From the NCBI GenBank assembly GCA_038400315.1, contig CP151667.1:6087174-6151173 (forward strand): a DNA stretch of 64,000 bases, given 5' to 3'. Under the pieces are notes generated by a model. The model worked only from the letters and a program-made list of their open reading frames with translations. It made no database searches and was not told the origin of the DNA. Position 1 is the stretch's first letter. Each line of letters starts with the position of its first letter. The position numbers and the translations under genes were made by a program. Positions 1 to 64,000 of this stretch are shown piece by piece. The DNA comes from Isosphaeraceae bacterium EP7. Its GTDB lineage: Bacteria > Planctomycetota > Planctomycetia > Isosphaerales > Isosphaeraceae.

Positions 1-2
1 TG

Positions 3-125
3 TATGGAGTCGGCGAGCCATCAAACGAATACTTCAATGTCTTTGATCCCTTGGAGAATCATGGATACGAACTCAGACGATTCAGCGAACTGAGTGGCAA
101 CATCTACGTGGGCTGGGCGAAGTAA
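3..125 (+). CDS. C-terminal end of an unrecognised protein (partial)
   Basis: An open frame enters from the left edge and stops with TAA at 123-125, giving the last 40 residues of a protein (ending NIYVGWAK). The codons read cleanly and the G/C content is lower than in neighbouring genes. The fragment is too short to assign to a family. It shows only that a plus-strand gene ends here. Confidence 0.5.
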   Translation, partial: YGVGEPSNEYFNVFDPLENHGYELRRFSELSGNIYVGWAK

Positions 126-262
126 ATTTGAGCGGATTGTGGGGGCCCGCTGGCCCCCCTCCGGACGCCGAAGAACGTGGCGTCGACGGGCACGCCGAAG
201 AGGAGGCCCTTCGACAGGCATTCCACGCTGAGAATGATCTTGCCGCGAGAGAGACTGTCCCA

Positions 263-451
263 TCACGCGATCGCCTGGAATGCCCTGCCGAGCACGTCTG
301 ATCGCAGGAGGTCACTCCCACCAGCCATGCGAGGTTCGCCAAGTGAGTGCAGTCCCATCTTTGCCCGGCCCAGTCTCCGCTTCCATCCCGACCCCAAGGC
401 CACGAAGACCAAGAGCAGCATGGTTGCGCGGAACCATTTCACCAAAACCAT
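263..451 (-). CDS. possible small exported peptide (weak)
   Basis: A 62-codon minus-strand frame begins with a basic-then-hydrophobic stretch resembling a signal anchor (KWFRATMLLLVFVALGSG). A GAGGA-like ribosome site sits about 5 nt before the ATG. In the same frame coding-like sequence continues after the TGA at 263-265, so this may be a gene broken by a stop rather than a real small protein. No family is recognised. The evidence is the start region alone. Confidence 0.22.
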   Translation of the reverse strand: MVLVKWFRATMLLLVFVALGSGWKRRLGRAKMGLHSLGEPRMAGGSDLLRSDVLGRAFQAIA

Positions 452-565
452 GTGTCCTCAATTGAAATCAAGGATTTTCGTTTTTGCTTCCACCGACCGA
501 AATCACCTAGTAAAAATAAGGATCTCTCGCACAGATTTTTCCTCAAGTCATTAAATTTTAACGAC

Positions 566-594
566 TTAAGAACACCGCATCGAACGTGTATATT
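566..594 (+). promoter_or_regulatory. candidate sigma-70-type promoter for ffh cluster
   Basis: TTAAGA (566-571), a 17-nt spacer and TATATT (589-594) form a plausible -35/-10 pair inside an AT-rich patch. It would give a leader of about 200 nt before ffh. The call is by consensus only. Confidence 0.38.
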
Positions 595-799
595 GCTCAG
601 AACGTGTTGGAGCTTGAAAACGAAACGAACCCAAACGCCAAAATGGCAGCTTGCAGCGCATCCGAGTCAAGGTTAAGCCTCAACGCGAGAACCTCAGGTC
701 AAACCGGAACGAAAGCCGAGACCCTGATCTTGTCGGGACGGCCGCCGGTCGTTACATTGCTTGATTCTTGCTTCCTCGCCTCTCGCCCGGACTTCGCCC

Positions 800-2317
800 A
801 TGTTCGACGACCTACAGAAACGGATGGCCAACGCGTTCGGGCGATTCCGCACCCGCGGCGTGCTGACCGAAGCCAATATCCGCGACGGGCTCGGCGAGGT
901 TCGATCCTCCCTGCTCGAGGCCGACGTCAATTATGACGTGGTCAACGAGTTCATGGCCAAGGTGACCGACCAGGCCATCGGCACCCTGCAGATCAAGAGC
1001 GTCAGGCCCGAGCAGCAGATCGTCAAGATCGTCCACGATCAGCTGATCGAGCTGATGGGGCCGAGCGACCCTTCGATCCGATTCGAGAAGACCGGGCCGA
1101 CGATCATCATGCTCTGCGGGCTCCAGGGGGCGGGCAAGACGACCACCTGCGGCAAGCTCGCCAAGCTCCTCTCTGACCAGGGTCGCAAGCCCTTGCTCGT
1201 GGCGGCCGACTTGCAGCGGCCCGCGGCCGTCGAGCAGCTCCGGGTGATCGGCAAGCAGCTCGACGTCCCGGTCCACGGGTCCGACGGGTCCACGGCCGAC
1301 CCGGTCAAGGTCTGCCAAGACTCGATCCTCGCCGCCAACCGCCTGGGCCGCGACACCATCATTCTCGACACCGCCGGCCGGCTTCATGTCGACGACGACC
1401 TGATGCGCGAGCTGCAGCAGATCGAGAAGAAGGTCAAGCCGCAGCACGTCTACTTCGTCTGCGACGCGCTGACCGGCCAGGATGCGGTGGCCTCGGCCTC
1501 GACCTTCAACAAGGCCCTGGAACTCGACGGGGTCATCCTCACCAAACTCGACGGCGACGCACGCGGCGGCGCGGCCCTGTCGGTCCGGAAGGTGACGGGA
1601 GTTCCGGTCAAGTTCGTGGGCAAAGGGGAGAAGCTCGACAAACTCGAGGCCTTCAACCCCGAGCGCATCGCCGGCCAGATCCTGGGCATGGGCGACATCG
1701 TCGGCCTGGTCGAGTCGGCCCAGAAGGTGGTCGACGAGGACGAGGCAAAGCGTCAGCAAGAGAAGCTGGCCAAGGGGAAGTTCGACCTCAACGACTTCCG
1801 CCAGCAGATCGTCCAGATGAAGAAGATGGGGTCGGTCCGCGACCTCATGAAGATGATCCCCGGCCTGAGCGCCATGCCCGTCGACCTCGACTCGATGGAC
1901 GCCGACGGCGAGGTCAAGCGGATCCAGGGGATCATCGACAGCATGACGCCCGACGAGCGGGCGTTCCCGGCCAAGATCGACATCGGCCGTCGGCGCCGGA
2001 TCGCCGCCGGAGCGGGCGTCGACCCGTCGGACATCTCGGGCCTGGTCAAGCAGTTCGACGCGATGGCCTCGGTCGTCAAGCAGATGGCCCAGATGTCGAT
2101 GCTCGACAAGATCCGCGCCCTCTCGGGCATGGGCCACGCCGGCGCCTTCAATCCGGGGGCCAAGCTGTTTGCCCCCAAGATGGGCTCCGGCAAGCGGCTC
2201 AGCCCCAAGGAACGCGAGAAGCTGAAGAAAGACCGCGAGAAGGAAGAGCGCAAGCGCCGCCGAGAGATGAAGGACGGCAAGGGAAGCGACCCCAACAACC
2301 CCGCCCGTCCCACCTGA
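800..2317 (+). CDS. ffh: signal recognition particle protein Ffh
   Basis: Ffh is the GTPase that, with SRP RNA, binds signal sequences of nascent inner-membrane proteins and delivers ribosomes to FtsY. The 505-residue protein has the N domain (about 1-95), then the G domain with P-loop GLQGAGKTT (about 107-115), DTAGR and TKLDGDARGG motifs, and a methionine-rich M domain from about residue 325 ending in a very basic tail. The start at 800 (MFDDLQKRM) fits the family; an in-frame upstream ATG at 761 adds 13 unlikely residues. It is first in the cluster ffh-rpsP-trmD-rplS, a classical bacterial arrangement. About 250 bases separate it from rpsP, so rpsP may have extra transcriptional input. Confidence 0.97.
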   Translation: MFDDLQKRMANAFGRFRTRGVLTEANIRDGLGEVRSSLLEADVNYDVVNEFMAKVTDQAIGTLQIKSVRPEQQIVKIVHDQLIELMGPSDPSIRFEKTGPTIIMLCGLQGAGKTTTCGKLAKLLSDQGRKPLLVAADLQRPAAVEQLRVIGKQLDVPVHGSDGSTADPVKVCQDSILAANRLGRDTIILDTAGRLHVDDDLMRELQQIEKKVKPQHVYFVCDALTGQDAVASASTFNKALELDGVILTKLDGDARGGAALSVRKVTGVPVKFVGKGEKLDKLEAFNPERIAGQILGMGDIVGLVESAQKVVDEDEAKRQQEKLAKGKFDLNDFRQQIVQMKKMGSVRDLMKMIPGLSAMPVDLDSMDADGEVKRIQGIIDSMTPDERAFPAKIDIGRRRRIAAGAGVDPSDISGLVKQFDAMASVVKQMAQMSMLDKIRALSGMGHAGAFNPGAKLFAPKMGSGKRLSPKEREKLKKDREKEERKRRREMKDGKGSDPNNPARPT

Positions 2318-2564
2318 CGAGGCCACCAAGCCAAAGAGGCCCGGCCGGCGACCACCGTTCGCCCCGCCGGGCCAGTCCGTGCACGTTCGCCGTCCGATCA
2401 GGAGATGACCGAGGCCGACCTGGCTCTCGTCGGGAGAAACCCCGACGACCGGGACGGCCGAGGCGCGAGGCCGCCGCGGCTCGGGACGCGGCCTCGTCCT
2501 AATGTGGGGTCTCCGACGTGTCTCGCCATGCGTCCGAGCCGTGTTCGAAGTGTAGGAGTCTCGA

Positions 2565-2930
2565 GTGGTCCGCCTCCGCATGAAGTCGTTCGGCCGTCTC
2601 CACCGCCCCTTCTTCCGCATCTGCGCCATGGACGCCCGGTCCCCCCGCGACGGCAAGGCGATCGAGGAATTGGGGCACTACGACCCGATGGTCCGCGAGC
2701 TTGACAAGCGCGCCGTGCTGAACGCCAGCCGGATCCGCTACTGGCTCTCCGTCGGCGCCCAGCCGAGCGAGAAGGTCCAGTCGATCCTGGATCGTCACGG
2801 CATCGTCAAGCCCAAGCCGGGCGAAGACTGGAAGCTCCCCGAGCCCACCCCGGTCGCCCCCGCCTCGCTGGCCCCGACCCTGGCCTCGGCCCCCGTCGCG
2901 ACCTCGACGGCCACCCCGCCCACCGCCTGA
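2565..2930 (+). CDS. rpsP: 30S ribosomal protein S16
   Basis: S16 is a small-subunit assembly protein that binds 16S rRNA. The start is a GTG preceded by AGGAG (2554-2558). The core begins MVRLRMKSFGRLHRPFFRI and contains the family-typical LGHYDP and RIRYWLSVGAQPS stretches. The protein is 121 residues; the conserved core ends near residue 85 and is followed by a Pro/Ala/Thr-rich tail of about 35 residues that is absent from short S16 proteins. It lies upstream of trmD, but rimM, which usually sits between them, is missing here. Confidence 0.96.
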   Translation: MVRLRMKSFGRLHRPFFRICAMDARSPRDGKAIEELGHYDPMVRELDKRAVLNASRIRYWLSVGAQPSEKVQSILDRHGIVKPKPGEDWKLPEPTPVAPASLAPTLASAPVATSTATPPTA

Positions 2931-2999
2931 GCCGGAACCGGCACGTACCGAGACGCGGCGAATCGACCCGACCAGTCAGGCAGCAAAGCGACCCGCCCT

Positions 3000-3839
3000 A
3001 TGTCCCCGCCCGCGATCCGGTTCGACCTGTTGACGCTCTTCCCAGGGCTGTTCGAGGGCTTCCTGTCCGAGAGCATCCTGGGCCGGGCGATCGCGGGGGG
3101 ACTGGTCGAGGTGGGACTCTGGGACATCCGCCAGTGGGCCGAGGGCCGGCACAAGCAGGTGGACGACCGCCCTTTCGGCGGCGGCCCCGGCATGGTGCTC
3201 ATGGCCCCCCCGGTCGTCGCGGCGGTCGAGGCGGTGAGGGCCAAGGGTGAAGACCCCGGCCGACTCATCGCCCTGACCCCGCAAGGCCGGCGGCTCGACC
3301 AGGCGTTGGTCCGCGACCTTGCCGGCTCAAGCCGCCTGGTCCTGCTCTGCGGCCGCTATGAAGGGTTCGATGAGCGCATCCTCGACGTGCTGGAGCCCGA
3401 GCTCGTGTCCATCGGCGACTATGTCCTGTCCGGCGGCGAAGTGCCGGCCATGGTCCTGGTCGACGCCGTCATGCGGCTGATCCCGGGGGTCCTCGGCGAT
3501 GCCGAGAGCGCCCTGGACGAGTCGTTCGGGCCCGAGACCGGCCTGGAATATCCCCACTACACGCGTCCGCGCGAGTACAGGGACCGGGCCGTGCCGGAGG
3601 TCCTCTTGAATGGCGACCACGCCGCGATCGACCGCTGGAGACGCGAGCAGGGCCGGATCCGCACCGCCGAACGCCGGGGCGACCTGGTCGTTCCGACCGC
3701 CACGGGACCGAAAACACCGAAGAGGGCGAAGCCGACGGGCCAACCGCAGGCCGACGCCCGACCCGAGACCGACGACCGAACACCGCAATCCCCCCCCGAA
3801 GAGCCCGGCCACGCCGGCGCACCGGGGCGGACGGAGTAA
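3000..3839 (+). CDS. trmD: tRNA (guanine-N1)-methyltransferase TrmD
   Basis: TrmD methylates G37 next to the anticodon of tRNAs reading CNN codons, using S-adenosylmethionine bound in a trefoil knot. The 279-residue sequence shows the N-terminal FDLLTLFPGLFEGFL, the RPFGGGPGMV loop, and knot motifs LLCGRYEGFDERI and IGDYVLSGGE. The conserved fold ends near residue 235; the rest is a Pro/Arg/Glu-rich extension that looks unstructured. It is 69 bp after rpsP and 3 bp before rplS, so it is probably co-transcribed and closely coupled to rplS. Confidence 0.96.
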   Translation: MSPPAIRFDLLTLFPGLFEGFLSESILGRAIAGGLVEVGLWDIRQWAEGRHKQVDDRPFGGGPGMVLMAPPVVAAVEAVRAKGEDPGRLIALTPQGRRLDQALVRDLAGSSRLVLLCGRYEGFDERILDVLEPELVSIGDYVLSGGEVPAMVLVDAVMRLIPGVLGDAESALDESFGPETGLEYPHYTRPREYRDRAVPEVLLNGDHAAIDRWRREQGRIRTAERRGDLVVPTATGPKTPKRAKPTGQPQADARPETDDRTPQSPPEEPGHAGAPGRTE

Positions 3840-3842
3840 CCC

Positions 3843-4328
3843 ATGCAGAACCGTTTGATGGAGCTGGTCGAACAATCCAGCATGAAGGCGACGCTCCCCA
3901 AGTTCGAGATCGGCGACACCGTGGACGTCCACGTGCGCATCTTGGAAGGGGAGAAGGAGCGCATCCAGATCTTCAACGGCGTCGTCATCGCCCGCTCGGG
4001 CGAGAAGACCCGCGAGATGTTCGTCGTCCGCCGGATCGTGCAGGGCGAAGGCGTCGAGCGTAAGTTCCCGCTCCACTCGCCGCGCATCGCCGACATCGTC
4101 GTGAAGCGATCCGGCAAGGTTCGCCGGGCCAAGCTGTACTTCCTCCGCGACCGGACCGGCAAGGCCGTCCGCCTCAAGGAGCGGTTCCCGTCCGGCAACG
4201 CGACCAGCGAGCAGGCCAAGGCCGCCAAGGCCGAACGCCGCGCCGCCCGGTCCGCCCGCAAGGTCGAGCGTGCCGAGCGTGCCGCCGCCTCCAAGGCCGG
4301 CACCACGGCGACCCCGGCCTCCGAGTGA
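3843..4328 (+). CDS. rplS: 50S ribosomal protein L19
   Basis: L19 lies at the subunit interface of the ribosome. The 161-residue protein carries the family core (FEIGDTVDVHVRI, IQIFNGVVIARSG, VRRIVQGEGVERKFPLHSP, VRRAKLYFLRDRTGKAVRLKE) over about residues 1-115. It then has an Ala/Lys/Arg-rich tail of about 45 residues, longer than usual for the family. It begins 3 bp after the trmD stop, and a strong hairpin terminator follows 26 bp after its own stop. Confidence 0.96.
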   Translation: MQNRLMELVEQSSMKATLPKFEIGDTVDVHVRILEGEKERIQIFNGVVIARSGEKTREMFVVRRIVQGEGVERKFPLHSPRIADIVVKRSGKVRRAKLYFLRDRTGKAVRLKERFPSGNATSEQAKAAKAERRAARSARKVERAERAAASKAGTTATPASE

Positions 4329-4354
4329 CCTCGGACGCCTGAAACCGAACGCAA

Positions 4355-4393
4355 CGCGGGCGGGCCCCTCCAGTTTGGAGGGGCCCGCCCGCG
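4355..4393. terminator. strong bidirectional hairpin between rplS and terC
   Basis: A 17-bp perfect GC-rich stem (arms 4355-4371 and 4377-4393) encloses the 5-nt loop AGTTT. It sits between two convergent genes and would serve as a terminator for both, although the trailing T tract is short. Confidence 0.8.
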
Positions 4394-4423
4394 GTCGTTT
4401 CGGTTGCCCCGAAGCCTCGGAGA

Positions 4424-5299
4424 TCAGGCCTGCTTGTCGCCCTCGGCGATCTCAGTCAGGATCTCGTCCCCATGATGCGGCCCGGCCTTGGGCCGGTAGA
4501 GCATGCTGGCGATGAGGATTGAGATCATCCCGCCCCAGAAGAGCCAGTCGGGCATCTCGAAGGCGAAGTTGCGGACGGACTCGGGCAGGCCCAGCCGCCA
4601 GTCGCCCGCGGGCAGGTCGATGTGCTTGCCCCTGAGCCCGGTGGGATGAAGCGCGGTGTGGATGCCCTCTCCGACGAGCTTCAGGCCGATCCAGGCGACC
4701 AGCACGTAGGCCCCGGCGGCAAGCCCCGCGAAGCGCTCCAGCAGGATCAGGAAATAGCCGGCGACGAATCGCATGGTGATGATGCCGAGGATGCCGCCGG
4801 CGTAGACCACCGCCAGCTCGATGGTCAGGTCGAAACCCAGGATGTTGGCGATTACCGTGTCGCGGAGGTCTTCACGCAGGCCGTCGGCCATGGCCACCGC
4901 GGCGAGGATCGAGTCGATCGAGAAGGCGATGTCGGCGACCTCGACGTTGAAAACCGTCCGCCAGAAGCCGTACCCCGGGCGGCTCGCGGTGCCACCTTCA
5001 CTGCCGTGGTCCCCTGAGAACAGGTGGCCGATCGCCAGATAGAGCAGGTAGAGGCCGCCGAACAGCTTGAGGAACCAGTAGTCTAGCAGCGACGCCGCGA
5101 AGAGCACCGCGATCGCGCGGAAGGCGAATGCGCCGATGATCCCGTAGCGCAGCGCGTGCTTCTGCCCCTCCTTGGGCAGGTGGCGGACCATCACGGCGAG
5201 AACCAGGGCGTTGTCCGCGCTGAGAAGGCCCTCCAGGATCACCAGGAACAGGACCGTCCAAGCAAGGACGCCGATGTCTGGCAAGGTCAACGCCCACAT
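4424..5299 (-). CDS. TerC-family integral membrane protein
   Basis: TerC-family proteins are multi-span membrane proteins implicated in metal (for example manganese) export or tellurite tolerance. The 291-residue product has about seven to eight hydrophobic segments and the family motifs LEGLLSADNALVLAVMVRHLP and DIAFSIDSILAAVA, whose acidic residues lie in the membrane. The start at 5299 (MWALTLPDIG) is chosen because GGAGGAG lies upstream; the longer frame upstream is Arg/Pro-rich and unlike the family. The tail contains HHGDE, possibly metal-binding. It is convergent with rplS and divergent from the surface protein gene at 5712. Confidence 0.9.
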   Translation of the reverse strand: MWALTLPDIGVLAWTVLFLVILEGLLSADNALVLAVMVRHLPKEGQKHALRYGIIGAFAFRAIAVLFAASLLDYWFLKLFGGLYLLYLAIGHLFSGDHGSEGGTASRPGYGFWRTVFNVEVADIAFSIDSILAAVAMADGLREDLRDTVIANILGFDLTIELAVVYAGGILGIITMRFVAGYFLILLERFAGLAAGAYVLVAWIGLKLVGEGIHTALHPTGLRGKHIDLPAGDWRLGLPESVRNFAFEMPDWLFWGGMISILIASMLYRPKAGPHHGDEILTEIAEGDKQA

Positions 5300-5711
5300 G
5301 CCGGGAAACTCCTCCGACTGCCGAAAGGTGCGGGGACGGGGACCCCGCGGGGCCGCGGGCATCGTCGGTCGCCTGCCGCGGCTTTGGGGGAAGGGTGGTC
5401 CCCGCCATCCAATTTCTCTTTCCGATCCGATGCGGATGGGCCACGTGCCCGGAGACGGGGCATTGCGCCCTGGGCGGGCGGGCGCAGTCCCCATCGGAAG
5501 CGATCATGATCGCATCTCCTTGCAGGCGGCGGCAAGGGACGACTATCGCCGCCGTGGGCTGCCGTGAATGGCCCGCTCGGTCGGGATCACAGCCGGGTCG
5601 ATTCCTTGCATCCACGGTTTGCAGGCCGTGCTTCCATCCCCTATCCTTTTCTAGCCCCGCCGGGCCATCCCGGCGACGGCCCGGCGCAATGCCACGCGGA
5701 AGGACCCATCG
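5300..5711. other. intergenic region between terC and the surface protein gene
   Basis: These 412 bases separate divergent genes and should hold promoters for both. Several GC-rich inverted repeats are present, but no manganese-riboswitch pattern could be supported by eye. AAGGA lies 6-11 nt before the ATG at 5712. Confidence 0.5.
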
Positions 5712-8700
5712 ATGAGCTCGCGCCGGAACCCCCATCGCGCCAGGATCGCACTCGAATCGCTCGAGGCTCGCAGAGCCCCGGTCGCCGACTTCGCCCTGGC
5801 GATCGGCCTGGGGGTCGCCCATTCCGAATCGTATGTTGACCTGAAGATCAACGCCACGGCCGGGGATGCCGCCGGCAATGTCGTCGTGGTCGGCTCGGTC
5901 CTGGGCACGGCGAATTTCGGGACGACGGCCAGCCCGTTGAACTTGACCAACTCGGGGATGCGCGACGGCTTCGCCGCCAAGTTCTCGGCGGACGGGTCCC
6001 TCGTCTGGGCGAAGACTCTGGCCGGGATGACCCCGTCGGCGTTCTCGCAGGGCTCGGCCGTGACCCTCGATGCCCAGGGGAACTTTCTGATCTCGGGAGT
6101 CTACAACGGCTCGGTCGACTTCGACCCGGGGGCCGGCACGCACCTCATGACGACGGCCGCCGACAGCTACGACGCCTATGTCCTCAAGCTCACGTCCTCG
6201 GGGGCATTCGCCTGGTCCGCGGTCGTGGCGGGGACCAACGGCTCGTACGCGTACAACCAGGCGACCTCGATCGCCGTGGACCCAGCGACCGGAGACGTCG
6301 CCTTCGCAGGCTCGTTCACGGGCCAGTCCGGCCTGATGGGCGCCACGTTCGACGCCGGTTACCGCACAGAACAGTTCGTTGCCAGGCTCGGGCCCGACGG
6401 CCAGCTCCGCTGGGCGGTGTCCACGGCCGGCTCGGCGTCATCGGTGGCTCAGGCGACCGGACTCGCGTTCGACGGGCTGGGCAGCGTCATCAACGTCGGC
6501 TTCTATGCGGGGACGGTGGACTTCGATCCGGGGCCCGGCCAGGTGCTGCTCGCCGGCGCGGGCGGTCGTGACGCCTACGTTCAGAAGCTCGACAGCCTGG
6601 GGAATTTGCTCTGGGTCAGGGGGTTCGGCTCGACCGACTTCGATCAGGCGAATGCCGTGGCCGTCGATGGGGCGAACCGAGTGATCGTTACCGGGTCGTT
6701 CAGCGGCTCGGTCGTCTTCGATCCGTCGAGCTCCGCGTCAACCTTGACTTCGGGCGGCGACTTCGACGGCTTCGTCGCTGTTGTCGGCCCGACCGGATCG
6801 CTCTCCTGGGTCCGGCAGGTCCAGGAGCAGGCGGGGGGAAGCTCCGGCGGCCTCGGCCTGGCGGTCGACGCGGGGGGCCGCATCTTCGTCGACGGCTTCT
6901 TTTCCGGCACGGCGAACTTCAATCCGGCCGGAGCGGCCGTCTCCAGAACAAGCGCTGGGCAGTACGACGTCTTTCTCGCCACCTACAGCGGCTCGGGCTC
7001 GCTCTATGGCGTCCTCCAGGCGGGCGGCACTGGCAACGACGTCGCATTCGGCCTGGGAATAACTCCCGGCGGCGATGCCTGGATCGCTGGGAACTATGCC
7101 GGCCCTGCGCAGTTCGGCGGGGTGGGATCATTGCCCGCCGTCGGAGCCGTAAGCGTCTTCCTGGCCCGTGTCGTCCAGCCGATCCCCCCCGTCGCGCCGC
7201 TCGCTCCGACGCTCCAGCCGGGCAGTGACTCGGGCTCGAGCAATTCCGACTCGATCACGAATGTCGCCCAGCCAGTCTTTGATCTGGCGGGGATCGTGGC
7301 CGGCAACACCGCGAGCCTGATGCGAGACGGCCTGATCGTGGCCAGCCGGGTCGGCCCCGGGCCACTGGCCGATCCGGGGCCGATCGCCGATGGCGTCCAT
7401 CAATACTCAGTCAATCAGACCGACCCCTCGGGTACGGCTGGCGCATCGGGCCCGTTCGTGGCGGTGACCTACCTCGGCACGAAACCGGCGGCCCCCACCT
7501 CGTTGACCCTGCTGGCGATCGATGACAGCGCGACACCCGGCGACAGCATCACGAACGTGGCCCAGCCCAGGCTGACGGGCTCGGCCGTCACTGGGCTGAC
7601 GGTCCAGATCGTCGACGCATCATTGAACATCGTCGCGACCACCGTGGCCAACTCCTCGGGGGCCTACACGGCGCGTCCCGTCGCGGCGCTCGCCGACGGC
7701 ACTTACACCCTCTTTGCCCGGAGCGTGGACATCGCCGGGAATCAGGGACGATTAAGCCAGGCGTTCTCTCTCACGATCAAGGCGAGCCTGCCCGCCACCC
7801 TCGGGACGCCCGGCTTACTGGCGGCCGACGATAGCGGCACGGTCGGCGACGGCATCACGAACGTCGTCCAGCCCAGGCTGACGGGCTCGGCGACGGCGGG
7901 AACCGAGGTGCAGCTCGTCGATTCGGCCGGTTCGATCATCGCAACGGGGCTGGCGTCGGGGTCGGGTGTGTACACGATCCGGGTTCCGTCTCCGTTGATC
8001 AACGGGACATCCACCTATCGAACACGCGTCGTCGACGCGGCGGGGAATCTCGGCGTCCTCAGCCCGTCGTTCTCGCTGGTCGTCCTGAATGGCAAGCCCG
8101 CCGCGCCGCTCGCGCCGACGCTCTTCCCGGGAGATGACAGCGGCGTGGGGGGGGATGGGATCACCAACGTCGTGCAGCCCAGGCTGACGGGTGTCGTTGC
8201 CGGCGGCCTGACGGTGCAACTGGTCGACCCGGCCAGGCCCGACGTGGTGCTCGGTTCGACGGTTGCGGACGGATCCGGCGTTTATCTGGTCCGTCCGGCG
8301 GCGCCCCTGCCCCAGGGGGGCAACTCGCTGGCGGTGCGTGTGGTCGACGTCGCCGGGAATACGAGCGAGGTCGGGGCCAGGTTGTCGCTCACGATCATGA
8401 CCGCCCCGCCCGCGACGCCCGCCGCACCTACGCTGTTTCTAGCAGACGACACGGGCATTGCCGGCGATGGAGTCACCGCGGTGCGACGGCCCAGGTTCGC
8501 CGGGTTGGCCGCGGTGGGCTCCTCGGTCGAGCTGATCGACGCCCAGGGACTGGTGATCGGCTCGGCCAGGGCGTCCGCCACCGACGGCTCGTACGTCGTC
8601 CAGCCCTGGGCTTCGCTGCCGTTGTACGCCAGCTCGGTGCGAGTGCGTGCCACCGACCTGGCGGGGAATCCGTCGGCCGCAGGCGCCTCGTTCGCGGTGT

Positions 8701-9815
8701 TCGTCGTCGGACCGACGGGAGACTTCGACGGCGACGGCAAGGCGGATCTGGTGACCTACCGGGCGAGCTCGGGCGTCTGGACGGTCGGAAGCTCATCGGG
8801 AGGGCCGATCCAGTCCTTTGTATGGGGGGCGGCGGGCAGCGGCGACATCCCGATGCGCGGCGATCTGGACCGCGACGGCAAGGCCGAGCTGCTGGTCTAT
8901 CGGCCTCAGACCGCTCAGTGGTTCAGCCGGACGACCGCCGCAAATCCAATGGTGAATAGCCTGGTCTGGGGGGTGGCGGGCGGCGATACGAGGCCGGTCG
9001 TGGGCGACTTTGACGGCGACGGCAAGGGAGACATCGCCGTCTACAGCCCGAGCCAGGCCACCTGGACCATCCGCTATTCCGGCGGTGCCGCGCCCGCGTC
9101 GATCGTCTGGGGCGTGGCCGGCGGTGGTGACATTCCCGCGGCGGCCGACTTCGACGGCGACGGCAAGGCGGACCTGGCCGTGTACAACCCCTCGACGGCC
9201 ACCTGGTTCGTCCGCTACTCGGGCGGTGCGGCGCCCATGTCGGTCGTCTGGGGCGTGGCCGGCGGCGGCGATGTGCCGATGCCGGCTGACTTCGACGGCG
9301 ACGGCAAGGCCGACATCGCCGTCTACAGCCCGGGCTCGGCCGCCTGGTTCTTCCGGATGTCGGGCGGCGGGCTCAGCTCGGTCATCTGGGGCGCCGCGGG
9401 CAGTTCCGACCTCCCGATCGTGGGCGACTTTGACGGGGACGGCAAGGCCGACATCGCCGTCTATCGGCCGCAGTCGGCACAGTGGATCATCCGCCAGAGC
9501 CTCGACGGGGTCGTCGTCCGCGTCTTCGGCGTCGCAGGGGCCGACCTGCCCGCGCCGAACAGCTCGGCCCTGGCAACCTCCTCGACCTCGGCGCGAGCCG
9601 CATCATCGATCCTCGCGAAAGCCGCGACGATCGTATCGCCGCCCCCCCCCTCCTCGACGACGGCCCGCACCTTCGCCGCGTCGGCCCCCTCATCCTCGTC
9701 CCGCTCGACGACCGTTATCCCGGCCCGGCCCAGGGTTCTGCGGCGTCAGTCGTCGAAGCCTCGGGCGATTTCCGGCTCGTCTCTGGCCGAGATCCGGACA
9801 GCCGACGGCGTTTGA
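5712..9815 (+). CDS. giant secreted Ig-like/FG-GAP repeat surface protein
   Basis: This 1367-residue protein is probably exported or cell-surface. The N terminus carries the planctomycete-type motif ALESLEARRAP (about 13-23) instead of a classical signal peptide. Residues about 30-480 form repeated beta-propeller-like blades (recurrent phrases like GNVVVVGSVLGTANFG and VDFDPG). At least four Ig-like units follow, at about 600, 703, 806 and 910, each opening with a phrase like DDSGTVGDGITNVVQPRLTG. Then six FG-GAP-like repeats (about 1003-1276), each with the acidic calcium-type loop GDFDGDGKADxAVY. The last 90 residues are Ser/Ala/Arg-rich and low in complexity. Its role is unknown; adhesion or matrix formation is inferred from the architecture. 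Confidence 0.88.
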   Translation: MSSRRNPHRARIALESLEARRAPVADFALAIGLGVAHSESYVDLKINATAGDAAGNVVVVGSVLGTANFGTTASPLNLTNSGMRDGFAAKFSADGSLVWAKTLAGMTPSAFSQGSAVTLDAQGNFLISGVYNGSVDFDPGAGTHLMTTAADSYDAYVLKLTSSGAFAWSAVVAGTNGSYAYNQATSIAVDPATGDVAFAGSFTGQSGLMGATFDAGYRTEQFVARLGPDGQLRWAVSTAGSASSVAQATGLAFDGLGSVINVGFYAGTVDFDPGPGQVLLAGAGGRDAYVQKLDSLGNLLWVRGFGSTDFDQANAVAVDGANRVIVTGSFSGSVVFDPSSSASTLTSGGDFDGFVAVVGPTGSLSWVRQVQEQAGGSSGGLGLAVDAGGRIFVDGFFSGTANFNPAGAAVSRTSAGQYDVFLATYSGSGSLYGVLQAGGTGNDVAFGLGITPGGDAWIAGNYAGPAQFGGVGSLPAVGAVSVFLARVVQPIPPVAPLAPTLQPGSDSGSSNSDSITNVAQPVFDLAGIVAGNTASLMRDGLIVASRVGPGPLADPGPIADGVHQYSVNQTDPSGTAGASGPFVAVTYLGTKPAAPTSLTLLAIDDSATPGDSITNVAQPRLTGSAVTGLTVQIVDASLNIVATTVANSSGAYTARPVAALADGTYTLFARSVDIAGNQGRLSQAFSLTIKASLPATLGTPGLLAADDSGTVGDGITNVVQPRLTGSATAGTEVQLVDSAGSIIATGLASGSGVYTIRVPSPLINGTSTYRTRVVDAAGNLGVLSPSFSLVVLNGKPAAPLAPTLFPGDDSGVGGDGITNVVQPRLTGVVAGGLTVQLVDPARPDVVLGSTVADGSGVYLVRPAAPLPQGGNSLAVRVVDVAGNTSEVGARLSLTIMTAPPATPAAPTLFLADDTGIAGDGVTAVRRPRFAGLAAVGSSVELIDAQGLVIGSARASATDGSYVVQPWASLPLYASSVRVRATDLAGNPSAAGASFAVFVVGPTGDFDGDGKADLVTYRASSGVWTVGSSSGGPIQSFVWGAAGSGDIPMRGDLDRDGKAELLVYRPQTAQWFSRTTAANPMVNSLVWGVAGGDTRPVVGDFDGDGKGDIAVYSPSQATWTIRYSGGAAPASIVWGVAGGGDIPAAADFDGDGKADLAVYNPSTATWFVRYSGGAAPMSVVWGVAGGGDVPMPADFDGDGKADIAVYSPGSAAWFFRMSGGGLSSVIWGAAGSSDLPIVGDFDGDGKADIAVYRPQSAQWIIRQSLDGVVVRVFGVAGADLPAPNSSALATSSTSARAASSILAKAATIVSPPPPSSTTARTFAASAPSSSSRSTTVIPARPRVLRRQSSKPRAISGSSLAEIRTADGV

Positions 9816-9948
9816 GAAGCGACGGAACCTGGTCCGAGCCCGAGTCTCGAGCCAGACCGGGTTGGGGTCGAGTCGAAAGGCACTGGCCGGTTATAGTGTC
9901 TTTCGGGGTCAGACTGCGGACGAGAACCGGTCGAGGGAGGCGGGCAAC

Positions 9949-11988
9949 GTGGCACCGACGGGGCCTACGGACGAATTGCGCGAGCAAGGGATGCCAGCCG
10001 CCGTGGATTCGGCCTGCTCCTGGGCCGACCGCACCGGTGCGCTCGTCCGGATGCTCAACCGCAGCTCTCAGCCGTTCATCGCCGCCGACGTGGACGCCCG
10101 GATCACCTACGCGAACCCCGCGTTCGAAGCCCTCGTCGGCTATACCCTGGACGAGCTTCGCGACCGGACCGTCCACGACATCACCCCGACGGCCTGGAAC
10201 GAGGCACGCGGCCAGGCCCTTCTCTCGGTGCTCGCGACCGGCAAACCCGCCCGCTATGAAAAGGAATACCGCCACAAGGAGGGGGGGCTCGTCGCGGTCG
10301 AGGCGATCGTCGACCTGGACCTCGACGACAACGACCGCCCCCGCGGATTCCTTGCCTTCATCACCGACATCCGGGTGCGTCGCGCCGCCGAGCGGGCCCT
10401 GCGCGAGAGCGAGCACCGGTTTCGAGAACTCTTCGACCAGGCCCCGTTCGGCTACCACGAGATCGGCCCCGACGGGCAGATCCTGGCGGTCAACCAGACC
10501 GAATGCGAGATGCTGGGCTGCTCACGCGAGTCGATGATCGGCCGGCCGATCTTCGACTTCGTGGTCGAGGAGGACCGTGAGCTATCCCGCCAGGCCGTCG
10601 CGAGGAAGTTTCGAGGCGAGCTCCCGTTAAAGCCGATCGAGCGGACCTATCAGACAGCCGACGGCCGTCGGCTGTCCGTCTCGATCGAGGAACGGTTCCA
10701 CCTCGACGAGCAAGGCCGGCCGATCTCGATCCGCAGCACGGTGCAGGACATCACCGACCGCAAGCGGACCGAGCAAGCCCTGGTCGCCAGCGAGGCCCGC
10801 GCGACGGCCCTGCTACAGGAAGTCGAGGCCAAGAACCGCGAGTTGGCATTCTCGGAAGGCCGCTACCGCCAGCTCACCGAGGGGAGCATCGATGCGGTGA
10901 TCGTCGCCGATCGTCGCGGCAAGATTACGCTCTTCAACCCCGCCGCCGAGCACATCTTCGGATTCGATGCCGCCGAGGTCGTCGGCCAGGACATGTCCAT
11001 GCTCATCCCCGAGGGGGTGCAGGAAGGGCGCGACGTCGGCCGGACTCTGGAGATGACCGGCCTGCGTAAGGACGGCTCGACCTTCCCGCTGGAGATCTCG
11101 CTCAGCGCCGTTGACCTGGGAGGCGAACTGCAACTCCTGGGCTCCATCCGCGACCAGACGGAGCGTCAGCGGATGCGCGCGATGCTCGGACAGTCGGAGA
11201 AGCTCGCCTCGATCGGTCTGCTCAGCGCCGGCGTGGCCCACGAGATCAACAACCCTCTGGCCTACGTGGCCAACAACCTGGCGGTGCTCGACCGGGACCT
11301 CGCGGGCATCCTCGACATGGTTAACACTTACGAGCAAGCCCGCGACCGCCTGGCCGCCGTGGCCCCCGAGGTGACGGCCAGGATCGCCGAGATCTCCGAG
11401 GACCTGGACTGGGAATATGTCCGAGACAACCTGCCGAAGATGCTGGCCCGTACCCGCGAGGGGGTGCAGCGCGTGGCCAACATCGTCTCGAACCTGCGAG
11501 GGCTTGCCCGCACCTCGCCCCCCAAGATGGAGCAGGTCCAGCTCCCCGACCTCGTCGAGGGGGCGCTCGAGATGGTACGCGGCCGGCTGAGGCGGCACGG
11601 CGTCGAGGTCTCGACCCGGCACGAGGGCCCGCCCAGGGTTGTCTGCGTCGCGAACCAGATCAGCCAGGTCGTGCTCAACCTGCTCATCAACGCCGTGCAG
11701 GCGGTCGAGCAATTCAGGCCCTCCGGCGGCGGCCTGATCGAGGTGCGTACCGCCACGCTCGACGACCATCTCGCCGTCGAGATCCGTGACAACGGGCCGG
11801 GAATCGCCGCCGAGGACATCCCCAGGCTGTTCGATCCGTTCTTCACCACCAAGCCGGTGGGAGAAGGGACCGGGCTGGGACTGTCCATCTCGCACGGGAT
11901 CGTCAGCGGCCACGGCGGACGGATCGAGGTCGAGTCGTGTCCCGGCCAGGGCACCTGCTTCCGGGTCCTCCTGCCGCAGAAGACCTGA
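9949..11988 (+). CDS. multi-PAS sensor histidine kinase
   Basis: This is a cytoplasmic sensor kinase of 679 residues with no obvious membrane spans. It has three PAS domains, at roughly 30-145, 155-275 and 300-405. They are followed by a HisKA region with the phospho-accepting His at about 431 (VAHEINNPLAY) and a HATPase domain with an N-box near LLINAVQAVEQ, DNGPGIA and GEGTGLGLSISHG. A GTG start at 9949 is preferred because GGGAGG lies 9 nt upstream; the ATG at 9991 is the alternative. The four genes 9949-14610 are all on one strand with gaps of 47, 7 and 42 bp, which suggests one operon in which this kinase feeds the downstream receivers. Confidence 0.93.
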   Translation: MAPTGPTDELREQGMPAAVDSACSWADRTGALVRMLNRSSQPFIAADVDARITYANPAFEALVGYTLDELRDRTVHDITPTAWNEARGQALLSVLATGKPARYEKEYRHKEGGLVAVEAIVDLDLDDNDRPRGFLAFITDIRVRRAAERALRESEHRFRELFDQAPFGYHEIGPDGQILAVNQTECEMLGCSRESMIGRPIFDFVVEEDRELSRQAVARKFRGELPLKPIERTYQTADGRRLSVSIEERFHLDEQGRPISIRSTVQDITDRKRTEQALVASEARATALLQEVEAKNRELAFSEGRYRQLTEGSIDAVIVADRRGKITLFNPAAEHIFGFDAAEVVGQDMSMLIPEGVQEGRDVGRTLEMTGLRKDGSTFPLEISLSAVDLGGELQLLGSIRDQTERQRMRAMLGQSEKLASIGLLSAGVAHEINNPLAYVANNLAVLDRDLAGILDMVNTYEQARDRLAAVAPEVTARIAEISEDLDWEYVRDNLPKMLARTREGVQRVANIVSNLRGLARTSPPKMEQVQLPDLVEGALEMVRGRLRRHGVEVSTRHEGPPRVVCVANQISQVVLNLLINAVQAVEQFRPSGGGLIEVRTATLDDHLAVEIRDNGPGIAAEDIPRLFDPFFTTKPVGEGTGLGLSISHGIVSGHGGRIEVESCPGQGTCFRVLLPQKT

Positions 11989-12035
11989 GCCGAGGTGGCC
12001 CCTCCGATGTCCCGATTTCTCGAAAGCTGGAGCCG

Positions 12036-12545
12036 ATGAAGCCAGTCACCAAGCACACTCTCCTGGTCGTCGACGACGAGCCCGACGTCTGCGACTCGGT
12101 GCACAACCTCCTCAGACGCGAGTTCCGGGTCCTCACGGCGAACGACGCCCGTGAGGGAGTCCGGATCATGCAGGAGGAAGAGGTGCACATCATCATGACC
12201 GACCAGAGGATGCCGCGAGTCACGGGCGTCGAGCTCCTCAAGCTGATCAAGGCCGGGCACCCCAAGGCGGTCCGGATGCTGTTCACCGGCTTCGCCGACC
12301 TGGAGTCGATCATCGACGCGATCAACCAGGGGCACATCTACCAGTTCCTCAAGAAGCCCTGGCAGCCCGAAGAGCTGATCGACGCGGTCCGCCAGGCCGC
12401 CGCCGAATACGACCGCCTCGTCTGCAACGGAGAGCAAGGCCAGGCCCTGCTCTCCGAGGTCGGGCAGCTGAAACAACGCATCTCCAGCCTCGAGGCGGAA
12501 GTCCGCCGCCTCGGCGGAAGCCTGCCCGAACCCGACGGAGCTTGA
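12036..12545 (+). CDS. single-domain response regulator with coiled-coil tail
   Basis: The product is a 169-residue receiver protein. The acidic pocket is at VVDDEPD (11-17), the phospho-acceptor is Asp56 in MTDQRMP, and the switch Lys is in FLKKPW (about 107-110). It ends in a short heptad-rich helix (LLSEVGQLKQRISSLEAEVRRLGG), which suggests dimerisation through a coiled coil. There is no DNA-binding or enzymatic output domain. The DQRMP/FTGFADL signature resembles receivers that usually precede HD-GYP or kinase domains. It lies 47 bp after the kinase and 7 bp before the hybrid kinase, so it probably relays phosphate between them. Confidence 0.9.
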   Translation: MKPVTKHTLLVVDDEPDVCDSVHNLLRREFRVLTANDAREGVRIMQEEEVHIIMTDQRMPRVTGVELLKLIKAGHPKAVRMLFTGFADLESIIDAINQGHIYQFLKKPWQPEELIDAVRQAAAEYDRLVCNGEQGQALLSEVGQLKQRISSLEAEVRRLGGSLPEPDGA

Positions 12546-12552
12546 ACCGGCG

Positions 12553-13788
12553 ATGGAAGAACCTCGCCCCACGCTGCTGGTCGTCGACGACGAGAAGGAC
12601 GTTCTCGAGAGCGTCCGCCATTTCTTCAGGCGCTCTTACCGAGTCGTAACCGCCGAGGGGGGCGCCTCGGCCCTGGAAATCCTCCGACGCGAGCCCGTGC
12701 ACGTCATCCTGTCCGACCAGCGGATGCCGGGAATCTCCGGCGACGAGCTGCTGCGCCAGGCCCGCGACATCCAGCCCGACGCCGTCCGACTGCTCTTCAC
12801 CGGCTACGCCGACCTGCCCGCGGTGATCCGGGCCGTCAACGAAGGCCAGATCTTCCGCTACATCAGCAAGCCCTGGGACGCCGCAGAGCTCGAGTCCATC
12901 GTCCGCCAGGCCGCCGCCCAGGCCACCTTGCTGGCCGAGCGCAAGGCCTTGATGGCCGAGCTCACCCGCACCAACGCCGACCTGAGCCGGGCCAACCGAG
13001 ACCTGGCCGAGGCCGACCAGCTCAAGACCGCCTTCCTCGAGGTGGCCAGCCACGAGTTCAACACTCCCATCACCCTGATCCTCGGCCTCAGCGAACTTCT
13101 CCTCCTCTCGGGGGCCGAACGCGAACCGATGATGGTCGAGATGCTGGAGGCACTCTCCGCGGGCGCCCAGCAGCTCGCCAGGATGGTGGCCAACACCCTC
13201 ACACTGCTCCACGGCAACGACTTCCGCCAGACCATGCGCACCAGTCCGGTGGATCTGACCGCCCTCCTGCGTTCCGACGCCGAGAAGCTCGCCCCGTTCC
13301 TGGGCGCACGCGGTCAGACCCTGACGCTCGACCTGGCCGACAACCTGGGCACCTTCGAGGTGGACGCCGATAAGGTCTCGGGCGCGGTGGTCAATCTCCT
13401 CACCAACGCCATCAAATTCACCCCTGATGGCGGTACGATCCGGCTGGAAGCCGCGGCCGACGATGAAGGCGCGACGATCCGCGTGGTCGACACCGGAATC
13501 GGCATCGACCCGGCGGCACTCCGGCGGCTGTTCACCCCCTTCTTCACCGAGCTGGATGCGAGCCGGCATTCCTCGGGCGACTTCGGATTCAACAAGCGAG
13601 GGCTCGGGCTGGGACTCTCCCTGGTCCGCCTTTTCGCCGAGATGCACGGCGGCCGGGTCCATGCCGAGAGCGACCCGGGTTCCGGCTCGACCGTCACGAT
13701 CTGGGTCCCGCGCCGTCCAATCCAGGATCGGCCGCCCGTCTCCGAGGCCGGCCGTGCACCGTCGACCGGGTCCGTCGCCACCCCTTGA
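12553..13788 (+). CDS. hybrid protein: N-terminal receiver fused to a histidine kinase
   Basis: The 411-residue protein has an N-terminal receiver (Asp55 in LSDQRMPG, FTGYADL, ISKPWD), a helical linker (about 115-158), a HisKA with phospho-acceptor His167 (VASHEFNTPITLI), and a HATPase domain with NLLTNAIKFTPDGG, DTGIGIDP and KRGLGLGLSLVRLF. The order receiver-then-kinase is the reverse of most hybrids and suggests that the kinase is controlled by phosphorylation from a partner. The obvious partners are the multi-PAS kinase and the receiver encoded just upstream. Confidence 0.92.
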   Translation: MEEPRPTLLVVDDEKDVLESVRHFFRRSYRVVTAEGGASALEILRREPVHVILSDQRMPGISGDELLRQARDIQPDAVRLLFTGYADLPAVIRAVNEGQIFRYISKPWDAAELESIVRQAAAQATLLAERKALMAELTRTNADLSRANRDLAEADQLKTAFLEVASHEFNTPITLILGLSELLLLSGAEREPMMVEMLEALSAGAQQLARMVANTLTLLHGNDFRQTMRTSPVDLTALLRSDAEKLAPFLGARGQTLTLDLADNLGTFEVDADKVSGAVVNLLTNAIKFTPDGGTIRLEAAADDEGATIRVVDTGIGIDPAALRRLFTPFFTELDASRHSSGDFGFNKRGLGLGLSLVRLFAEMHGGRVHAESDPGSGSTVTIWVPRRPIQDRPPVSEAGRAPSTGSVATP

Positions 13789-13830
13789 ACGCCGTCGACC
13801 GCCCCCCAATGGTCCCGGAGCCCTCTCCTG

Positions 13831-14610
13831 ATGCCGACCGCCCTGATCGTCGAGGATGAGCCCGAGGCCAATCGCCTGCTCGGGATGTTGGTCCAGCTGA
13901 AGGGCTATCGGGCCGAGAGCGCCTACACCGGGGCCGAGGCGCTGGCTATCGCGCGCCGCCAGCCCCCCGACATCATCTTCCTCGACCTGATGCTGCCCGA
14001 CGTGAGCGGCCACGACGTCTGCCGGACCCTGAAGGCAGACCGGGAGACCGACCAGGTCCCCGTCGTCATGGTCACGGCCCGGCTCGCCCCCGAGAACCGC
14101 CGAGAGGGTTTCCGCGTCGGCGCCGAGGAGTACATCGCCAAGCCCTACCTGCCCGACCAGATCTTCCGGGCGATGGCCGAGGCCGCATCCAATCGGAAGC
14201 AGATGGATCAAGGGGAGCTCGCCGGCCTAATCACCCTTGATGACGCCGATCCGACGACCTGGCGGGAACTCTCCCGGCTGCTGACCTTGGCCCGTTCCAT
14301 CACGCCGCTCGACCCCGCCGTCATCGACGCCGCGAGGTCCCTTGTTGACGAGGCCATGGTCGAGGCCCTGCCCGGCCACGTGACTCCGACGCTCGCCTAC
14401 CACCTCGACGACGACCGCCTGACCCTCCACCTGACGGCCGACCCTGCCTGGGTCGCGAGTCTGAGACGACCCGACTCCGACCGCCTCGACCGGATTTGTC
14501 GGCCCACCCCCACATTCGACCAGATCGCTGTCGACCCGGTGAAGGGGCTCCTGACCCTGTCCTGCCACCGACCCGCCGGAAGGGCCCAGCCCCCCGAAAA
14601 CACAATCTGA
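13831..14610 (+). CDS. response regulator with an unrecognised C-terminal domain
   Basis: Residues 1-120 are a receiver (VEDEPEA, phospho-acceptor Asp52 in LDLMLPDVSG, VTARL, switch Lys in IAKPYLP). Residues about 125-259 form a second, mixed alpha/beta domain without a recognised DNA-binding helix-turn-helix or nucleotide cyclase signature. Its helix RSLVDEAMVEALPG followed by strands faintly recalls a degenerate GHKL ATPase, but no nucleotide-binding G boxes are visible. It is last in the signalling cluster, 42 bp after the hybrid kinase, and is a likely terminal output of the relay. Confidence 0.82.
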   Translation: MPTALIVEDEPEANRLLGMLVQLKGYRAESAYTGAEALAIARRQPPDIIFLDLMLPDVSGHDVCRTLKADRETDQVPVVMVTARLAPENRREGFRVGAEEYIAKPYLPDQIFRAMAEAASNRKQMDQGELAGLITLDDADPTTWRELSRLLTLARSITPLDPAVIDAARSLVDEAMVEALPGHVTPTLAYHLDDDRLTLHLTADPAWVASLRRPDSDRLDRICRPTPTFDQIAVDPVKGLLTLSCHRPAGRAQPPENTI

Positions 14611-14631
14611 CACAATTGGACCCATTTGGGC

Positions 14632-14660
14632 TTGGAACGTCGAGTCAGTTCGAGTAAATT
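14632..14660 (+). promoter_or_regulatory. candidate promoter for tRNA-Lys
   Basis: TTGGAA (14632-14637), a 17-nt spacer and TAAATT (14655-14660) lie 27 nt before the first base of the tRNA. Each hexamer matches the sigma-70 consensus at four of six positions, with ideal spacing. Confidence 0.45.
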
Positions 14661-14686
14661 ACCTTCCTCACGCCGAGAGGCGTTTC

Positions 14687-14759
<73 letters not shown>

Positions 14760-16146
14760 GTTCTGTCCGTCGCGTTCAGGCTAAGCCTGATGACGACCGA
14801 TGGTTCTTCCTGCGACGAGTTCGATCTCTCCGTTATCTCACCACTGAACTTGTCCTCTCCCTTCTTCATGCCAGCGACTGCCCTCCTTGCCTCTGACTTG
14901 GGGCAAATCACGGGAACGGTTTTCGCTATTTCCACGCTCGATTCGGCTCACGCCCCCATCATGGCCAATCGATGCGGTAAACAGGTCTAGCTTTACGGCT
15001 CTCACCCGTTTGAGGCCGCGCACGCGAGGCTTGGTCTCTAGCTCCGAGTCGAGCAATTCGACCTGGCCAGAGATCAGAGTGCTCGCCGATGGTTTTGTCC
15101 TTCCGCGTTCGCACCGACTCGGCACGCCACAGGCTCGCCGAGTCGATGTTCGGTGCGTCAATCCGGCGACCATAAGATCCGAACGCCCCGCCATCATCCA
15201 GTGAGTTCGGCTGAGGGGTTTCCGCGGCAAGCGTCCGTGGATCGATCCCACGCATCGGACGGCTCGGCCGAGGCCGCGTCCATGGCAAGCAAGGCGACCG
15301 AACGATAGACGCTCCCGCAGCCTGCTGGGCGTGATCGACCGATTGCGCGCTGCAAGCAGCTCGATCTGGATACGGCGAAGTCGGGCTGCTCGACAGCCTA
15401 GCTGGATGCGGCCGAGGATCCAGCAAACACATCCAGCGACCGAATCGAGGCGATCACAACCTCCAAGCTGATCGGCTCGGGTCTCAGACGCCATCACCGG
15501 GGCGAGCGGAGCAGGCGACAGCGAGATCGGTGTCGTCGGCACAATCGCGAAGCATTACCCCAATTTGAGGTCAGACAGTCGCCAGTGGTGGCGGCGAAAG
15601 TCGCCTCTTTGCCACAGCATCAAGCATTACCCGAACGAATCGACCAAGCGCACTCGAACCAATCGATCGGCGAGCTCGCCTACGCGATGGCCGTTGCCCA
15701 AAAGTCGGGAAGATCAGGCCTTGGGCACCGCCCGGATCCAGATCATCTTGGCTGTACTCGTTCGATGGCGAGGGAGCGCTTCCTGAGCGAGCGGGCGTAG
15801 CCCTGCTGGGATTTCGTCGACGACGGACGCACGACATGGCGGGCCTGGGTCAACCTGACCTCGAAGACCATGCGTGCGGAGGCTTTGATCATCGAGAATC
15901 GCTCGGTGCCGATGGGAGCCCTGCCATAATCGCACCAAGGAAGCCGGCGAAAGCAATTCCAGGCGGACTCATCGCGATGGCAAAAGCCCCGGGACAGTGC
16001 CGTATCCCGGAGGGAAGCCCGCTGGATGCAGAATCGAGTCTAACTCACCGCATCAGGAAAAAAACATTTACACAAATTACAATATTAAAAACGAAAAGCA
16101 GACTTTAAGGACAATAACATGAAGTAGACTAAATTTACTTACTTTA
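14760..16146. other. gene-poor, apparently decayed region
   Basis: About 1.4 kb between tRNA-Lys and the IS630 element contains no frame that I can link to a family. Short frames with shifting reading and frequent stops suggest old, degraded coding DNA. The last 100 bases (16040-16140) are strongly AT-rich, unlike the rest of the window. Such a spacer beside a tRNA fits a former integration site, but no attachment repeat was found. Confidence 0.5.
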
Positions 16147-17365
16147 GTGGCTCATCCGGCAAGTGTCCTGACACCCGGTACGGCGGCGATTCCCGGCGTT
16201 CGGCGTGGTTGATGGCGACGACGACGGCCCCAGACGAAGGGGTGACGATGCGCGTTCCAGTACGCTGTCGCTCGTTCGACCGCCTGGCAGATCTCCTCCC
16301 AAGTCTCGAACCGGCGGCCCTTCAACGCCAGGCTTCTCAGCACCTTCCACCACGGCTCGATCAGGTTCAGGTACGCCGCGGAGACTGGCTGGAAGACGAA
16401 CTCCCAGCGGGGATGGGCCAGGCTGAACAGCAGCACGTCGGTGGCGCGGTGGGCGCTCAGGTTGTCGAGGATGGCGTAGACCCGTTCGGCGTCCGCCGGG
16501 ACCCACGCCTCGACCTGGCCGAGGAACTCGACCCAGTTGCGGGTCGAGCGGCTGTCGTAGGGGCGGGTGAAGGCTTCGCCAGTGGCGGGTCGGAAGGCGC
16601 CGAAGACGTAACCCTTGCCGCGGCGGCCGTAGTCGGCCTCCTGCCGAGCGCGGCCGGCGGGCTGGCGGCTGCCCTCGGCCGTCGTCTCGGGCTTGGTTCG
16701 CAGGGGGTTCTGTCCCGGGAAGCTTTTGGCGCTCTCCGGCCCCATTTCGTCGAGGCAGACGACCGCCGAATCCGCCGGAGGCTCGCGGTAGAGTCGCTCG
16801 ATGGCCCCCTTTTTTCGGCGAATTCGGGGTCCACCCGCTCGCCGAACCACGTCTCCTGCTTGCGCCAGCGGAGGCCCTCCTCCGCGAGGATCTCGTCGAT
16901 CCGACTCCGCTTGATGGCGATGTCCTTCTGCTCGTTGAGGTAGGCCTCCAGGCGGTCGAGCGTCCAGCAGCCGAAGGGCAGGCCCAGGTCCTGGGGGGCG
17001 GTCAGCGCGACGGCCAGGACCTCGGCCCGCTGGTCGACGGTATAGGTCGGCGGTCGGCCGGCGCGGGGCCGCTCCTGGAGGCCGGCCATGCCCAGCTCGC
17101 TGAAGCGACGGATCCAAGCATAGACGGTCGGCCGCGAGCAGCCGAGGGCCGCAGCGATGGTGGGGGCCGATCGGCCGTAGGCGGCCTCCTGGACGATGCG
17201 GGCTCGCTCGACCAGGCGGACCGGGGCGGTGCGCGAGTGGAGCAACTCGGCGATGGCCTGCTGCTCCTCGGACGTCATCGGGCGGAGAAGGACGCGGGCG
17301 GCCATGGCGAGGTCTCCTGGGAGATACCTCCATCCACCTGCAAATCACCTGCCGGATGAACCATT
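16147..17365 (-). mobile_element. IS630-type insertion sequence
   Basis: Imperfect terminal inverted repeats share TCATCCGGCA followed by A/G and GTG at both ends (about 16149-16164 and 17347-17362). TA dinucleotides lie just outside (16145-16146 and 17366-17367), as expected for TA-targeting IS630 elements; the two TA positions are offset by one base relative to the repeats, so the exact boundary is approximate. The element is about 1.2 kb, carries one two-frame transposase, and sits only about 80 bp upstream of the DUF3494 surface gene. Confidence 0.85.
16152..17305 (-). CDS. IS630-family transposase, split over two frames
   Basis: The first frame (17305 down to about 16815) encodes the helix-turn-helix part (TIAAALGCSRPTVYAWIRRF, then a second winged-helix region ending FAEK). 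The second frame (about 16815 to 16152) supplies the DDE catalytic part (VVCLDEMGPES, AILDNLSAHRA, LNLIEPWWKVLRS). The two join by a -1 shift at a run of six A and five G (16805-16815 on the complement). Known IS630 relatives can express a fused transposase by frameshifting; a simple inactivating indel is the alternative. AGGAGA precedes the ATG by 8 nt. Confidence 0.85.
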
Positions 17366-17443
17366 TAGCTACACCATCAAAGACGGCTGAGTCAAGCAGA
17401 TTTTCAGCTCGTCTAATTCGCACTTCTCCAGGAGATCTGCTCG

Positions 17444-20299
17444 ATGTTTTCTCCCGTCTGGCAGGTGAGCCGAAAGCCCGAGACCGCTTCCTCCCTCGCC
17501 AGGACCCGGGAGAGGCGTGGTCGTCATCGGCTTTCGTTGCCGATGCTGGAGCGTTGCGAAGATCGAATCCTTTTGGCCAACGTGTCGTTGCTGGGGACGG
17601 CCCAGAGTTTTGCGGTCCTGGGGGCCACCACGGTGACCAACACCGGACCGTCCATCATCTTCGGAGATTTGGGCGTCAGCCCAGGTTCCGCGATTACCGG
17701 CTTTCCCCCGGGGATCGTGACCGGCGGGACGATCCATGCAAACGATGGCGTCGCAACGCAGGCTCACGCCGACCTCGCCACCGCCTACGGTGTGCTCGTG
17801 GGCTCGACGTCCACGCAAGTCCTGGCTGGTAATCTGGGCGGGCTCACGCTCCTGCCGGGCGTCTACAGGATCAACACGGCGGCCCAGTTGACGGGAACAC
17901 TGACCCTCGACGCCCAGAGCGACCCGAATGCTTCCTTCGACTTCCTCATCGGCACGACCTTGATCACGGCGAGCGATTCGTCCGTCAACCTGATCAATGG
18001 AGCCCATGGCGACAACGTCTTCTTCCAGGTCGGGAGCTCCGCGACCTTGGGCGCGAACACCGCGTTCGCGGGGAACATCCTGGCGAACACGAGCATCACC
18101 CTGACGACCGGGGCCAGCATCGCGAACGGCCGGGCCCTCGCGGTCAATGCCGCAGTGACGATGGACACCAACTCCATCGCGATCGCCCCCGCGCTACTGG
18201 TAATCGACGACGTGACGGTGAACGAAAACGAAGGCACCGCCACCTTCACCGTCAGCCTGTCCCGCCCCAGCGGCGAGGCCATTTCTGTGGTCGCCGACAC
18301 GGCCAACGGCTCGGCCGTCGCCCCGGGCGATTACACCGCAACCTCCTCGATCCTCACCTTCGCCCCGGGCGTGACCTCGCAGACGTTCACCGTCCCGGTG
18401 GTCAACGACGCCCTGAACGAAGCGACCGAGACATTGACGGTCAATTTGACGGGTGCCATCGGAGCCAACATCGCCGACTCCGTCGGTGTGGCCAGCATCC
18501 TCGACGACGACCCAACTCCAACGCTGTCGATCGACAGCGTGACGATCGACGAGAACGCCGGCACCGCGGTCTTTACGGTCACGTTATCGGCGGCAAGCGG
18601 CCAATCCGTGTCGGTCGGCTTCGCGACGGCGCCACAAGCGGCGACGGCACCGGCAGACTACCAGGCCGTCGCCGGCACGCTGACATTCCTGCCCGGCGGT
18701 GCCCTGACGCAGACGATTATCGTTCCAATCGTCGACGATGCCATCTTCGAGACCAGCGAGTCGTTCCTTCTCAACCTCTCGGCACCGACCAACGCCACCC
18801 TGTCCAACACCGTGGGGACGGGCACGATCGTTGATGATGAGCCTGAGCCCACGATCACCATCACCGGCTTGGCGATGACGGAGGGAGATGCCGGGACCAG
18901 TTCAGTGGCATTCGTGGTCACTCTGTCAGGTCTCTCGTCGCTTCCCATCACCGTCCAGTTCGCCACCGCCGACGGCACGGCGACGGCGGGCGTTGACTAT
19001 GTCGCCAGTGGCGGGACGCTGACCATCCCCGCGGGAAGCCTGACCGGGACGATCCTCGTGCCGATCACGGGCGACCTGCTCGACGAGACCGATGAAGCAT
19101 TTGTCGTCAATCTGACGGCGCCGACGAACGCCACGCTGGCCCTCGGCCAAGCCCAGGGGGCGATCCTCGACGACGACGCCACACCCACCGCGACGATCAG
19201 CGGGGCGACCGTGACGGAGGGCGATGCCGGGACGACCAACGCCGTCTTCACCGTCACGCTTTCGGCCGTCAGTGGCCGCGATGTCACGCTGAACTTCGCC
19301 ACCGCCGACGGCACGGCGACGGCGGGCGTTGACTATGTCGCCAGTGGCGGGACGCTGACCATCCCCGCGGGAAGCCTGACCGGAACGATCCTCGTGCCGA
19401 TCACGGGCGACCTGCTCGACGAGTTCGACGAAGCATTCGTCGTCAACCTCTCCAATCCCACCAACGCGACCGTCGCCGGCGCCCAGGGCTTGGGGGCGAT
19501 TCTCGACGACGACACCTCGCCTGTTGCTGTCGCGGACGGATTTACTGGCGCACGAGGCACGACGCTGACCGTCTCGGGTCCCGGCGTTTTGTCCAACGAC
19601 TCCGATGGCGACGGCAATCTGCTGACGGCCGTGCTTGTCTCCGGCCCGAGCAGCGGCGTCCTCGTTCTGAATGCCGACGGGTCATTCACCTACACGCCCA
19701 ATGCGGGCTTCTCCGGCCTCGATCGCTTCACCTATCGCGCCATCGGAGGGGGCAATTCGAGCACCGTGGCCACCGCGACAATCACCATCCGGGACATGGT
19801 CGGCCCGGCCGTGCCGGACCTCACACGCTTCGGCTTCCACGCGAGCCCGACGTTCCTGGTCCTGACCTTCGGCGAAGACCTGAACCCAGCTCGGGCCGGC
19901 GACGTGTCCAACTATCGACTGCTCGGGCCGAACGGGCGTCCGATCGCGCTGACCTCGGCCGTCTACGACGGTGCGACAAGAACCGTGACACTTCGCCCCA
20001 GCCGCATGCTCCCGCTCAACTCTGGGTATCGGCTGGTTGTTAATGGTTCGACGCCGTCGGGAGTCGCCGATCAGTTCGACAACCTGCTCGATGGCGATCG
20101 AGATGGCCTGGCCGGCGGCGACTCGACACTCGAGTTCGGCCGTGAGGCGCTACGGGCCCTAGCCACCAACCGCACGCAAAGGGCGCTTGCGAGGCGGTTC
20201 CAGATCCCGGTCGTCAGCGACAGTGGCCTGTCCCGGCAGCTCATCGGGACGATGAATTCGCCTCGGTTCCTCCGCCTGCTGGCACGCACGTGGCGTTGA
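17444..20299 (+). CDS. surface protein: DUF3494 ice-binding-like domain plus Calx-beta repeats
   Basis: The 951-residue protein starts with a basic region and the planctomycete-type motif LERCEDRILL (about 35-44). Residues about 46-245 match the DUF3494 ice-binding-like fold (SFAVLGATTVTNTGPSIIFGDLGVSPG, LGGLTLLPGVYRI, NVFFQVGSSATLG, AGNILANTSITLTTGAS). Four Calx-beta repeats follow (about 249-356, 357-466, 468-578, 579-690), each ending in a DDD or DDE-type calcium motif. Then come a cadherin-like Ig unit (692-784) and an SbsA-like Ig unit (786-900). Adhesion, with or without ice or surface binding, is inferred. AGGAGA precedes the ATG. Repeats 3 and 4 share 129 almost identical bases. Confidence 0.88.
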   Translation: MFSPVWQVSRKPETASSLARTRERRGRHRLSLPMLERCEDRILLANVSLLGTAQSFAVLGATTVTNTGPSIIFGDLGVSPGSAITGFPPGIVTGGTIHANDGVATQAHADLATAYGVLVGSTSTQVLAGNLGGLTLLPGVYRINTAAQLTGTLTLDAQSDPNASFDFLIGTTLITASDSSVNLINGAHGDNVFFQVGSSATLGANTAFAGNILANTSITLTTGASIANGRALAVNAAVTMDTNSIAIAPALLVIDDVTVNENEGTATFTVSLSRPSGEAISVVADTANGSAVAPGDYTATSSILTFAPGVTSQTFTVPVVNDALNEATETLTVNLTGAIGANIADSVGVASILDDDPTPTLSIDSVTIDENAGTAVFTVTLSAASGQSVSVGFATAPQAATAPADYQAVAGTLTFLPGGALTQTIIVPIVDDAIFETSESFLLNLSAPTNATLSNTVGTGTIVDDEPEPTITITGLAMTEGDAGTSSVAFVVTLSGLSSLPITVQFATADGTATAGVDYVASGGTLTIPAGSLTGTILVPITGDLLDETDEAFVVNLTAPTNATLALGQAQGAILDDDATPTATISGATVTEGDAGTTNAVFTVTLSAVSGRDVTLNFATADGTATAGVDYVASGGTLTIPAGSLTGTILVPITGDLLDEFDEAFVVNLSNPTNATVAGAQGLGAILDDDTSPVAVADGFTGARGTTLTVSGPGVLSNDSDGDGNLLTAVLVSGPSSGVLVLNADGSFTYTPNAGFSGLDRFTYRAIGGGNSSTVATATITIRDMVGPAVPDLTRFGFHASPTFLVLTFGEDLNPARAGDVSNYRLLGPNGRPIALTSAVYDGATRTVTLRPSRMLPLNSGYRLVVNGSTPSGVADQFDNLLDGDRDGLAGGDSTLEFGREALRALATNRTQRALARRFQIPVVSDSGLSRQLIGTMNSPRFLRLLARTWR
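18959..19423 (+). repeat. 129-bp near-identical internal duplication
   Basis: Bases 18959-19087 and 19295-19423 are the same except for one mismatch. They are 336 bp (112 codons) apart, exactly one Calx-beta unit. The rest of the two units is clearly diverged, so the identical block points to recent gene conversion or unequal crossover within the gene. Confidence 0.9.
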
Positions 20300-20347
20300 T
20301 CTGAGGATACGCCACCGTGTCGCGTTAGCGTGAAATGACGTGCCCAC

Positions 20348-20376
20348 GGATTCTCACCGCGATGGTCAGAGAATCC
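20348..20376 (+). terminator. possible hairpin terminator after the DUF3494 gene
   Basis: GGATTCTC (20348-20355) pairs with GAGAATCC (20369-20376) across a 13-nt loop, 48 bp after the stop codon. The flanks TGCCC and GGGCA extend it imperfectly. No T tract follows, so the call is weak. Confidence 0.35.
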
Positions 20377-20540
20377 GGGGGCACATCGACAACAGATCCT
20401 GGTTACCTGGGCGTCCCCGGCCGCGGGCGTCATCTGATTCCGCATTTTTACATTATTGCATATGCTGATATAACCTGTTTCGTCTTAGCCAGTGACGCAA
20501 TCGGCGTGGGCGAGGCATACGAGCAAATACGCCGATCCGT

Positions 20541-23500
20541 TCAGTGGGCCGCGATCGCCTCGGTGACAGGTTCATCCGACTCGTCCTTGATGAGGCTGCT
20601 CTTGTCGGCAATCACGCCGAACAAGTAATACAGGCCGGGAATGAACAGGACCCCGATCAAGGTGCCCACGAGCATCCCGCCGACTGACGCGGTGCCAATC
20701 GTTCGATTTCCGATCGCACCGGGGCCGGTGGCATAAACTAACGGGAGGAGACCGGCGATGAACGCGAAGGATGTCATCAAGATCGGCCGGAAACGCAATT
20801 TTCCGCCCTTGATCGCCGCCTCCTTGATGCTCAACCCCTCACGGTGCAGTTGCACCGCGAATTCCACGATCAAAATCGCGTTCTTGCCGAGCAGGCCGAC
20901 CAGCATGACCAGACCGATCTGGGCGTAGACGTCGTTGGACAATCCCATGACCTTCAGGAGCAGGAAGGCTCCGAAGATCCCGATCGGCAACGACAGGATC
21001 ACCGCCAGCGGCAGCATGAAACTCTCGTATTGCCCGACCAGCACGAGATAGACGAAGACAACGACGACCAGGAAGATATAGATCGCCGTGTTCCCCGCTC
21101 CCGCCTCATCATAAGATAGGCCTTCCCAGCCGATGTCGTAACCGTGGGGCAGAGTCTCGGCGGCGACCTCCTGGATCGCCTTGATGGCTTGGCCGCTGCT
21201 GAAGCCGGGAGCTGGTGCACCCTGAATGGCGGCGGAGGGATACAGGTTGTAGCGGTTGATCTCGTTCAGGCCCTGCTGCTTCTTGAGCGTCATGAAGGAG
21301 GAATAGGAAACCATCTCCCCTTGTTCGTTCTTGACGAACATTGTCTCCAGGTCCTCGGGATACCGCCGGAACTCCGGCGCGGCCTGAACGAAGACCTTGA
21401 AGAACTGGCCGAAGAGGATGAAGCCTTGCTCCCATGTGCTGCCCACGTTGATGGATAGGTTGTCCAACGCGGCTGCGATCGACACCCCCTTCTGCATGGC
21501 CACGTCGTTGTTGATGACCAGTTCATACTGCGGGTAGTTGCTGGCGAAGAAGGTGAACAGGCCCTTCACCTCTTTACGCTTCGACAGGGCGGCCATGAAC
21601 TTTTCGGTCACTTTACCGAGTCGTTCGTAGTCATTCGTGTTCGTCTTGTCGAGGACACGCGTGGAGAATCCCCCGGCCGCGCCGAAGCCCGGAACCGCCG
21701 GAGGCTCGAAGAACTCGAGCTTGACATTGGAGATCGCACGACCTTTTTCGTCGAGCTTTTCGATGATCTCGCGGGAGGTCAGCTTGCGATCGGCCCATGG
21801 TTTCAGATTGATGAGGCAAGTCCCCGCGTTCGACCCGCGTCCCTCGGTCAGGACCTCGTAACCCGCCAACGAGGAGACCGAGTTGACTCCTTCGATGCCT
21901 TTGGCAACCACCTGCAGTTCGTGAGCCTTGGAATTGGTGTATTCGAGGGTCGAGCCTGGAGGCGTCTGGATGATCCCGTAGATCATCCCCTGGTCTTCGA
22001 GCGGAATGAAGCCGGTCGGGAGCTTCGTGTTCACGAGGTAAATGGCGACGCAAAAGCCCATGATCACGAACATGGTTAACGTGCGGCTCGTGACGATCGG
22101 GCGTAGGACCGCGGCATATCCGCCCGTGACCCTCTCGACCCCTCGGTCGAAGAGATGGAGCAAGTAGGCGAGCGGGCCACGCTTTTTCACCTGGTTCGAG
22201 TGGGGCTTGAGAAGCATCGCGCAGAGGACCGGCGTGAGCGTCAGGGCCACGACGCCGGAAAGCACGATGGCCATGGCCATCGTGAGACCGAACTGGCGGT
22301 AGAAGACGCCGACCGGCCCGGTCATGAAGGTCACCGGAATGAAGACCGCCGTCATCACCATGGTGATCGCGATGATCGCCCCGCTGATCTCCTGGACAAC
22401 CTCCTTGGTAGCCCGATAGGGCGAGAGATGCTTCTCGGCCATCTTGGCATGCACCGCCTCGACCACCACGATGGCGTCGTCAACCACGACCCCGATCGCC
22501 AGCACCAGCGCGAAGAGCGTGATCAGGTTGATCGATAGGCCGAACAACAGCATGAAGAAGAAGGTCCCGATCAACGACACCGGAACCGCCAGGGTCGGGA
22601 TCAGCGTGGAACGCCAATCACCGAGGAACAGGAAGACCACCAGGGCCACCAGGATGAAGGCCTCGAAGAGCGTGTGGAGCACCTTCTCGATGGAAGCCTC
22701 GAGGAACGCGGAGACGTCGTAGGTGACCGCGAAGTCCATGCCTGGTGGGAATGACTCCCCCTTCATCTCCTGGAGCTTCTCCTTGACCTCCTCGATGACG
22801 GCGGCGGCGTTGGAGCCCGGGGTCTGCTTGAGGACGATGGCTGCGGAGGGGAGGCCGTCGATGTCCGAATAGAGGTTGTAGTAGGAGGCACTCAGCTCGA
22901 CCTTGGCGACGTCCTTGAGCCGCAGGATCTCTCCGTTAGGATTTGCTTTAATAATGATATTTTCATACTGCTCCGTCTTGTTGTAGCGTCCCACCCAGGT
23001 CAGGACGTACTCGACCGTCTGCGAGGTCGTGCCCGTCGCCTGGCCGAGCCGACCGGGAGAGCCGATCATGCTCTGCTGTCCGAGGGCCTTCATGACGTCC
23101 TCGGAGGACAGATTGTAGGCTCGCATGCGGTCGAGATTCAGCCAGACCCGCATCGAATACTGGCGGCTACCGAGGATCGTGGCGGTGCCGACGCCCCGGA
23201 CCCGCTTGATCTCGGGCAGGATGTTGACGAAGGCGTAGTTGTAGAGGAAATTCTGGTCGACGCCCTTCTGGGTACTGAAGACGTTCACATACATCAGCAT
23301 GCTCGTCATCATCTGCATGACGACGATTCCCTCCCGCTCGACCAGGGGAGGCAGCCGGTTCTTCACCATGTTGATCCGGTTATTCACGTTCAAGACCGCC
23401 ACGTTCGGGTCCGTGCCCGGCTCGAAGACGATCTGGATCGTTGCCTCACCGGCACTGGTGGCGGCGGAGGCCATGTAGCGCATGTCCTGCACGCCGTTGA

Positions 23501-23705
23501 TGGCCTGTTCCAGGATGATGAGGACCGAGTCGACCAGGACCGCGGCACTGGCGCCGGGATAAGCAACCGTGACCACCACGCTGGGCGGCGCGACGGAAGG
23601 GAACTGGGAAATCGGGAGGGTGTTGATCGCCAGCCCGCCCAGGAACAGGATGACCACCGAGATGACGATTGCCAACGCCGGCCGCTGGAGGAATTTTGCG
23701 AACAT
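20541..23705 (-). CDS. HAE1-family RND efflux pump (AcrB-like inner-membrane transporter)
   Basis: This proton-driven tripartite efflux pump has 1054 residues, the normal AcrB length. It starts MFAKFLQRPALAIVISVVILFLGG, has a first periplasmic porter region (ISQFPSVAPPSVVVTVAYPGAS), then TM4 with the proton-relay pair in AIGVVVDDAIVVVEAV, a second porter half, and the TM10-12 block (GLLGKNAILIVEFAV, GGMLVGTLIGVLFIPGLYYLF). It is the last gene of a minus-strand set OMF (28620), small protein (26060), MFP (25308), pump (23705). The 334-bp gap before it is unusually long for one operon. The substrate cannot be read from sequence. Confidence 0.95.
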   Translation of the reverse strand: MFAKFLQRPALAIVISVVILFLGGLAINTLPISQFPSVAPPSVVVTVAYPGASAAVLVDSVLIILEQAINGVQDMRYMASAATSAGEATIQIVFEPGTDPNVAVLNVNNRINMVKNRLPPLVEREGIVVMQMMTSMLMYVNVFSTQKGVDQNFLYNYAFVNILPEIKRVRGVGTATILGSRQYSMRVWLNLDRMRAYNLSSEDVMKALGQQSMIGSPGRLGQATGTTSQTVEYVLTWVGRYNKTEQYENIIIKANPNGEILRLKDVAKVELSASYYNLYSDIDGLPSAAIVLKQTPGSNAAAVIEEVKEKLQEMKGESFPPGMDFAVTYDVSAFLEASIEKVLHTLFEAFILVALVVFLFLGDWRSTLIPTLAVPVSLIGTFFFMLLFGLSINLITLFALVLAIGVVVDDAIVVVEAVHAKMAEKHLSPYRATKEVVQEISGAIIAITMVMTAVFIPVTFMTGPVGVFYRQFGLTMAMAIVLSGVVALTLTPVLCAMLLKPHSNQVKKRGPLAYLLHLFDRGVERVTGGYAAVLRPIVTSRTLTMFVIMGFCVAIYLVNTKLPTGFIPLEDQGMIYGIIQTPPGSTLEYTNSKAHELQVVAKGIEGVNSVSSLAGYEVLTEGRGSNAGTCLINLKPWADRKLTSREIIEKLDEKGRAISNVKLEFFEPPAVPGFGAAGGFSTRVLDKTNTNDYERLGKVTEKFMAALSKRKEVKGLFTFFASNYPQYELVINNDVAMQKGVSIAAALDNLSINVGSTWEQGFILFGQFFKVFVQAAPEFRRYPEDLETMFVKNEQGEMVSYSSFMTLKKQQGLNEINRYNLYPSAAIQGAPAPGFSSGQAIKAIQEVAAETLPHGYDIGWEGLSYDEAGAGNTAIYIFLVVVVFVYLVLVGQYESFMLPLAVILSLPIGIFGAFLLLKVMGLSNDVYAQIGLVMLVGLLGKNAILIVEFAVQLHREGLSIKEAAIKGGKLRFRPILMTSFAFIAGLLPLVYATGPGAIGNRTIGTASVGGMLVGTLIGVLFIPGLYYLFGVIADKSSLIKDESDEPVTEAIAAH

Positions 23706-24039
23706 GGGCCTGACCGCACTTTCCTAAAGATTGCACGAATGTGGATGAGCCGAATTCCGGGCACCGACCGCTGCAACCGCCACGCCGAACGGCCGACACC
23801 AACAAACCGATCGGCTATAACCAACCCGCCAGGTTGTCCCGTTTCGCTCGGCAGGCAGTCGGCTCCGACCGACTCAGCCCCCCGCTCAACCTCGACCGCC
23901 GATTTGCCCGCACCGATGAGAGCCGGGCAAACCGAGCGGAATTCAGATCGGGCCGCGAATCGAATCCAGCCCTCATGATCCGAATTCGTCAATTGCTGTG
24001 CCGAGTGGAATGGACCGCGGCCCGTCGTGAGAGCCTCGG
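23706..24039. other. spacer between MFP and RND pump genes
   Basis: This 334-bp stretch between two co-directional efflux genes contains no recognised gene, repeat or hairpin. It could hold an internal promoter for the pump. Confidence 0.5.
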
Positions 24040-25308
24040 CTATTCAGCCCTGTTCTTGAGGTTCGACATGACCAGTTCCGGGGCGCTGAACTCGTATTTG
24101 ACCTTCTCGCCGTCGCGAACCTGTTGGAGCCCCTCGAGGACGATCCTGTCTCCCACACCGAGTCCGTTCTTGATGACAAAAATATCGTCCAAGGTGTTCT
24201 GGACGACAACCTCGCGCTGGTGCACCACATCATCCTTACCGACGACGTAGGCATACCGCTTGTCGAGGATCTCGAAAGTCGCCCGCTGGGGGATCACGAG
24301 TGCGTCCTTCACCACTCGGTTGATCAACACGGTGCCGGTCTGACCGTGGCGAAGCAGGCGGTCCGGGTTCGGAAAATCCGCGCGGAAGGGGATGTTGCCG
24401 GTCTCGTTGTTGAATTGGGCCTCGATCGCACCGATCTTGCCGACCTGCTTGAACGTGCTGCCGTCCGCCAGACGGAGTCCAACTTTCCGCTCGTCCTTGT
24501 GATGATTCAGGCCGGCCATGTATTCGAGGTATTGGGCCTCGGGCACGTTGAAATAAACCCACATCAGGCTGTTGTCGGACAGGGTCGTGAGGTCGTCCCC
24601 CTCCTTGATCAGGCTGCCCAGTTGCTCGTGCAGGCGGTCGACGATTCCATCGAAGGGCGCTTTGACGTTGGTGAAGTTCAACTCCGCCCCGGCCAGTTCC
24701 GCCTTTGCCTGGGCCTTTGCCAGCTTGGCCTCGTACATCAGCACGTCATTTTGAGAGACCACTTTGGTGTCGAACAACCTCTTGCTGTACTTGAGCTCCA
24801 GTTGCGCGAGCTTGGCCTCGGCGTTCTCGGCGTCCAGCCTCGCCTGGTAGAGGGTCGGCACGATCTTGAACATCAGATCGCCCTTCTTCACCGCTTGGCC
24901 CTCCTTGACCATGATCGACTCGAGATAGCCGCTCTCCAAGGCACGGACATTGATGTGTCGCTGCGAGTGGATCTGGCAGACAAATTCCTGGGTGATCGTG
25001 ACGTCTTGCGCCTTGGGGCTGGTGACCACGATCTTGTGTTGCTCCCCGTGCGGCTGCTCCTCATGCGCGTGAGAATCCGACTCGAGCTTGCCGGCGACGA
25101 GTTCATTCGCCCGCATGGCCTTCACGCTGATATCATCGAGATATGCGTAAATCTCTTTCGTGTGCAGCGACGGGAGGTCCACGCGCATCTTGTACAGGGC
25201 GAGGACGCCGCCGCCCAGCAGGACGATTGCCATCATCAAGGTCTTCACCGGCCGTCGCTTGGCGATTTCAGTCTGATTCATCGCAACGACGGGTTCATTC
25301 TGGTTCAT
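24040..25308 (-). CDS. RND membrane fusion protein (AcrA/MexA-like)
   Basis: This is the periplasmic adaptor linking the pump to the outer-membrane channel. The 422-residue product has an N-terminal membrane anchor (TLMMAIVLLGGGVLALY, about 24-40), a lipoyl half-motif (INVRALESGYLESIMVKEGQAVKKGDLMFKI), a helical hairpin (about 155-215), the second lipoyl half (VKAPFDGIVDRL), and a beta-barrel/MP domain (LLRHGQTGTVLINRV, VIPQRATFEI). A His-rich stretch HAHEEQPHGEQH (about 78-90) precedes the lipoyl domain, which is not universal and might bind metal. The start at 25308 follows AGGAG by 8 nt; the longer upstream frame is Arg-rich and unlikely. Confidence 0.93.
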   Translation of the reverse strand: MNQNEPVVAMNQTEIAKRRPVKTLMMAIVLLGGGVLALYKMRVDLPSLHTKEIYAYLDDISVKAMRANELVAGKLESDSHAHEEQPHGEQHKIVVTSPKAQDVTITQEFVCQIHSQRHINVRALESGYLESIMVKEGQAVKKGDLMFKIVPTLYQARLDAENAEAKLAQLELKYSKRLFDTKVVSQNDVLMYEAKLAKAQAKAELAGAELNFTNVKAPFDGIVDRLHEQLGSLIKEGDDLTTLSDNSLMWVYFNVPEAQYLEYMAGLNHHKDERKVGLRLADGSTFKQVGKIGAIEAQFNNETGNIPFRADFPNPDRLLRHGQTGTVLINRVVKDALVIPQRATFEILDKRYAYVVGKDDVVHQREVVVQNTLDDIFVIKNGLGVGDRIVLEGLQQVRDGEKVKYEFSAPELVMSNLKNRAE

Positions 25309-25685
25309 CGCGGAACTCCTGTGCGACTCTTCTCGACTTTGTCCCGATTCCTCGGACCAAGGAATCGCGGTGTGGATTTGAGGGATTCGAGTACGGACAA
25401 CGATCCGACTCGGTCCGACACCAAGGGGGGGGACGAGGTGGCGTCTGAAGGCGCGCAGGATGAACTCTCGACGGATCCTCAGCGATCGATCGCGGATCTC
25501 GGCCAACGGACCACGCCGAATCGACGGCCACGAGGGTCGTCGAGCCCCAAGACTTGGGCAGCGGCGAGACACGAATGAACCGAGTCGACGACGTCGATCG
25601 AACGACATCCCCCAGGCTCAGGACCTGGATGATGCGTGCAGGACCGGCGAAAGATCAGCCGGCATGAGGGGCGATTGGAGGGGGA
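25309..25685. other. 377-bp spacer with no recognised gene
   Basis: This GC-rich spacer lies between the small membrane protein gene and the MFP gene on the same strand. No conserved motif was found. Confidence 0.5.
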
Positions 25686-26060
25686 TTAACAGCGGAGAGG
25701 GTAGAGCGAGAGGATCGAGGGGCGGGCGATCGGCTGGCGATCGGGGAGATTGCGGAAGGACCACGGGATCAGGAAGGAATCACAAGACTTGGCCAGAACA
25801 TCGGTCCAATCCTGCTCTTCATCCTCGGAAGAGATGGCTTTCAACTTCAGGAAGTCGTCGATCTCCACCGGTGCGACGCGACAGATCGTCGCTAGGCCCG
25901 GTGGTAGTGCGAGAGTGCGGCGAAGGCAATCGGGCCGGGACGAGAGGTTAACGGAGCGCGAGGTCCGGATCGGGGCAACCAACGCAAACGCCAGGAGTGC
26001 GAGCAGCACCAGCGAGGAAGTGAGCCAGAGCGTGAAAACGAGGCGTTTACGGTCGGGCAT
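25686..26060 (-). CDS. small membrane-anchored hypothetical protein in efflux locus
   Basis: The 124-residue product begins with a short basic start and one strong hydrophobic segment (LVFTLWLTSSLVLLALLAFALV, about 8-29), followed by a likely periplasmic region with two Cys residues (RPDCLRRTL, LATICRVAP) and a third near the end. No family is recognised. It lies between the OMF and MFP genes on the same strand, which hints at an accessory role in the efflux system. The start at 26060 puts the hydrophobic segment at the N terminus; an upstream ATG at 26132 is possible. Confidence 0.5.
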   Translation of the reverse strand: MPDRKRLVFTLWLTSSLVLLALLAFALVAPIRTSRSVNLSSRPDCLRRTLALPPGLATICRVAPVEIDDFLKLKAISSEDEEQDWTDVLAKSCDSFLIPWSFRNLPDRQPIARPSILSLYPLRC

Positions 26061-26575
26061 GGCATCTCGCTTCTCGAACGTCGTGATTCGAGGTTCGCTC
26101 GCCGAATTCCGGCAAGATAGCATTTCTACCAAATCGCTCCGCGATTTCCCCGGCTAGACGGGTGAAGCCCATGGCCCTGTTTTATCGACTCTCTCGGCTC
26201 CCGAGGAAGTCCCAAAGTTTTGGGTCAAGCGATACACGACGGTCAAGTCGTAAAATTTATAGCTAGACTCTCGACGAAAGTCAAGAAACGGTGTGGTCGT
26301 TCGATGCCTGGCAAGTCGCTTCGGTTGACCCTCCAGAGCAACTACGCACACGTGCTGCTCTGCATCGCAAGAAGGCCCGTCCCGCTTCCAACTCACGTCC
26401 AGGTTGCGTCTCCAGGGACTGAGCCGCTGGATCCAACAGGTTCGGCCGTGCTTCGTGTCAGATTATCGTCCACGTCGCGGATCGTTGAAAGCCGCGGGTC
26501 GGTCCGATTGCCCGGTCCTCGATCACCCAACCTCGAACGGGTCGGTTGACCACCCTTCTTCAGCTGAATGAACCT
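26061..26575. other. spacer downstream of the OMF gene
   Basis: About 515 bases of mixed composition contain no supported gene. The part near 26200-26280 is AT-rich and may carry a promoter for the genes at 26060 and below. Confidence 0.45.
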
Positions 26576-26618
26576 GGCCGCCCTGGCCCCGCCTCCAGGA
26601 GGCGGGGCCAGGGCGGCC
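26576..26618 (-). terminator. very strong 21-bp hairpin after the OMF gene
   Basis: Two perfect 21-base arms (26576-26596 and 26598-26618) flank a single base, giving an almost complete palindrome of very high GC content. It lies 121 bp beyond the OMF stop codon. It would strongly separate the OMF transcript from the MFP/RND genes unless read through. Confidence 0.7.
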
Positions 26619-26739
26619 GTCGTTCGAAGTCGAGCCGTTCGGTGGAAACAAGTCGCGACTGACCGTGAACGCCTGCTCCGAGTCAGTGGTTCGGAGAGGA
26701 TCGCCCCCACGCATCGTAGGCAACGAGCGGATCGACCGA

Positions 26740-28620
26740 TCACTTCCCCGCCGTCGCCGTATCCGTCGACGGTGGGGAGGGTTTGGTAGCAGCGGTGGAT
26801 TCGACGACGGGGTCTTTGGACCCCTCCTGGTTGAACGGGCCGGGCAAGCTTGCGGGGGGTGGCGGGGGCGGGAGTGTCTCCGGTTTGTCGCCGGGCACCA
26901 TCTGGGGGAGGGCCGGCGGAGGCGCGGGGATCTCCTCGATCAGGGCCGGGTCGAGTCGGTCAACCGGAGGGATGACGATCTTTTCGCCGACCTTCAGGCC
27001 GTCGAAGGTGGGGACAAGGTCCTTGTTAGCCGCCCAGAGGGCCTTGCTATACCGGGCCGACCTGTAATAGAGCAGCGAGATCGTCGAGAAGCTCTCGTCG
27101 CTGCGGACCGTGTGGGTGTACGGATATTGACCGTGAAAGTCTGCCGGGGTCGAGATCGTCAACACACCGCCGCCGAGCGCCTGATACGCATTCGCGGTGG
27201 CTGCCAGTTGCTCCGCCTTGGTGTCGATCAGGGTAGTCCTCGCATCCCTGAGGTCACGCTGGGCATAGAGCACGTCGATGTATTCGGTCCGGGCATTCTG
27301 GAAGAGAGTCTCGGCGACCTTGACCGAGGCCTCGAGCGAAGCCAGCTGCTGCTTCTTGATCTCGATGCTCTTGGTGTAGTTCTCCACCATCGTCACCCGG
27401 TTGATCACCTCGGTGAAGGCATTGAGGACGACGCGCTGGTAGTTGTAGACGCACTGCAATTGCCGGGCATTTGCGGTGAGGTACTGGGCCCTGATCGCTC
27501 GCTTGTTGACGAGCGGCGCCACCAGGCCACCGGCGATATCGCCGAGCACGGCTTGCGGCTCGAACAGATGACTCAGGTTGAGGGACTGGAGGCCAACGCC
27601 TCCGTTGATCACAAGCTGAGGGAAGAAGTTGACCCTGGCGACCTTCACGTCGAGCCCAGCGGCCGCCAGTTCACGCTCTGCTTGGCGGATGTCGGGGCGG
27701 TTCTGAAGCAGTTCCGACGGCACACCCACGCTCAGCGGGTGAATAGTAAGGTCGTAGAATCCCTCAGACACTCGTTCGACACGCTGCGGGTAGCGGTTGA
27801 CGAGGAAGTTTATGCGGTTCTCGCCCTCGATGATACTCTGGTTGATGATCAGCTTTTCGCTCTGGTTGCGTTGAACTTCGGCCTGGAAACGAAGGACTGC
27901 CAACTCAGTGCCTCGAGCTGCTTCCTTCCTGAATTCGGCAATTTTGAGACTTTGCTCTTGAAGCTCGATGATTTGATCCAGATTCTCAAGCCGTTTGTCG
28001 AGCGCCATCAGCCTGTAATAATTCTCGGCAATCTCCGCGATCATGCGGGTCACGAAGAAGTTCCGCCTCTCGCTGGCGACGACGTAGCGCTGCCCGGCCG
28101 CGTCCCTGGCATTCCTTAGCTGCCTATAGATGTCCAGTTGCCAGGAGAGGTTGATGCCCGCCCCGTAATTTCCATGCGGATTGGAAAAGAATCTCCCGGG
28201 GAGGAACGGGTCGTTGAGCAGGGCGGCTCCGTCGAGCGTGAAGCGGCTGAATCTCTCCAGCCCCGCGCCGGACGCGATGCTGACGAAGGGAAGGTACGCC
28301 CCCGACCGCGCAAGCACCTCGTTGCCGGCGATCTGGACCTCCTCATTCAGTCCCTTCAGCTCCCGATTGTCGACCAGCGCCTTCTCGATCAAGCATGTAA
28401 GCATGCGGTCATTATAAAACTCGTCGATCCCGAGCTGGGATGAGTTTTCAGTGCTTGTCGTTCCATTGAAGTCGTTTGGCAGGCCTGGCGGCGGTTGCGG
28501 ATGACGGAGGGCGGGGATTCCACAGGACGGCAGAACCAGCAGCATGATGCTGCAAGCGATCGCTCTCGCAATCACGTGCCACATCGTCTTTGTGTTCGAG
28601 AATCTCACTGTGAGGTTCAT
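26740..28620 (-). CDS. outer-membrane efflux lipoprotein (TolC/OprM type) with C-terminal LysM-like domain
   Basis: This 626-residue protein is the outer-membrane channel of the tripartite pump. The signal ends in a lipobox LVLPSC (Cys33), so it is likely lipidated. Residues about 65-470 carry two OEP repeats with long helices (ELKGLNEEVQIAGNEVLARSG, LQNRPDIRQAERELAAAGLDVKVARVNFFPQL). The extra part is a LysM-like unit (about 512-562: THTVRSDESFSTISLLYYRS to LVPTFDGLKVGEKIVIPP), followed by a Pro-rich tail of about 65 residues. Ordinary OMF proteins end near 470-480. The fusion suggests anchoring to peptidoglycan or another cell-wall glycan. Confidence 0.9.
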   Translation of the reverse strand: MNLTVRFSNTKTMWHVIARAIACSIMLLVLPSCGIPALRHPQPPPGLPNDFNGTTSTENSSQLGIDEFYNDRMLTCLIEKALVDNRELKGLNEEVQIAGNEVLARSGAYLPFVSIASGAGLERFSRFTLDGAALLNDPFLPGRFFSNPHGNYGAGINLSWQLDIYRQLRNARDAAGQRYVVASERRNFFVTRMIAEIAENYYRLMALDKRLENLDQIIELQEQSLKIAEFRKEAARGTELAVLRFQAEVQRNQSEKLIINQSIIEGENRINFLVNRYPQRVERVSEGFYDLTIHPLSVGVPSELLQNRPDIRQAERELAAAGLDVKVARVNFFPQLVINGGVGLQSLNLSHLFEPQAVLGDIAGGLVAPLVNKRAIRAQYLTANARQLQCVYNYQRVVLNAFTEVINRVTMVENYTKSIEIKKQQLASLEASVKVAETLFQNARTEYIDVLYAQRDLRDARTTLIDTKAEQLAATANAYQALGGGVLTISTPADFHGQYPYTHTVRSDESFSTISLLYYRSARYSKALWAANKDLVPTFDGLKVGEKIVIPPVDRLDPALIEEIPAPPPALPQMVPGDKPETLPPPPPPASLPGPFNQEGSKDPVVESTAATKPSPPSTDTATAGK

Positions 28621-29249
28621 CTGCCTCGTCCTTGAGGAGGTTTTGCTCGTCGACTAGACCGCCGACCAAGCTGTTGGCCATCAACTCCTGGCTCGAGCAG
28701 GGCTCATTCGTGAGCGTCCTCGGCCCATGGTCGAACAAACGATGCCAGGGGGGGGACTGGATAATGATCGGCTTGTGCGGATTGTGGCTTGAGCAGCGAT
28801 TTAAGCGACCAGGAAAACTGACAGGCCTAACCTCAGCTGAAATCGAAAAATTCTCAGCGTTCCAATTTTTCAGGCCCCGACTACGACCGCTTGCACCTGG
28901 TCTGAGGCGCGGTGCCGCGACGCGCTCAGCATGGAGATCACTTTCCCAATCGCTTCCTAAGCGGCGTTCGACGCTTCGACTGCTCGACCTCAAGCCCTCA
29001 CCTACGAACCAGCGGGGAGCGTCAGACGCCGAATGCGGTGAGGGGGCGAGTTGATCAAACTTTCCCGGCTATGTCGGCGAAACTCATGACACGGATTTTC
29101 GGCACGACTGATGTGTCATACGTAGATCGGAGCGGAAACGCTGGCCCGGCCTCCGGTCTAGCCAAAATCGGCTACGTCCGAGATGCCCGCCAATTCGTGT
29201 GATAAATTCCAGGCGGAGATATCGAAAGGACTCGATGGCGGAGGAATGA
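28621..29249. other. intergenic region between divergent genes
   Basis: These 629 bases lie between the OMF gene (minus) and the small secreted protein gene (plus). No gene is recognised. GGAGGA before 29250 is the ribosome site for the next gene. Confidence 0.5.
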
Positions 29250-29663
29250 ATGCCCAAGCTTTTGTGCCGAAGCTCGATCGCCCAGGCGGCCATCGTGGTC
29301 GCCATTCTCTGGTCAAGGCCCGCCCACGCGCAAGTCGTCATTTACCAGGGCCCGCCCCGAGAACCCGGAGGCTTGGTGAACAACCTGGTCACGGGAGTCC
29401 AGTATGATCTCGTGAATCAGGCGAAAGCCGAGAGACGCCTCCAGCATGTCCAGGCGAAGCTCTGGCGCGATACCGAACGAGGCAACCCAGCCGCCGTGGA
29501 ACGCGACGTCCGTCGGATCGACAGCCTCAAGTATCGCATCGTCGTAGACGAATGGTTGATCCGGAAGAATTTGCTCCTGGATCCCGGCTGCTATCCGTAT
29601 CCGCTTCGGATGGACGCCATGACGTGCGAGGCTATGGCTCTGGTCCGGCGGCCAGCGCCCTAA
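29250..29663 (+). CDS. small secreted hypothetical protein
   Basis: The 137-residue product has a clear signal peptide (MPKLLCRSSIAQAAIVVAILWSRP, predicted cleavage after AHA, about residue 27). The mature part begins QVVIYQGPPREPGGL, contains a basic helical stretch (AKAERRLQHVQAKLWRD), and ends with two Cys. A good ribosome site (GGAGGA) precedes the ATG. No family is recognised. It lies just outside the integration-scarred zone that begins near 29.9 kb. Confidence 0.62.
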   Translation: MPKLLCRSSIAQAAIVVAILWSRPAHAQVVIYQGPPREPGGLVNNLVTGVQYDLVNQAKAERRLQHVQAKLWRDTERGNPAAVERDVRRIDSLKYRIVVDEWLIRKNLLLDPGCYPYPLRMDAMTCEAMALVRRPAP

Positions 29664-29928
29664 CCCCTCCTGACCAGCGAGCCTGGCGCCCCGCTTACGA
29701 AAGACTTGCCCCGCCCGCCCCACGAAGGTTTCTTCGCGGGCCTGCTCCGCCACTGATGCAACTCGCAATGTTGGTGGGCCTACCGCTCCGGCCATTGAGC
29801 CGGTCGCAGAAGTGAGGCTACCAAGTCAGATGTCCGGGGCTGCGAAGTTTTCCGGCGCCAGTGGGCGAGCGCCCAAGCTGCTCGGGGGCCGACCTGTGTA
29901 GGACCGCAATCGACGACACCCAGAACGC

Positions 29929-30167
29929 GGCCTCGTCTCTCACCAGCTTCAATCCGAGCGTTCAAGCCTCGAACCGATATCAGCGACCGGGACGGAAACG
30001 GGACGCATCAAGCATCCACTGTGCCCATTAATCGTCCACAGCAGGGGCGGGTCGCGGCGGTTGGTGGTGGATGTTGTCGCGAAAGGCATCGCAGAGATCG
30101 GCCGTAAACCCTTGACCGTGGCGGGGTTTGACAGCCTGGGGCGGGATCTGACGGGGAGGGGGGCGAA
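29929..30167 (+). pseudogene. remnant of a second tyrosine-integrase C-terminal tail
   Basis: This stretch aligns by eye with 43511-43762, the 3' flank and tail of the island integrase. Shared blocks include GCGGCCTCGTC near the start, GCGACCGGGA and GCATCAA, and then the 120-bp repeat. In one frame it reads IDDTQNAASSL, matching VDIENAASSL of the right copy, then meets a stop. The upstream integrase body is gone. It marks an older, related element that used the same attachment site. Confidence 0.6.
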
Positions 30168-30214
30168 TAGCGGCGTCCGGACTCGAACCGGAGACCTGCG
30201 GATTATGAGACCGC
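30095..30214 (+). repeat. left 120-bp direct repeat (att-like) with tRNA-Met 3' fragment
   Basis: Four mismatches separate this from 43690-43809. Its last 47 bases (30168-30214) are the 3' part of tRNA-Met on the complement, including the T arm and anticodon loop. Sequence identity ends abruptly inside the anticodon stem, as expected for the junction of an integrase-mediated insertion into a tRNA gene. Confidence 0.88.
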
Positions 30215-30819
30215 GGGAACCAAATGTCAAAGCGTTCGCGGATAGAGACTTAGAAGAACCAACTGCTTCGCTTGCCCACCATTTGCCCACCGGAACTCTC
30301 GACTCGATAAATGACCCGGACCTTTCCCTCCTTAATGAACTCTGGCCCGATCTCAAACCGGAGATTCGAGCCGGGATCGTCGCTATGGTTAAAGCAAGCG
30401 TCATCCACAAGCATTAATAATCCCGAACTGGACTAACTCCACAAATGGCGAGCACCAAGCTAACGGATTAGCAAACCGTCGCGGTTGCGACATAAGTGTC
30501 ATTTCTGAAAGCAGGTTGCGGAACGATCGACGAGAAGCTTCCCACGATTTGCCCACTGGCGATTGTCGAATGTTAAACGACTTAAGCCTTGTGGTCCAAG
30601 CTTGGGCGGAATTACCCGAAGCGATCCGGGCCGGGATTCTCGCTCTGGTGAAGGACTCCGGTGCATGACTACTTATGACAAAAGAGCTAGCCGGTCGTTG
30701 GGGGGCACCTCAAGGATTGGAAGGCAGGGTTAGGCACCATCCGCCACGATGAGCTTATCGCCGACTGATTCGGTTCCAGGGGGCAGGTCAGTCGGGACCT
30801 GTCGGCCCCTGGCATTAAT
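30215..30819. other. integration-scar region with two integrase-tail-like remnants
   Basis: No intact gene is present. Two short frames resemble each other: one ends ELWPDLKPEIRAGIVAMVKAS (30330-30417), the other reads QAWAELPEAIRAGILALV (about 30595-30666). Both look like C-terminal tails found on planctomycete integrases, as inferred from their position beside tRNA fragments. Both are preceded by phrases encoding repeated TTGCCCAC. Confidence 0.5.
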
Positions 30820-30880
30820 TACCGGCGGTGGGATTCGAACCCATACGGGGGCTCCCCCCCGGGGGATTTTAAGTCCCCTG
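30820..30880 (-). pseudogene. 3' fragment of tRNA-Leu(UAA)
   Basis: On the complement this reads an anticodon stem-loop GGGGA-CTTAAAA-TCCCC (anticodon TAA), a long variable arm (CGGGGG..CCCCCG), a T arm around TTCGAAT, and the 3' acceptor CGCCGGT plus A. The 5' half (acceptor and D arm) is absent and the acceptor partner ACCGGCG is not found. It is therefore not a functional tRNA but looks like an attachment-site scar. Confidence 0.72.
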
Positions 30881-31130
30881 AGAGCCCAGCGATAACTTTC
30901 GATCAGGCAACGACTTTGCATCATATCGGCGGTTGCAAATCCCTTCCCTTTCCCCTCGGGATAGGAGAGACGCAGTGGACCTCGCAGAATCTGCTCGGCG
31001 ACCGTCATTACGACCTCGCACGGCTATGTTGTGCGAGAACCATCGCAGATTCTCGCCGAACTTGGGAAGGCTCCTTCCTTCACGAGTTTCCTTCGCAAGC
31101 TTGATCCACGCCGGAAATAAGGGCCCACGC

Positions 31131-33602
31131 CTAGACGTTGTCCCCTTCGGTGGAGGTGGACGCCGAGCCAGCCTGCAACTGCGCCCCCCAGCTCCAGGCG
31201 CTGATTGCCGGGATGTCATCGCCGTGTTGTGCGATGTATTCCTTGTGCTCGATCAGCTTCTCGTGGATCGCCTGCTTGAAGTAGGCGGCGCGGGAGCCGA
31301 GCTGGGGAAGCCGATCGATCACGTCTTCCACCAAGTGGAACCGGTCCAGCTCGTTGAGGACCACCATGTCGAAAGGCGTCGTCGTCGTGCCCTCCTCCTT
31401 GTAGCCCCGGACGTGGAGATTCTTGTGGTTGGTTCGCCGGTATGTCAGCCGGTGAATCAGCCAAGGGTAACCGTGGAAAGCGAAGATGATCGGCTTGTCC
31501 TTCGTGAACAGGGCGTCGAAGTCGTGGTCCGAGAGTCCGTGAGGGTGCTCGCTGGCCGGCTGCAGCTTCATCAGGTTCACGACGTTCACCACGCGGACTT
31601 TCAGCTCCGGCAGGTGCGTGCGAATGAGCTCGACCGCCGCCAGCGTCTCGAGGGTCGGGACGTCTCCGCAGCAGGCCATGACCACGTCCGGCTCGCCCCC
31701 CTTGTCATTGCTGGCCCACTCCCAGATGCCGAGGCCAAGGGTGCAATGCTTGAGGGCTTGGTCCATCGTCAGCCACTGCGGCGCGGGCTGCTTGCCCGCG
31801 ACGACGACGTTGACATAGTTGCGGCTGCGAAGGCAGTGGTCAGTGACCGAGAGCAGGCAGTTCGCGTCGGGCGGCAGGTAGACGCGGATCACCTCTGCCT
31901 TCTTGTTGACGACGTGGTCGATGAAGCCGGGATCCTGGTGGCTCAGACCGTTGTGGTCCTGCCGCCAGACGTGCGAGCTGAGGAAGTAGTTGAACGATGC
32001 GATCGGCCTGCGCCAGGGAATGTGGTTGCATACCTTGAGCCACTTGGCATGCTGGTTGAACATCGAGTCGATGATGTGTATGAACGCCTCGTAGCACGAG
32101 AAGAACCCGTGACGGCCGGTCAGGAGGTATCCCTCCAGCCAGCCCTGACACTGGTGCTCGCTGAGCACTTCCATCACCCGACCGTCCGGGCTCAGCTTGT
32201 CGTCCTCGGGGTAGATCTCGGCCATGTAGCAGCGGTCGGTGACCTCGAGCACGTCCTGCCAGCGGTTCGAGTTATTCTCGTCCGGGCTAAAGATTCGGAA
32301 GTTCTGGCTCTCAAGGTTCAGCTTCATCACGTCCCTAAGAAAGGTGCCCATCACTCGCGCCGACTCGGCCGTAGTCGCGCCAGGGCTGGGCACGTCCACC
32401 GCGTAGTGACGGAAATCGGGCATCTTCAGGTCCCGCATCAGTAGGCCGCCGTTGGCATGAGGATTATCGCTCATCCGGCGGTGGCCCTTCGGGGGCAAGT
32501 CGGCCAGTTCAGGTGTCAGCCTCCCTTGGGCGTCGAACAGCTCCTCGGGCCGGTAGCTCTTCATCCAGTCCTCGAGGATTCGGATGTGATCGAGCTTGTC
32601 CATGTCGCCCATCGGAACTTGATGGCTCCGCCAGTAGTCCTCGCACTTCTTGCCGTCGATCTCCGGCGGGCAAGTCCACCCCTTCGGCGTGCGGAAGATA
32701 ATCATCGGCCACGCCGGGCGCTTCAGGTTGCCCCTCGTCCGGGCGTCGTCCCAGATACGACCGATCTCCGCCACGACGGCATCGAGCACTCCGGCGAGCT
32801 GCTGATGGACCGCCGTCGGATCGTGCCCCTCGACGAAGTACGGCTTGTAGCCCATGCCCTCGAAGTACTTCTGAAGTTCTTCCTTCGGGATCCGGGCGAG
32901 GAAGCAGGGATTAGCGATCTTATAGCCGTTGAGGTGGAGGATCGGCAGTACGCAGCCGTCGCGCGCCGGGTTGAGGAACTTGTTCCCGTGCCAGCCGGTC
33001 GCGAGAGGGCCGGTCTCCGCCTCGCCGTCGCCGACGACACATGCGACGATCAGACTTGGGTTGTCGAAGGCCGCCCCGTAGGCGTGGCTCAACGAGTAAC
33101 CGAGTTCGCCGCCCTCGTGGATGCTGCCCGGCGTCTCCGGCGCGACGTGACTAGGAATGCCCCCCGGGAAGCTGAATTGTTTGAACAGCCTTCGCATTCC
33201 CTCAGCGTCCTGACTGATCTCCGGGTAATACTCGCTATAAGTTCCTTCGAGGTAGGCGTGGGCAACCAGGGATGGGCCGCCGTGCCCCGGCCCGATGATG
33301 TAGATCATGTCCAGATCATCTCGCTTGATGACCCGGTTAAGATGCGTGCAGAGCATGTTCAGGCCTGGCGACGTGCCCCAATGGCCGAGCAGCCTGGGCT
33401 TGATGTGCTCACGCCTGAGCGGCTCTCTCAGGAGGGGATTATCGAGCAGGTAGATTTGCCCGACGGACAGGTAGTTGGTGGCACGCCAGTAGGCGTCGAG
33501 CTTGCACAACTCGTCCGACGAAAGAGGCGTCTCTTCGCCACGAGAATTGTCCGAGGGCATGGCGGTCTCGTTTGGTGCTCGAGTCATCGGTGTCACGTCC
33601 AT
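31131..33602 (-). CDS. xfp: xylulose-5-phosphate/fructose-6-phosphate phosphoketolase
   Basis: This thiamine-diphosphate enzyme cleaves xylulose 5-phosphate (and often fructose 6-phosphate) with phosphate to acetyl phosphate plus a C3 or C4 sugar phosphate. The 823-residue length is typical. Visible family motifs are [20 protein letters not shown] (cofactor pocket), the TPP-binding block [21 protein letters not shown] to [10 protein letters not shown], and [17 protein letters not shown] near the C terminus. The start at 33602 is chosen because GGAG lies about 9 nt upstream. No acetate kinase gene follows, so acetyl phosphate must be used by enzymes encoded elsewhere. It is the first large cargo gene of the tRNA-Met island and codes on the same strand as the ABC operon. 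Confidence 0.96.
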
Positions 33603-34200
33603 TGGTCCACTCCGCAATAGAGATCGCTGGCATTTACTAAATCAAAAATGCATGTTATACTTATATTGAAAGTAGGCATGTTGTTTTCGTCGTAATTATG
33701 CCTTTCTAGTCAGTAGATATCACTTGCAGATAGTCGAGTTCGCGTCCGGGAAATCGGCGTTTCACCCGACGCATTTCGTCCGAAGGCGATATCAATTCCG
33801 AAGAGTTCGAGCCCCTCGCAGATGCGGCTGCGGACATCGGGAGAGTTTTCGTCGACACCCCCGGACAAAGTGCGAGTGCTCTTGCTCAGCCCTGTCCGTG
33901 GCATTTGCTAATCCGCAGTCGTGATTCTGGTCGTCCAGAACGATCATTCGCTCAGTACCTATCAATGAGCGTACTCTCACCACCTTATCGCGTTGATTCG
34001 GCCATCAGGCCCGCTGGAGGAGCATCGGTGTCAATATCACCGCGATTCGGTCGATTTCCAAGCGGAAAGAGGCCGATTGCACAAATCGACTCTTTACGCA
34101 GACGATTCGCTTCCAGCTAGCCCTTGCTATCGGTCACATCCCATCAGCTTATAGGTGACAGCTTCGCCCATCAACGCTCGGGAAACCGCAGCTTTCTGGC
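33603..34200. other. AT-richer spacer upstream of phosphoketolase
   Basis: This 598-bp stretch has no supported gene. The part 33630-33720 is markedly AT-rich on both strands, with TATAAG/TATAAC-like hexamers on the complement that could form the xfp promoter. No precise promoter could be defined. Confidence 0.45.
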
Positions 34201-35325
34201 CTATTTGCTTACGGAGATCGATTGGCGGAACTGTCGGAGACTGAATGCGAAAAAGGCGAGGCCGATAGTGGAAACGGCTAAGAATTGGGGCCAGACGGTC
34301 TCGAGCCCGGCGCCTCGGAAGATGATCGCCTGCGAGAAACTGACAAAGTGGCGGGAAGGCAGCAGCAACGTGAGTCGCTGCATCCAGAAGGGTTGGCTTT
34401 CGACCGGCGTGTTGCCGCCCGAGAGTAATTGCAGCACGATGACAACCAAAATAATCAGCAATGCGAACTGGGCCATGGAACGGGCGATCGTTCCTAAGTA
34501 AAGCCCGAGCGCGGTGGCGGAGAACAGGTAGAGCACGACACCGAAGAGGAAGAGTCCGAGCGACCCTGCGATCGGCACGTGCAAAAGACCGCGCACGACG
34601 AAGATCATCGAGACTGATACGGCCATGAGAATGACGAGGCCGTTCGCCCAGACCTTGGAAATCGCGATCTCGAATGGGGTAAGCGGCAGCGTAAGAAGGT
34701 GCTCGATCGTGCCATGCTCGCGCTCCCGGATCAGCGCTGCCCCGGTGAGCACCACCGTGAGTGTGGTGATTTGATTAATTAGCGCAACGATCGCGGTGAA
34801 CCAAGACGCCTCGCCATTGGGGTTGAATTCCTTGCGGACCACGACGCGCAGAGGCTGGTCGAGCTTCGCGTCCGTGCGCAGGATGAAAGAGGAAACCCGA
34901 TCGTTGAGTATGCCTTGAATGTAGCCGGCACCGATGCTCGCCTGTTGCATCGCTGTAGCGTCCACGTTCACTTGCACCTCGGTGGGCCGGCCGCGGCGAA
35001 GGTCAGATTCAAATCGCGTCGGGATCGTGACTATGAACATGAAACGGCCGCGGTCCATATCTCTCGAGGCGTCATCAGGCGCGATGAGGACGGGCCGCTG
35101 GAATTGAGGAGGAAAGAATGAAGCGATCAACTCTTTCGACAGCTGGGACTCATCCTCATCAATAAACGCTAGGCTGGCGTTATTGACCTCGGATTTGACA
35201 CCTCGCGCCTGTGTAATGATCGACAGCGAAAACGCATAAATGATAAAAAGAACGAGGACTGGGTCACTCGCTAGGCTGCGTAATTCCTTCACGCCGAGCC
35301 AGAGGATATTGGAAGGCCGCCTCAT
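34201..35325 (-). CDS. ABC-2 type permease (YhhJ-like)
   Basis: This is the membrane component of an ABC exporter, 374 residues, with one N-terminal span (VLVLFIIYAFSLSII), a large extracytoplasmic domain (about 45-170) and five C-terminal spans. The ABC-2 signature region REREHGTIEHLLTLPLTPFEI follows the second span. It starts one base after the stop of the RbbA-like gene and has AGGAGA upstream, so translation is probably coupled. The order HlyD-like, double-ATPase/permease, ABC-2 permease is the same as the yhiI-rbbA-yhhJ set of enteric bacteria. Confidence 0.92.
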   Translation of the reverse strand: MRRPSNILWLGVKELRSLASDPVLVLFIIYAFSLSIITQARGVKSEVNNASLAFIDEDESQLSKELIASFFPPQFQRPVLIAPDDASRDMDRGRFMFIVTIPTRFESDLRRGRPTEVQVNVDATAMQQASIGAGYIQGILNDRVSSFILRTDAKLDQPLRVVVRKEFNPNGEASWFTAIVALINQITTLTVVLTGAALIREREHGTIEHLLTLPLTPFEIAISKVWANGLVILMAVSVSMIFVVRGLLHVPIAGSLGLFLFGVVLYLFSATALGLYLGTIARSMAQFALLIILVVIVLQLLSGGNTPVESQPFWMQRLTLLLPSRHFVSFSQAIIFRGAGLETVWPQFLAVSTIGLAFFAFSLRQFRQSISVSK

Positions 35326-35326
35326 A

Positions 35327-38149
35327 CTATTTCTCCTGGCGGGGTAGCCCCGCAACGCTGAGACCGATGAGGATCGGAATGAAGGCGGCCAGGGCGAGGG
35401 CATCTGTAAGGAGGCCGTAGGCCCCCAGGCCCTTGGTAAAGGCACCGACGCTGGCGTGCATGTAATACGTGGTGGGCCAGAGCATGCCGAAGACTCGGGC
35501 ACCGCCGTCCAGGGTTGAGACCGGTTGGAGCAGGCCGGAGAATTGCGTGGTAGGCAGGATCGTGAGGATCGTCGTGATGAAAACGGCTGCCACTTGGCTG
35601 GAGGTGAACGTCGCGACGAGCATGCCGAGCGACGTGGTGGCCGTCACGTAAAGCAGAGCGCAGACTGTCAGCATCCAACCACTGCCCTTGAGCGGAACTC
35701 CGAATAAGAGGACGGCCATAAGCAGGAGCGCAACGTGATTGATCATGCCGATAGCGATGTATGGCAATTGCTTGCCCACTAGAAACTCAAGCCGACGTGT
35801 GGGTGTGACGTAGAAGTTGATGATCGATCCCAGTTCCTTTTCCCTGACGATACTCACGGCCATGAGGATTGCCGGGATGAGAATCAGCAAGATGGCGGGC
35901 ACGCTCGGCACGATGGCGTAAATACTCTCGAATGTTGGGTTGTAGGCGAAACGGGTCTGGATCTCGACGGCGGGTTGCCTTGGAAAGTCGCCGGGGCTGC
36001 TCCGCACGTATTCCTCCAGGAATGTATTATGCACGCCCTGTAGGTACTGGCGAAGGCTCTCCGCGCGGTTCGTGGGAGCGCCGTCAACCCAGGCTGTAAT
36101 CTCGCCTTTGTTGCCCTTGCCGAGGTTCCTACCGAAATTGGGCTGCACCTCGAGGGCGACCTCGATTTCATGCGATTTCAATCGCAATTGCAGGTCTTCT
36201 TGCGTCTTGGCTGGTGAATGACGGACGAAGTAGCGTGAGCCCTCGAATGAAGCGAGGTATGCGCGACTCTCGGGTGACTGATCAAGGTCCAAATAGGCAA
36301 ACCGAATGTTCTCGACATCGGTCGTAATGCCGAAGCCAAAGGCAAGCATCATCAAGGCCGACCCGACGAACGCGAAAAGCAGACGAACTGGGTCGCGTTC
36401 GATCTCCTGGGCCTCGCGACGGCTGTAGGCTAGTGTCCGGCCTAGGCTCAGACCGGATCCCGGTTGATGCGTCAGGGCATTCGTATACGACGTGCCGGGT
36501 GCGGGCGTTACCGTCGCGTCTGAATTGCCGCTCGGCTTTGTCGCGTCAGGTACGTGTAATTCTGCCTCAACCTGCTTCTGTCGGGCGGCCTCGGCCTCGG
36601 CGATGTAGACGATGAAGGCGGATTCCAGGTCCTTGGTGCCGCGTACGGTCGCTAGACGCGTTGGGGTGTCGCAGGCCAGCACGACACCCGCGTGCATCAG
36701 GGAGATCCGATCGCAACGCATTGCTTCGTTCATGAAGTGCGTGGAAACGAAGATCGTCACTCCTTGTCGGCGTGACAGGTCGATGAGCAACTCCCAGAAC
36801 TCGTCGCGGGCGACAGGGTCCACCCCTGAGGTTGGCTCATCGAGCAATAGCATATCCGGCTCGTGCAGTACGGCGACAGCAAGTGAAAGCCTCTGTTTCA
36901 GACCTAGAGGGAGATCCTGCGAGGGAGCATTGAAGTGTGCCCGCAGGCCGAAACGGTCCACCAGTTCGTCGATTCGGGAGCGGGCTCGGTCTTTCGGGAT
37001 GTCGAAGATTTTGGCGTGGAGGTCAAGGTTTTGCCGCACTGAAAGCTCGCCGTAAAGCGAGAACGCCTGCGACATGTATCCCACCCGGTTCCGGGTGGAT
37101 AGATCGTTGGCGTCCACGGGCTCGCCGAAGAGCTTTGCCTCTCCCTCGCTGGCGGGAAGTAGGCCTGTGAGCATCTTCATCGTCGTGGACTTGCCGCAGC
37201 CATTCGAGCCGAGGAATCCAAAGATCTCGCCGCGGCCGATGGTGAAACTTACACGGTCGACCGCGACGAATTTCCCGAAGCGTTTGGTGAGTCCCGTAGC
37301 CTGAATTGCCGGCTCTCCCCCCGGGTCCACGCGCGGCGGGATCACCAGGGTGCGACGACCACTCGTCTCGGCGCCGGGCAAAAGCGAGACAAATGCTTCC
37401 TCCAAGCTGCTCGCGCTGGTTCGTTCCATCAATTGGGCGGGTGTGCCGATGGCAAGGACTCGACCGGCGTCCATCGCGATTGTCCAGTCGAATCGCTGAG
37501 CCTCCTCCATATAGGCGGTCGAGACGAGCACGCTCATTCCAGGGCGTTGTGCTCGAATGTTGTCGATCAGGTTCCAGAACTGCTGGCGGGACAGGGGATC
37601 GACACCGGTAGTCGGCTCGTCGAGGATGAGCAGGTCGGGGTCGTGGATTAACGCGCCACAGAGGCCGACTTTCTGCTTCATGCCGCCGGAAAGCTTGCCC
37701 GCGGGCCGATCTGGAAACGGGCCCAGCCCGGTGGCGTCCAACAGCACCTTGATCCGTAGCTCGCGCTCCGCGTCTGGCACGCCGAAGAGTCGCGCAAAGA
37801 AGTCAATATTTTCGAAAACGCTCAACTCGAGGTATAGGTTCTTGCCAAGACCCTGGGGCATGTAGGCGATTCGTGGACACACTTCGCTTCGGTGCCCTGC
37901 ATCGTTCATATCACCGCCGAGAACGAGGACCTCGCCCGTTTGGATCCGCTTCGAGCCGGCGATCAGGCCCATCAACGTTGACTTTCCCACGCCGTCCGGC
38001 CCGATAAGGCCAACCATGCAGCCGGACGGGACCTCGACGTCGAGGCCGTCCAGTGCGCGCACCGCTCCGTAAACGTGCGAAACGCCGCGGACCGAGACCA
38101 CAGACTTATCGTGTTCAATCGGACTAGCGGACCTGCTGGATGTGGCCAT
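35327..38149 (-). CDS. RbbA-like protein: two ABC ATPase domains fused to an ABC-2 permease
   Basis: The 940-residue protein has ATPase domain 1 (about 15-265; Walker A GPDGVGKST, signature LSGGMKQK, Walker B LLILDEPTTGVD), ATPase domain 2 (about 280-520; Walker A GSNGCGKST, altered signature LPLGLKQR, Walker B MLLLDEPTSGVD), and a permease half (about 575-940) with a large external loop and five C-terminal spans (NPTFESIYAIVPSVPAILLIL, REKELGSIINFYVTPTRRLEF). This layout matches RbbA/YhiH, reported as a ribosome-associated ATPase and also annotated as a multidrug exporter. Export is the simpler reading here given the MFP and second permease beside it. The start follows GAGGA. Confidence 0.93.
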   Translation of the reverse strand: MATSSRSASPIEHDKSVVSVRGVSHVYGAVRALDGLDVEVPSGCMVGLIGPDGVGKSTLMGLIAGSKRIQTGEVLVLGGDMNDAGHRSEVCPRIAYMPQGLGKNLYLELSVFENIDFFARLFGVPDAERELRIKVLLDATGLGPFPDRPAGKLSGGMKQKVGLCGALIHDPDLLILDEPTTGVDPLSRQQFWNLIDNIRAQRPGMSVLVSTAYMEEAQRFDWTIAMDAGRVLAIGTPAQLMERTSASSLEEAFVSLLPGAETSGRRTLVIPPRVDPGGEPAIQATGLTKRFGKFVAVDRVSFTIGRGEIFGFLGSNGCGKSTTMKMLTGLLPASEGEAKLFGEPVDANDLSTRNRVGYMSQAFSLYGELSVRQNLDLHAKIFDIPKDRARSRIDELVDRFGLRAHFNAPSQDLPLGLKQRLSLAVAVLHEPDMLLLDEPTSGVDPVARDEFWELLIDLSRRQGVTIFVSTHFMNEAMRCDRISLMHAGVVLACDTPTRLATVRGTKDLESAFIVYIAEAEAARQKQVEAELHVPDATKPSGNSDATVTPAPGTSYTNALTHQPGSGLSLGRTLAYSRREAQEIERDPVRLLFAFVGSALMMLAFGFGITTDVENIRFAYLDLDQSPESRAYLASFEGSRYFVRHSPAKTQEDLQLRLKSHEIEVALEVQPNFGRNLGKGNKGEITAWVDGAPTNRAESLRQYLQGVHNTFLEEYVRSSPGDFPRQPAVEIQTRFAYNPTFESIYAIVPSVPAILLILIPAILMAVSIVREKELGSIINFYVTPTRRLEFLVGKQLPYIAIGMINHVALLLMAVLLFGVPLKGSGWMLTVCALLYVTATTSLGMLVATFTSSQVAAVFITTILTILPTTQFSGLLQPVSTLDGGARVFGMLWPTTYYMHASVGAFTKGLGAYGLLTDALALAAFIPILIGLSVAGLPRQEK

Positions 38150-38164
38150 TGGGTCCTCAAATCA

Positions 38165-39301
38165 CTATTTGGAGGCTGTTTCGCCGGCAGCCGCGGGGAC
38201 GACTGGCTTCTCTTTGGCTGGCGGGGCGGGTGCGGGCTTCTGAGACGGGTCGCTCGCGGGCGCCGCTTCGTCCGCTCCATCTTTCGAGGATGCATTCGCC
38301 GTTGCCGAGGCCGGGCTACGCGCGGGCAATCGCCGTTCGAGATGCTCCGGCCACTTCACGGTGTCGTCGAGCTTGACATAACCCACTCCGCGGATGCCGG
38401 TTTTTACTCGCTCGATGTACGGCAGGACACGCTCAGGGGGCACGGTCAACTTAACCCGGAACATCAGCTTGTCGCGCTCACTGCGAGTCTCAACTTGTTT
38501 GGGGGTGAACTGAGCCTCCGGAGCGACAAAACTGACCTTTGCCACAGCGGCAAACTCGGGGGCGATGTCGAGGACGATGCGGGCGTCAGCACCGATCTTG
38601 ATCTTTACGGCATCCTGGGCAGGCAGGTAGATCTCCATGTAAACATCGGCGAGGTTAACGAGTGTGAGAACTTTGCCGCCGTTGCCCAAGACCTCCCCCT
38701 CCTCGGCGAGTCGATAGAGGACGCGCCCCTCGACGACGGAGTAAAGGGTCATATCGTTAATTCGCGTTTGGATATGTGCCACTTCGGCCTTGGCGGCGTC
38801 GACCGTCCTTCGGGCAGTGTTCATTCGTGCCTTCTCGCCGTTCAATGTCGCGCTGCAAGTCTTTACCAAGGTCTCCTTGAGGTCGAACTCGGCGCGGGTT
38901 GCGGCTTTGCGGGCGACGAGTGCGCGGGTTCGTTCGAACTCGATCTGGGCAAGCTTCAACTGGCTTTCTGCCTTAGCGATTGCCGCGTCGACCTCTATCG
39001 CCTTCGCTTCCTCCTCGGCGACTGTCGCCTCGCCTTGAGCAAGTTCCGCCTCGAGGGTGACGATGTCCATCTTCGCGACGACTTGGCCGGTTCGAACCAT
39101 GTCCCCCTCGTGAACGAAAATCTTCGTTACCCGGCCAGGTATCTTCGTTGTCACGTCCACTTGAACCGACTCGATCCGCCCGTTTCCCGATGCGATACCC
39201 GGCGGCAGCGCCGTCAGCCGGGCTTGATAAGCCTGCCAGGCAAGGACCCCGCCCCCAGCTAGGAAGGCTAGAATCAGCACTAAGAATGTTCTCCTCTTCA
39301 T
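38165..39301 (-). CDS. HlyD/YhiI-type membrane fusion protein
   Basis: The 378-residue adaptor has one N-terminal span (TFLVLILAFLAGGGVLAW), a lipoyl half (NGRIESVQVDVTTKIPGRVTKIFVHEGDMV), a long helical hairpin (about 85-190), the second half (SVVEGRVLYRLAEEGEVLGNGGKVLTLV) and a beta-barrel domain. The C-terminal 55 residues are Ala/Pro/Lys-rich. It is the first gene of the ABC operon, 15 bp before the RbbA-like gene. The start at 39301 removes an unlikely 31-residue upstream extension and follows GGGAG. Confidence 0.92.
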   Translation of the reverse strand: MKRRTFLVLILAFLAGGGVLAWQAYQARLTALPPGIASGNGRIESVQVDVTTKIPGRVTKIFVHEGDMVRTGQVVAKMDIVTLEAELAQGEATVAEEEAKAIEVDAAIAKAESQLKLAQIEFERTRALVARKAATRAEFDLKETLVKTCSATLNGEKARMNTARRTVDAAKAEVAHIQTRINDMTLYSVVEGRVLYRLAEEGEVLGNGGKVLTLVNLADVYMEIYLPAQDAVKIKIGADARIVLDIAPEFAAVAKVSFVAPEAQFTPKQVETRSERDKLMFRVKLTVPPERVLPYIERVKTGIRGVGYVKLDDTVKWPEHLERRLPARSPASATANASSKDGADEAAPASDPSQKPAPAPPAKEKPVVPAAAGETASK

Positions 39302-39676
39302 CGTGGTCGCTCCCAACGATCCATTGACTCGCTTGCTGCGATTGAACCCAATCCCAGCCAGAATGAGGCCTACGTATCGTCGAGTGGGAAGCACGGATCA
39401 GGGCTTGACAGCCCCGAACAATATTCACTTCACGACGTGAACCCAGGCCCTGAAACCACTAACGCGGGCGACGGAACAAAATTGTAGCAGCGGAATTCGC
39501 GCCAGTTAAGGACCACGCGCGACAAAGCCAACGCGACGAAGACACAGTCGCCCGGCATCCGGTACAACCACGAATTGAGTCGCTACGAAAGCTCGAATTC
39601 GAGGAAGATCTCCCTCTGGCGAAACGGCAGTCTCTCCGAATGACCTATTAATTTGAAACGTGGAGAGGAGCTGAGC
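39302..39676. other. upstream region of the ABC operon
   Basis: These 375 bases between the HlyD-like gene and the PPK2 fragment have no recognised gene. They presumably hold the promoter of the minus-strand ABC operon. Confidence 0.45.
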
Positions 39677-39897
39677 ATGAGCCATAGTGACAAGATCAAG
39701 CGGGATAGGGCGCACGCGGCGAAGGAAAACTCGGCGGCAAGGATTCTTAACACGAACTTGCGAAACTGCGCGTAGAACTCGTAAAGCTGCAGTAGTGGGT
39801 GCGACATCAAGGCCTCAAGGTCTGCATCGTGTTCGAAGGATGTGATGGCGCTGAAAAAGTGACTGTGTTTCGAGACAAGGCCTCAGGTGCCGTTTGA
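39677..39897 (+). pseudogene. 5' fragment of a polyphosphate kinase 2 gene
   Basis: After a good ribosome site (GAGAGGAG) an ATG opens a 32-codon frame. A shifted frame then reads ELAKLRVELVKLQ, a TAG, and WVRHQGLKVCIVFEGCDGAEK, which is the PPK2 N-terminal signature. In intact PPK2 the last part is EGRDGAGKGGT, the Walker A. The gene is frameshifted, has an in-frame stop and a damaged Walker A, and is cut off where the IS110 remnant begins. PPK2 enzymes use polyphosphate to phosphorylate nucleotides. Confidence 0.75.
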
Positions 39898-39919
39898 TTC
39901 GGAGATCGTGAGCTGACAT

Positions 39920-40864
39920 TCAGCGGGCCAGCGCCAACTCCGGCTCCCACGGCCGGCCGGCGCGGACCACCGCGGTGGCGATCACCAGCAGCTTGCGAGC
40001 GACCGCCGTCAGGATCACCTTTGACTTCTTGCCCCACGACACCAGGCGTTCCTTGAACGCCTTCATTGCGGGGTTGTATCGCACCGCCGACAGGGACACA
40101 AGGTAGAGCACCCGTCGGAGCACGGCTCGGCCGCCGCGGACATGCCGACAGCCATGGCGAGTGCCGCTGTCGTCGGCGAACGGCGCCAGACCGACCAGTG
40201 CCGACATCCTGCTCCCGTCAAGGGCACCCGATTCCGGCAGGGCGGCCATCAGCGTCAGGCTGGTCTCCGGCCCCAGCCCGAGGATGCTCCTCAGCGGCTC
40301 GTCCCGCTCCTTCCACGCCGGGCTCGCCTTGACCGCCTCGTCCGGGAGGCGATCGGCCTCTGCGGCCTCGACCCCCAGCTAGGCAATTTGCCGCTCAAGG
40401 CCGGCCCTCACCATCGCATCGGAGCAGGAGCCCAGGCGATTGGATTCCATGAGCCGCATGCCCGGCAGTTATTGGCGTCGTGACTGCAGGGCGTCCAGGG
40501 CCCGGACCTCGGCCGAGGGGAGCGGTCGGGCCTCGGGGTGGATTGCCTTGGCGCAGTGGGCCAGGGCCTCGGCGTCGATCCGGTCGGTCTTGGCCAGGGG
40601 GCCTGAGGCCTTGGCGAAGTCGCCAGCCTGTCGCGGGTTGATCGCGGCGACGGGGATGCCGGCAACCAGGGGCAGATCGAGGCCGCCGGTGGCCTCGACG
40701 ACGATCAGGGCGGGAGCCAGGGGTCTCAGCCGGGCGACCACCGCGTCGATGCCGGCCGGATCGTTTGAGTCGCGGTTCGGCGCGGAGCTGGGGCGAGTGG
40801 CGGTGTCGAGATCGGCCTCGGAGACGTCGATTCCGATGTCGATCGGGGGCTTGGTGTCCAGCAT
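39920..40864 (-). pseudogene. IS110-family transposase with two nonsense mutations
   Basis: One frame runs from ATG 40864 to 39920 but is broken by TAA at 40469-40471 and TAG near 40380. The N-terminal part shows the DEDD catalytic domain (DIGIDVSEADLD, VVEATGG, KTDRIDAEALA). The C-terminal part shows the transposase_20 domain (RMSALVGLAPFADDSG, GGRAVLRRVLYL, YNPAMKAFKERLVSWGK). Length and order are normal apart from the stops, so this is a recently inactivated copy. It adjoins the PPK2 fragment and probably truncated that gene. Confidence 0.85.
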
Positions 40865-41928
40865 GGTCTCGGCACGATGAGGGTCTCCCGGCGTGTCCCG
40901 TCCTTGCAGATGCGGCCTCGGGGGGCCTGGCGACTGTTCAGGATCCGGTCGGGGTGGCGATGGAGGTGGCGAACCTCGCTTTTTCACGGCCTCGCGGTGT
41001 ACGGGCCAAGGGGGCGACGGAGTAGTTGTTGAAGCCCGCCTCGACGGCCTCCCTCAAGCCGCTCCGGGTCGTATGACTACGCCGTGGAATCTCCTGATGC
41101 TTGATCTGCCTGAAGACCGGCTCGATCCGGTTCGGTTCCGTCGAGTCGGGCGGCAGGAAAGACAAGTAGATTTCCCGCTCGGCTAGATCCTTCCGGGCTG
41201 CGCGGACGGCCTTGCTCGTGTGGAAGCCGGCGTTGTCCAGCACCACCACGCGAGGCGCCTTCGACCACGGCAAGCCTTCAGGACCCCATCAGGTCGTGCA
41301 AGTCCCAGGTCCGCTCGGCCGTGAAGACCTCCAGCCGGCGCGTCCGCCCGAACGGCCTATCGGCCGCAAGGGCGTTGACCCTCCGGCCCTGCGGGGCCTC
41401 GTACCGGATGAACTTCCTCCGCCCCGGCAAGCTCCAGTTGTCGCCCACCGGCCGCGTGGGCGAGAAGCCGCACTCGTCGAGATCGTACAGCACCACGGAG
41501 CCGGCTTTGGCCCTGGCCATCAGGTTGGCCAGGACCCTGCCGGCCCGCTCGGCCTTGGCCGGGTCCTGCTTGTGCTTGAGCGTCGAGGCCGTGCGGCGAT
41601 AGCCGGCCCTCATCCGCTTCAGGGATCGGCGGACCTGACGCGGCCCGAGCCCGATGCCGCGATCGGCCAGCGCATCGGCGAGTTGGCGGCTGGTCCGGGT
41701 GCGGTCCTCGGCGAGCAACCTCACCAACTCGTCGGTGACCTGAACGTGGCGTGCGGCATCGGGAGGCGGTCCGGAGCGAAAGGGCCGAAGGGCGTCGGTC
41801 CCTCGTGCGAGGAAGCCGCGGAGCAGGTCGCGGACAGTCTGGCCGCAGTAGCCCAGGTGCGAGCCGATTCTGGGTGCCGACCAGCCGGCATCGGAGAGGA
41901 GGACCATCGCGATGTGGTCCGGACCTTA

Positions 41929-42978
41929 TTGACCTTCGGATGGTTAAATTCCGGTTCGGAAATGGGAGATCCGACCCGTTCCAGAGCGACCGAATCAGCC
42001 CCGGATTGCCCCTGACACCTCGCAGATTCTCCCGGACCACCCGCTCCAGGTGGAGGACATCCTCGGGCACGAAGTTGGCCATCCGCCCGTGCTTCAGGTG
42101 GCCCCAGATCATCTCCACCGGGTTGAGATCCGGGGCGTAGCCGGGCAGGTGCTCCAGCGTCAGCCGGGGGTAGCGCCCCAGCAAGGCTCGGATCGCCGGC
42201 CCCTTGTGGTTGCTCCCCCCGTCCCAGACCACGATCACCCGGCCCTTCAGGTGCCGCAGCAGGCCCCGGAGGAAGGAAACCACCGCCTCGGCGTCGATGT
42301 AGCCCTTGGGATCGGTCTTCCAGCACAGCCCGAGCCGGCGCCGCCCCGGCGCGACGCTGATGGCGGCGATCGTCGAGACCTTCTGGCGATGTCGCCCGCA
42401 CCCGGTCAGCACCGGAGTCTGCCCCTTGGGGGCCCAGGTGCGGCGGACCGCCGGGTTGAGGAAGAAGCCGCTCTCGTCGATCAGGACGACGTGGGACCCC
42501 TCGTCCCTCGCTTTTTTTCGATCCGGGGCCAGTCCTCGGCGGCCCAGCGGGCGATGGCCGGGTTGTCCCGCTCCACCGCCCGGACCTCGGGCTTCGGCGG
42601 CGAGGAGCCTCGCCGGGTGAGCCAGCCGGCCAGGTCGTTGGAGTTGAAGCGGACGCCGTACTTCCTGGCGATGACCTCGGCCAGTCGCCTGGTGGTCCAG
42701 AGGTCGGTCTTGTCGCCGAAGGCTTGCGGGCTCCTGGCCAGCCAGGACAGGACGGATTGCTCCCTGCGGCGGGTGAGCTTGGGGGCCGGCCCGGGGTGGG
42801 GCGTCGCCTTGAGGCCCTCCTCGCCGGCCTCGCGGTGGGCGGCCACCCACCCGCCGACGGCCCGGGTCGAGACGCCGAGAAAAGCGGCGACATCCTGCTG
42901 CTTCCAGCCCTCGGCGACCCGCTGCACGACGAGACGTCGGCGGGCTTCGGGTTCGGTCGATGTTCCGGTGGGTCTCAT
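41929..42978 (-). CDS. IS630-type transposase of the inner element, -1 frameshift
   Basis: Frame one starts at 42978 (MRPTGTSTEPEARRR) with helix-turn-helix regions (VAAFLGVSTRAVGGWVAAH; LTRRREQSVLSWL; WTTRRLAEVIARKYG) and ends at 42481. The catalytic part is in the -1 frame (HVVLIDESGFFLNP, VIVVWDGGSNHKGP, PDLNPVEMIWGHLKH). The frames join at seven A residues (42512-42518, complement) that form A_AAA_AAG in the zero frame, the classical -1 slippery heptamer. The second frame has no stop before the element's edge. Programmed frameshifting is therefore likely. Confidence 0.82.
42512..42518 (-). promoter_or_regulatory. candidate programmed -1 frameshift site
   Basis: On the complement the zero-frame codons GAA AAA AAG contain the heptamer A_AAA_AAG. 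A -1 slip there moves the ribosome exactly into the frame that encodes the DDE domain. Confidence 0.65.
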
Positions 42979-43162
42979 CGCCGGAAAGTATCGGAAACGG
43001 ACGCCATCCGACAAGAAGTTAGCCGCCTGAGGGGCAATAGGCGGGAGCGGAACCCGCCGCAAGGCGCGGAGTTCATCACGGATCGCGTCGTCGAGTGGAG
43101 TGCGGATCATACCGAATTAGAGAGAGACCGAGTCCTGATGCTCAGCGGGCGCAGCGCCGTCG

Positions 43163-43501
43163 GTGACGGTCGAGGCCGGCTACACGAAAAATAGCGATCG
43201 GGCGAGCCTCCCCCTGCCCTCCGACGTCGCAGCCGATCTGCCCCGGTTCGTCGCCGAGATACCGCCAGACGGCCCTGTCTTCCCGCTGTCGGACAAGGGC
43301 GCGGACATGCTGAAGCTCGACCGTGCCGCCGCGGGGATCGCCTATAAGAACCAGGGGGGCCTCGTCTTCGACTTCCATGCACTTCGATGCCAATGCGCTA
43401 CACTCGCCGATGAAGCCGGAGTCTCGCGCCGCGTCGTCCGGAGGTTGATGCGGCACTCGACGCTCGAGTCGACCGGGCGCTATACCAGCCCAGGACAGTA
43501 G
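43163..43501 (+). pseudogene. C-terminal stub of the island's tyrosine integrase
   Basis: The 112 codons match the catalytic C-terminal part of planctomycete tyrosine recombinases: VTVEAGYTKNSDRASLPLP, then DFHALR, a degenerate HTFAT region (CQCATLADEAGVSRRVVRRL) and MRHSTLESTGRYT. In intact enzymes the last phrase holds the conserved His and Tyr. The N-terminal domain and first catalytic Arg are missing, cut by the IS630 elements immediately upstream. The stub lies just 3' of tRNA-Met, the normal position of an integrase in a tRNA-integrated island. Confidence 0.85.
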
Positions 43502-43689
43502 ACATCGAGAATGCGGCCTCGTCGCTTCCCAGCCTCCGCCCAGCCAGCCCGGACCGTGAACTCACGGCGACCGGGAGGGAGGGAAACGCATCAACGATCC
43601 CCTTGCCCACTTTTTGCCCACCTGAGGGGACGGGTTGGGGCGGGCGGTGGCGGATGCTGGCGTGAAGGGCGTCGAGATGGTCGGCGAGG

Positions 43690-43809
43690 AGATCGGCCGT
43701 AAACCCTTGGCCGTGGCGGGGTTTGACGGCCTGGGGCGGGGCCTGACGGGGAGGGGGGCGAATAGCGGCGTCCGGACTCGAACCGGAGACCTGCGGATTA
43801 TGAGACCGC
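43690..43809 (+). repeat. right 120-bp direct repeat (att-like) overlapping tRNA-Met
   Basis: This is the partner of 30095-30214 (four mismatches in 120). It overlaps the 3' 47 bases of the intact tRNA-Met and extends 73 bases beyond the tRNA 3' end. Confidence 0.88.
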
Positions 43810-43836
43810 CGCTCTAACCAACTGAGCTACGCCGCC
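43763..43836 (-). tRNA. tRNA-Met(CAU), elongator type
   Basis: On the complement: acceptor GGCGGCG/CGCCGCT (one G-U), D arm GCTC-AGTTGGTTA-GAGC, anticodon stem-loop GCGGT-CTCATAA-TCCGC (anticodon CAT, with one U-U pair closing the loop), T arm TCCGG-TTCGAGT-CCGGA, discriminator A, no encoded CCA. There is no initiator-type GGG/CCC anticodon stem, so it is an elongator Met or a lysidine-modified Ile tRNA. Confidence 0.93.
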
Positions 43837-44071
43837 GCTTCTGCAAGCGGGCTATTCGCCGCGAGGAGAGAATCTTATCACGCGGGGGCGATGGTTTCAA
43901 GGTCCGACGTCGCCGACGTTTGGACCGATGGGTGGGATTGGAGACGAGATCGCCGGGAGTGGGGACCGTGCGAGGGCGGCGGGGGATTGCCCGTAGCGGC
44001 TGGGCGGGATACCTTTGCCGGCCTTGGGATTGCGCGTGACGCGATCCCGTCTACCCGACGGTGACTGAGCC

Positions 44072-45022
44072 ATGAACCTGCTGACCACGTACGCCGGGTC
44101 GATGATGGAAGGGTTCTTGCCAGCGGGCTGGGACCTGGCGAAGATCGACGCCTGTGCCTCGCATCCGCCGGGATCGATCGGCGAGCGGCAGCCCTGGTGG
44201 AATCCGGGGTTCAACCCGGTGGTCTGCGAGACGGTGGCCGACTTCGATGTGATGCTCGGGCATGAGATCGCCCTGACCATCAAGCGAACCGCCGACGAGG
44301 GGCGGGAGGCCGCGCTCATCCTGCCCGTGGGGCCGATGGGCATGTATCGCTGGGCCGTCTACTTCCTCAAGGAGTGGGGGGTCGGCTGCGAGCACGTCCA
44401 CGGCTTCAACATGGACGAGTGGAGCGACCGCGAGGGTCGGACCCTCCCCTCGAATGACCCCGGCGCGTTCCAGAATGCGATGGAAGGGGCCTTCTACGGG
44501 CCGATGGGGTCGCGGAGCGTGCCGGCGGACAGGCGCTGGTTCGCCACGCCCGAGCGGCTTCCGCATTATGGAGAGCGGATCGCGGAGTTGAAGGCGAAGG
44601 GGGCCGAGCTCTCGGTGATCTTCGGCATCGGTCGGGTTTGCCACATCGCCTTCTGGGAGCCCCATTTCGCCGCCGATTACAAATCGGTGGAAGAGTGGAA
44701 GGCGCAGACCTACAGGCTGGGGGCGAAGCTGCATCCGCTCACGATCGAGCAGAATGCACTGACGAGCTTCAAGAGCCGGACGACGCTGGTGCCGGCGTTC
44801 GCCAACACGATCGGGCCGGGGGTGTTCCTCCAGGCCGACCGGATTATCGGCGGGGCCGACGGCGTGTTCGACCGGGGGATGCAGTGGCAGGGCCTAAGCC
44901 TCTGGATGACCCTGCGATATGGGCCCGACCCGTGGGTGCCCAGCAGCTTCATGCCCACCCTGCCGGGACGTCTCTTCTACCTGAAGGGCCTGGCCGGCCC
45001 GCTGGTCCCCGAGATGAACTGA
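44072..45022 (+). CDS. glucosamine-6-phosphate deaminase-like protein with altered active site
   Basis: The 316-residue protein resembles NagB, which converts glucosamine 6-phosphate to fructose 6-phosphate and ammonia. It shows [19 protein letters not shown] (the NagB NMDE motif) and [13 protein letters not shown]. In NagB the last motif is GxGxDGHIAFNEP with catalytic Asp, His and Glu. Here the His (191) and Glu (196) remain, but the Asp-Gly is Val-Cys (189-190). It is about 50 residues longer than NagB. It may act on another amino-sugar phosphate or be non-catalytic. It is the first gene after the tRNA-Met island. Confidence 0.85.
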
Positions 45023-45032
45023 CGGCAGGCCG

Positions 45033-45851
45033 TCAAGGACCCCGCAGGACATGGCTGGTGTTGAAGCCGGCGGAGTTGGCGGGGTCCTCGATGGTGGCGA
45101 GGTAAAACCGGGCCGTGTTGATGTGGTCGGACCGAGTGAGTGAGGGTGTCGCGAGCAGCCCACCGGGCCCGGGGACACGATAATTCCAGACTCCCGCGAC
45201 GTGAGCCTGGCCGCCATAGCCGCTGGGGCCGGGGGCCCAGTAATTCTCGACCCTGGCGGCCGAGTTGGCGACGCAGAGTTGGCCGAAGATGACGTCGTGG
45301 TGGCATGAGGCAGGGTCCAGGAGCGTGACCTGCCCGACGAGCCTGCCGGTGCGTCCGGCGATCGCCTGCGCGGCAGAGGCCATCAGCGTACCGCCGGAAC
45401 TCTGGCCGATGAGGTGGAGTCGCTCGGGGGGGACGCCCGTCGCCAGCAGGGCCTCGGCGAGGCGTTGGCCGTGGTCTTCGGCGCGGGCGAGGTTACGTCT
45501 GGGGATGACGCTGCCGACCGAATCGGCCCCCCAGGCCCACTCCAGGACATTGGCGGAGTTGCCAAGTCGGCGGCCGATGGCGGCAGCAAAGGTCGGGGCG
45601 ATCGTGTAGTGGATTCGGCCCGAAAACGGGTTGGCGCCGACGGCGATGACGACGGTCGGCCGCGACGGATCGAAGGGGTCGGCCGGCCCGCCGCCCGCGG
45701 TCAGATTGATGAGCACGCCGGCGTTGGCGTCGGGGCCTCGCTCGAAAAAGGCGGGCTGTAGACGGTACGGATTGGCTCCGACGGCCAGCGAGATGGCCGC
45801 GACGAAGAGGCACGACATGTGGTGCGACTCATGGTGGGTGCTGCGGCGCAT
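45033..45851 (-). CDS. secreted lipase/esterase-like alpha/beta hydrolase
   Basis: The 272-residue product begins with a His-rich start and a short hydrophobic segment (LFVAAISLAVGA, about 15-26), suggesting export; ATG 45818 is an alternative start. The nucleophile elbow is GQSSGG (Ser151), preceded by PPERLHLI as in lipases. An upstream Asp/His pair is plausible in LLDPASCHHD and SDHINT. It resembles the lipase-like fold used for polymer or lipid esters, but the substrate is unknown. It lies 81 bp downstream of the small membrane protein gene on the same strand. Confidence 0.75.
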   Translation of the reverse strand: MRRSTHHESHHMSCLFVAAISLAVGANPYRLQPAFFERGPDANAGVLINLTAGGGPADPFDPSRPTVVIAVGANPFSGRIHYTIAPTFAAAIGRRLGNSANVLEWAWGADSVGSVIPRRNLARAEDHGQRLAEALLATGVPPERLHLIGQSSGGTLMASAAQAIAGRTGRLVGQVTLLDPASCHHDVIFGQLCVANSAARVENYWAPGPSGYGGQAHVAGVWNYRVPGPGGLLATPSLTRSDHINTARFYLATIEDPANSAGFNTSHVLRGP

Positions 45852-45932
45852 CCCTGGCGATCGGCTCCGATCCGTCTACCCATAATCTACAACGTGGGCG
45901 AGGGGGCGGCGTGGAATCTCGTCGGGGCGGGT

Positions 45933-46259
45933 TCAGTCGATGCTCAGCGCCATAAGGGCGCAAACGATCATCATGAGTAGCAGGCCGATGATGAAGATGA
46001 TGTCCGCGGTAAGGTCGAAGACCCGACGCCGCCTCCGGCTGCGATCGCGGAGCGCGAAAAAGCTGAGCATCGAGCAGGTCAGGAAGGCGAGGGCGTCGGC
46101 CGCCAGCAACTCCTCGGCGACGGTCTGCACCGCCCTGAGATGCGACAGGACGCCGATGAGGCCGATACCGGTGAGGCATACTCCGACCATCCCCCCCGAG
46201 GTGGAGAAGATCGTCAATCGGTGGGCGAAGGAATTGCCGTCGTCGTGCTCTTGAGTCAT
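45933..46259 (-). CDS. small three-span membrane protein
   Basis: The 108-residue protein has three hydrophobic segments (about 21-40, 52-68 and 84-105) separated by a basic loop (RDRSRRRRR). No family is recognised. It lies 90 bp after the large RND pump and is probably co-transcribed with the TetR-MFP-RND operon. Confidence 0.65.
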   Translation of the reverse strand: MTQEHDDGNSFAHRLTIFSTSGGMVGVCLTGIGLIGVLSHLRAVQTVAEELLAADALAFLTCSMLSFFALRDRSRRRRRVFDLTADIIFIIGLLLMMIVCALMALSID

Positions 46260-46349
46260 GGATGGCCGGCCGTCGGGGTGGCCGGTCCCCGGTCGAGCGA
46301 CGCTGGACCGGGGCCGGACGGGCTATGCTAGAACGGCGGCCGCCCCGGT

Positions 46350-49300
46350 TCAATGACCGCCCGAGGCGAGGACTGCGTACTCGGCCGGGGGCCCTTCGTG
46401 GGTGTGGGTGCCGGGCTCGGCCCACTTGATCAGCTTGAAGTCCTCGACGAAGAGGACGTAGAGGACCGGGACGACGACCTTGGTGACGAGCGTCGCGAGC
46501 AGCAGCCCGACGATCTGCACGTAGCAGAGAGGCTCCCAGAGCGGCCCTCCCTTGATGGCCAGCGGGATCAGGCCGCCGACGGTGGCCAGGACCGTGACGA
46601 GCACAGGACGAAGGCGCACGAGCGCGGCGTCGATCACCGCCCGCCGCAGGGGCTCGCCCCGCTCGTGGGCCTCCTCGATGTACTCGAAGAGCACGATGAC
46701 GTGGCTGATGATGACCCCGGCCAGCGACGAGAGCCCCAGCAGCGCGAAGAAGCCGAGCGGGACGTCGAACACGAGCAGGCCCATCAGCCCGCCGACCATG
46801 CCGAAGGGGACCGCGGCGAAGACAACCAGGGGCTTCGTCAGGCTGTTGAACTGGAGCACGAGCGCGATGTAGATGGCCACGATCGACGTGATCATGGCCA
46901 CGGTCATCGTCCCGAAGCCCTTCTCCTGTTCCTCCTTCTCGCCGCCGAAACTGTAGTGATAGCCGGCCGGCCAGTCCTTCGTGGCCTCGGCCAATTTCAC
47001 CCCGAGGGCCTCGACGACGCGGCTGGGGAGCACCCCGGGGATGGCGTCGCACTTGACGGTCAGGCAGCGCTCGTTGTCGCGCCTCATGATCTTGGGGGCG
47101 ACGGCCTCGGGCCGGAAGCTGGCCACCTGGTCGAGCGGCAGGCGGAGGTTGCCGAACGCGCTGGTGAGGCTCAAGGTGCGCAGGTCGTCGAGCTGGCTGC
47201 GCTCGTCGGGCCTGAGCTTCAGGGTCACCGGGATCAGGCGATCGCGGGAGCGGATCGCGGTGGTCGGCAGGCCCGAGAGGGCCCCATTCATCAGCGACGC
47301 GATGGTCTGGTTGGAGACGCCGGTGAGGTTGGCCCGCTCGGCGTCGACCTTCAGGCCGAGTTGGAGGATCTCGGGGTCCCAGTCATCCTGGATGTCGATC
47401 GTGCCCGGGTAGTTGCGCATGAACGACTTGACCTGCTCGCCCAGACGCCTGATCGTCTTCAGGTCGGGGCCCATCAGGCGGACCTGCACCGGCACGCCGA
47501 TCGGGGGGCCTGTCTCGAGCTGGTAGACGCGGACGCGTGCCGCGGGGACCTTGGAGGGGAGGATCGCCTTGAGCCTGGCCCCGAGCGCGGCAGTCTTCAG
47601 GCGGTCGCGGGTGTGGATCATCACCTGGGCATAGTTGGCCGCCGGCTGTTCGGGCACGATCGAGAGCCAGAACCTAGGCCCGCCCGCGCCGACGTAGGTC
47701 GTATAGGATTCGGCGTCATCGCCGAGCACCTCGTCGATGTGGGCGATGGCCCGCATCGCCTCGTCCTTGGTCTGGCGGATGGGTGTCCCCTCGGGCAGGA
47801 ACAGGTCGACGCAGAAGACCGTGTGGAGATCCTTGGGGAAGAAGTTGGTGCCGATGAGCGGGAGCAGGCTGATGGCCGAGCCCAGCACGATGAAGCATGC
47901 GATCAGGGAGGTCCACTTGTGATCCATGCACATCTCTGAGAACCCGTTGTAGACCCGCGCGAACCGAGAGCCCTTGCCCCCCTCCCCCACGCCAGCCTCC
48001 ATGCCGACCTGCCCCCTGAGCATCAAGTAGCCGAGCATCGGGATGAACGTCATCGACACGATACGGCTGGCCACCAGCGAGGCGGTGACGACCACCGGCA
48101 GCGAGTAGATGAACTCGCCGACCACGCCGCTGACGAGCAGCAGCGGCAGGAACGCGACGCAGTTTGTGATGGTTGCGTAAAGGATCGCCCTGGAGAGCTT
48201 CTGCGGGCCGAGCCAGGCGGCGACGTCGCGAGGGGTGCCATGCGCCAGCTCTCGATTGATCGCGTCGCCGGCCACCACCGGGTCGTCGACCAGCAGGCCG
48301 AGCGCGATGATGAGCGCGGCGATGGAGATCTGCTGGAGGTCGATGCCCAGCAGCGAGCAGATGCCAAGAGTCATCGCCAGGGTGATGGGGATGGAGATGG
48401 CCACGAGCAGGGCGCTGCGCCACTCCATGAAGAGGAGGGCCACGATGACGACGATGACGATGGCCTCGATCAGGCAGTCGTCGAACTCGTGGATCTTGTG
48501 CCGGACACGCTCGGGCTCGTCGCTGGTCCGATCGATGCGGAGGTCATCGGGCAGGACCCCGCGCATCTCGCCCAGCACTCGATCGACATCATTGGAGAAC
48601 TCGGCGATCTGCGTCCCCTTCACCTGACGCACGGCCAGGGTGATCGCCCTGGTGGTCCAGAGCTGCTTGGGGCCGCCTGATTTCGAAGCCTCTGCCGCAC
48701 CGTGGCCCTCCACACCGCCCGAAACCATCCCGGTGCCGACGTCGGGCTGGAGCGAGGTGGGCGGGTGCGCGGGGTCGGCCTTGATGGTGCGGAAATTCAG
48801 GTTCCGCGGGGGGTCCTCGTAGCCGCCGACGACCTCGACGAGATCCCTGAGGTAGACGGGATAGCCATCGCGGACCTCGACGACCACGTCGCGCAGCTCC
48901 TCGGCGCCGCCAAGCTTACCGGTTGGCTTGACGACCAGGTTCTGGCCGGGTAGCTCGACGGTGCCGCCCGGGACGTCGATATTTCGCTGGGCGAGCGTGC
49001 GGGCCAGCCCTTCGAAGTCGAGTCCGGTCGAGGCCGCGCGACGTCCGCTCATATAGAGATAAACCGCCTCCTCGACCACGCCCAGCTGCTCGATCTTGCC
49101 CACCCGGGGCGTCTGCCGCAGTCGATCCTGGATCAGGTCGGCGTGGCGTCTCAGCTCCTCGTAGCTGTACCGAGCCACCCCGCCCGGCTCGGCCTGACAC
49201 CGGCGTTTCAGCTCGCCGACCAGCTCGGAAAGATCGGCCACGAGAACGCCCGGCCAGACGTCGGGGTGCCCCAGGCCGCTGCCCACGGCCGAGGCCTGCC

Positions 49301-50042
49301 AGCGCTCGACCTCGCGGCCCAGGGAAGCCCGGTCGATCCCGTCGATCAGGCGAAAGTCGACCACGCCGGCACCCAGGAGCCCCACATACTGGCCGTCCTC
49401 GGCCATCCCTGCGTCCTTCAAGTGGAGCAGAAGCGATTGGGCCAGGCGCTCGATGAGCGCCGGGTCGAGCGACGTGGGGTGGACGAGCACGCCGCTGTGC
49501 CTGCGGTCGCGCAAGCCCTCGGGCCGCGCCTCGCGCACGGCCTTCAGGCGTTCGGCGATGAGTGCGGCGCGACGCTCGACCTCGACGTCGGAGACGGGCG
49601 GGCTGCTGATCGTGAGCATCACCGCGACGGTGTCGCCGAAGTCCTTGTCAAGCCTCGGCCTTGGTGCCTGGCCGCCGGACATCGGCAGGTCGGTCATCGC
49701 GGCGAGCTTGTTGTCGAGGTCTTGCCAGATCGCCTCGGCGTTCTTCGTCGTGTCGTACAGGTCGACGAAAACCACGGAGAGCCCCTGGCGGCTGAGCGAG
49801 CGGACATGCTCGACGGCGGGGTTCTCGGCCAGCTTCTTCTCGATCTTGCGCGTCAGCTCCTGCTCGACCTCGATGGCGTTGGCGCCCGGGACGTTGGTCA
49901 GGACCACGCCGCTGCGGACCTGGATCACCGGGTCCTGCCGCTGCGGCATCGACCGGTAGGCCTGCACGCCCCAGAGGAGGGTGAAGACCAGCAGGGTCCA
50001 GGCGATCGGCCGCTTGTAGACGAAATACTGCGACGTGGTCAT
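46350..50042 (-). CDS. large RND-family efflux transporter with an extra periplasmic insert
   Basis: The inner-membrane RND pump is 1230 residues, versus about 1030-1050 usual. It starts MTTSQYFVYKRPIAWTLLVF and has TM4 with GLLVDDPVVAGDAINRE (one Asp pair retained). The C-terminal blocks are ALVLQFNSLTKPLVVFAAVPFG and LLGLSSLAGVIISHVIVLFEYIEEA. Extra sequence of about 120 residues lies in the first porter region (about 170-300: HPTSLDPALIERLAQSLLLHL, DFRLIDGIDRASLGREVERW). Another 45-residue Gly/Ala/Pro-rich insert (about 420-465) is also unusual. It is preceded by its MFP and TetR genes; no OMF gene is nearby. Confidence 0.9.
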   Translation of the reverse strand: MTTSQYFVYKRPIAWTLLVFTLLWGVQAYRSMPQRQDPVIQVRSGVVLTNVPGANAIEVEQELTRKIEKKLAENPAVEHVRSLSRQGLSVVFVDLYDTTKNAEAIWQDLDNKLAAMTDLPMSGGQAPRPRLDKDFGDTVAVMLTISSPPVSDVEVERRAALIAERLKAVREARPEGLRDRRHSGVLVHPTSLDPALIERLAQSLLLHLKDAGMAEDGQYVGLLGAGVVDFRLIDGIDRASLGREVERWQASAVGSGLGHPDVWPGVLVADLSELVGELKRRCQAEPGGVARYSYEELRRHADLIQDRLRQTPRVGKIEQLGVVEEAVYLYMSGRRAASTGLDFEGLARTLAQRNIDVPGGTVELPGQNLVVKPTGKLGGAEELRDVVVEVRDGYPVYLRDLVEVVGGYEDPPRNLNFRTIKADPAHPPTSLQPDVGTGMVSGGVEGHGAAEASKSGGPKQLWTTRAITLAVRQVKGTQIAEFSNDVDRVLGEMRGVLPDDLRIDRTSDEPERVRHKIHEFDDCLIEAIVIVVIVALLFMEWRSALLVAISIPITLAMTLGICSLLGIDLQQISIAALIIALGLLVDDPVVAGDAINRELAHGTPRDVAAWLGPQKLSRAILYATITNCVAFLPLLLVSGVVGEFIYSLPVVVTASLVASRIVSMTFIPMLGYLMLRGQVGMEAGVGEGGKGSRFARVYNGFSEMCMDHKWTSLIACFIVLGSAISLLPLIGTNFFPKDLHTVFCVDLFLPEGTPIRQTKDEAMRAIAHIDEVLGDDAESYTTYVGAGGPRFWLSIVPEQPAANYAQVMIHTRDRLKTAALGARLKAILPSKVPAARVRVYQLETGPPIGVPVQVRLMGPDLKTIRRLGEQVKSFMRNYPGTIDIQDDWDPEILQLGLKVDAERANLTGVSNQTIASLMNGALSGLPTTAIRSRDRLIPVTLKLRPDERSQLDDLRTLSLTSAFGNLRLPLDQVASFRPEAVAPKIMRRDNERCLTVKCDAIPGVLPSRVVEALGVKLAEATKDWPAGYHYSFGGEKEEQEKGFGTMTVAMITSIVAIYIALVLQFNSLTKPLVVFAAVPFGMVGGLMGLLVFDVPLGFFALLGLSSLAGVIISHVIVLFEYIEEAHERGEPLRRAVIDAALVRLRPVLVTVLATVGGLIPLAIKGGPLWEPLCYVQIVGLLLATLVTKVVVPVLYVLFVEDFKLIKWAEPGTHTHEGPPAEYAVLASGGH

Positions 50043-50088
50043 GGACGTCCACCGGGTTGAGGCCTGCGCTGGCGCGTTTCCATCCGTC

Positions 50089-51363
50089 TTACTCGGCGAC
50101 CTGGACGGCCTGGCCGTCGTACAGCCTGTGTGTGCCGGTGGCCACCACCCGATCGCCGTCGCGGAGCGCCCCGGCCTGGCCGTCGAGTCGGACGGCGATC
50201 CGATTATTGAGGACGTCTTCAAACTCGACGGGGGTGGCCCGCACCACGTCTCGGCCGTCTTCCTCGATGACCCGGTAGACGTCGTAGCCCGATCCCGTAA
50301 TCCTGGGGACGATGGCGGTGAGCGGAAGGAGGTGGGCGTTCACCTCGCGGCGGAAGGCGACGGTGGCCATCATGCCGGGGCGCAGGCCCTCGGGCCTGTC
50401 GATGCGGACCTCGACGGCATATGTGCGCGTCTGCGCATCGGCCATCGAGCCAATCTTGTGGATCGTCCCCTGGAACCGCCGGCCAGGCAGGGCGTCGCTG
50501 GTGACCTCGAACGTCTGGCCCAGCGAGAGCCGGCCGACGGCCGTGTCGGGGACGCCGAAGGCGATGACGACGCTGGAGAGGTCCAGCAGCAAGAACGCCT
50601 TCTGGTTGGCGGCGATGCGCTCGCCCCCCTCGATGGACCTGGCCGCGACCGTCCCCTCCTCGAACGGGGAGACGAGCGTGCAATACGAGAGGTTGGCGTC
50701 GGCCTGCTCCAGGTCGATCTTGGCCGACTGAACATCTCGCCGGGCCGCGTGGACGGCGGCCTGGGCCGAGAGCTGCTTGGCCTTCGCCGCGTCGAGGTCG
50801 GCCGACGTCGATGCATTACGGCGGACGAGCTGGTCAGTTCGCCTCAGCTCAACCTGGGCCAGGCCGGCGTCGGCCTCCTGCTGTTCGAGCCTGGCCTCGG
50901 CCGTCGCCAGCTTCTCCCCCGCCACCCCCCGCTCGCGAACATAGTCCGAGCGATCGAGCTGCGCCAGCGCCGTCCCCTTGGGGACGCGATCCCCTTCGTG
51001 AATGTTCCGCACCTGGCCACCGTTACCCCGGACCTGATACAGGGACTCGACCGTGCCGCCGACGCGGAACGAGAGCTCGGCCTTATGAAGCTCCTTGACC
51101 GCCGCGCTGTAACGCAGGCCCGAGGCGACGACTTCGGGCTGGAGCATGACCACGCGGACGGACGCGGGGGCCACCTCGGTCGAGACAACCTCCCTCGACT
51201 TCACGACAGAGGCCATCCACTGACGCCCGCCGAAGGAGGCCCCCGTCACGACCGAGAGCACAATAAGGCCGATCGTCAGTTTTCGACGATTCGTCGAAAA
51301 CTGCGCAAAAAAAGGGAGAGGGCGCAATTCAGCTGGTGGCGAGGCCGACACGATTGCATTCAT
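50089..51363 (-). CDS. RND membrane fusion protein
   Basis: The 424-residue adaptor has an N-terminal span (LTIGLIVLSVVTGASFGG, about 29-46), a lipoyl half (VGGTVESLYQVRGNGGQVRNIHEGDRVPKG), a helical hairpin (about 140-215), the second half (LVSPFEEGTVAARSIEGGERI) and a beta-barrel/MP domain (LRPGMMATVAFRREV, LLPLTAIV). The start at 51363 overlaps the end of the TetR gene by 35 bp; later ATG codons would remove the membrane anchor. It is paired with the RND pump whose gene starts 46 bp downstream. Confidence 0.92.
   Translation of the reverse strand: MNAIVSASPPAELRPLPFFAQFSTNRRKLTIGLIVLSVVTGASFGGRQWMASVVKSREVVSTEVAPASVRVVMLQPEVVASGLRYSAAVKELHKAELSFRVGGTVESLYQVRGNGGQVRNIHEGDRVPKGTALAQLDRSDYVRERGVAGEKLATAEARLEQQEADAGLAQVELRRTDQLVRRNASTSADLDAAKAKQLSAQAAVHAARRDVQSAKIDLEQADANLSYCTLVSPFEEGTVAARSIEGGERIAANQKAFLLLDLSSVVIAFGVPDTAVGRLSLGQTFEVTSDALPGRRFQGTIHKIGSMADAQTRTYAVEVRIDRPEGLRPGMMATVAFRREVNAHLLPLTAIVPRITGSGYDVYRVIEEDGRDVVRATPVEFEDVLNNRIAVRLDGQAGALRDGDRVVATGTHRLYDGQAVQVAE
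51277..51303. promoter_or_regulatory. 27-bp perfect palindrome, candidate TetR operator
   Basis: Two 13-base arms around a single central base form a perfect palindrome with core TCGACGATTCGTC. It lies inside the 5' end of the MFP coding sequence, just past the TetR stop. Its core matches the site upstream of the tetR-like gene (52079-52094). Confidence 0.6.
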
Positions 51364-52069
51364 CGGCGAAGATCTCCCGGGCGACCTTGCGGAGGGTCTC
51401 GGCGTAGTCCCACTCGGAGACGAGTGGCCTCCAGCCAAGTCCATCGAGGAAGTGCTGGATGTTCTGGCTCATCACGGCGAAGGGGTCGCCGATTTCGAAC
51501 GCGTTGAGCGTGTGGGGCAGCTTGGTCATCGCCTCGTGGGTGCCGATGGCCAGGGTAAAGACACCGAAGGCGACCGAGCCGGCCGTCGTCGGGGGCTTCA
51601 GGACGATATCGCCGGCCCGTTCCGCGTCGCGGACGATGTCGCAGACCCAGCCGCAGATCAGGTCGTCCTGGCATCCGAAGGCCCCCAGCCGCTCGGCCGT
51701 GGCCCGGTCGCCGAGGTCGGCCATGCGGACGATCATCTCGGCGTGGAAGTAGTGCGGGTGCAGCCGGGCAAAGAGCTCGTCGGCAAATCCGAGGGCGACC
51801 ATCCGCTCGCGAGGTCGACCGTTATAGACCCTGGCCCGGTCGAAGAGGGCGATCCGCTGGGCGTTGCTCTGAACGGCGAGCGCGGTGACGAGGTCTTCCT
51901 TGGTTGCGAAATGGTGGTAGACCGTCCCCTTGGAATACTCCGAGGCCTCGGCCAGGCGGTCCATGCTCAGGCCCGCATAGCCCTGCTCGATGAGCATCGT
52001 CCGGGCGAGCGCCAGCAGCAGCTCCTCTCGCTGCTGGACCTCGCGTTGTTTGCGCTCGCTCGTCTTCAT
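51329..52069 (-). CDS. TetR-family transcriptional regulator
   Basis: The 246-residue repressor has a normal N-terminal TetR helix-turn-helix (LLALARTMLIEQGYAGLSMDRLAEASEYSKGTVYHHFATKEDLV, with recognition helix around KGTVYHHF) and a longer-than-usual ligand domain (TetR proteins are often 190-220). It lies directly upstream of, and overlaps by 35 bp, an MFP gene and its RND pump, the standard layout for a local efflux repressor. Matching palindromes lie upstream of its own start and early in the MFP gene. Confidence 0.93.
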   Translation of the reverse strand: MKTSERKQREVQQREELLLALARTMLIEQGYAGLSMDRLAEASEYSKGTVYHHFATKEDLVTALAVQSNAQRIALFDRARVYNGRPRERMVALGFADELFARLHPHYFHAEMIVRMADLGDRATAERLGAFGCQDDLICGWVCDIVRDAERAGDIVLKPPTTAGSVAFGVFTLAIGTHEAMTKLPHTLNAFEIGDPFAVMSQNIQHFLDGLGWRPLVSEWDYAETLRKVAREIFADECNRVGLATS

Positions 52070-52078
52070 GGCGAGATT

Positions 52079-52094
52079 ATCGACGGTTCGTCAG
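52079..52094. promoter_or_regulatory. second candidate TetR operator
   Basis: ATCGACGGTTCGTCAG, about 10 nt upstream of the tetR-like start codon, matches the core of the 51277-51303 palindrome with one central change. This location suggests autoregulation. Confidence 0.5.
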
Positions 52095-52169
52095 AAATCG
52101 TCAAGGCGTCAAATCACAGGCCAGCGGTCGAGTCCGGCGGGCCATCCAGGGGCCCGCGTGGGCGTGGGC

Positions 52170-53507
52170 TCAATCCGCCCGAGATTCGCCCGAGCTGGAC
52201 TCGACGGGGATGGGCTCGACGCGGACACGGCGGATCCGGGTGGGGTCGGCCTGGAGGACGATGAGCCGATGGTTGCCGACGTCGACGGAGTCGCCCGTGC
52301 GGCCGAGCCGGCCGAGGATGTCCAGGATCAGGCCGCCAGCCGTCTCGGCGTCGGTCTCGGGGACGACGACCCCGCATTCTTCGGTGAGGGTGTCGAGCGG
52401 GCAGGTGGCGTCGATCTCGAAGGCGCCCCCCTCGACGGCCGTGACCTGGGGCGTCTCGCGGTCGAACTCGTCCTGGATCGGGCCGACGAGCTCTTCGAGG
52501 ACGTTCTCCAGGCCGACCATGCCGACGACGCTGCCGTATTCGTCCAGGAGCATGGCCAGGTGGACCCGGTTGCGCTGGAACTCGATGAGGAGCTGGTCGA
52601 GCCGCAGGGATTCGGGGAGGAAGGGGACCTCGCGAACCCACTTGCGGAGGTCGGGCCTGCCGCTGGCCTGGCCGCCGGCGCGGAAGACGTCCTTGACGTG
52701 GATCATGCCGATGACGGTGGTCAGGTCGTCTTCGCAGAGGGGGTACCGCGTGTGCCCCGCCTGGCGGGCGATCCTGAGGTTATCTTCCAGGGGGCGCGAG
52801 AGGCTGAGGTAGACGATGTCGGGGCGCGGGACCATGATCCGGCGGGCGGTCTTCTCCTCCAGGTTCAGCACGTTCTCGATCATGATGCGCTCGGTGCGCG
52901 AGAGGTGGCCGCCGGCGACGCTCTCGGCGACGATGTGGCGCAGCTCTTCCTCGGTGTGGGTCATCTCGGAGTGGTCGGTCGCACCCAGGCCGACGACCCA
53001 GAGGGTCAGGTTGCTGGCCGAGTTCAGGAGCCAGATGATCGGCCAGAAGGTGTAGTAGAACGCGATCAGCACCGGGGCCGTCCAGAGGGCGACCGGCTTG
53101 GCCGAGCGGATGGCCAGGCTCTTGGGTGCCTGCTCGCCAAGGGCCATGTGCAGGAAAGTCACCAGCGAGAGGGCCATGAACGGCACCATCGTGGCGATCA
53201 GGCCGGTGGCGCCGTGCTCGGTCTGGACGCCCATCCAGGCGAACGTCTGGATGATGGCCGGCTCGACCTTCTCCTCGATGGCCCGGCCCAGAGCGAGGCT
53301 GGCCACCGTGATGCCAAGCTGCGAGGCGGAGAGATACGAGTCGAGCCGGTCGAGCGCCCGCAGGGTGAGCTTGGCCGCCCAGTTGCCGGCCTCGGCGAGC
53401 TGCTCGATCTGGCTGGTCCTGACCTTGACCAGGGCGAACTCGGCGGCGACGAAGAATCCATTGATGAACACGAGCCCGGCGATGACCAAGAGGTCGGTGA
53501 GTCCCAT
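52170..53507 (-). CDS. CNNM/CorC-family transporter-like membrane protein
   Basis: The 445-residue protein has a DUF21-type transmembrane domain (about 1-190; VFINGFFVAAEFALVKVRTSQIEQL, LASLALGRAIEEKVEP region, LALGEQAPKSLAIRSA-type motif), a CBS pair (about 205-330; NVLNLEEKTARRIMVPRPDIVYLSL, AMLLDEYGSVVGMVGLENVLEELVG), and a CorC_HlyC C-terminal domain (ATCPLDTLTEECGV, AETAGGLILDILGRL). Family members include magnesium/cobalt efflux proteins and proteins once called hemolysins. It is divergent from gcvT and about 100 bp from the tetR-like gene. Confidence 0.93.
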   Translation of the reverse strand: MGLTDLLVIAGLVFINGFFVAAEFALVKVRTSQIEQLAEAGNWAAKLTLRALDRLDSYLSASQLGITVASLALGRAIEEKVEPAIIQTFAWMGVQTEHGATGLIATMVPFMALSLVTFLHMALGEQAPKSLAIRSAKPVALWTAPVLIAFYYTFWPIIWLLNSASNLTLWVVGLGATDHSEMTHTEEELRHIVAESVAGGHLSRTERIMIENVLNLEEKTARRIMVPRPDIVYLSLSRPLEDNLRIARQAGHTRYPLCEDDLTTVIGMIHVKDVFRAGGQASGRPDLRKWVREVPFLPESLRLDQLLIEFQRNRVHLAMLLDEYGSVVGMVGLENVLEELVGPIQDEFDRETPQVTAVEGGAFEIDATCPLDTLTEECGVVVPETDAETAGGLILDILGRLGRTGDSVDVGNHRLIVLQADPTRIRRVRVEPIPVESSSGESRAD

Positions 53508-53755
53508 TGTCCTGCTGGTCCGCCGGAGGGGGGGTGGTCGGGCCGGTTGCCGCGCCCCGCCTGAGGTGGGGGCGACCAGAGCAGAATCGGCCCGGAGGTC
53601 GCCACAATTCTATCCGATTGATGGCCGAGGTGCACGGGGGTACCGCCGCGCCAAAGGCGCCCCGCTCGGCGGCCGCCCAGGATCCGAATTGCCGAGGGGC
53701 GCGGGGCCTCGCTAGAATCGGCCACCCAGACGATCGCAGGAAGAGGAATCCGTCC

Positions 53756-54847
53756 ATGACCGCCGAAACTCCGCTGCAGACACCCCTCCACGCCTGGCAC
53801 AAGGCCCACGGGGGCAGGCTCGTCGAGTTCGGCGGCTGGTCGATGCCAGTCCAGTACACCACCATCGTCGACGAGCACAACGCTGTCCGCAGGCACGCCG
53901 GCCTGTTTGACATCGGCCACATGGGCCGGCTCCGGTTCCGAGGGCCCGACGCCCTCGCCTGGGTCGAGCGGCTCACGACCAATCACGTCGCGAAGCTTTC
54001 CGTCGGCCAGATCCAGTACAGCCTGATGGCCAACGAAGCGGGCGGCCTGGTCGACGACGTGCTCGTCTACTCCATGCCCGACGGCCTGGCGATGGTCTGC
54101 AACGCCTCCAACCGGGCCAAGGTCATCGAGCAGTTCGAGTCCTCTAAGCAGGGCCTCAACGCGCAGCTGATCGACGACACCCCGACCACCTCGATGATCG
54201 CCGTGCAGGGGCCGGCGGCCGTCGGCCTCGCGCAAACGGTCTTCCAGGGGGCCGACCTGGAGGCCCTCAAATATTACTGGGCCACCGACGGCCGGGTGCT
54301 GGGTCAGCCCGCGGTCGCCAGCCGGACCGGATACACCGGCGAGGACGGCATCGAGCTCGTCGTCCCCGCCTCGATCGCCATGGCCACCTGGGAGGCCCTG
54401 ATCGCGGCCGGGGCCATCCCCTGCGGTCTCGGCGCACGCGACACGCTGCGGTTCGAAGCGGGCATGCCCCTGTATGGCCACGAGATGGACGAGACGGTCA
54501 ACCCTTACGCCGCCGGCCTGGGCTGGGCGGTGAAGCTGAAGAAGGGGCCGTTCATCGGCCGAGACGCGCTCGTCGGGTTCAAGGCCAACCCGGGCCGGAC
54601 CCGGGTGGGCCTGAGGCTCGACGGCAAGCGGATTGCCAGGCAAGGGTATGAGGTCAGCGACGGCGGTCGCACCGTCGGGGTTGTGACCTCGGGCTCGTTC
54701 CCGCCGACCATCAACGCCAGCCTGGCCATGGCGCTGATCGAGCCCGCCTTATCGGCCGTGGGCACACCCCTGACCGTGAACGTCCGCGGCAACCTCGAGA
54801 CGGCGACCGTCATCGCGCTCCCCTTCTATCGTCGCCCCGAAGCCTGA
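53756..54847 (+). CDS. gcvT: glycine cleavage system T protein (aminomethyltransferase)
   Basis: The T protein transfers the methylene group from the H protein's lipoyl arm to tetrahydrofolate and releases ammonia. The 363-residue sequence has LHAWHKAHGGRLVEFGGWSMPVQY, DIGHMGRLRFRGPDA, the folate-binding region (QGPAAVGL, GYTGEDGIELVV), and LRFEAGMPLYGHEMDET. The start at 53756 follows AGGAAGAGG. It opens the module gcvT-gcvH-gcvPA-gcvPB-lipoate ligase, all on one strand with short gaps except for a hairpin-containing gap after gcvH. No L-protein gene is in the window. Confidence 0.96.
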   Translation: MTAETPLQTPLHAWHKAHGGRLVEFGGWSMPVQYTTIVDEHNAVRRHAGLFDIGHMGRLRFRGPDALAWVERLTTNHVAKLSVGQIQYSLMANEAGGLVDDVLVYSMPDGLAMVCNASNRAKVIEQFESSKQGLNAQLIDDTPTTSMIAVQGPAAVGLAQTVFQGADLEALKYYWATDGRVLGQPAVASRTGYTGEDGIELVVPASIAMATWEALIAAGAIPCGLGARDTLRFEAGMPLYGHEMDETVNPYAAGLGWAVKLKKGPFIGRDALVGFKANPGRTRVGLRLDGKRIARQGYEVSDGGRTVGVVTSGSFPPTINASLAMALIEPALSAVGTPLTVNVRGNLETATVIALPFYRRPEA

Positions 54848-54906
54848 CGCCCACCCCTCCAGTTCCCCACTTCCCCAAGAACGCCAAGCCGGGACACCCG
54901 ACTCCA

Positions 54907-55293
54907 ATGGAACCGACCCGCTGCCTCTACACGCCGACCCACGAATGGGTGCACCTGGACGGCGACGTGGCCACCGTGGGCATCTCCAAGTTTGCCGTCG
55001 ACCAGCTCACCGACCTGATCCTGATCGACCTGCCCAAGGTTGGTGCGATGGTGACGCGTGGCAAGAGCTTTGGCGAGATCGAGAGCGTCAAGGCGGTCAG
55101 CGACATGTACGCCCCGGTCGACGGCGAAGTCGTCGAGGTCAACCCCGCCGTCGCCGCCGACGTCCAGCTCCTGGCCGCCGACCCCTACACCAAGGGCTGG
55201 CTCATCAAGGTCAAGCTCTCCGCCCCGCACCTGCCCGACGGCCTGCTCGACCACGCCGCCTACGAGAAGAAGGTGGCCGACGAGGCCCACTGA
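54907..55293 (+). CDS. gcvH: glycine cleavage system H protein
   Basis: The H protein carries the lipoyl swinging arm. The 128-residue product shows YTPTHEWVHLDGDVATVGIS, GKSFGEIESVKAVSDMYAPVDGEVVEVN with the lipoylated lysine at position 62, and the C-terminal GWLIKVKLS. It lies 59 bp after gcvT. A lipoate ligase gene at the end of the module would charge this lysine. Confidence 0.97.
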   Translation: MEPTRCLYTPTHEWVHLDGDVATVGISKFAVDQLTDLILIDLPKVGAMVTRGKSFGEIESVKAVSDMYAPVDGEVVEVNPAVAADVQLLAADPYTKGWLIKVKLSAPHLPDGLLDHAAYEKKVADEAH

Positions 55294-55317
55294 TCGGTCG
55301 ATTGGCGAGGGGAGCCG

Positions 55318-55344
55318 GGGGCGGCCCAGGTCCTGGGCCGCCCC
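55318..55344 (+). terminator. GC-rich hairpin between gcvH and gcvPA
   Basis: Perfect 13-base arms (55318-55330 and 55332-55344) flank one base. The sequence GATCTTGAGGTT follows without a T run. It could act as a terminator or attenuator separating gcvTH from gcvPA/PB. Confidence 0.6.
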
Positions 55345-55484
55345 GATCTTGAGGTTGATCTAGCCGATCGGGGCGACTTTTCCTAGGATACCCCGACCGC
55401 CCGCCACGATTTGTCGGGTCAAGTCACCTGGACTCCGCCCCCCGCATGGCCTCCCGGCTCGATGTCCGGGAGGGAATCTTTTCC

Positions 55485-56837
<1,353 letters not shown>

Positions 56838-56932
56838 GCCGACCACGCCGTCGCCGAGATGTCACCGGAACCAACCGGCCGCAAGGCACCGCCCGCCTGG
56901 GCCGCTCCGCGAACCGAGCGATCCGAAATCCC

Positions 56933-58444
56933 ATGTACAAGTTCCCCCACGTCCCGCTGCTCTTCGAGTCAAGCCGCACCGGTCGTTACACGGCGATCCT
57001 GCCGGGCTCCGACGTGCCCGAGGTGCCGCTCGACTCCCTGATCCCCGGCGAGCACCTGGCTGGCTCGGCCCCCCCGCTGCCCGAACTGGGCGAGCTGGAC
57101 GTGGTGCGGCACTACACCAACCTGTCGACCCGGAACATGTCCATCGACTCCAACTTCTACCCGCTGGGAAGTTGCACGATGAAGTACAACCCCAGGCGCA
57201 ACGAGCGCCTGGCGGGCATGACCGGGTTCTCGTCCATCCACCCCTACCAGGACGAGTCGACCCTGCAAGGGTTGCTTCAAATCCTCTTCGAGCTGCAAGA
57301 GCACCTCGCCGAGATCGCCGGCCTCGACGCCGTCAGCTTGCAGCCGGCCGCCGGGGCCCAGGGCGAGCTGGCCGCGTTGATGGTGGCCGCGGCCTATTTC
57401 CGCGACAAGGGCATGGCTCGCACCAAGGTGCTGGTGCCTGACAGCGCCCACGGCACCAATCCCGCCTCTGCCAACCTGGTCGGCTTCGAGGCCGTGACCA
57501 TCAAGAGCAACAGCAAGGGATTCGTCGACCTCGACGACTTCAAGGCGAAGCTCGACGACCAGGCCGCCGTGTTCATGATTACAAATCCGAATACGGTCGG
57601 GCTGTTCGACCCCCAGGTCGGGACGATCGCCGAGCTGCTCCACGAGCGCGGGGCCCTGCTCTACCTCGACGGCGCCAACATGAATGCGATCCTGGGTGCC
57701 GTGCGGCCGGGGGACATGGGGGTGGACCTCATGCACTACAACCCACACAAGACGTTCTCGGGGCCGCACGGCGGAGGTGGCCCCGGGGCCGGCCCGATCG
57801 CCGTGCGAGAGCACCTGGCCCCCTACCTTCCCGCCCCGATGGTGGCCCGCGACGGCGACCGCTACCGGCTGGACCACGACCGGCCCAAATCGATCGGCCG
57901 GGTCCGGGCCTTCTTCGGCAATACGGGCGTGCTGTTCCGGGCCTACTGCTACATCAGGAGCCAGGGGCCAGACGGCCTGAAGGCGGTCAGCGAGCACGCG
58001 GTCCTGAATGCAAATTACCTGATGTCACTGGTCCGACACGTCTATCCCGTCCCCTACGGCGACCGCTGCATGCACGAGTTCGTCGCCTCGGCACGCGGCC
58101 TGGCACGCGAGAAGGGCATCCGGGCCATGGACGTGGGCAAGGGGCTCATCGACCGCAACTACCACGCCCCCACGGTCTACTTCCCCCTGATCGTGCCCGA
58201 AGCCCTGATGATCGAACCGACTGAGACGGAGAGCCGCGAGACGCTCGAGGATTTCGCCAGGGTCCTGCTCGAGATCGCCGAGGGCGACCCCGCGTCGCTA
58301 CACGAGGCGCCCCACACGACCCCCATCAGTCGGCCCGACGAGGTTGCCGCCGCGCGGACGCCCATCCTCCGCTGGACACCGCCCGCGCCGGCCGCCGCCG
58401 ACGGCCAGGCCCTGCAGGGGCGTCCGGTGCCCGCCGGCCGCTGA
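56933..58444 (+). CDS. gcvPB: glycine dehydrogenase (decarboxylating) subunit 2
   Basis: This is the PLP-carrying half of the split P protein, 503 residues. It shows STRNMSIDSNFYPLGSCTMKYNP, QPAAGAQGELAALMVAAAYF, DSAHGTNPASANLVGF, and NPHKTFSGPHGGGGPGAGPI with the PLP lysine at 273. The C-terminal 40 residues (TPISRPDEVAAARTPILRWTPPAP) are longer than minimal homologues. It starts 95 bp after gcvPA. Confidence 0.96.
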   Translation: MYKFPHVPLLFESSRTGRYTAILPGSDVPEVPLDSLIPGEHLAGSAPPLPELGELDVVRHYTNLSTRNMSIDSNFYPLGSCTMKYNPRRNERLAGMTGFSSIHPYQDESTLQGLLQILFELQEHLAEIAGLDAVSLQPAAGAQGELAALMVAAAYFRDKGMARTKVLVPDSAHGTNPASANLVGFEAVTIKSNSKGFVDLDDFKAKLDDQAAVFMITNPNTVGLFDPQVGTIAELLHERGALLYLDGANMNAILGAVRPGDMGVDLMHYNPHKTFSGPHGGGGPGAGPIAVREHLAPYLPAPMVARDGDRYRLDHDRPKSIGRVRAFFGNTGVLFRAYCYIRSQGPDGLKAVSEHAVLNANYLMSLVRHVYPVPYGDRCMHEFVASARGLAREKGIRAMDVGKGLIDRNYHAPTVYFPLIVPEALMIEPTETESRETLEDFARVLLEIAEGDPASLHEAPHTTPISRPDEVAAARTPILRWTPPAPAAADGQALQGRPVPAGR

Positions 58445-58481
58445 ACTCACGAGATCCCGAACGCGACCGGGGCTGCCGACC

Positions 58482-59237
58482 ATGAACTGCCGGATCTTGC
58501 CCCACCAGTTCGGCGACGGCCCCGGTCAGATGGCCCTGGATGAGGCGCTGCTCGACTCGGTCGGCGCCGCGCCCGAGTCGGCCGTCCTGCGCACCTACGG
58601 CTGGACGAGGCCGACCCTGAGCCTCGGCTATTTCCAGCCCGCTGAGCTGGCGGACGACGCCCGCTGGTCCGACCTGGAACTCGTCAGGCGGCCCACCGGT
58701 GGCGGGGCCCTGCTGCATCACCACGAGGTGACGTACGCGGTGGTTCTCCCCTCCACCCATCGACTCGCCAGGCGCGGGCCCGAACTCTATCGGGCGGCGC
58801 ACGCCGCCATCGCGTGCGTGCTGTCCGAGCTCGGGGCCCCTGCGTCCAGGCGGGGCGAGCCGGGATCGGGGCCGCAGTCCGAGCCGCTCGGCACTGCCAA
58901 GCCGTTCCTCTGCTTCGCCGATCGCGACGCCGAGGATCTCGTCTTGCTCGGCCACAAGCTCGTCGGCAGCGCCCAGCGCCGTCGGGTCGGCGCACTGCTC
59001 CAGCACGGCTCACTCCTGCTGTCCCGGTCCCCGTTCGCCCCCGAGCTGCCCGGCCTGGCCGAACTTGCCTCGCTCAACGCCGAAGCCGTCGACTGGCACG
59101 GCCGGATCACCGCCGCGATCGCCGAGGCACTCGAACTGGACCCGGCACCCGGCTCGGCCACCCCCGACGAGCTGCGGGATGCCGAACGGCTGCAACGCGA
59201 GGTCTATCGAACCGATCGGTGGACACGTAAACGCTAA
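58482..59237 (+). CDS. lipoate-protein ligase A family protein
   Basis: The 251-residue BPL/LplA/LipB-fold protein begins MNCRILPHQFGDGPGQMALDEALL and contains the lipoate-pocket motif RRPTGGGALLHHHEVTYAVVLP and the conserved lysine in LLGHKLVGSAQRR. LplA-type ligases activate free lipoate with ATP and transfer it to lysines on proteins such as GcvH; LipL-type transferases share this fold. Its position 37 bp after gcvPB strongly suggests that GcvH is the target. The longer upstream frame is Arg/Pro-rich and rejected. Confidence 0.9.
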   Translation: MNCRILPHQFGDGPGQMALDEALLDSVGAAPESAVLRTYGWTRPTLSLGYFQPAELADDARWSDLELVRRPTGGGALLHHHEVTYAVVLPSTHRLARRGPELYRAAHAAIACVLSELGAPASRRGEPGSGPQSEPLGTAKPFLCFADRDAEDLVLLGHKLVGSAQRRRVGALLQHGSLLLSRSPFAPELPGLAELASLNAEAVDWHGRITAAIAEALELDPAPGSATPDELRDAERLQREVYRTDRWTRKR

Positions 59238-59680
59238 TCCATATCGTCTCAAATCACCCTCAATTGAGCGTAACTTAATCCTTATTTAAGCCTGGCCCAT
59301 GAGGAACTTTCTCGATTTTTCCGGGGAATGCTAATTTTCTGGACACTGAGCGGCTGATCTTATAATGATAGAGACTGGGGCTGGGCGAAGATCCGTCCCA
59401 TCGGATCTGACCCATCCGGCCTCTTCGAGATCCTGCCCTTCGTTCCGAGTCTCCGTTTAATCTGTGCATGCGTGTGCGATCTCGGGCGTCTACTCCTCGA
59501 GGAGGGCGCCAACCGACGACTCGTCCGATGATGATCCGTTCAACGCCGCATCTTGCCCGTCCGACTCCCTATCTCGATTTCGGCCTCCATTTAGTCATCC
59601 CGGGCGTTGATCGTCTTCAGGACAACGCGGTGGTCCCCTGGCTCGAAGTGGTTGACCCTAACAAGGTCGGGACGGTGCAC
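59238..59680 (+). other. intergenic leader upstream of the FHA gene
   Basis: This 443-bp stretch has no gene. The first part is AT-rich and carries a candidate promoter (59340-59366). The rest would be a leader of about 300 nt. Confidence 0.55.
59340..59366 (+). promoter_or_regulatory. candidate promoter for the FHA gene
   Basis: TGGACA (59340-59345), a 15-nt spacer and a perfect TATAAT (59361-59366) lie in an AT-rich patch. The spacer is short, so the -35 assignment is uncertain. Confidence 0.5.
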
Positions 59681-60568
59681 ATGAAGGTTCAGCTCATCGT
59701 GGTTCAGGGAAAGCCTGAAGGGAAGACGATTCCCCTGGCGGGCCCGACATTCCGTATCGGCCGCGGCGATACGTGCCACCTGCGACCCAGCAATGAGCTG
59801 GTCAGCCGGGAGCACGCCGAGTTCGCGGTCAAGGGAGATCGCGTCACGGTCCGCGACATGGGCAGTCGCAATGGCACCCTCGTCAACGGCAAGGTGATCG
59901 CCACCGAGGTCAACCTGAAGGATAATGACACGGTCACGGTGGGCAACCTCACCTTCGCCGTCTCGATCCAGCAAGACGCCAAGGCGTCCGCCGCCGCCCC
60001 CGCTGCTGCCCCCGCGGGCAAGGCCAAGGCGATCCGCTCCCTCGACGACGTGGCGTCCGACGACATCGACTCGTGGCTCGTCGGAGACTCGGCCAACGGC
60101 ATCCCCACCAGCCCCGCGGAGGTCTATCGCGGCGAGACGCTGACGATCGACTCCTTCAAGGCTTCCGAGAAGCCCCAGGCCAAGCCCGCGGCGGCCGCCC
60201 CGGCTCCCCCTCCCGTCGCGGCCAAGCCCGCGCCCGTCCCTCCCAAGCCCGCGCCGGCTCCGCCGAAACCCGCTCCGGCCCCCGTCGCCAAGGTCAAGGT
60301 TGAGGAAGAGGAGGAGACGCCCGTCGACGATGAGATCGTCGACGAATACGTCGAGGAAAATCAGGACGAGGAGGAGGAGGAAGACGACGACGACGCCTCG
60401 CCCGATGAGGAGTTCGTCGACACGTCCAACCCCTTCTATGTCCCCAAGAAGAAGGCGGGCGAGGCGGATGCCGCTCCCGCGTCCAAGCAGATGCACGGCG
60501 ACACGGCCACCGCCGCAAACGACATCCTTCGCAAGATGATGGAACGCCGGCGCGCCTCGAAGTCCTGA
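59681..60568 (+). CDS. FHA-domain protein with acidic low-complexity tail
   Basis: The 295-residue protein has an N-terminal FHA domain (about 1-95) that would bind phosphothreonine: IPLAGPTFRIGRGDTCHLRP, LVSREHAEF, DMGSRNGTLVNG. It is followed by a Pro/Ala/Lys-rich linker (about 165-210) and a very acidic stretch (about 215-255), then a basic C terminus. The start at 59681 (MKVQLIVVQGKPEGKTIPL) is typical of planctomycete FHA proteins; an in-frame ATG at 59468 would add 71 atypical residues. The partner is unknown; Ser/Thr kinases are abundant in this phylum. Confidence 0.85.
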   Translation: MKVQLIVVQGKPEGKTIPLAGPTFRIGRGDTCHLRPSNELVSREHAEFAVKGDRVTVRDMGSRNGTLVNGKVIATEVNLKDNDTVTVGNLTFAVSIQQDAKASAAAPAAAPAGKAKAIRSLDDVASDDIDSWLVGDSANGIPTSPAEVYRGETLTIDSFKASEKPQAKPAAAAPAPPPVAAKPAPVPPKPAPAPPKPAPAPVAKVKVEEEEETPVDDEIVDEYVEENQDEEEEEDDDDASPDEEFVDTSNPFYVPKKKAGEADAAPASKQMHGDTATAANDILRKMMERRRASKS

Positions 60569-60620
60569 CCCGGACCATTGACGGCGACGCCCGAGAACCA
60601 CCGCGAACCACGCCCCACGG

Positions 60621-60650
60621 GCCCGGCGAGGCATGCACCCTTCGCCGGGC
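60621..60650 (+). terminator. terminator after the FHA gene
   Basis: GCCCGGCGA (60621-60629) pairs with TCGCCGGGC (60642-60650) across a 12-nt loop, followed by TCGCGTTGTTTTCG. It lies 52 bp after the FHA stop and 32 bp before the next start. Confidence 0.55.
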
Positions 60651-60681
60651 TCGCGTTGTTTTCGAAGAGGATCACGCCCAA

Positions 60682-61671
60682 GTGACCAACGCCGACGACC
60701 TCGACGACGCGGGCCCCATCCTCGACGCCCTGCTCGACCGGCTGGAGACGGCCATCCTCGGCCAGCGGCCCTTGCTGGAACGGCTGGTCGTCGCCCTTCT
60801 GGCCGGCGGCCATGTGCTCATCGAGGGGGTGCCCGGCCTGGCCAAGACCCGGGCCGTGCGCACCCTGGCCGATGCGCTTGACCTCTCCTTCAGGCGGATC
60901 CAGTTCACCCCCGACCTGCTGCCGGCCGACCTCACCGGCACGCAAATCTACCGGCCGGGGACCGCCACCTTCGACGTTCGGCCCGGCCCGATTGTCGCCG
61001 GGGTGCTGCTGGCCGACGAGATCAACCGGGCCCCGGCCAAGGTCCAGAGCGCCCTGCTCGAGGCCATGCAGGAGGGTCAGGTCACCATCGGCGACCAGAC
61101 CATCGTGCTGCCCGACCCCTTCTGGGTCCTGGCCACGCAGAACCCGGTCGAGCACGAGGGCACCTACCCCCTGCCCGAGGCCCAGCTCGACCGCTTCCTG
61201 ATGAAGCTCAAGGTGAACTATCCCCCGCGAGATGCCGAGTTGGCCATGCTCGACCTGCCCGGAATCGCCGGCCGGCGCGGGCTCGGGCACGTCGAGACGG
61301 CCTTGCCCAGGCTGGGTGCCGAAGGGGTGCGTGCCCTGAGGCGCCGCGCGGCCGCGATTCACGTCGCGCCGGAGATCAAGGCCTACATCGTGGACCTGGT
61401 CCGCGCCACCCGCGACCCGGCCGCTTACGGCCTGGACCTGGCCCCCCTGATCGAGCTGGGGGCCAGCCCCAGGGCCTCACTCGCCCTGCTCGCCTGCGCC
61501 CGGGCCAACGCCCTGCTCAGCGGCCGCGACTACGTCACCCCGCACGACGCCAAGACCCTGGCCCGGGACGTCCTCAGGCACCGGGTCGTCCCCAGCTTCG
61601 AGGCCGACGCCGAGGACCTCTCGGCCGACGACCTCATCTCGCGGGTCCTCGACCGGATCCCGATCCCCTGA
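60682..61671 (+). CDS. MoxR-family AAA ATPase
   Basis: The 329-residue ATPase is chaperone-like; family members often assist assembly or metal loading of protein complexes. Walker A is GVPGLAKT (about 49-56), Walker B LLADEINRAP, sensor region ATQNPVEHEGTYPLPEAQLDRF, and a C-terminal lid domain. The start is a GTG preceded by GAGG. No adjacent DUF58/VWA genes are visible, which is unusual, since MoxR genes often sit with them. It converges on msrB with a 7-bp gap. Confidence 0.92.
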   Translation: MTNADDLDDAGPILDALLDRLETAILGQRPLLERLVVALLAGGHVLIEGVPGLAKTRAVRTLADALDLSFRRIQFTPDLLPADLTGTQIYRPGTATFDVRPGPIVAGVLLADEINRAPAKVQSALLEAMQEGQVTIGDQTIVLPDPFWVLATQNPVEHEGTYPLPEAQLDRFLMKLKVNYPPRDAELAMLDLPGIAGRRGLGHVETALPRLGAEGVRALRRRAAAIHVAPEIKAYIVDLVRATRDPAAYGLDLAPLIELGASPRASLALLACARANALLSGRDYVTPHDAKTLARDVLRHRVVPSFEADAEDLSADDLISRVLDRIPIP

Positions 61672-61678
61672 GCCCGGC

Positions 61679-62080
61679 TCAGGGCTTCGACGGGTCCAGC
61701 TCGACCGACGCCGAGTTGATGCAGTACCTCAGGCCCGTCGTCGGCGGCCCGTCGGGGAAGACGTGCCCCAGGTGGCCGCCGCAGCGCGAGCAGGTCACCT
61801 CGGTCCGGACCATCCCGTGGGTCGTGTCACGGTGCTCGTCCACGTTCGACTCGACCTTCGCACGGTCGAAGCTCGGCCAGCCGCAGCCCGAGTCGAACTT
61901 CGCCACGGAATCGAACAGCTCCAGGCCGCATCCCGCGCAGCGGTAGGTCCCTTCGCCTTTCGCGTCCCAGTACTTCCCAGAAAAGGCCCGCTCGGTCCCC
62001 TTCTGCCGCAGGACCTGGAACTGCTCGGGCGTCAATTCCGACCGCCATTCCGCGTCGCTCTTGGTGATCTTCTCGGACAT
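61679..62080 (-). CDS. msrB: peptide-methionine (R)-S-oxide reductase
   Basis: MsrB repairs oxidised methionine in proteins. The 133-residue enzyme has two zinc CxxC pairs (Cys48/51 and Cys97/100), the GCGWPSF motif with Cys66, [10 protein letters not shown], and the catalytic Cys120 in RYCINSAS. No signal peptide is present, so it is cytoplasmic. It is convergent with the MoxR gene. Confidence 0.96.
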
Positions 62081-62149
62081 CGGCGACTCCCTCCCGTCGG
62101 TTCGTCTTCAAGCCCGGCTATTGTAGACGATGCCCGGCAATGTCCACGA

Positions 62150-62539
62150 TCAGGATGCCCGGATGATCCCCCTGGCCAGGCAGATGACCTCCAGCCCCTC
62201 GGCATGGTCGACGTGAGTCATGGCCGGCGGGCAGAATTCGGCCTGCGAGCTGGACGGGGTCGCCGCGCGAATGTCGTTGACCAGCTCCCGCAGCTCGTGG
62301 CGGATCCGGTCCACCTCATCGAATCCCCCGGCGAGCAGGCGCCGATAGGTCACCCGGATCAGGGTCGGCCCGTCGGGCACCTGGATCAGCTCGATGCCCG
62401 GGAACGGCATGGCCCAACCCTCGGCGGGCAGCCCGGCGGAAAGCCGGTCGAACTCGGGGCCGATCTCAGCCTCGCGCGGGGTCACCTCGTCGCGGAAGAG
62501 GTCGAGCACGCCGTTGGGCGTCGGGTTATCCAGCGGCAC
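62150..62539 (-). CDS. conserved-looking hypothetical protein
   Basis: The 129-residue soluble protein has an N-terminal acidic region (GVLDLFRDEVTPREAEIG), a central beta-rich part (FPGIELIQVPDGPTLIRVTYRRLL) and helical EVDRIRHELRELVNDI. It ends with HVDHAEGLEVICLARG. No family or catalytic motif is recognised. It lies upstream of msrB on the same strand (69-bp gap). Confidence 0.6.
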   Translation of the reverse strand: MPLDNPTPNGVLDLFRDEVTPREAEIGPEFDRLSAGLPAEGWAMPFPGIELIQVPDGPTLIRVTYRRLLAGGFDEVDRIRHELRELVNDIRAATPSSSQAEFCPPAMTHVDHAEGLEVICLARGIIRAS

Positions 62540-62679
62540 GGCGGAGCCTCCATCCTGTCCTGTGCGGATTCAAGTCAGTCGACGAGTTGAATCCGGGCAA
62601 TTCACATGCCGAGTCGGCACAAGGTCTGCAGGCCGATCGCGCCTGGCGACCCGATCATCTCACCGCCAGGCGACCATTC

Positions 62680-63081
62680 ATGGGCACTACGCTAAGTTCA
62701 AGGTCGAGGTCCGTCGGCAGGTGGATCTTTGGCATCCTGTTCATCCTCGCGGGCATCGGCCACTTCGCCCGCCCCGAGATGTACATGAAGATCATGCCGG
62801 ACTACCTGCCCTACCACCGCGAGCTGGTCCTGATCAGCGGCGCCTTCGAAAGCGCCCTCGGCCTGATGCTACTCATCCCGACCACCAGGCGGCTGGCGGC
62901 CTGGGGACTCATCGCGCTGCTCATCGCGATCTTCCCCGCGAATCTCGATATGTTCCTCCACCCCGAGAAATCGGGCCTCTCGCCGGTCGCCCTGGCCATC
63001 AGGCTGCCGATCCAGGGGCTGCTCATCCTCTGGGCCTGGGCGTATACCGGGCCGGAACGGCCGACCGACGATCGACCCTGA
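62680..63081 (+). CDS. DoxX-like small membrane protein
   Basis: The 133-residue protein has four hydrophobic segments and the DoxX-type motif GILFILAGIGHFARPEMYMKIMPDYLP, as well as GAFESALGLMLLIP. DoxX-family proteins have poorly defined roles, some in membrane redox or quinone-linked processes. The start at 62680 is chosen as the ATG nearest the first span; an in-frame upstream start at 62587 would add 31 residues without hydrophobic character. Confidence 0.85.
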   Translation: MGTTLSSRSRSVGRWIFGILFILAGIGHFARPEMYMKIMPDYLPYHRELVLISGAFESALGLMLLIPTTRRLAAWGLIALLIAIFPANLDMFLHPEKSGLSPVALAIRLPIQGLLILWAWAYTGPERPTDDRP

Positions 63082-63200
63082 GCGTCGCAAGGCGCAGGCC
63101 CCCGAATCGGCCGGGTCGCCGGGCCCGTTCCCCGTCACGGGTTGACACCCGATGCTAAGATGAGGATGTGAACCCTTCCCGTTGCCAGTCGGGGCCTGAC

Positions 63201-63989
63201 ATGTTGCTGTCCGTGAGAGTGACCGCGGCCTACAACCTTGGCGCCGAGACCTTCCTCAGCCTGATGATCGAGCCTCCCCTGATCGGGACCTCGTATCGGG
63301 TGATCACGGAGTCGTTCTCGACCTCGCCGACGCTCTCGTGCGACATCCGCAGGGACCTGTACGGCAACATCCAGCGCCACGTCGTGGCCCCCCCCGGCCA
63401 GTTCTCCTTCGAGTTCAAGGCGACGATCGACGCCACGCCCAACTTCGCCGTGCCGCTGGACGCGATCGAGCACCCGATCCAGTTCATCCCTCCCGAGGCG
63501 ATGACCTTCCTGATGCCCTCGCGCTACTGCCAGGCCGACCTCCTCACCCGGATGGCGCTCACCGAGTTCGGCGACCTCCCCCCGGGCGGCGCCAGGGTGC
63601 TCGGCATCGCCGAATGGGTCAGGCGCCACGTCGAGTACTGCTACGGCACGACCGACGCCCGGACCTCGGCCTTCGACACGGCGACCGAGCGGGTCGGGGT
63701 CTGCCGCGACTTCGCCCACCTGGTCATCGCCTTCTGCCGCGCGATGGGCATCCCGGCGCGTTACGTCTCGGGATACGCACTCGGCCTCGACCCGCCCGAC
63801 TTCCACGGCTTCGTCCAGGTCTATCTGGGCTATGCCTGGCATAACGTCGACGCCACCTTCGACAAGGTCCGCCCCGCCCTCGTCCCTATCGCCCTCGGCC
63901 GAGACGCCGCCGATGTGGCCATGACTACCACCTGGGTCCCGCACACCCTCCTGGAACAGACCGTCGAGGTCTCACAGATCGGCGACTGA
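63201..63989 (+). CDS. transglutaminase-like cysteine protease
   Basis: The 262-residue protein has the N-terminal bacterial transglutaminase-like beta domain (about 1-100) and the catalytic core with Cys168 (GVCRDFAHL), His202 (FHGFVQVY) and Asp217 (NVDATFD). The triad is complete. An ORF extension starting with GTG at 63168 is possible. Such proteins are proteases or peptide-modifying enzymes. The gene ends just before the window edge. Confidence 0.9.
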   Translation: MLLSVRVTAAYNLGAETFLSLMIEPPLIGTSYRVITESFSTSPTLSCDIRRDLYGNIQRHVVAPPGQFSFEFKATIDATPNFAVPLDAIEHPIQFIPPEAMTFLMPSRYCQADLLTRMALTEFGDLPPGGARVLGIAEWVRRHVEYCYGTTDARTSAFDTATERVGVCRDFAHLVIAFCRAMGIPARYVSGYALGLDPPDFHGFVQVYLGYAWHNVDATFDKVRPALVPIALGRDAADVAMTTTWVPHTLLEQTVEVSQIGD

Positions 63990-64000
63990 CCGGGCCGCCT

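Follow-up and report, generated by a model that had tools for sequence, protein, structure and literature searches.

A LysM domain fused to the outer-membrane channel of an RND efflux locus in the Isosphaeraceae: a possible tie to the cell envelope

Introduction

LysM domains are chiefly known for binding glycans. Kbp (YgaU) is a small potassium-binding protein in which a LysM is joined to a BON domain, and the LysMs in the baseplates of phages and injection systems have a structural role. Outer-membrane factors (OMFs) of the OprM/CusC/NodT type (TIGR01845, PF02321) contain two OEP repeats and a lipobox, and their genes adjoin those for an adaptor and an RND pump. The C-terminal portion of OprM-type channels forms part of their equatorial belt (excerpt of PMC8277102), and the equatorial domain of TolC has been proposed to contact peptidoglycan (excerpt of PMC13082787). 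At this domain TolC can acquire an extra module in the form of its lipoprotein partner YbjP, for which the same excerpt doubts avid peptidoglycan binding (PMC13082787). Two further systems place a LysM in the service of an outer-membrane protein. The inverse autotransporters intimin and YeeJ combine an outer-membrane barrel with a periplasmic LysM, which in YeeJ binds peptidoglycan (PMC5595812, in part), and the LysM of TsaP fastens an outer-membrane channel, the type IV pilus secretin, to the cell wall (PMC9239104, in part).

Here we describe a gene of Isosphaeraceae bacterium EP7, located in a window of 64,000 nucleotides within a genome of 7,199,273 bases in five contigs. The encoded protein shares the OEP repeats, the lipobox and the adjoining adaptor and pump genes with OprM, CusC and NodT, and differs from them by about 140 further residues that comprise a LysM and a Pro-rich tail. 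While intimin and YeeJ carry their LysM on the N-terminal side of an unrelated adhesin barrel with no efflux role, and TsaP is a separate protein, the LysM in Isosphaeraceae is fused to the channel itself, either an OMF or, in 17 of 45 genomes, a secretin. YbjP likewise is a separate lipoprotein and has another fold. Kbp is the closest solved LysM by both sequence and fold; the window protein, unlike Kbp, has no BON match up to E 1 in a Pfam scan. Among the titles and abstract beginnings listed by searches of open-licence PMC papers, none describes an OMF-LysM or secretin-LysM fusion.

Results

The gene begins with ATG and its translation is uninterrupted, with no internal stop. Its parts and the adjoining efflux genes are listed below.

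26740 to 28620, minus strand: OMF-LysM fusion gene, 626 aa; a single open reading frame with OEP and LysM matches
28522 to 28533, minus strand: LPSC at residues 30-33, a lipobox-like motif that follows a hydrophobic signal segment; read from the translation
27166 to 28422, minus strand: TolC/NodT-type channel (residues 67-485); PF02321, TIGR01845 and CusC/OprM sequence matches
26965 to 27120, minus strand: LysM domain (residues 501-552); PF01476, beta-alpha-alpha-beta domain model, Kbp LysM match
26743 to 26964, minus strand: Pro-rich C-terminal tail (residues 553-626); from the sequence, alignable with a secretin tail
26833 to 26844, minus strand: PGPF motif (residues 593-596); GPF/SPF pattern in orthologues
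24040 to 25308, minus strand: periplasmic adaptor of the RND type, 422 aa when counted from the probable ATG; TIGR01730 at 226.3 bits, above cut-off
20541 to 23705, minus strand: RND pump of the AcrB type, 1054 aa; PF00873 at 982 bits, TIGR00915 above cut-off

A preliminary description had read the gene as a TolC-type barrel extended by a LysM-like module and a Pro-rich tail, and the OEP and PF01476 matches together with the sequence confirm this architecture. In a Pfam scan of the 626-residue protein, PF02321 matched two stretches of the channel with 108.5 bits (cut-off 22), while the best NCBIfam model for the channel, TIGR01845 (outer_NodT), reached 207.8 bits against a cut-off of 210.05. 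Matches to PDB sequences included CusC (4.9e-37), OprM (1.5e-32) and SilC. The signal segment and lipobox cysteine were assigned by eye from the sequence, and the majority consensus of the aligned orthologues also has LPSC. Prediction of the full-length structure from an alignment with 10 close sequences was poor (mean pLDDT 50.0).

The LysM had initially been placed at residues 505-565, which is close to the position of about 501-552 assigned here. Taken alone the window copy is borderline against PF01476, with 18.3 bits when the protein is scanned, below the cut-off of 20.9, and 23.2 bits, above it, in a six-frame genome search. Each of the ten aligned orthologues is matched by PF01476 with an E-value of 1 or less, the best being 4.2e-6, and their domain alignment contains 16 invariant columns; in the turn between strand and helix the Gly of the nine other copies is replaced by Asp in the window copy. 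A domain model built from 65 rows was confident (mean pLDDT 93.5, pTM 0.81) and has the order beta-alpha-alpha-beta (E6-9, H16-24, H27-36, E52-55). LysM domains head its list of fold matches in the PDB, the top ones being to the LysM of E. coli Kbp (TMq 0.75-0.80; Z 9.8, 9.6 and 8.3). Below Kbp, at Z values under 8 that indicate a common fold only, stand LysMs from phage or injection-system baseplates and the chitin- or peptidoglycan-type LysMs Ecp6, CtCBM50, AtlA and intimin, so that the glycan-bound examples (Ecp6, CtCBM50) rank lower than Kbp. Every Foldseek E-value was at least 0.001, for a query of only 66 residues. When the LysM profile was compared with PDB sequences, Kbp (6.6e-4) and TsaP (5.8e-3) were the best bacterial envelope matches. 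Because ten orthologues match the Pfam family, core positions are conserved and the confidently predicted fold fits solved LysMs, the domain is, as judged from these comparisons, a genuine LysM at the level of the family.

The preliminary description had also raised a frameshift joining two genes. A frameshift or misassembly that fused an OMF gene with a LysM gene has practically no chance of explaining the protein, as the junction is in frame in all ten LysM orthologues, from ten genomes that include Singulisphaera acidiphila DSM 18658. The Singulisphaera sp. GP187 orthologue (L200 8935-10874) is broken into two overlapping frames, which would suit such an artefact, but the break falls within the channel part, away from the LysM junction.

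Some match to the fusion protein was detected in 53 of the 59 genomes searched. Thirty-one channel orthologues were examined, with a full LysM in 10, a half LysM in 4 and none in 17. The channel tree, comprising 30 loci plus G036 (L057) and built without G043, the fragments in G015 and G055 and second pieces, unites the LysM and half-LysM rows in one group (support 100/99), inside which the half-LysM rows form a group of their own (100/100). Two label changes account for the whole tree, which fits a single origin of the fusion inside the Isosphaeraceae by one gain, followed by partial loss. The full fusion is present in 10 of 45 family genomes (several of them incomplete MAGs), spanning nine genera, and the half LysM in at least five more, the fifth such gene having been read in G066. 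Carriers of the full form include S. acidiphila DSM 18658, Singulisphaera sp. GP187 and several MAGs, while Tautonia sociabilis carries the half form, which keeps the part aligning with the two helices and lacks the second strand.

The survey of OMF-LysM fusions across the phylum that had been suggested was carried out with a junction profile, which detects only fusions to OMFs resembling that of the window. Among the best candidates (at most 11 per genome) from a sample of 392 genomes of the phylum, a match to the full junction was obtained in the EP7 genome only. A match in G304 spans the junction with 33 bits, in a frame of 268 aa that is too short for such a channel; one in G150 reaches column 78 of 114 by passing through two stop codons; the rest lie essentially on one side of the junction.

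The tail also follows a pattern, with GPF or SPF in 14 of 14 orthologues bearing a LysM or half LysM, as against 1 of 17 lacking it. A strict pairing of PGPF tail and LysM is nevertheless made less likely by a paralogous LysM-less OMF of the same genome (L001 1381-3078, minus strand), which has a Pro-rich end with TPGPF.

In 16 of the 17 stretches examined, one strand carries the OMF gene along with those for adaptor and pump; the exception (L191) ends too soon. In the direction of transcription, the window and seven further LysM loci (L190, L192, L194-L197, L200) have the order OMF-adaptor-pump, and the order adaptor-pump-OMF occurs in the LysM locus L193, the half-LysM loci L198, L199, L201 and L068, and the LysM-less loci L064, L065 and L070. 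Orthologues without a LysM thus adjoin adaptor and pump genes of this kind as well, which was counted against a wall anchor. Between the OMF and adaptor genes of the window, a block of about 690 bp (25684-26370) is conserved at the DNA level in several relatives. A gene within it was rejected on the basis of six aligned sequences, which lack a distinct three-base periodicity (the share of variable columns is 46, 60 and 53% in the three frames), and the block has no match in Rfam. At L193 a short OMF-like fragment (6375-6653, 32 bits), perhaps a truncated second copy, lies between pump and OMF. Elsewhere in the window, an 828-aa open reading frame (31131-33617, minus strand) may encode a phosphoketolase.

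Selection was estimated as NG86 dN/dS in eight pairs of full-LysM orthologues and three half-LysM pairs. Across the eight full-LysM pairs the ratio was 0.12-0.28 for the channel (last 300 residues), 0.16-0.66 for the LysM (52 codons, for which single dS and dN/dS values are noisy) and 0.40-1.30 for the tail, and in every pair the LysM value exceeded that of the channel. The LysM positions of the half-LysM pairs gave 0.08 (L030/L033), 0.59 and 0.50. The LysM is under selective constraint, weaker than that on the channel.

Across the family, the LysM profile yielded 74 matches in 44 of 45 genomes, which were sorted into 10 full and 4 half OMF fusions, 17 secretins (in 17 genomes) and 43 other proteins. 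The secretins with a C-terminal LysM, called by similarity to L101 of at least 262 bits, are L101, L125, L126, L135, L137, L142, L145, L147, L150 and L153-L160; PF00263 was present in all four that were scanned. In a tree with few columns, the LysM of the L101 secretin (genome G024) groups with the OMF LysMs at 100/99, the OMF rows alone being supported at 96/78, and its tail can be aligned with the OMF tails, including MPGPFGQK. The surroundings of L101 differ from the OMF locus: its contig has frames that we take to be the type II secretion genes GspE and GspF, and a PQQ-repeat-like frame follows the secretin. G024 is a single MAG (81% complete, 4% contaminated), and the L101 secretin may be a chimera in spite of these surroundings. 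With LysMs of this type at the end of secretins as well as OMFs, the domain is apparently a module that can be reused at the C-terminus of outer-membrane channels, and the occurrence of a very similar piece on OMF and secretin suggests a shared anchor for envelope channels.

Twenty-three of the 43 other proteins have a second, weaker LysM match, and the five that were read whole are Pro-rich. A Pfam scan of four gave LysM only for L127 and L104 and no match for L136 and L149. The protein L127/L051 (L127 1011-2846, minus strand) belongs to EP7 itself. Around residue 98 it has a strongly hydrophobic segment, and it further contains an extended Pro-rich stretch and, at the C-terminus, two LysMs; proteins resembling it occur in many family genomes. 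A PF01476 search of the EP7 genome at E up to 1e-3 had returned the window copy alone, and the resulting view of it as the only LysM in the genome was wrong, because a closer profile detected this second protein.

Profile searches of the EP7 genome found no PBP transpeptidase (PF00905), SEDS or GT51. Within the family PF00905 matched one genome out of 37 (G003, with 85% completeness and 5% contamination), and outside it all seven f2 genomes and the single f6 genome; SEDS (PF01098) was found in none of the 37 and in the same eight f2 and f6 genomes. GT51 (PF00912) was absent from all 59 genomes and is not discriminating, because it is missing also where SEDS and PBP are present. Each of these three profiles was positive in 10 of 14 control genomes. 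MurG (TIGR01133) scored above cut-off in 4 of 59 genomes, all f2, and just under it (192-247 bits) in the other f2 genomes and f6, while the family genomes gave no match or partial ones of up to 52 bits, the best in EP7 being a partial match of 21 bits. The three Mur_ligase_M matches of EP7 are a cyanophycin synthetase (L202 790-3729, minus strand; 1101.7 bits, TIGR02068 cut-off 850), a MurE-like protein (244 bits against a cut-off of 257) and FolC. Per genome there are 5 or 6 such matches in f2 and 1 to 6 in the family (6 in S. acidiphila, 5 in GP187), so the Mur-ligase gap may differ within the family.

A tie between the LysM and the loss of wall genes was rejected. Other families of the class are also without PBP, SEDS and GT51 matches, and the seven orthologues read from them have no LysM, so there is no simple link between the two. 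Speaking against a simple absence of peptidoglycan, GlcNAc and MurNAc are reported in three planctomycetes and DAP in four, with synthesis genes in all species analysed (Jeske et al. 2015, excerpt of PMC4432640), and an abstract on Paludisphaera borealis, of the Isosphaeraceae, mentions several peptidoglycan genes (PMC5352709). By the gene content found here, an ordinary peptidoglycan wall is a doubtful target for the LysM in EP7. Three readings present themselves: unrecognised enzymes make peptidoglycan, the LysM attaches to a different polymer, or its partners are proteins.

Discussion

By analogy with the systems described above, we favour a model, at a probability of roughly 0.52, in which the LysM moors the duct of an RND pump to a GlcNAc-containing wall polymer and so steadies or positions the pump. 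The gene product would be the outer-membrane exit duct of the efflux pump, to which one Isosphaeraceae lineage has added a periplasmic LysM ahead of the Pro-rich tail. The C-terminus is expected to exit the channel at the equatorial domain, with the LysM following after a 15-residue linker, and the three LysMs of a trimer would ring it at the level at which peptidoglycan has been placed around AcrAB-TolC. These LysMs could grip the wall polymer, which may be peptidoglycan from unrecognised enzymes or a substitute, and hold the tripartite pump.

The preliminary description had supposed that coupling an efflux channel to a glycan-binding domain could anchor the pump to the planctomycete cell wall. 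The fusion, the LysM identity and the efflux operon stand; anchoring is the reading favoured by analogy, and its ordinary peptidoglycan target has become doubtful. Anchoring to the wall is plausible because of the position at the equatorial domain and the precedents of YeeJ/intimin and TsaP. Counted against it are the Asp for Gly in the window copy, the lack of recognisable peptidoglycan polymerases and of most Mur ligases in the EP7 genome, the potassium-binding Kbp as closest solved relative and the baseplate LysMs among the next matches. A clade with only half the domain also fits poorly with the idea that the glycan groove is essential.

The main rival to a wall anchor is protein docking, in which the LysM would bind the adaptor, another LysM or dual-LysM proteins and form a trans-envelope tie. 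We consider docking less likely, and the mainly glycan-binding character of the family counts against it. In its favour, EP7 itself encodes a candidate partner in its Pro-rich, dual-LysM protein with a hydrophobic segment. The half-LysM clade, having lost the second strand, retains the helix part under a constraint that is strong in the pair L030/L033, but in only this one of the three pairs. Excerpts of the literature add that the C-terminal tail of OprM takes part in the MexAB interaction (PMC8277102) and that the LysM of intimin dimerises (PMC5595812).

It is improbable that the LysM is instead a tolerated passenger with little function, heading for loss. The weaker constraint relative to the channel in all eight full-LysM pairs, the loss of a near-invariant Gly in the window copy and the reduction to a half LysM in one clade, with none in other family members, would agree with such a fate. 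Yet none of the 11 pairs has a dN/dS as high as 1 for the LysM stretch (with noisy dS over 52 codons), 16 positions are invariant across ten rows, the full domain is retained in nine genera, and a secretin bears a very similar cassette.

The wall-anchor model can be widened, as a speculative and rather unlikely proposal, to one in which the Isosphaeraceae swap a cassette of LysM and Pro-rich PGPF tail between unrelated channels, TolC-type ducts and secretins, mooring both to an envelope polymer in a family whose genomes show no recognisable forms of the known peptidoglycan polymerases. If this were true, the LysM would mark either peptidoglycan from undiscovered polymerases or a GlcNAc-containing wall polymer other than peptidoglycan. 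A TolC-type duct with a fused LysM would be the built-in version of a job that is done by separate proteins elsewhere. Its counterpart on secretins and the apparent gaps in wall synthesis lift the case beyond a single odd fusion. The LysM could help to reveal what fills the space between the two membranes in bacteria that seem to lack genes for wall synthesis.
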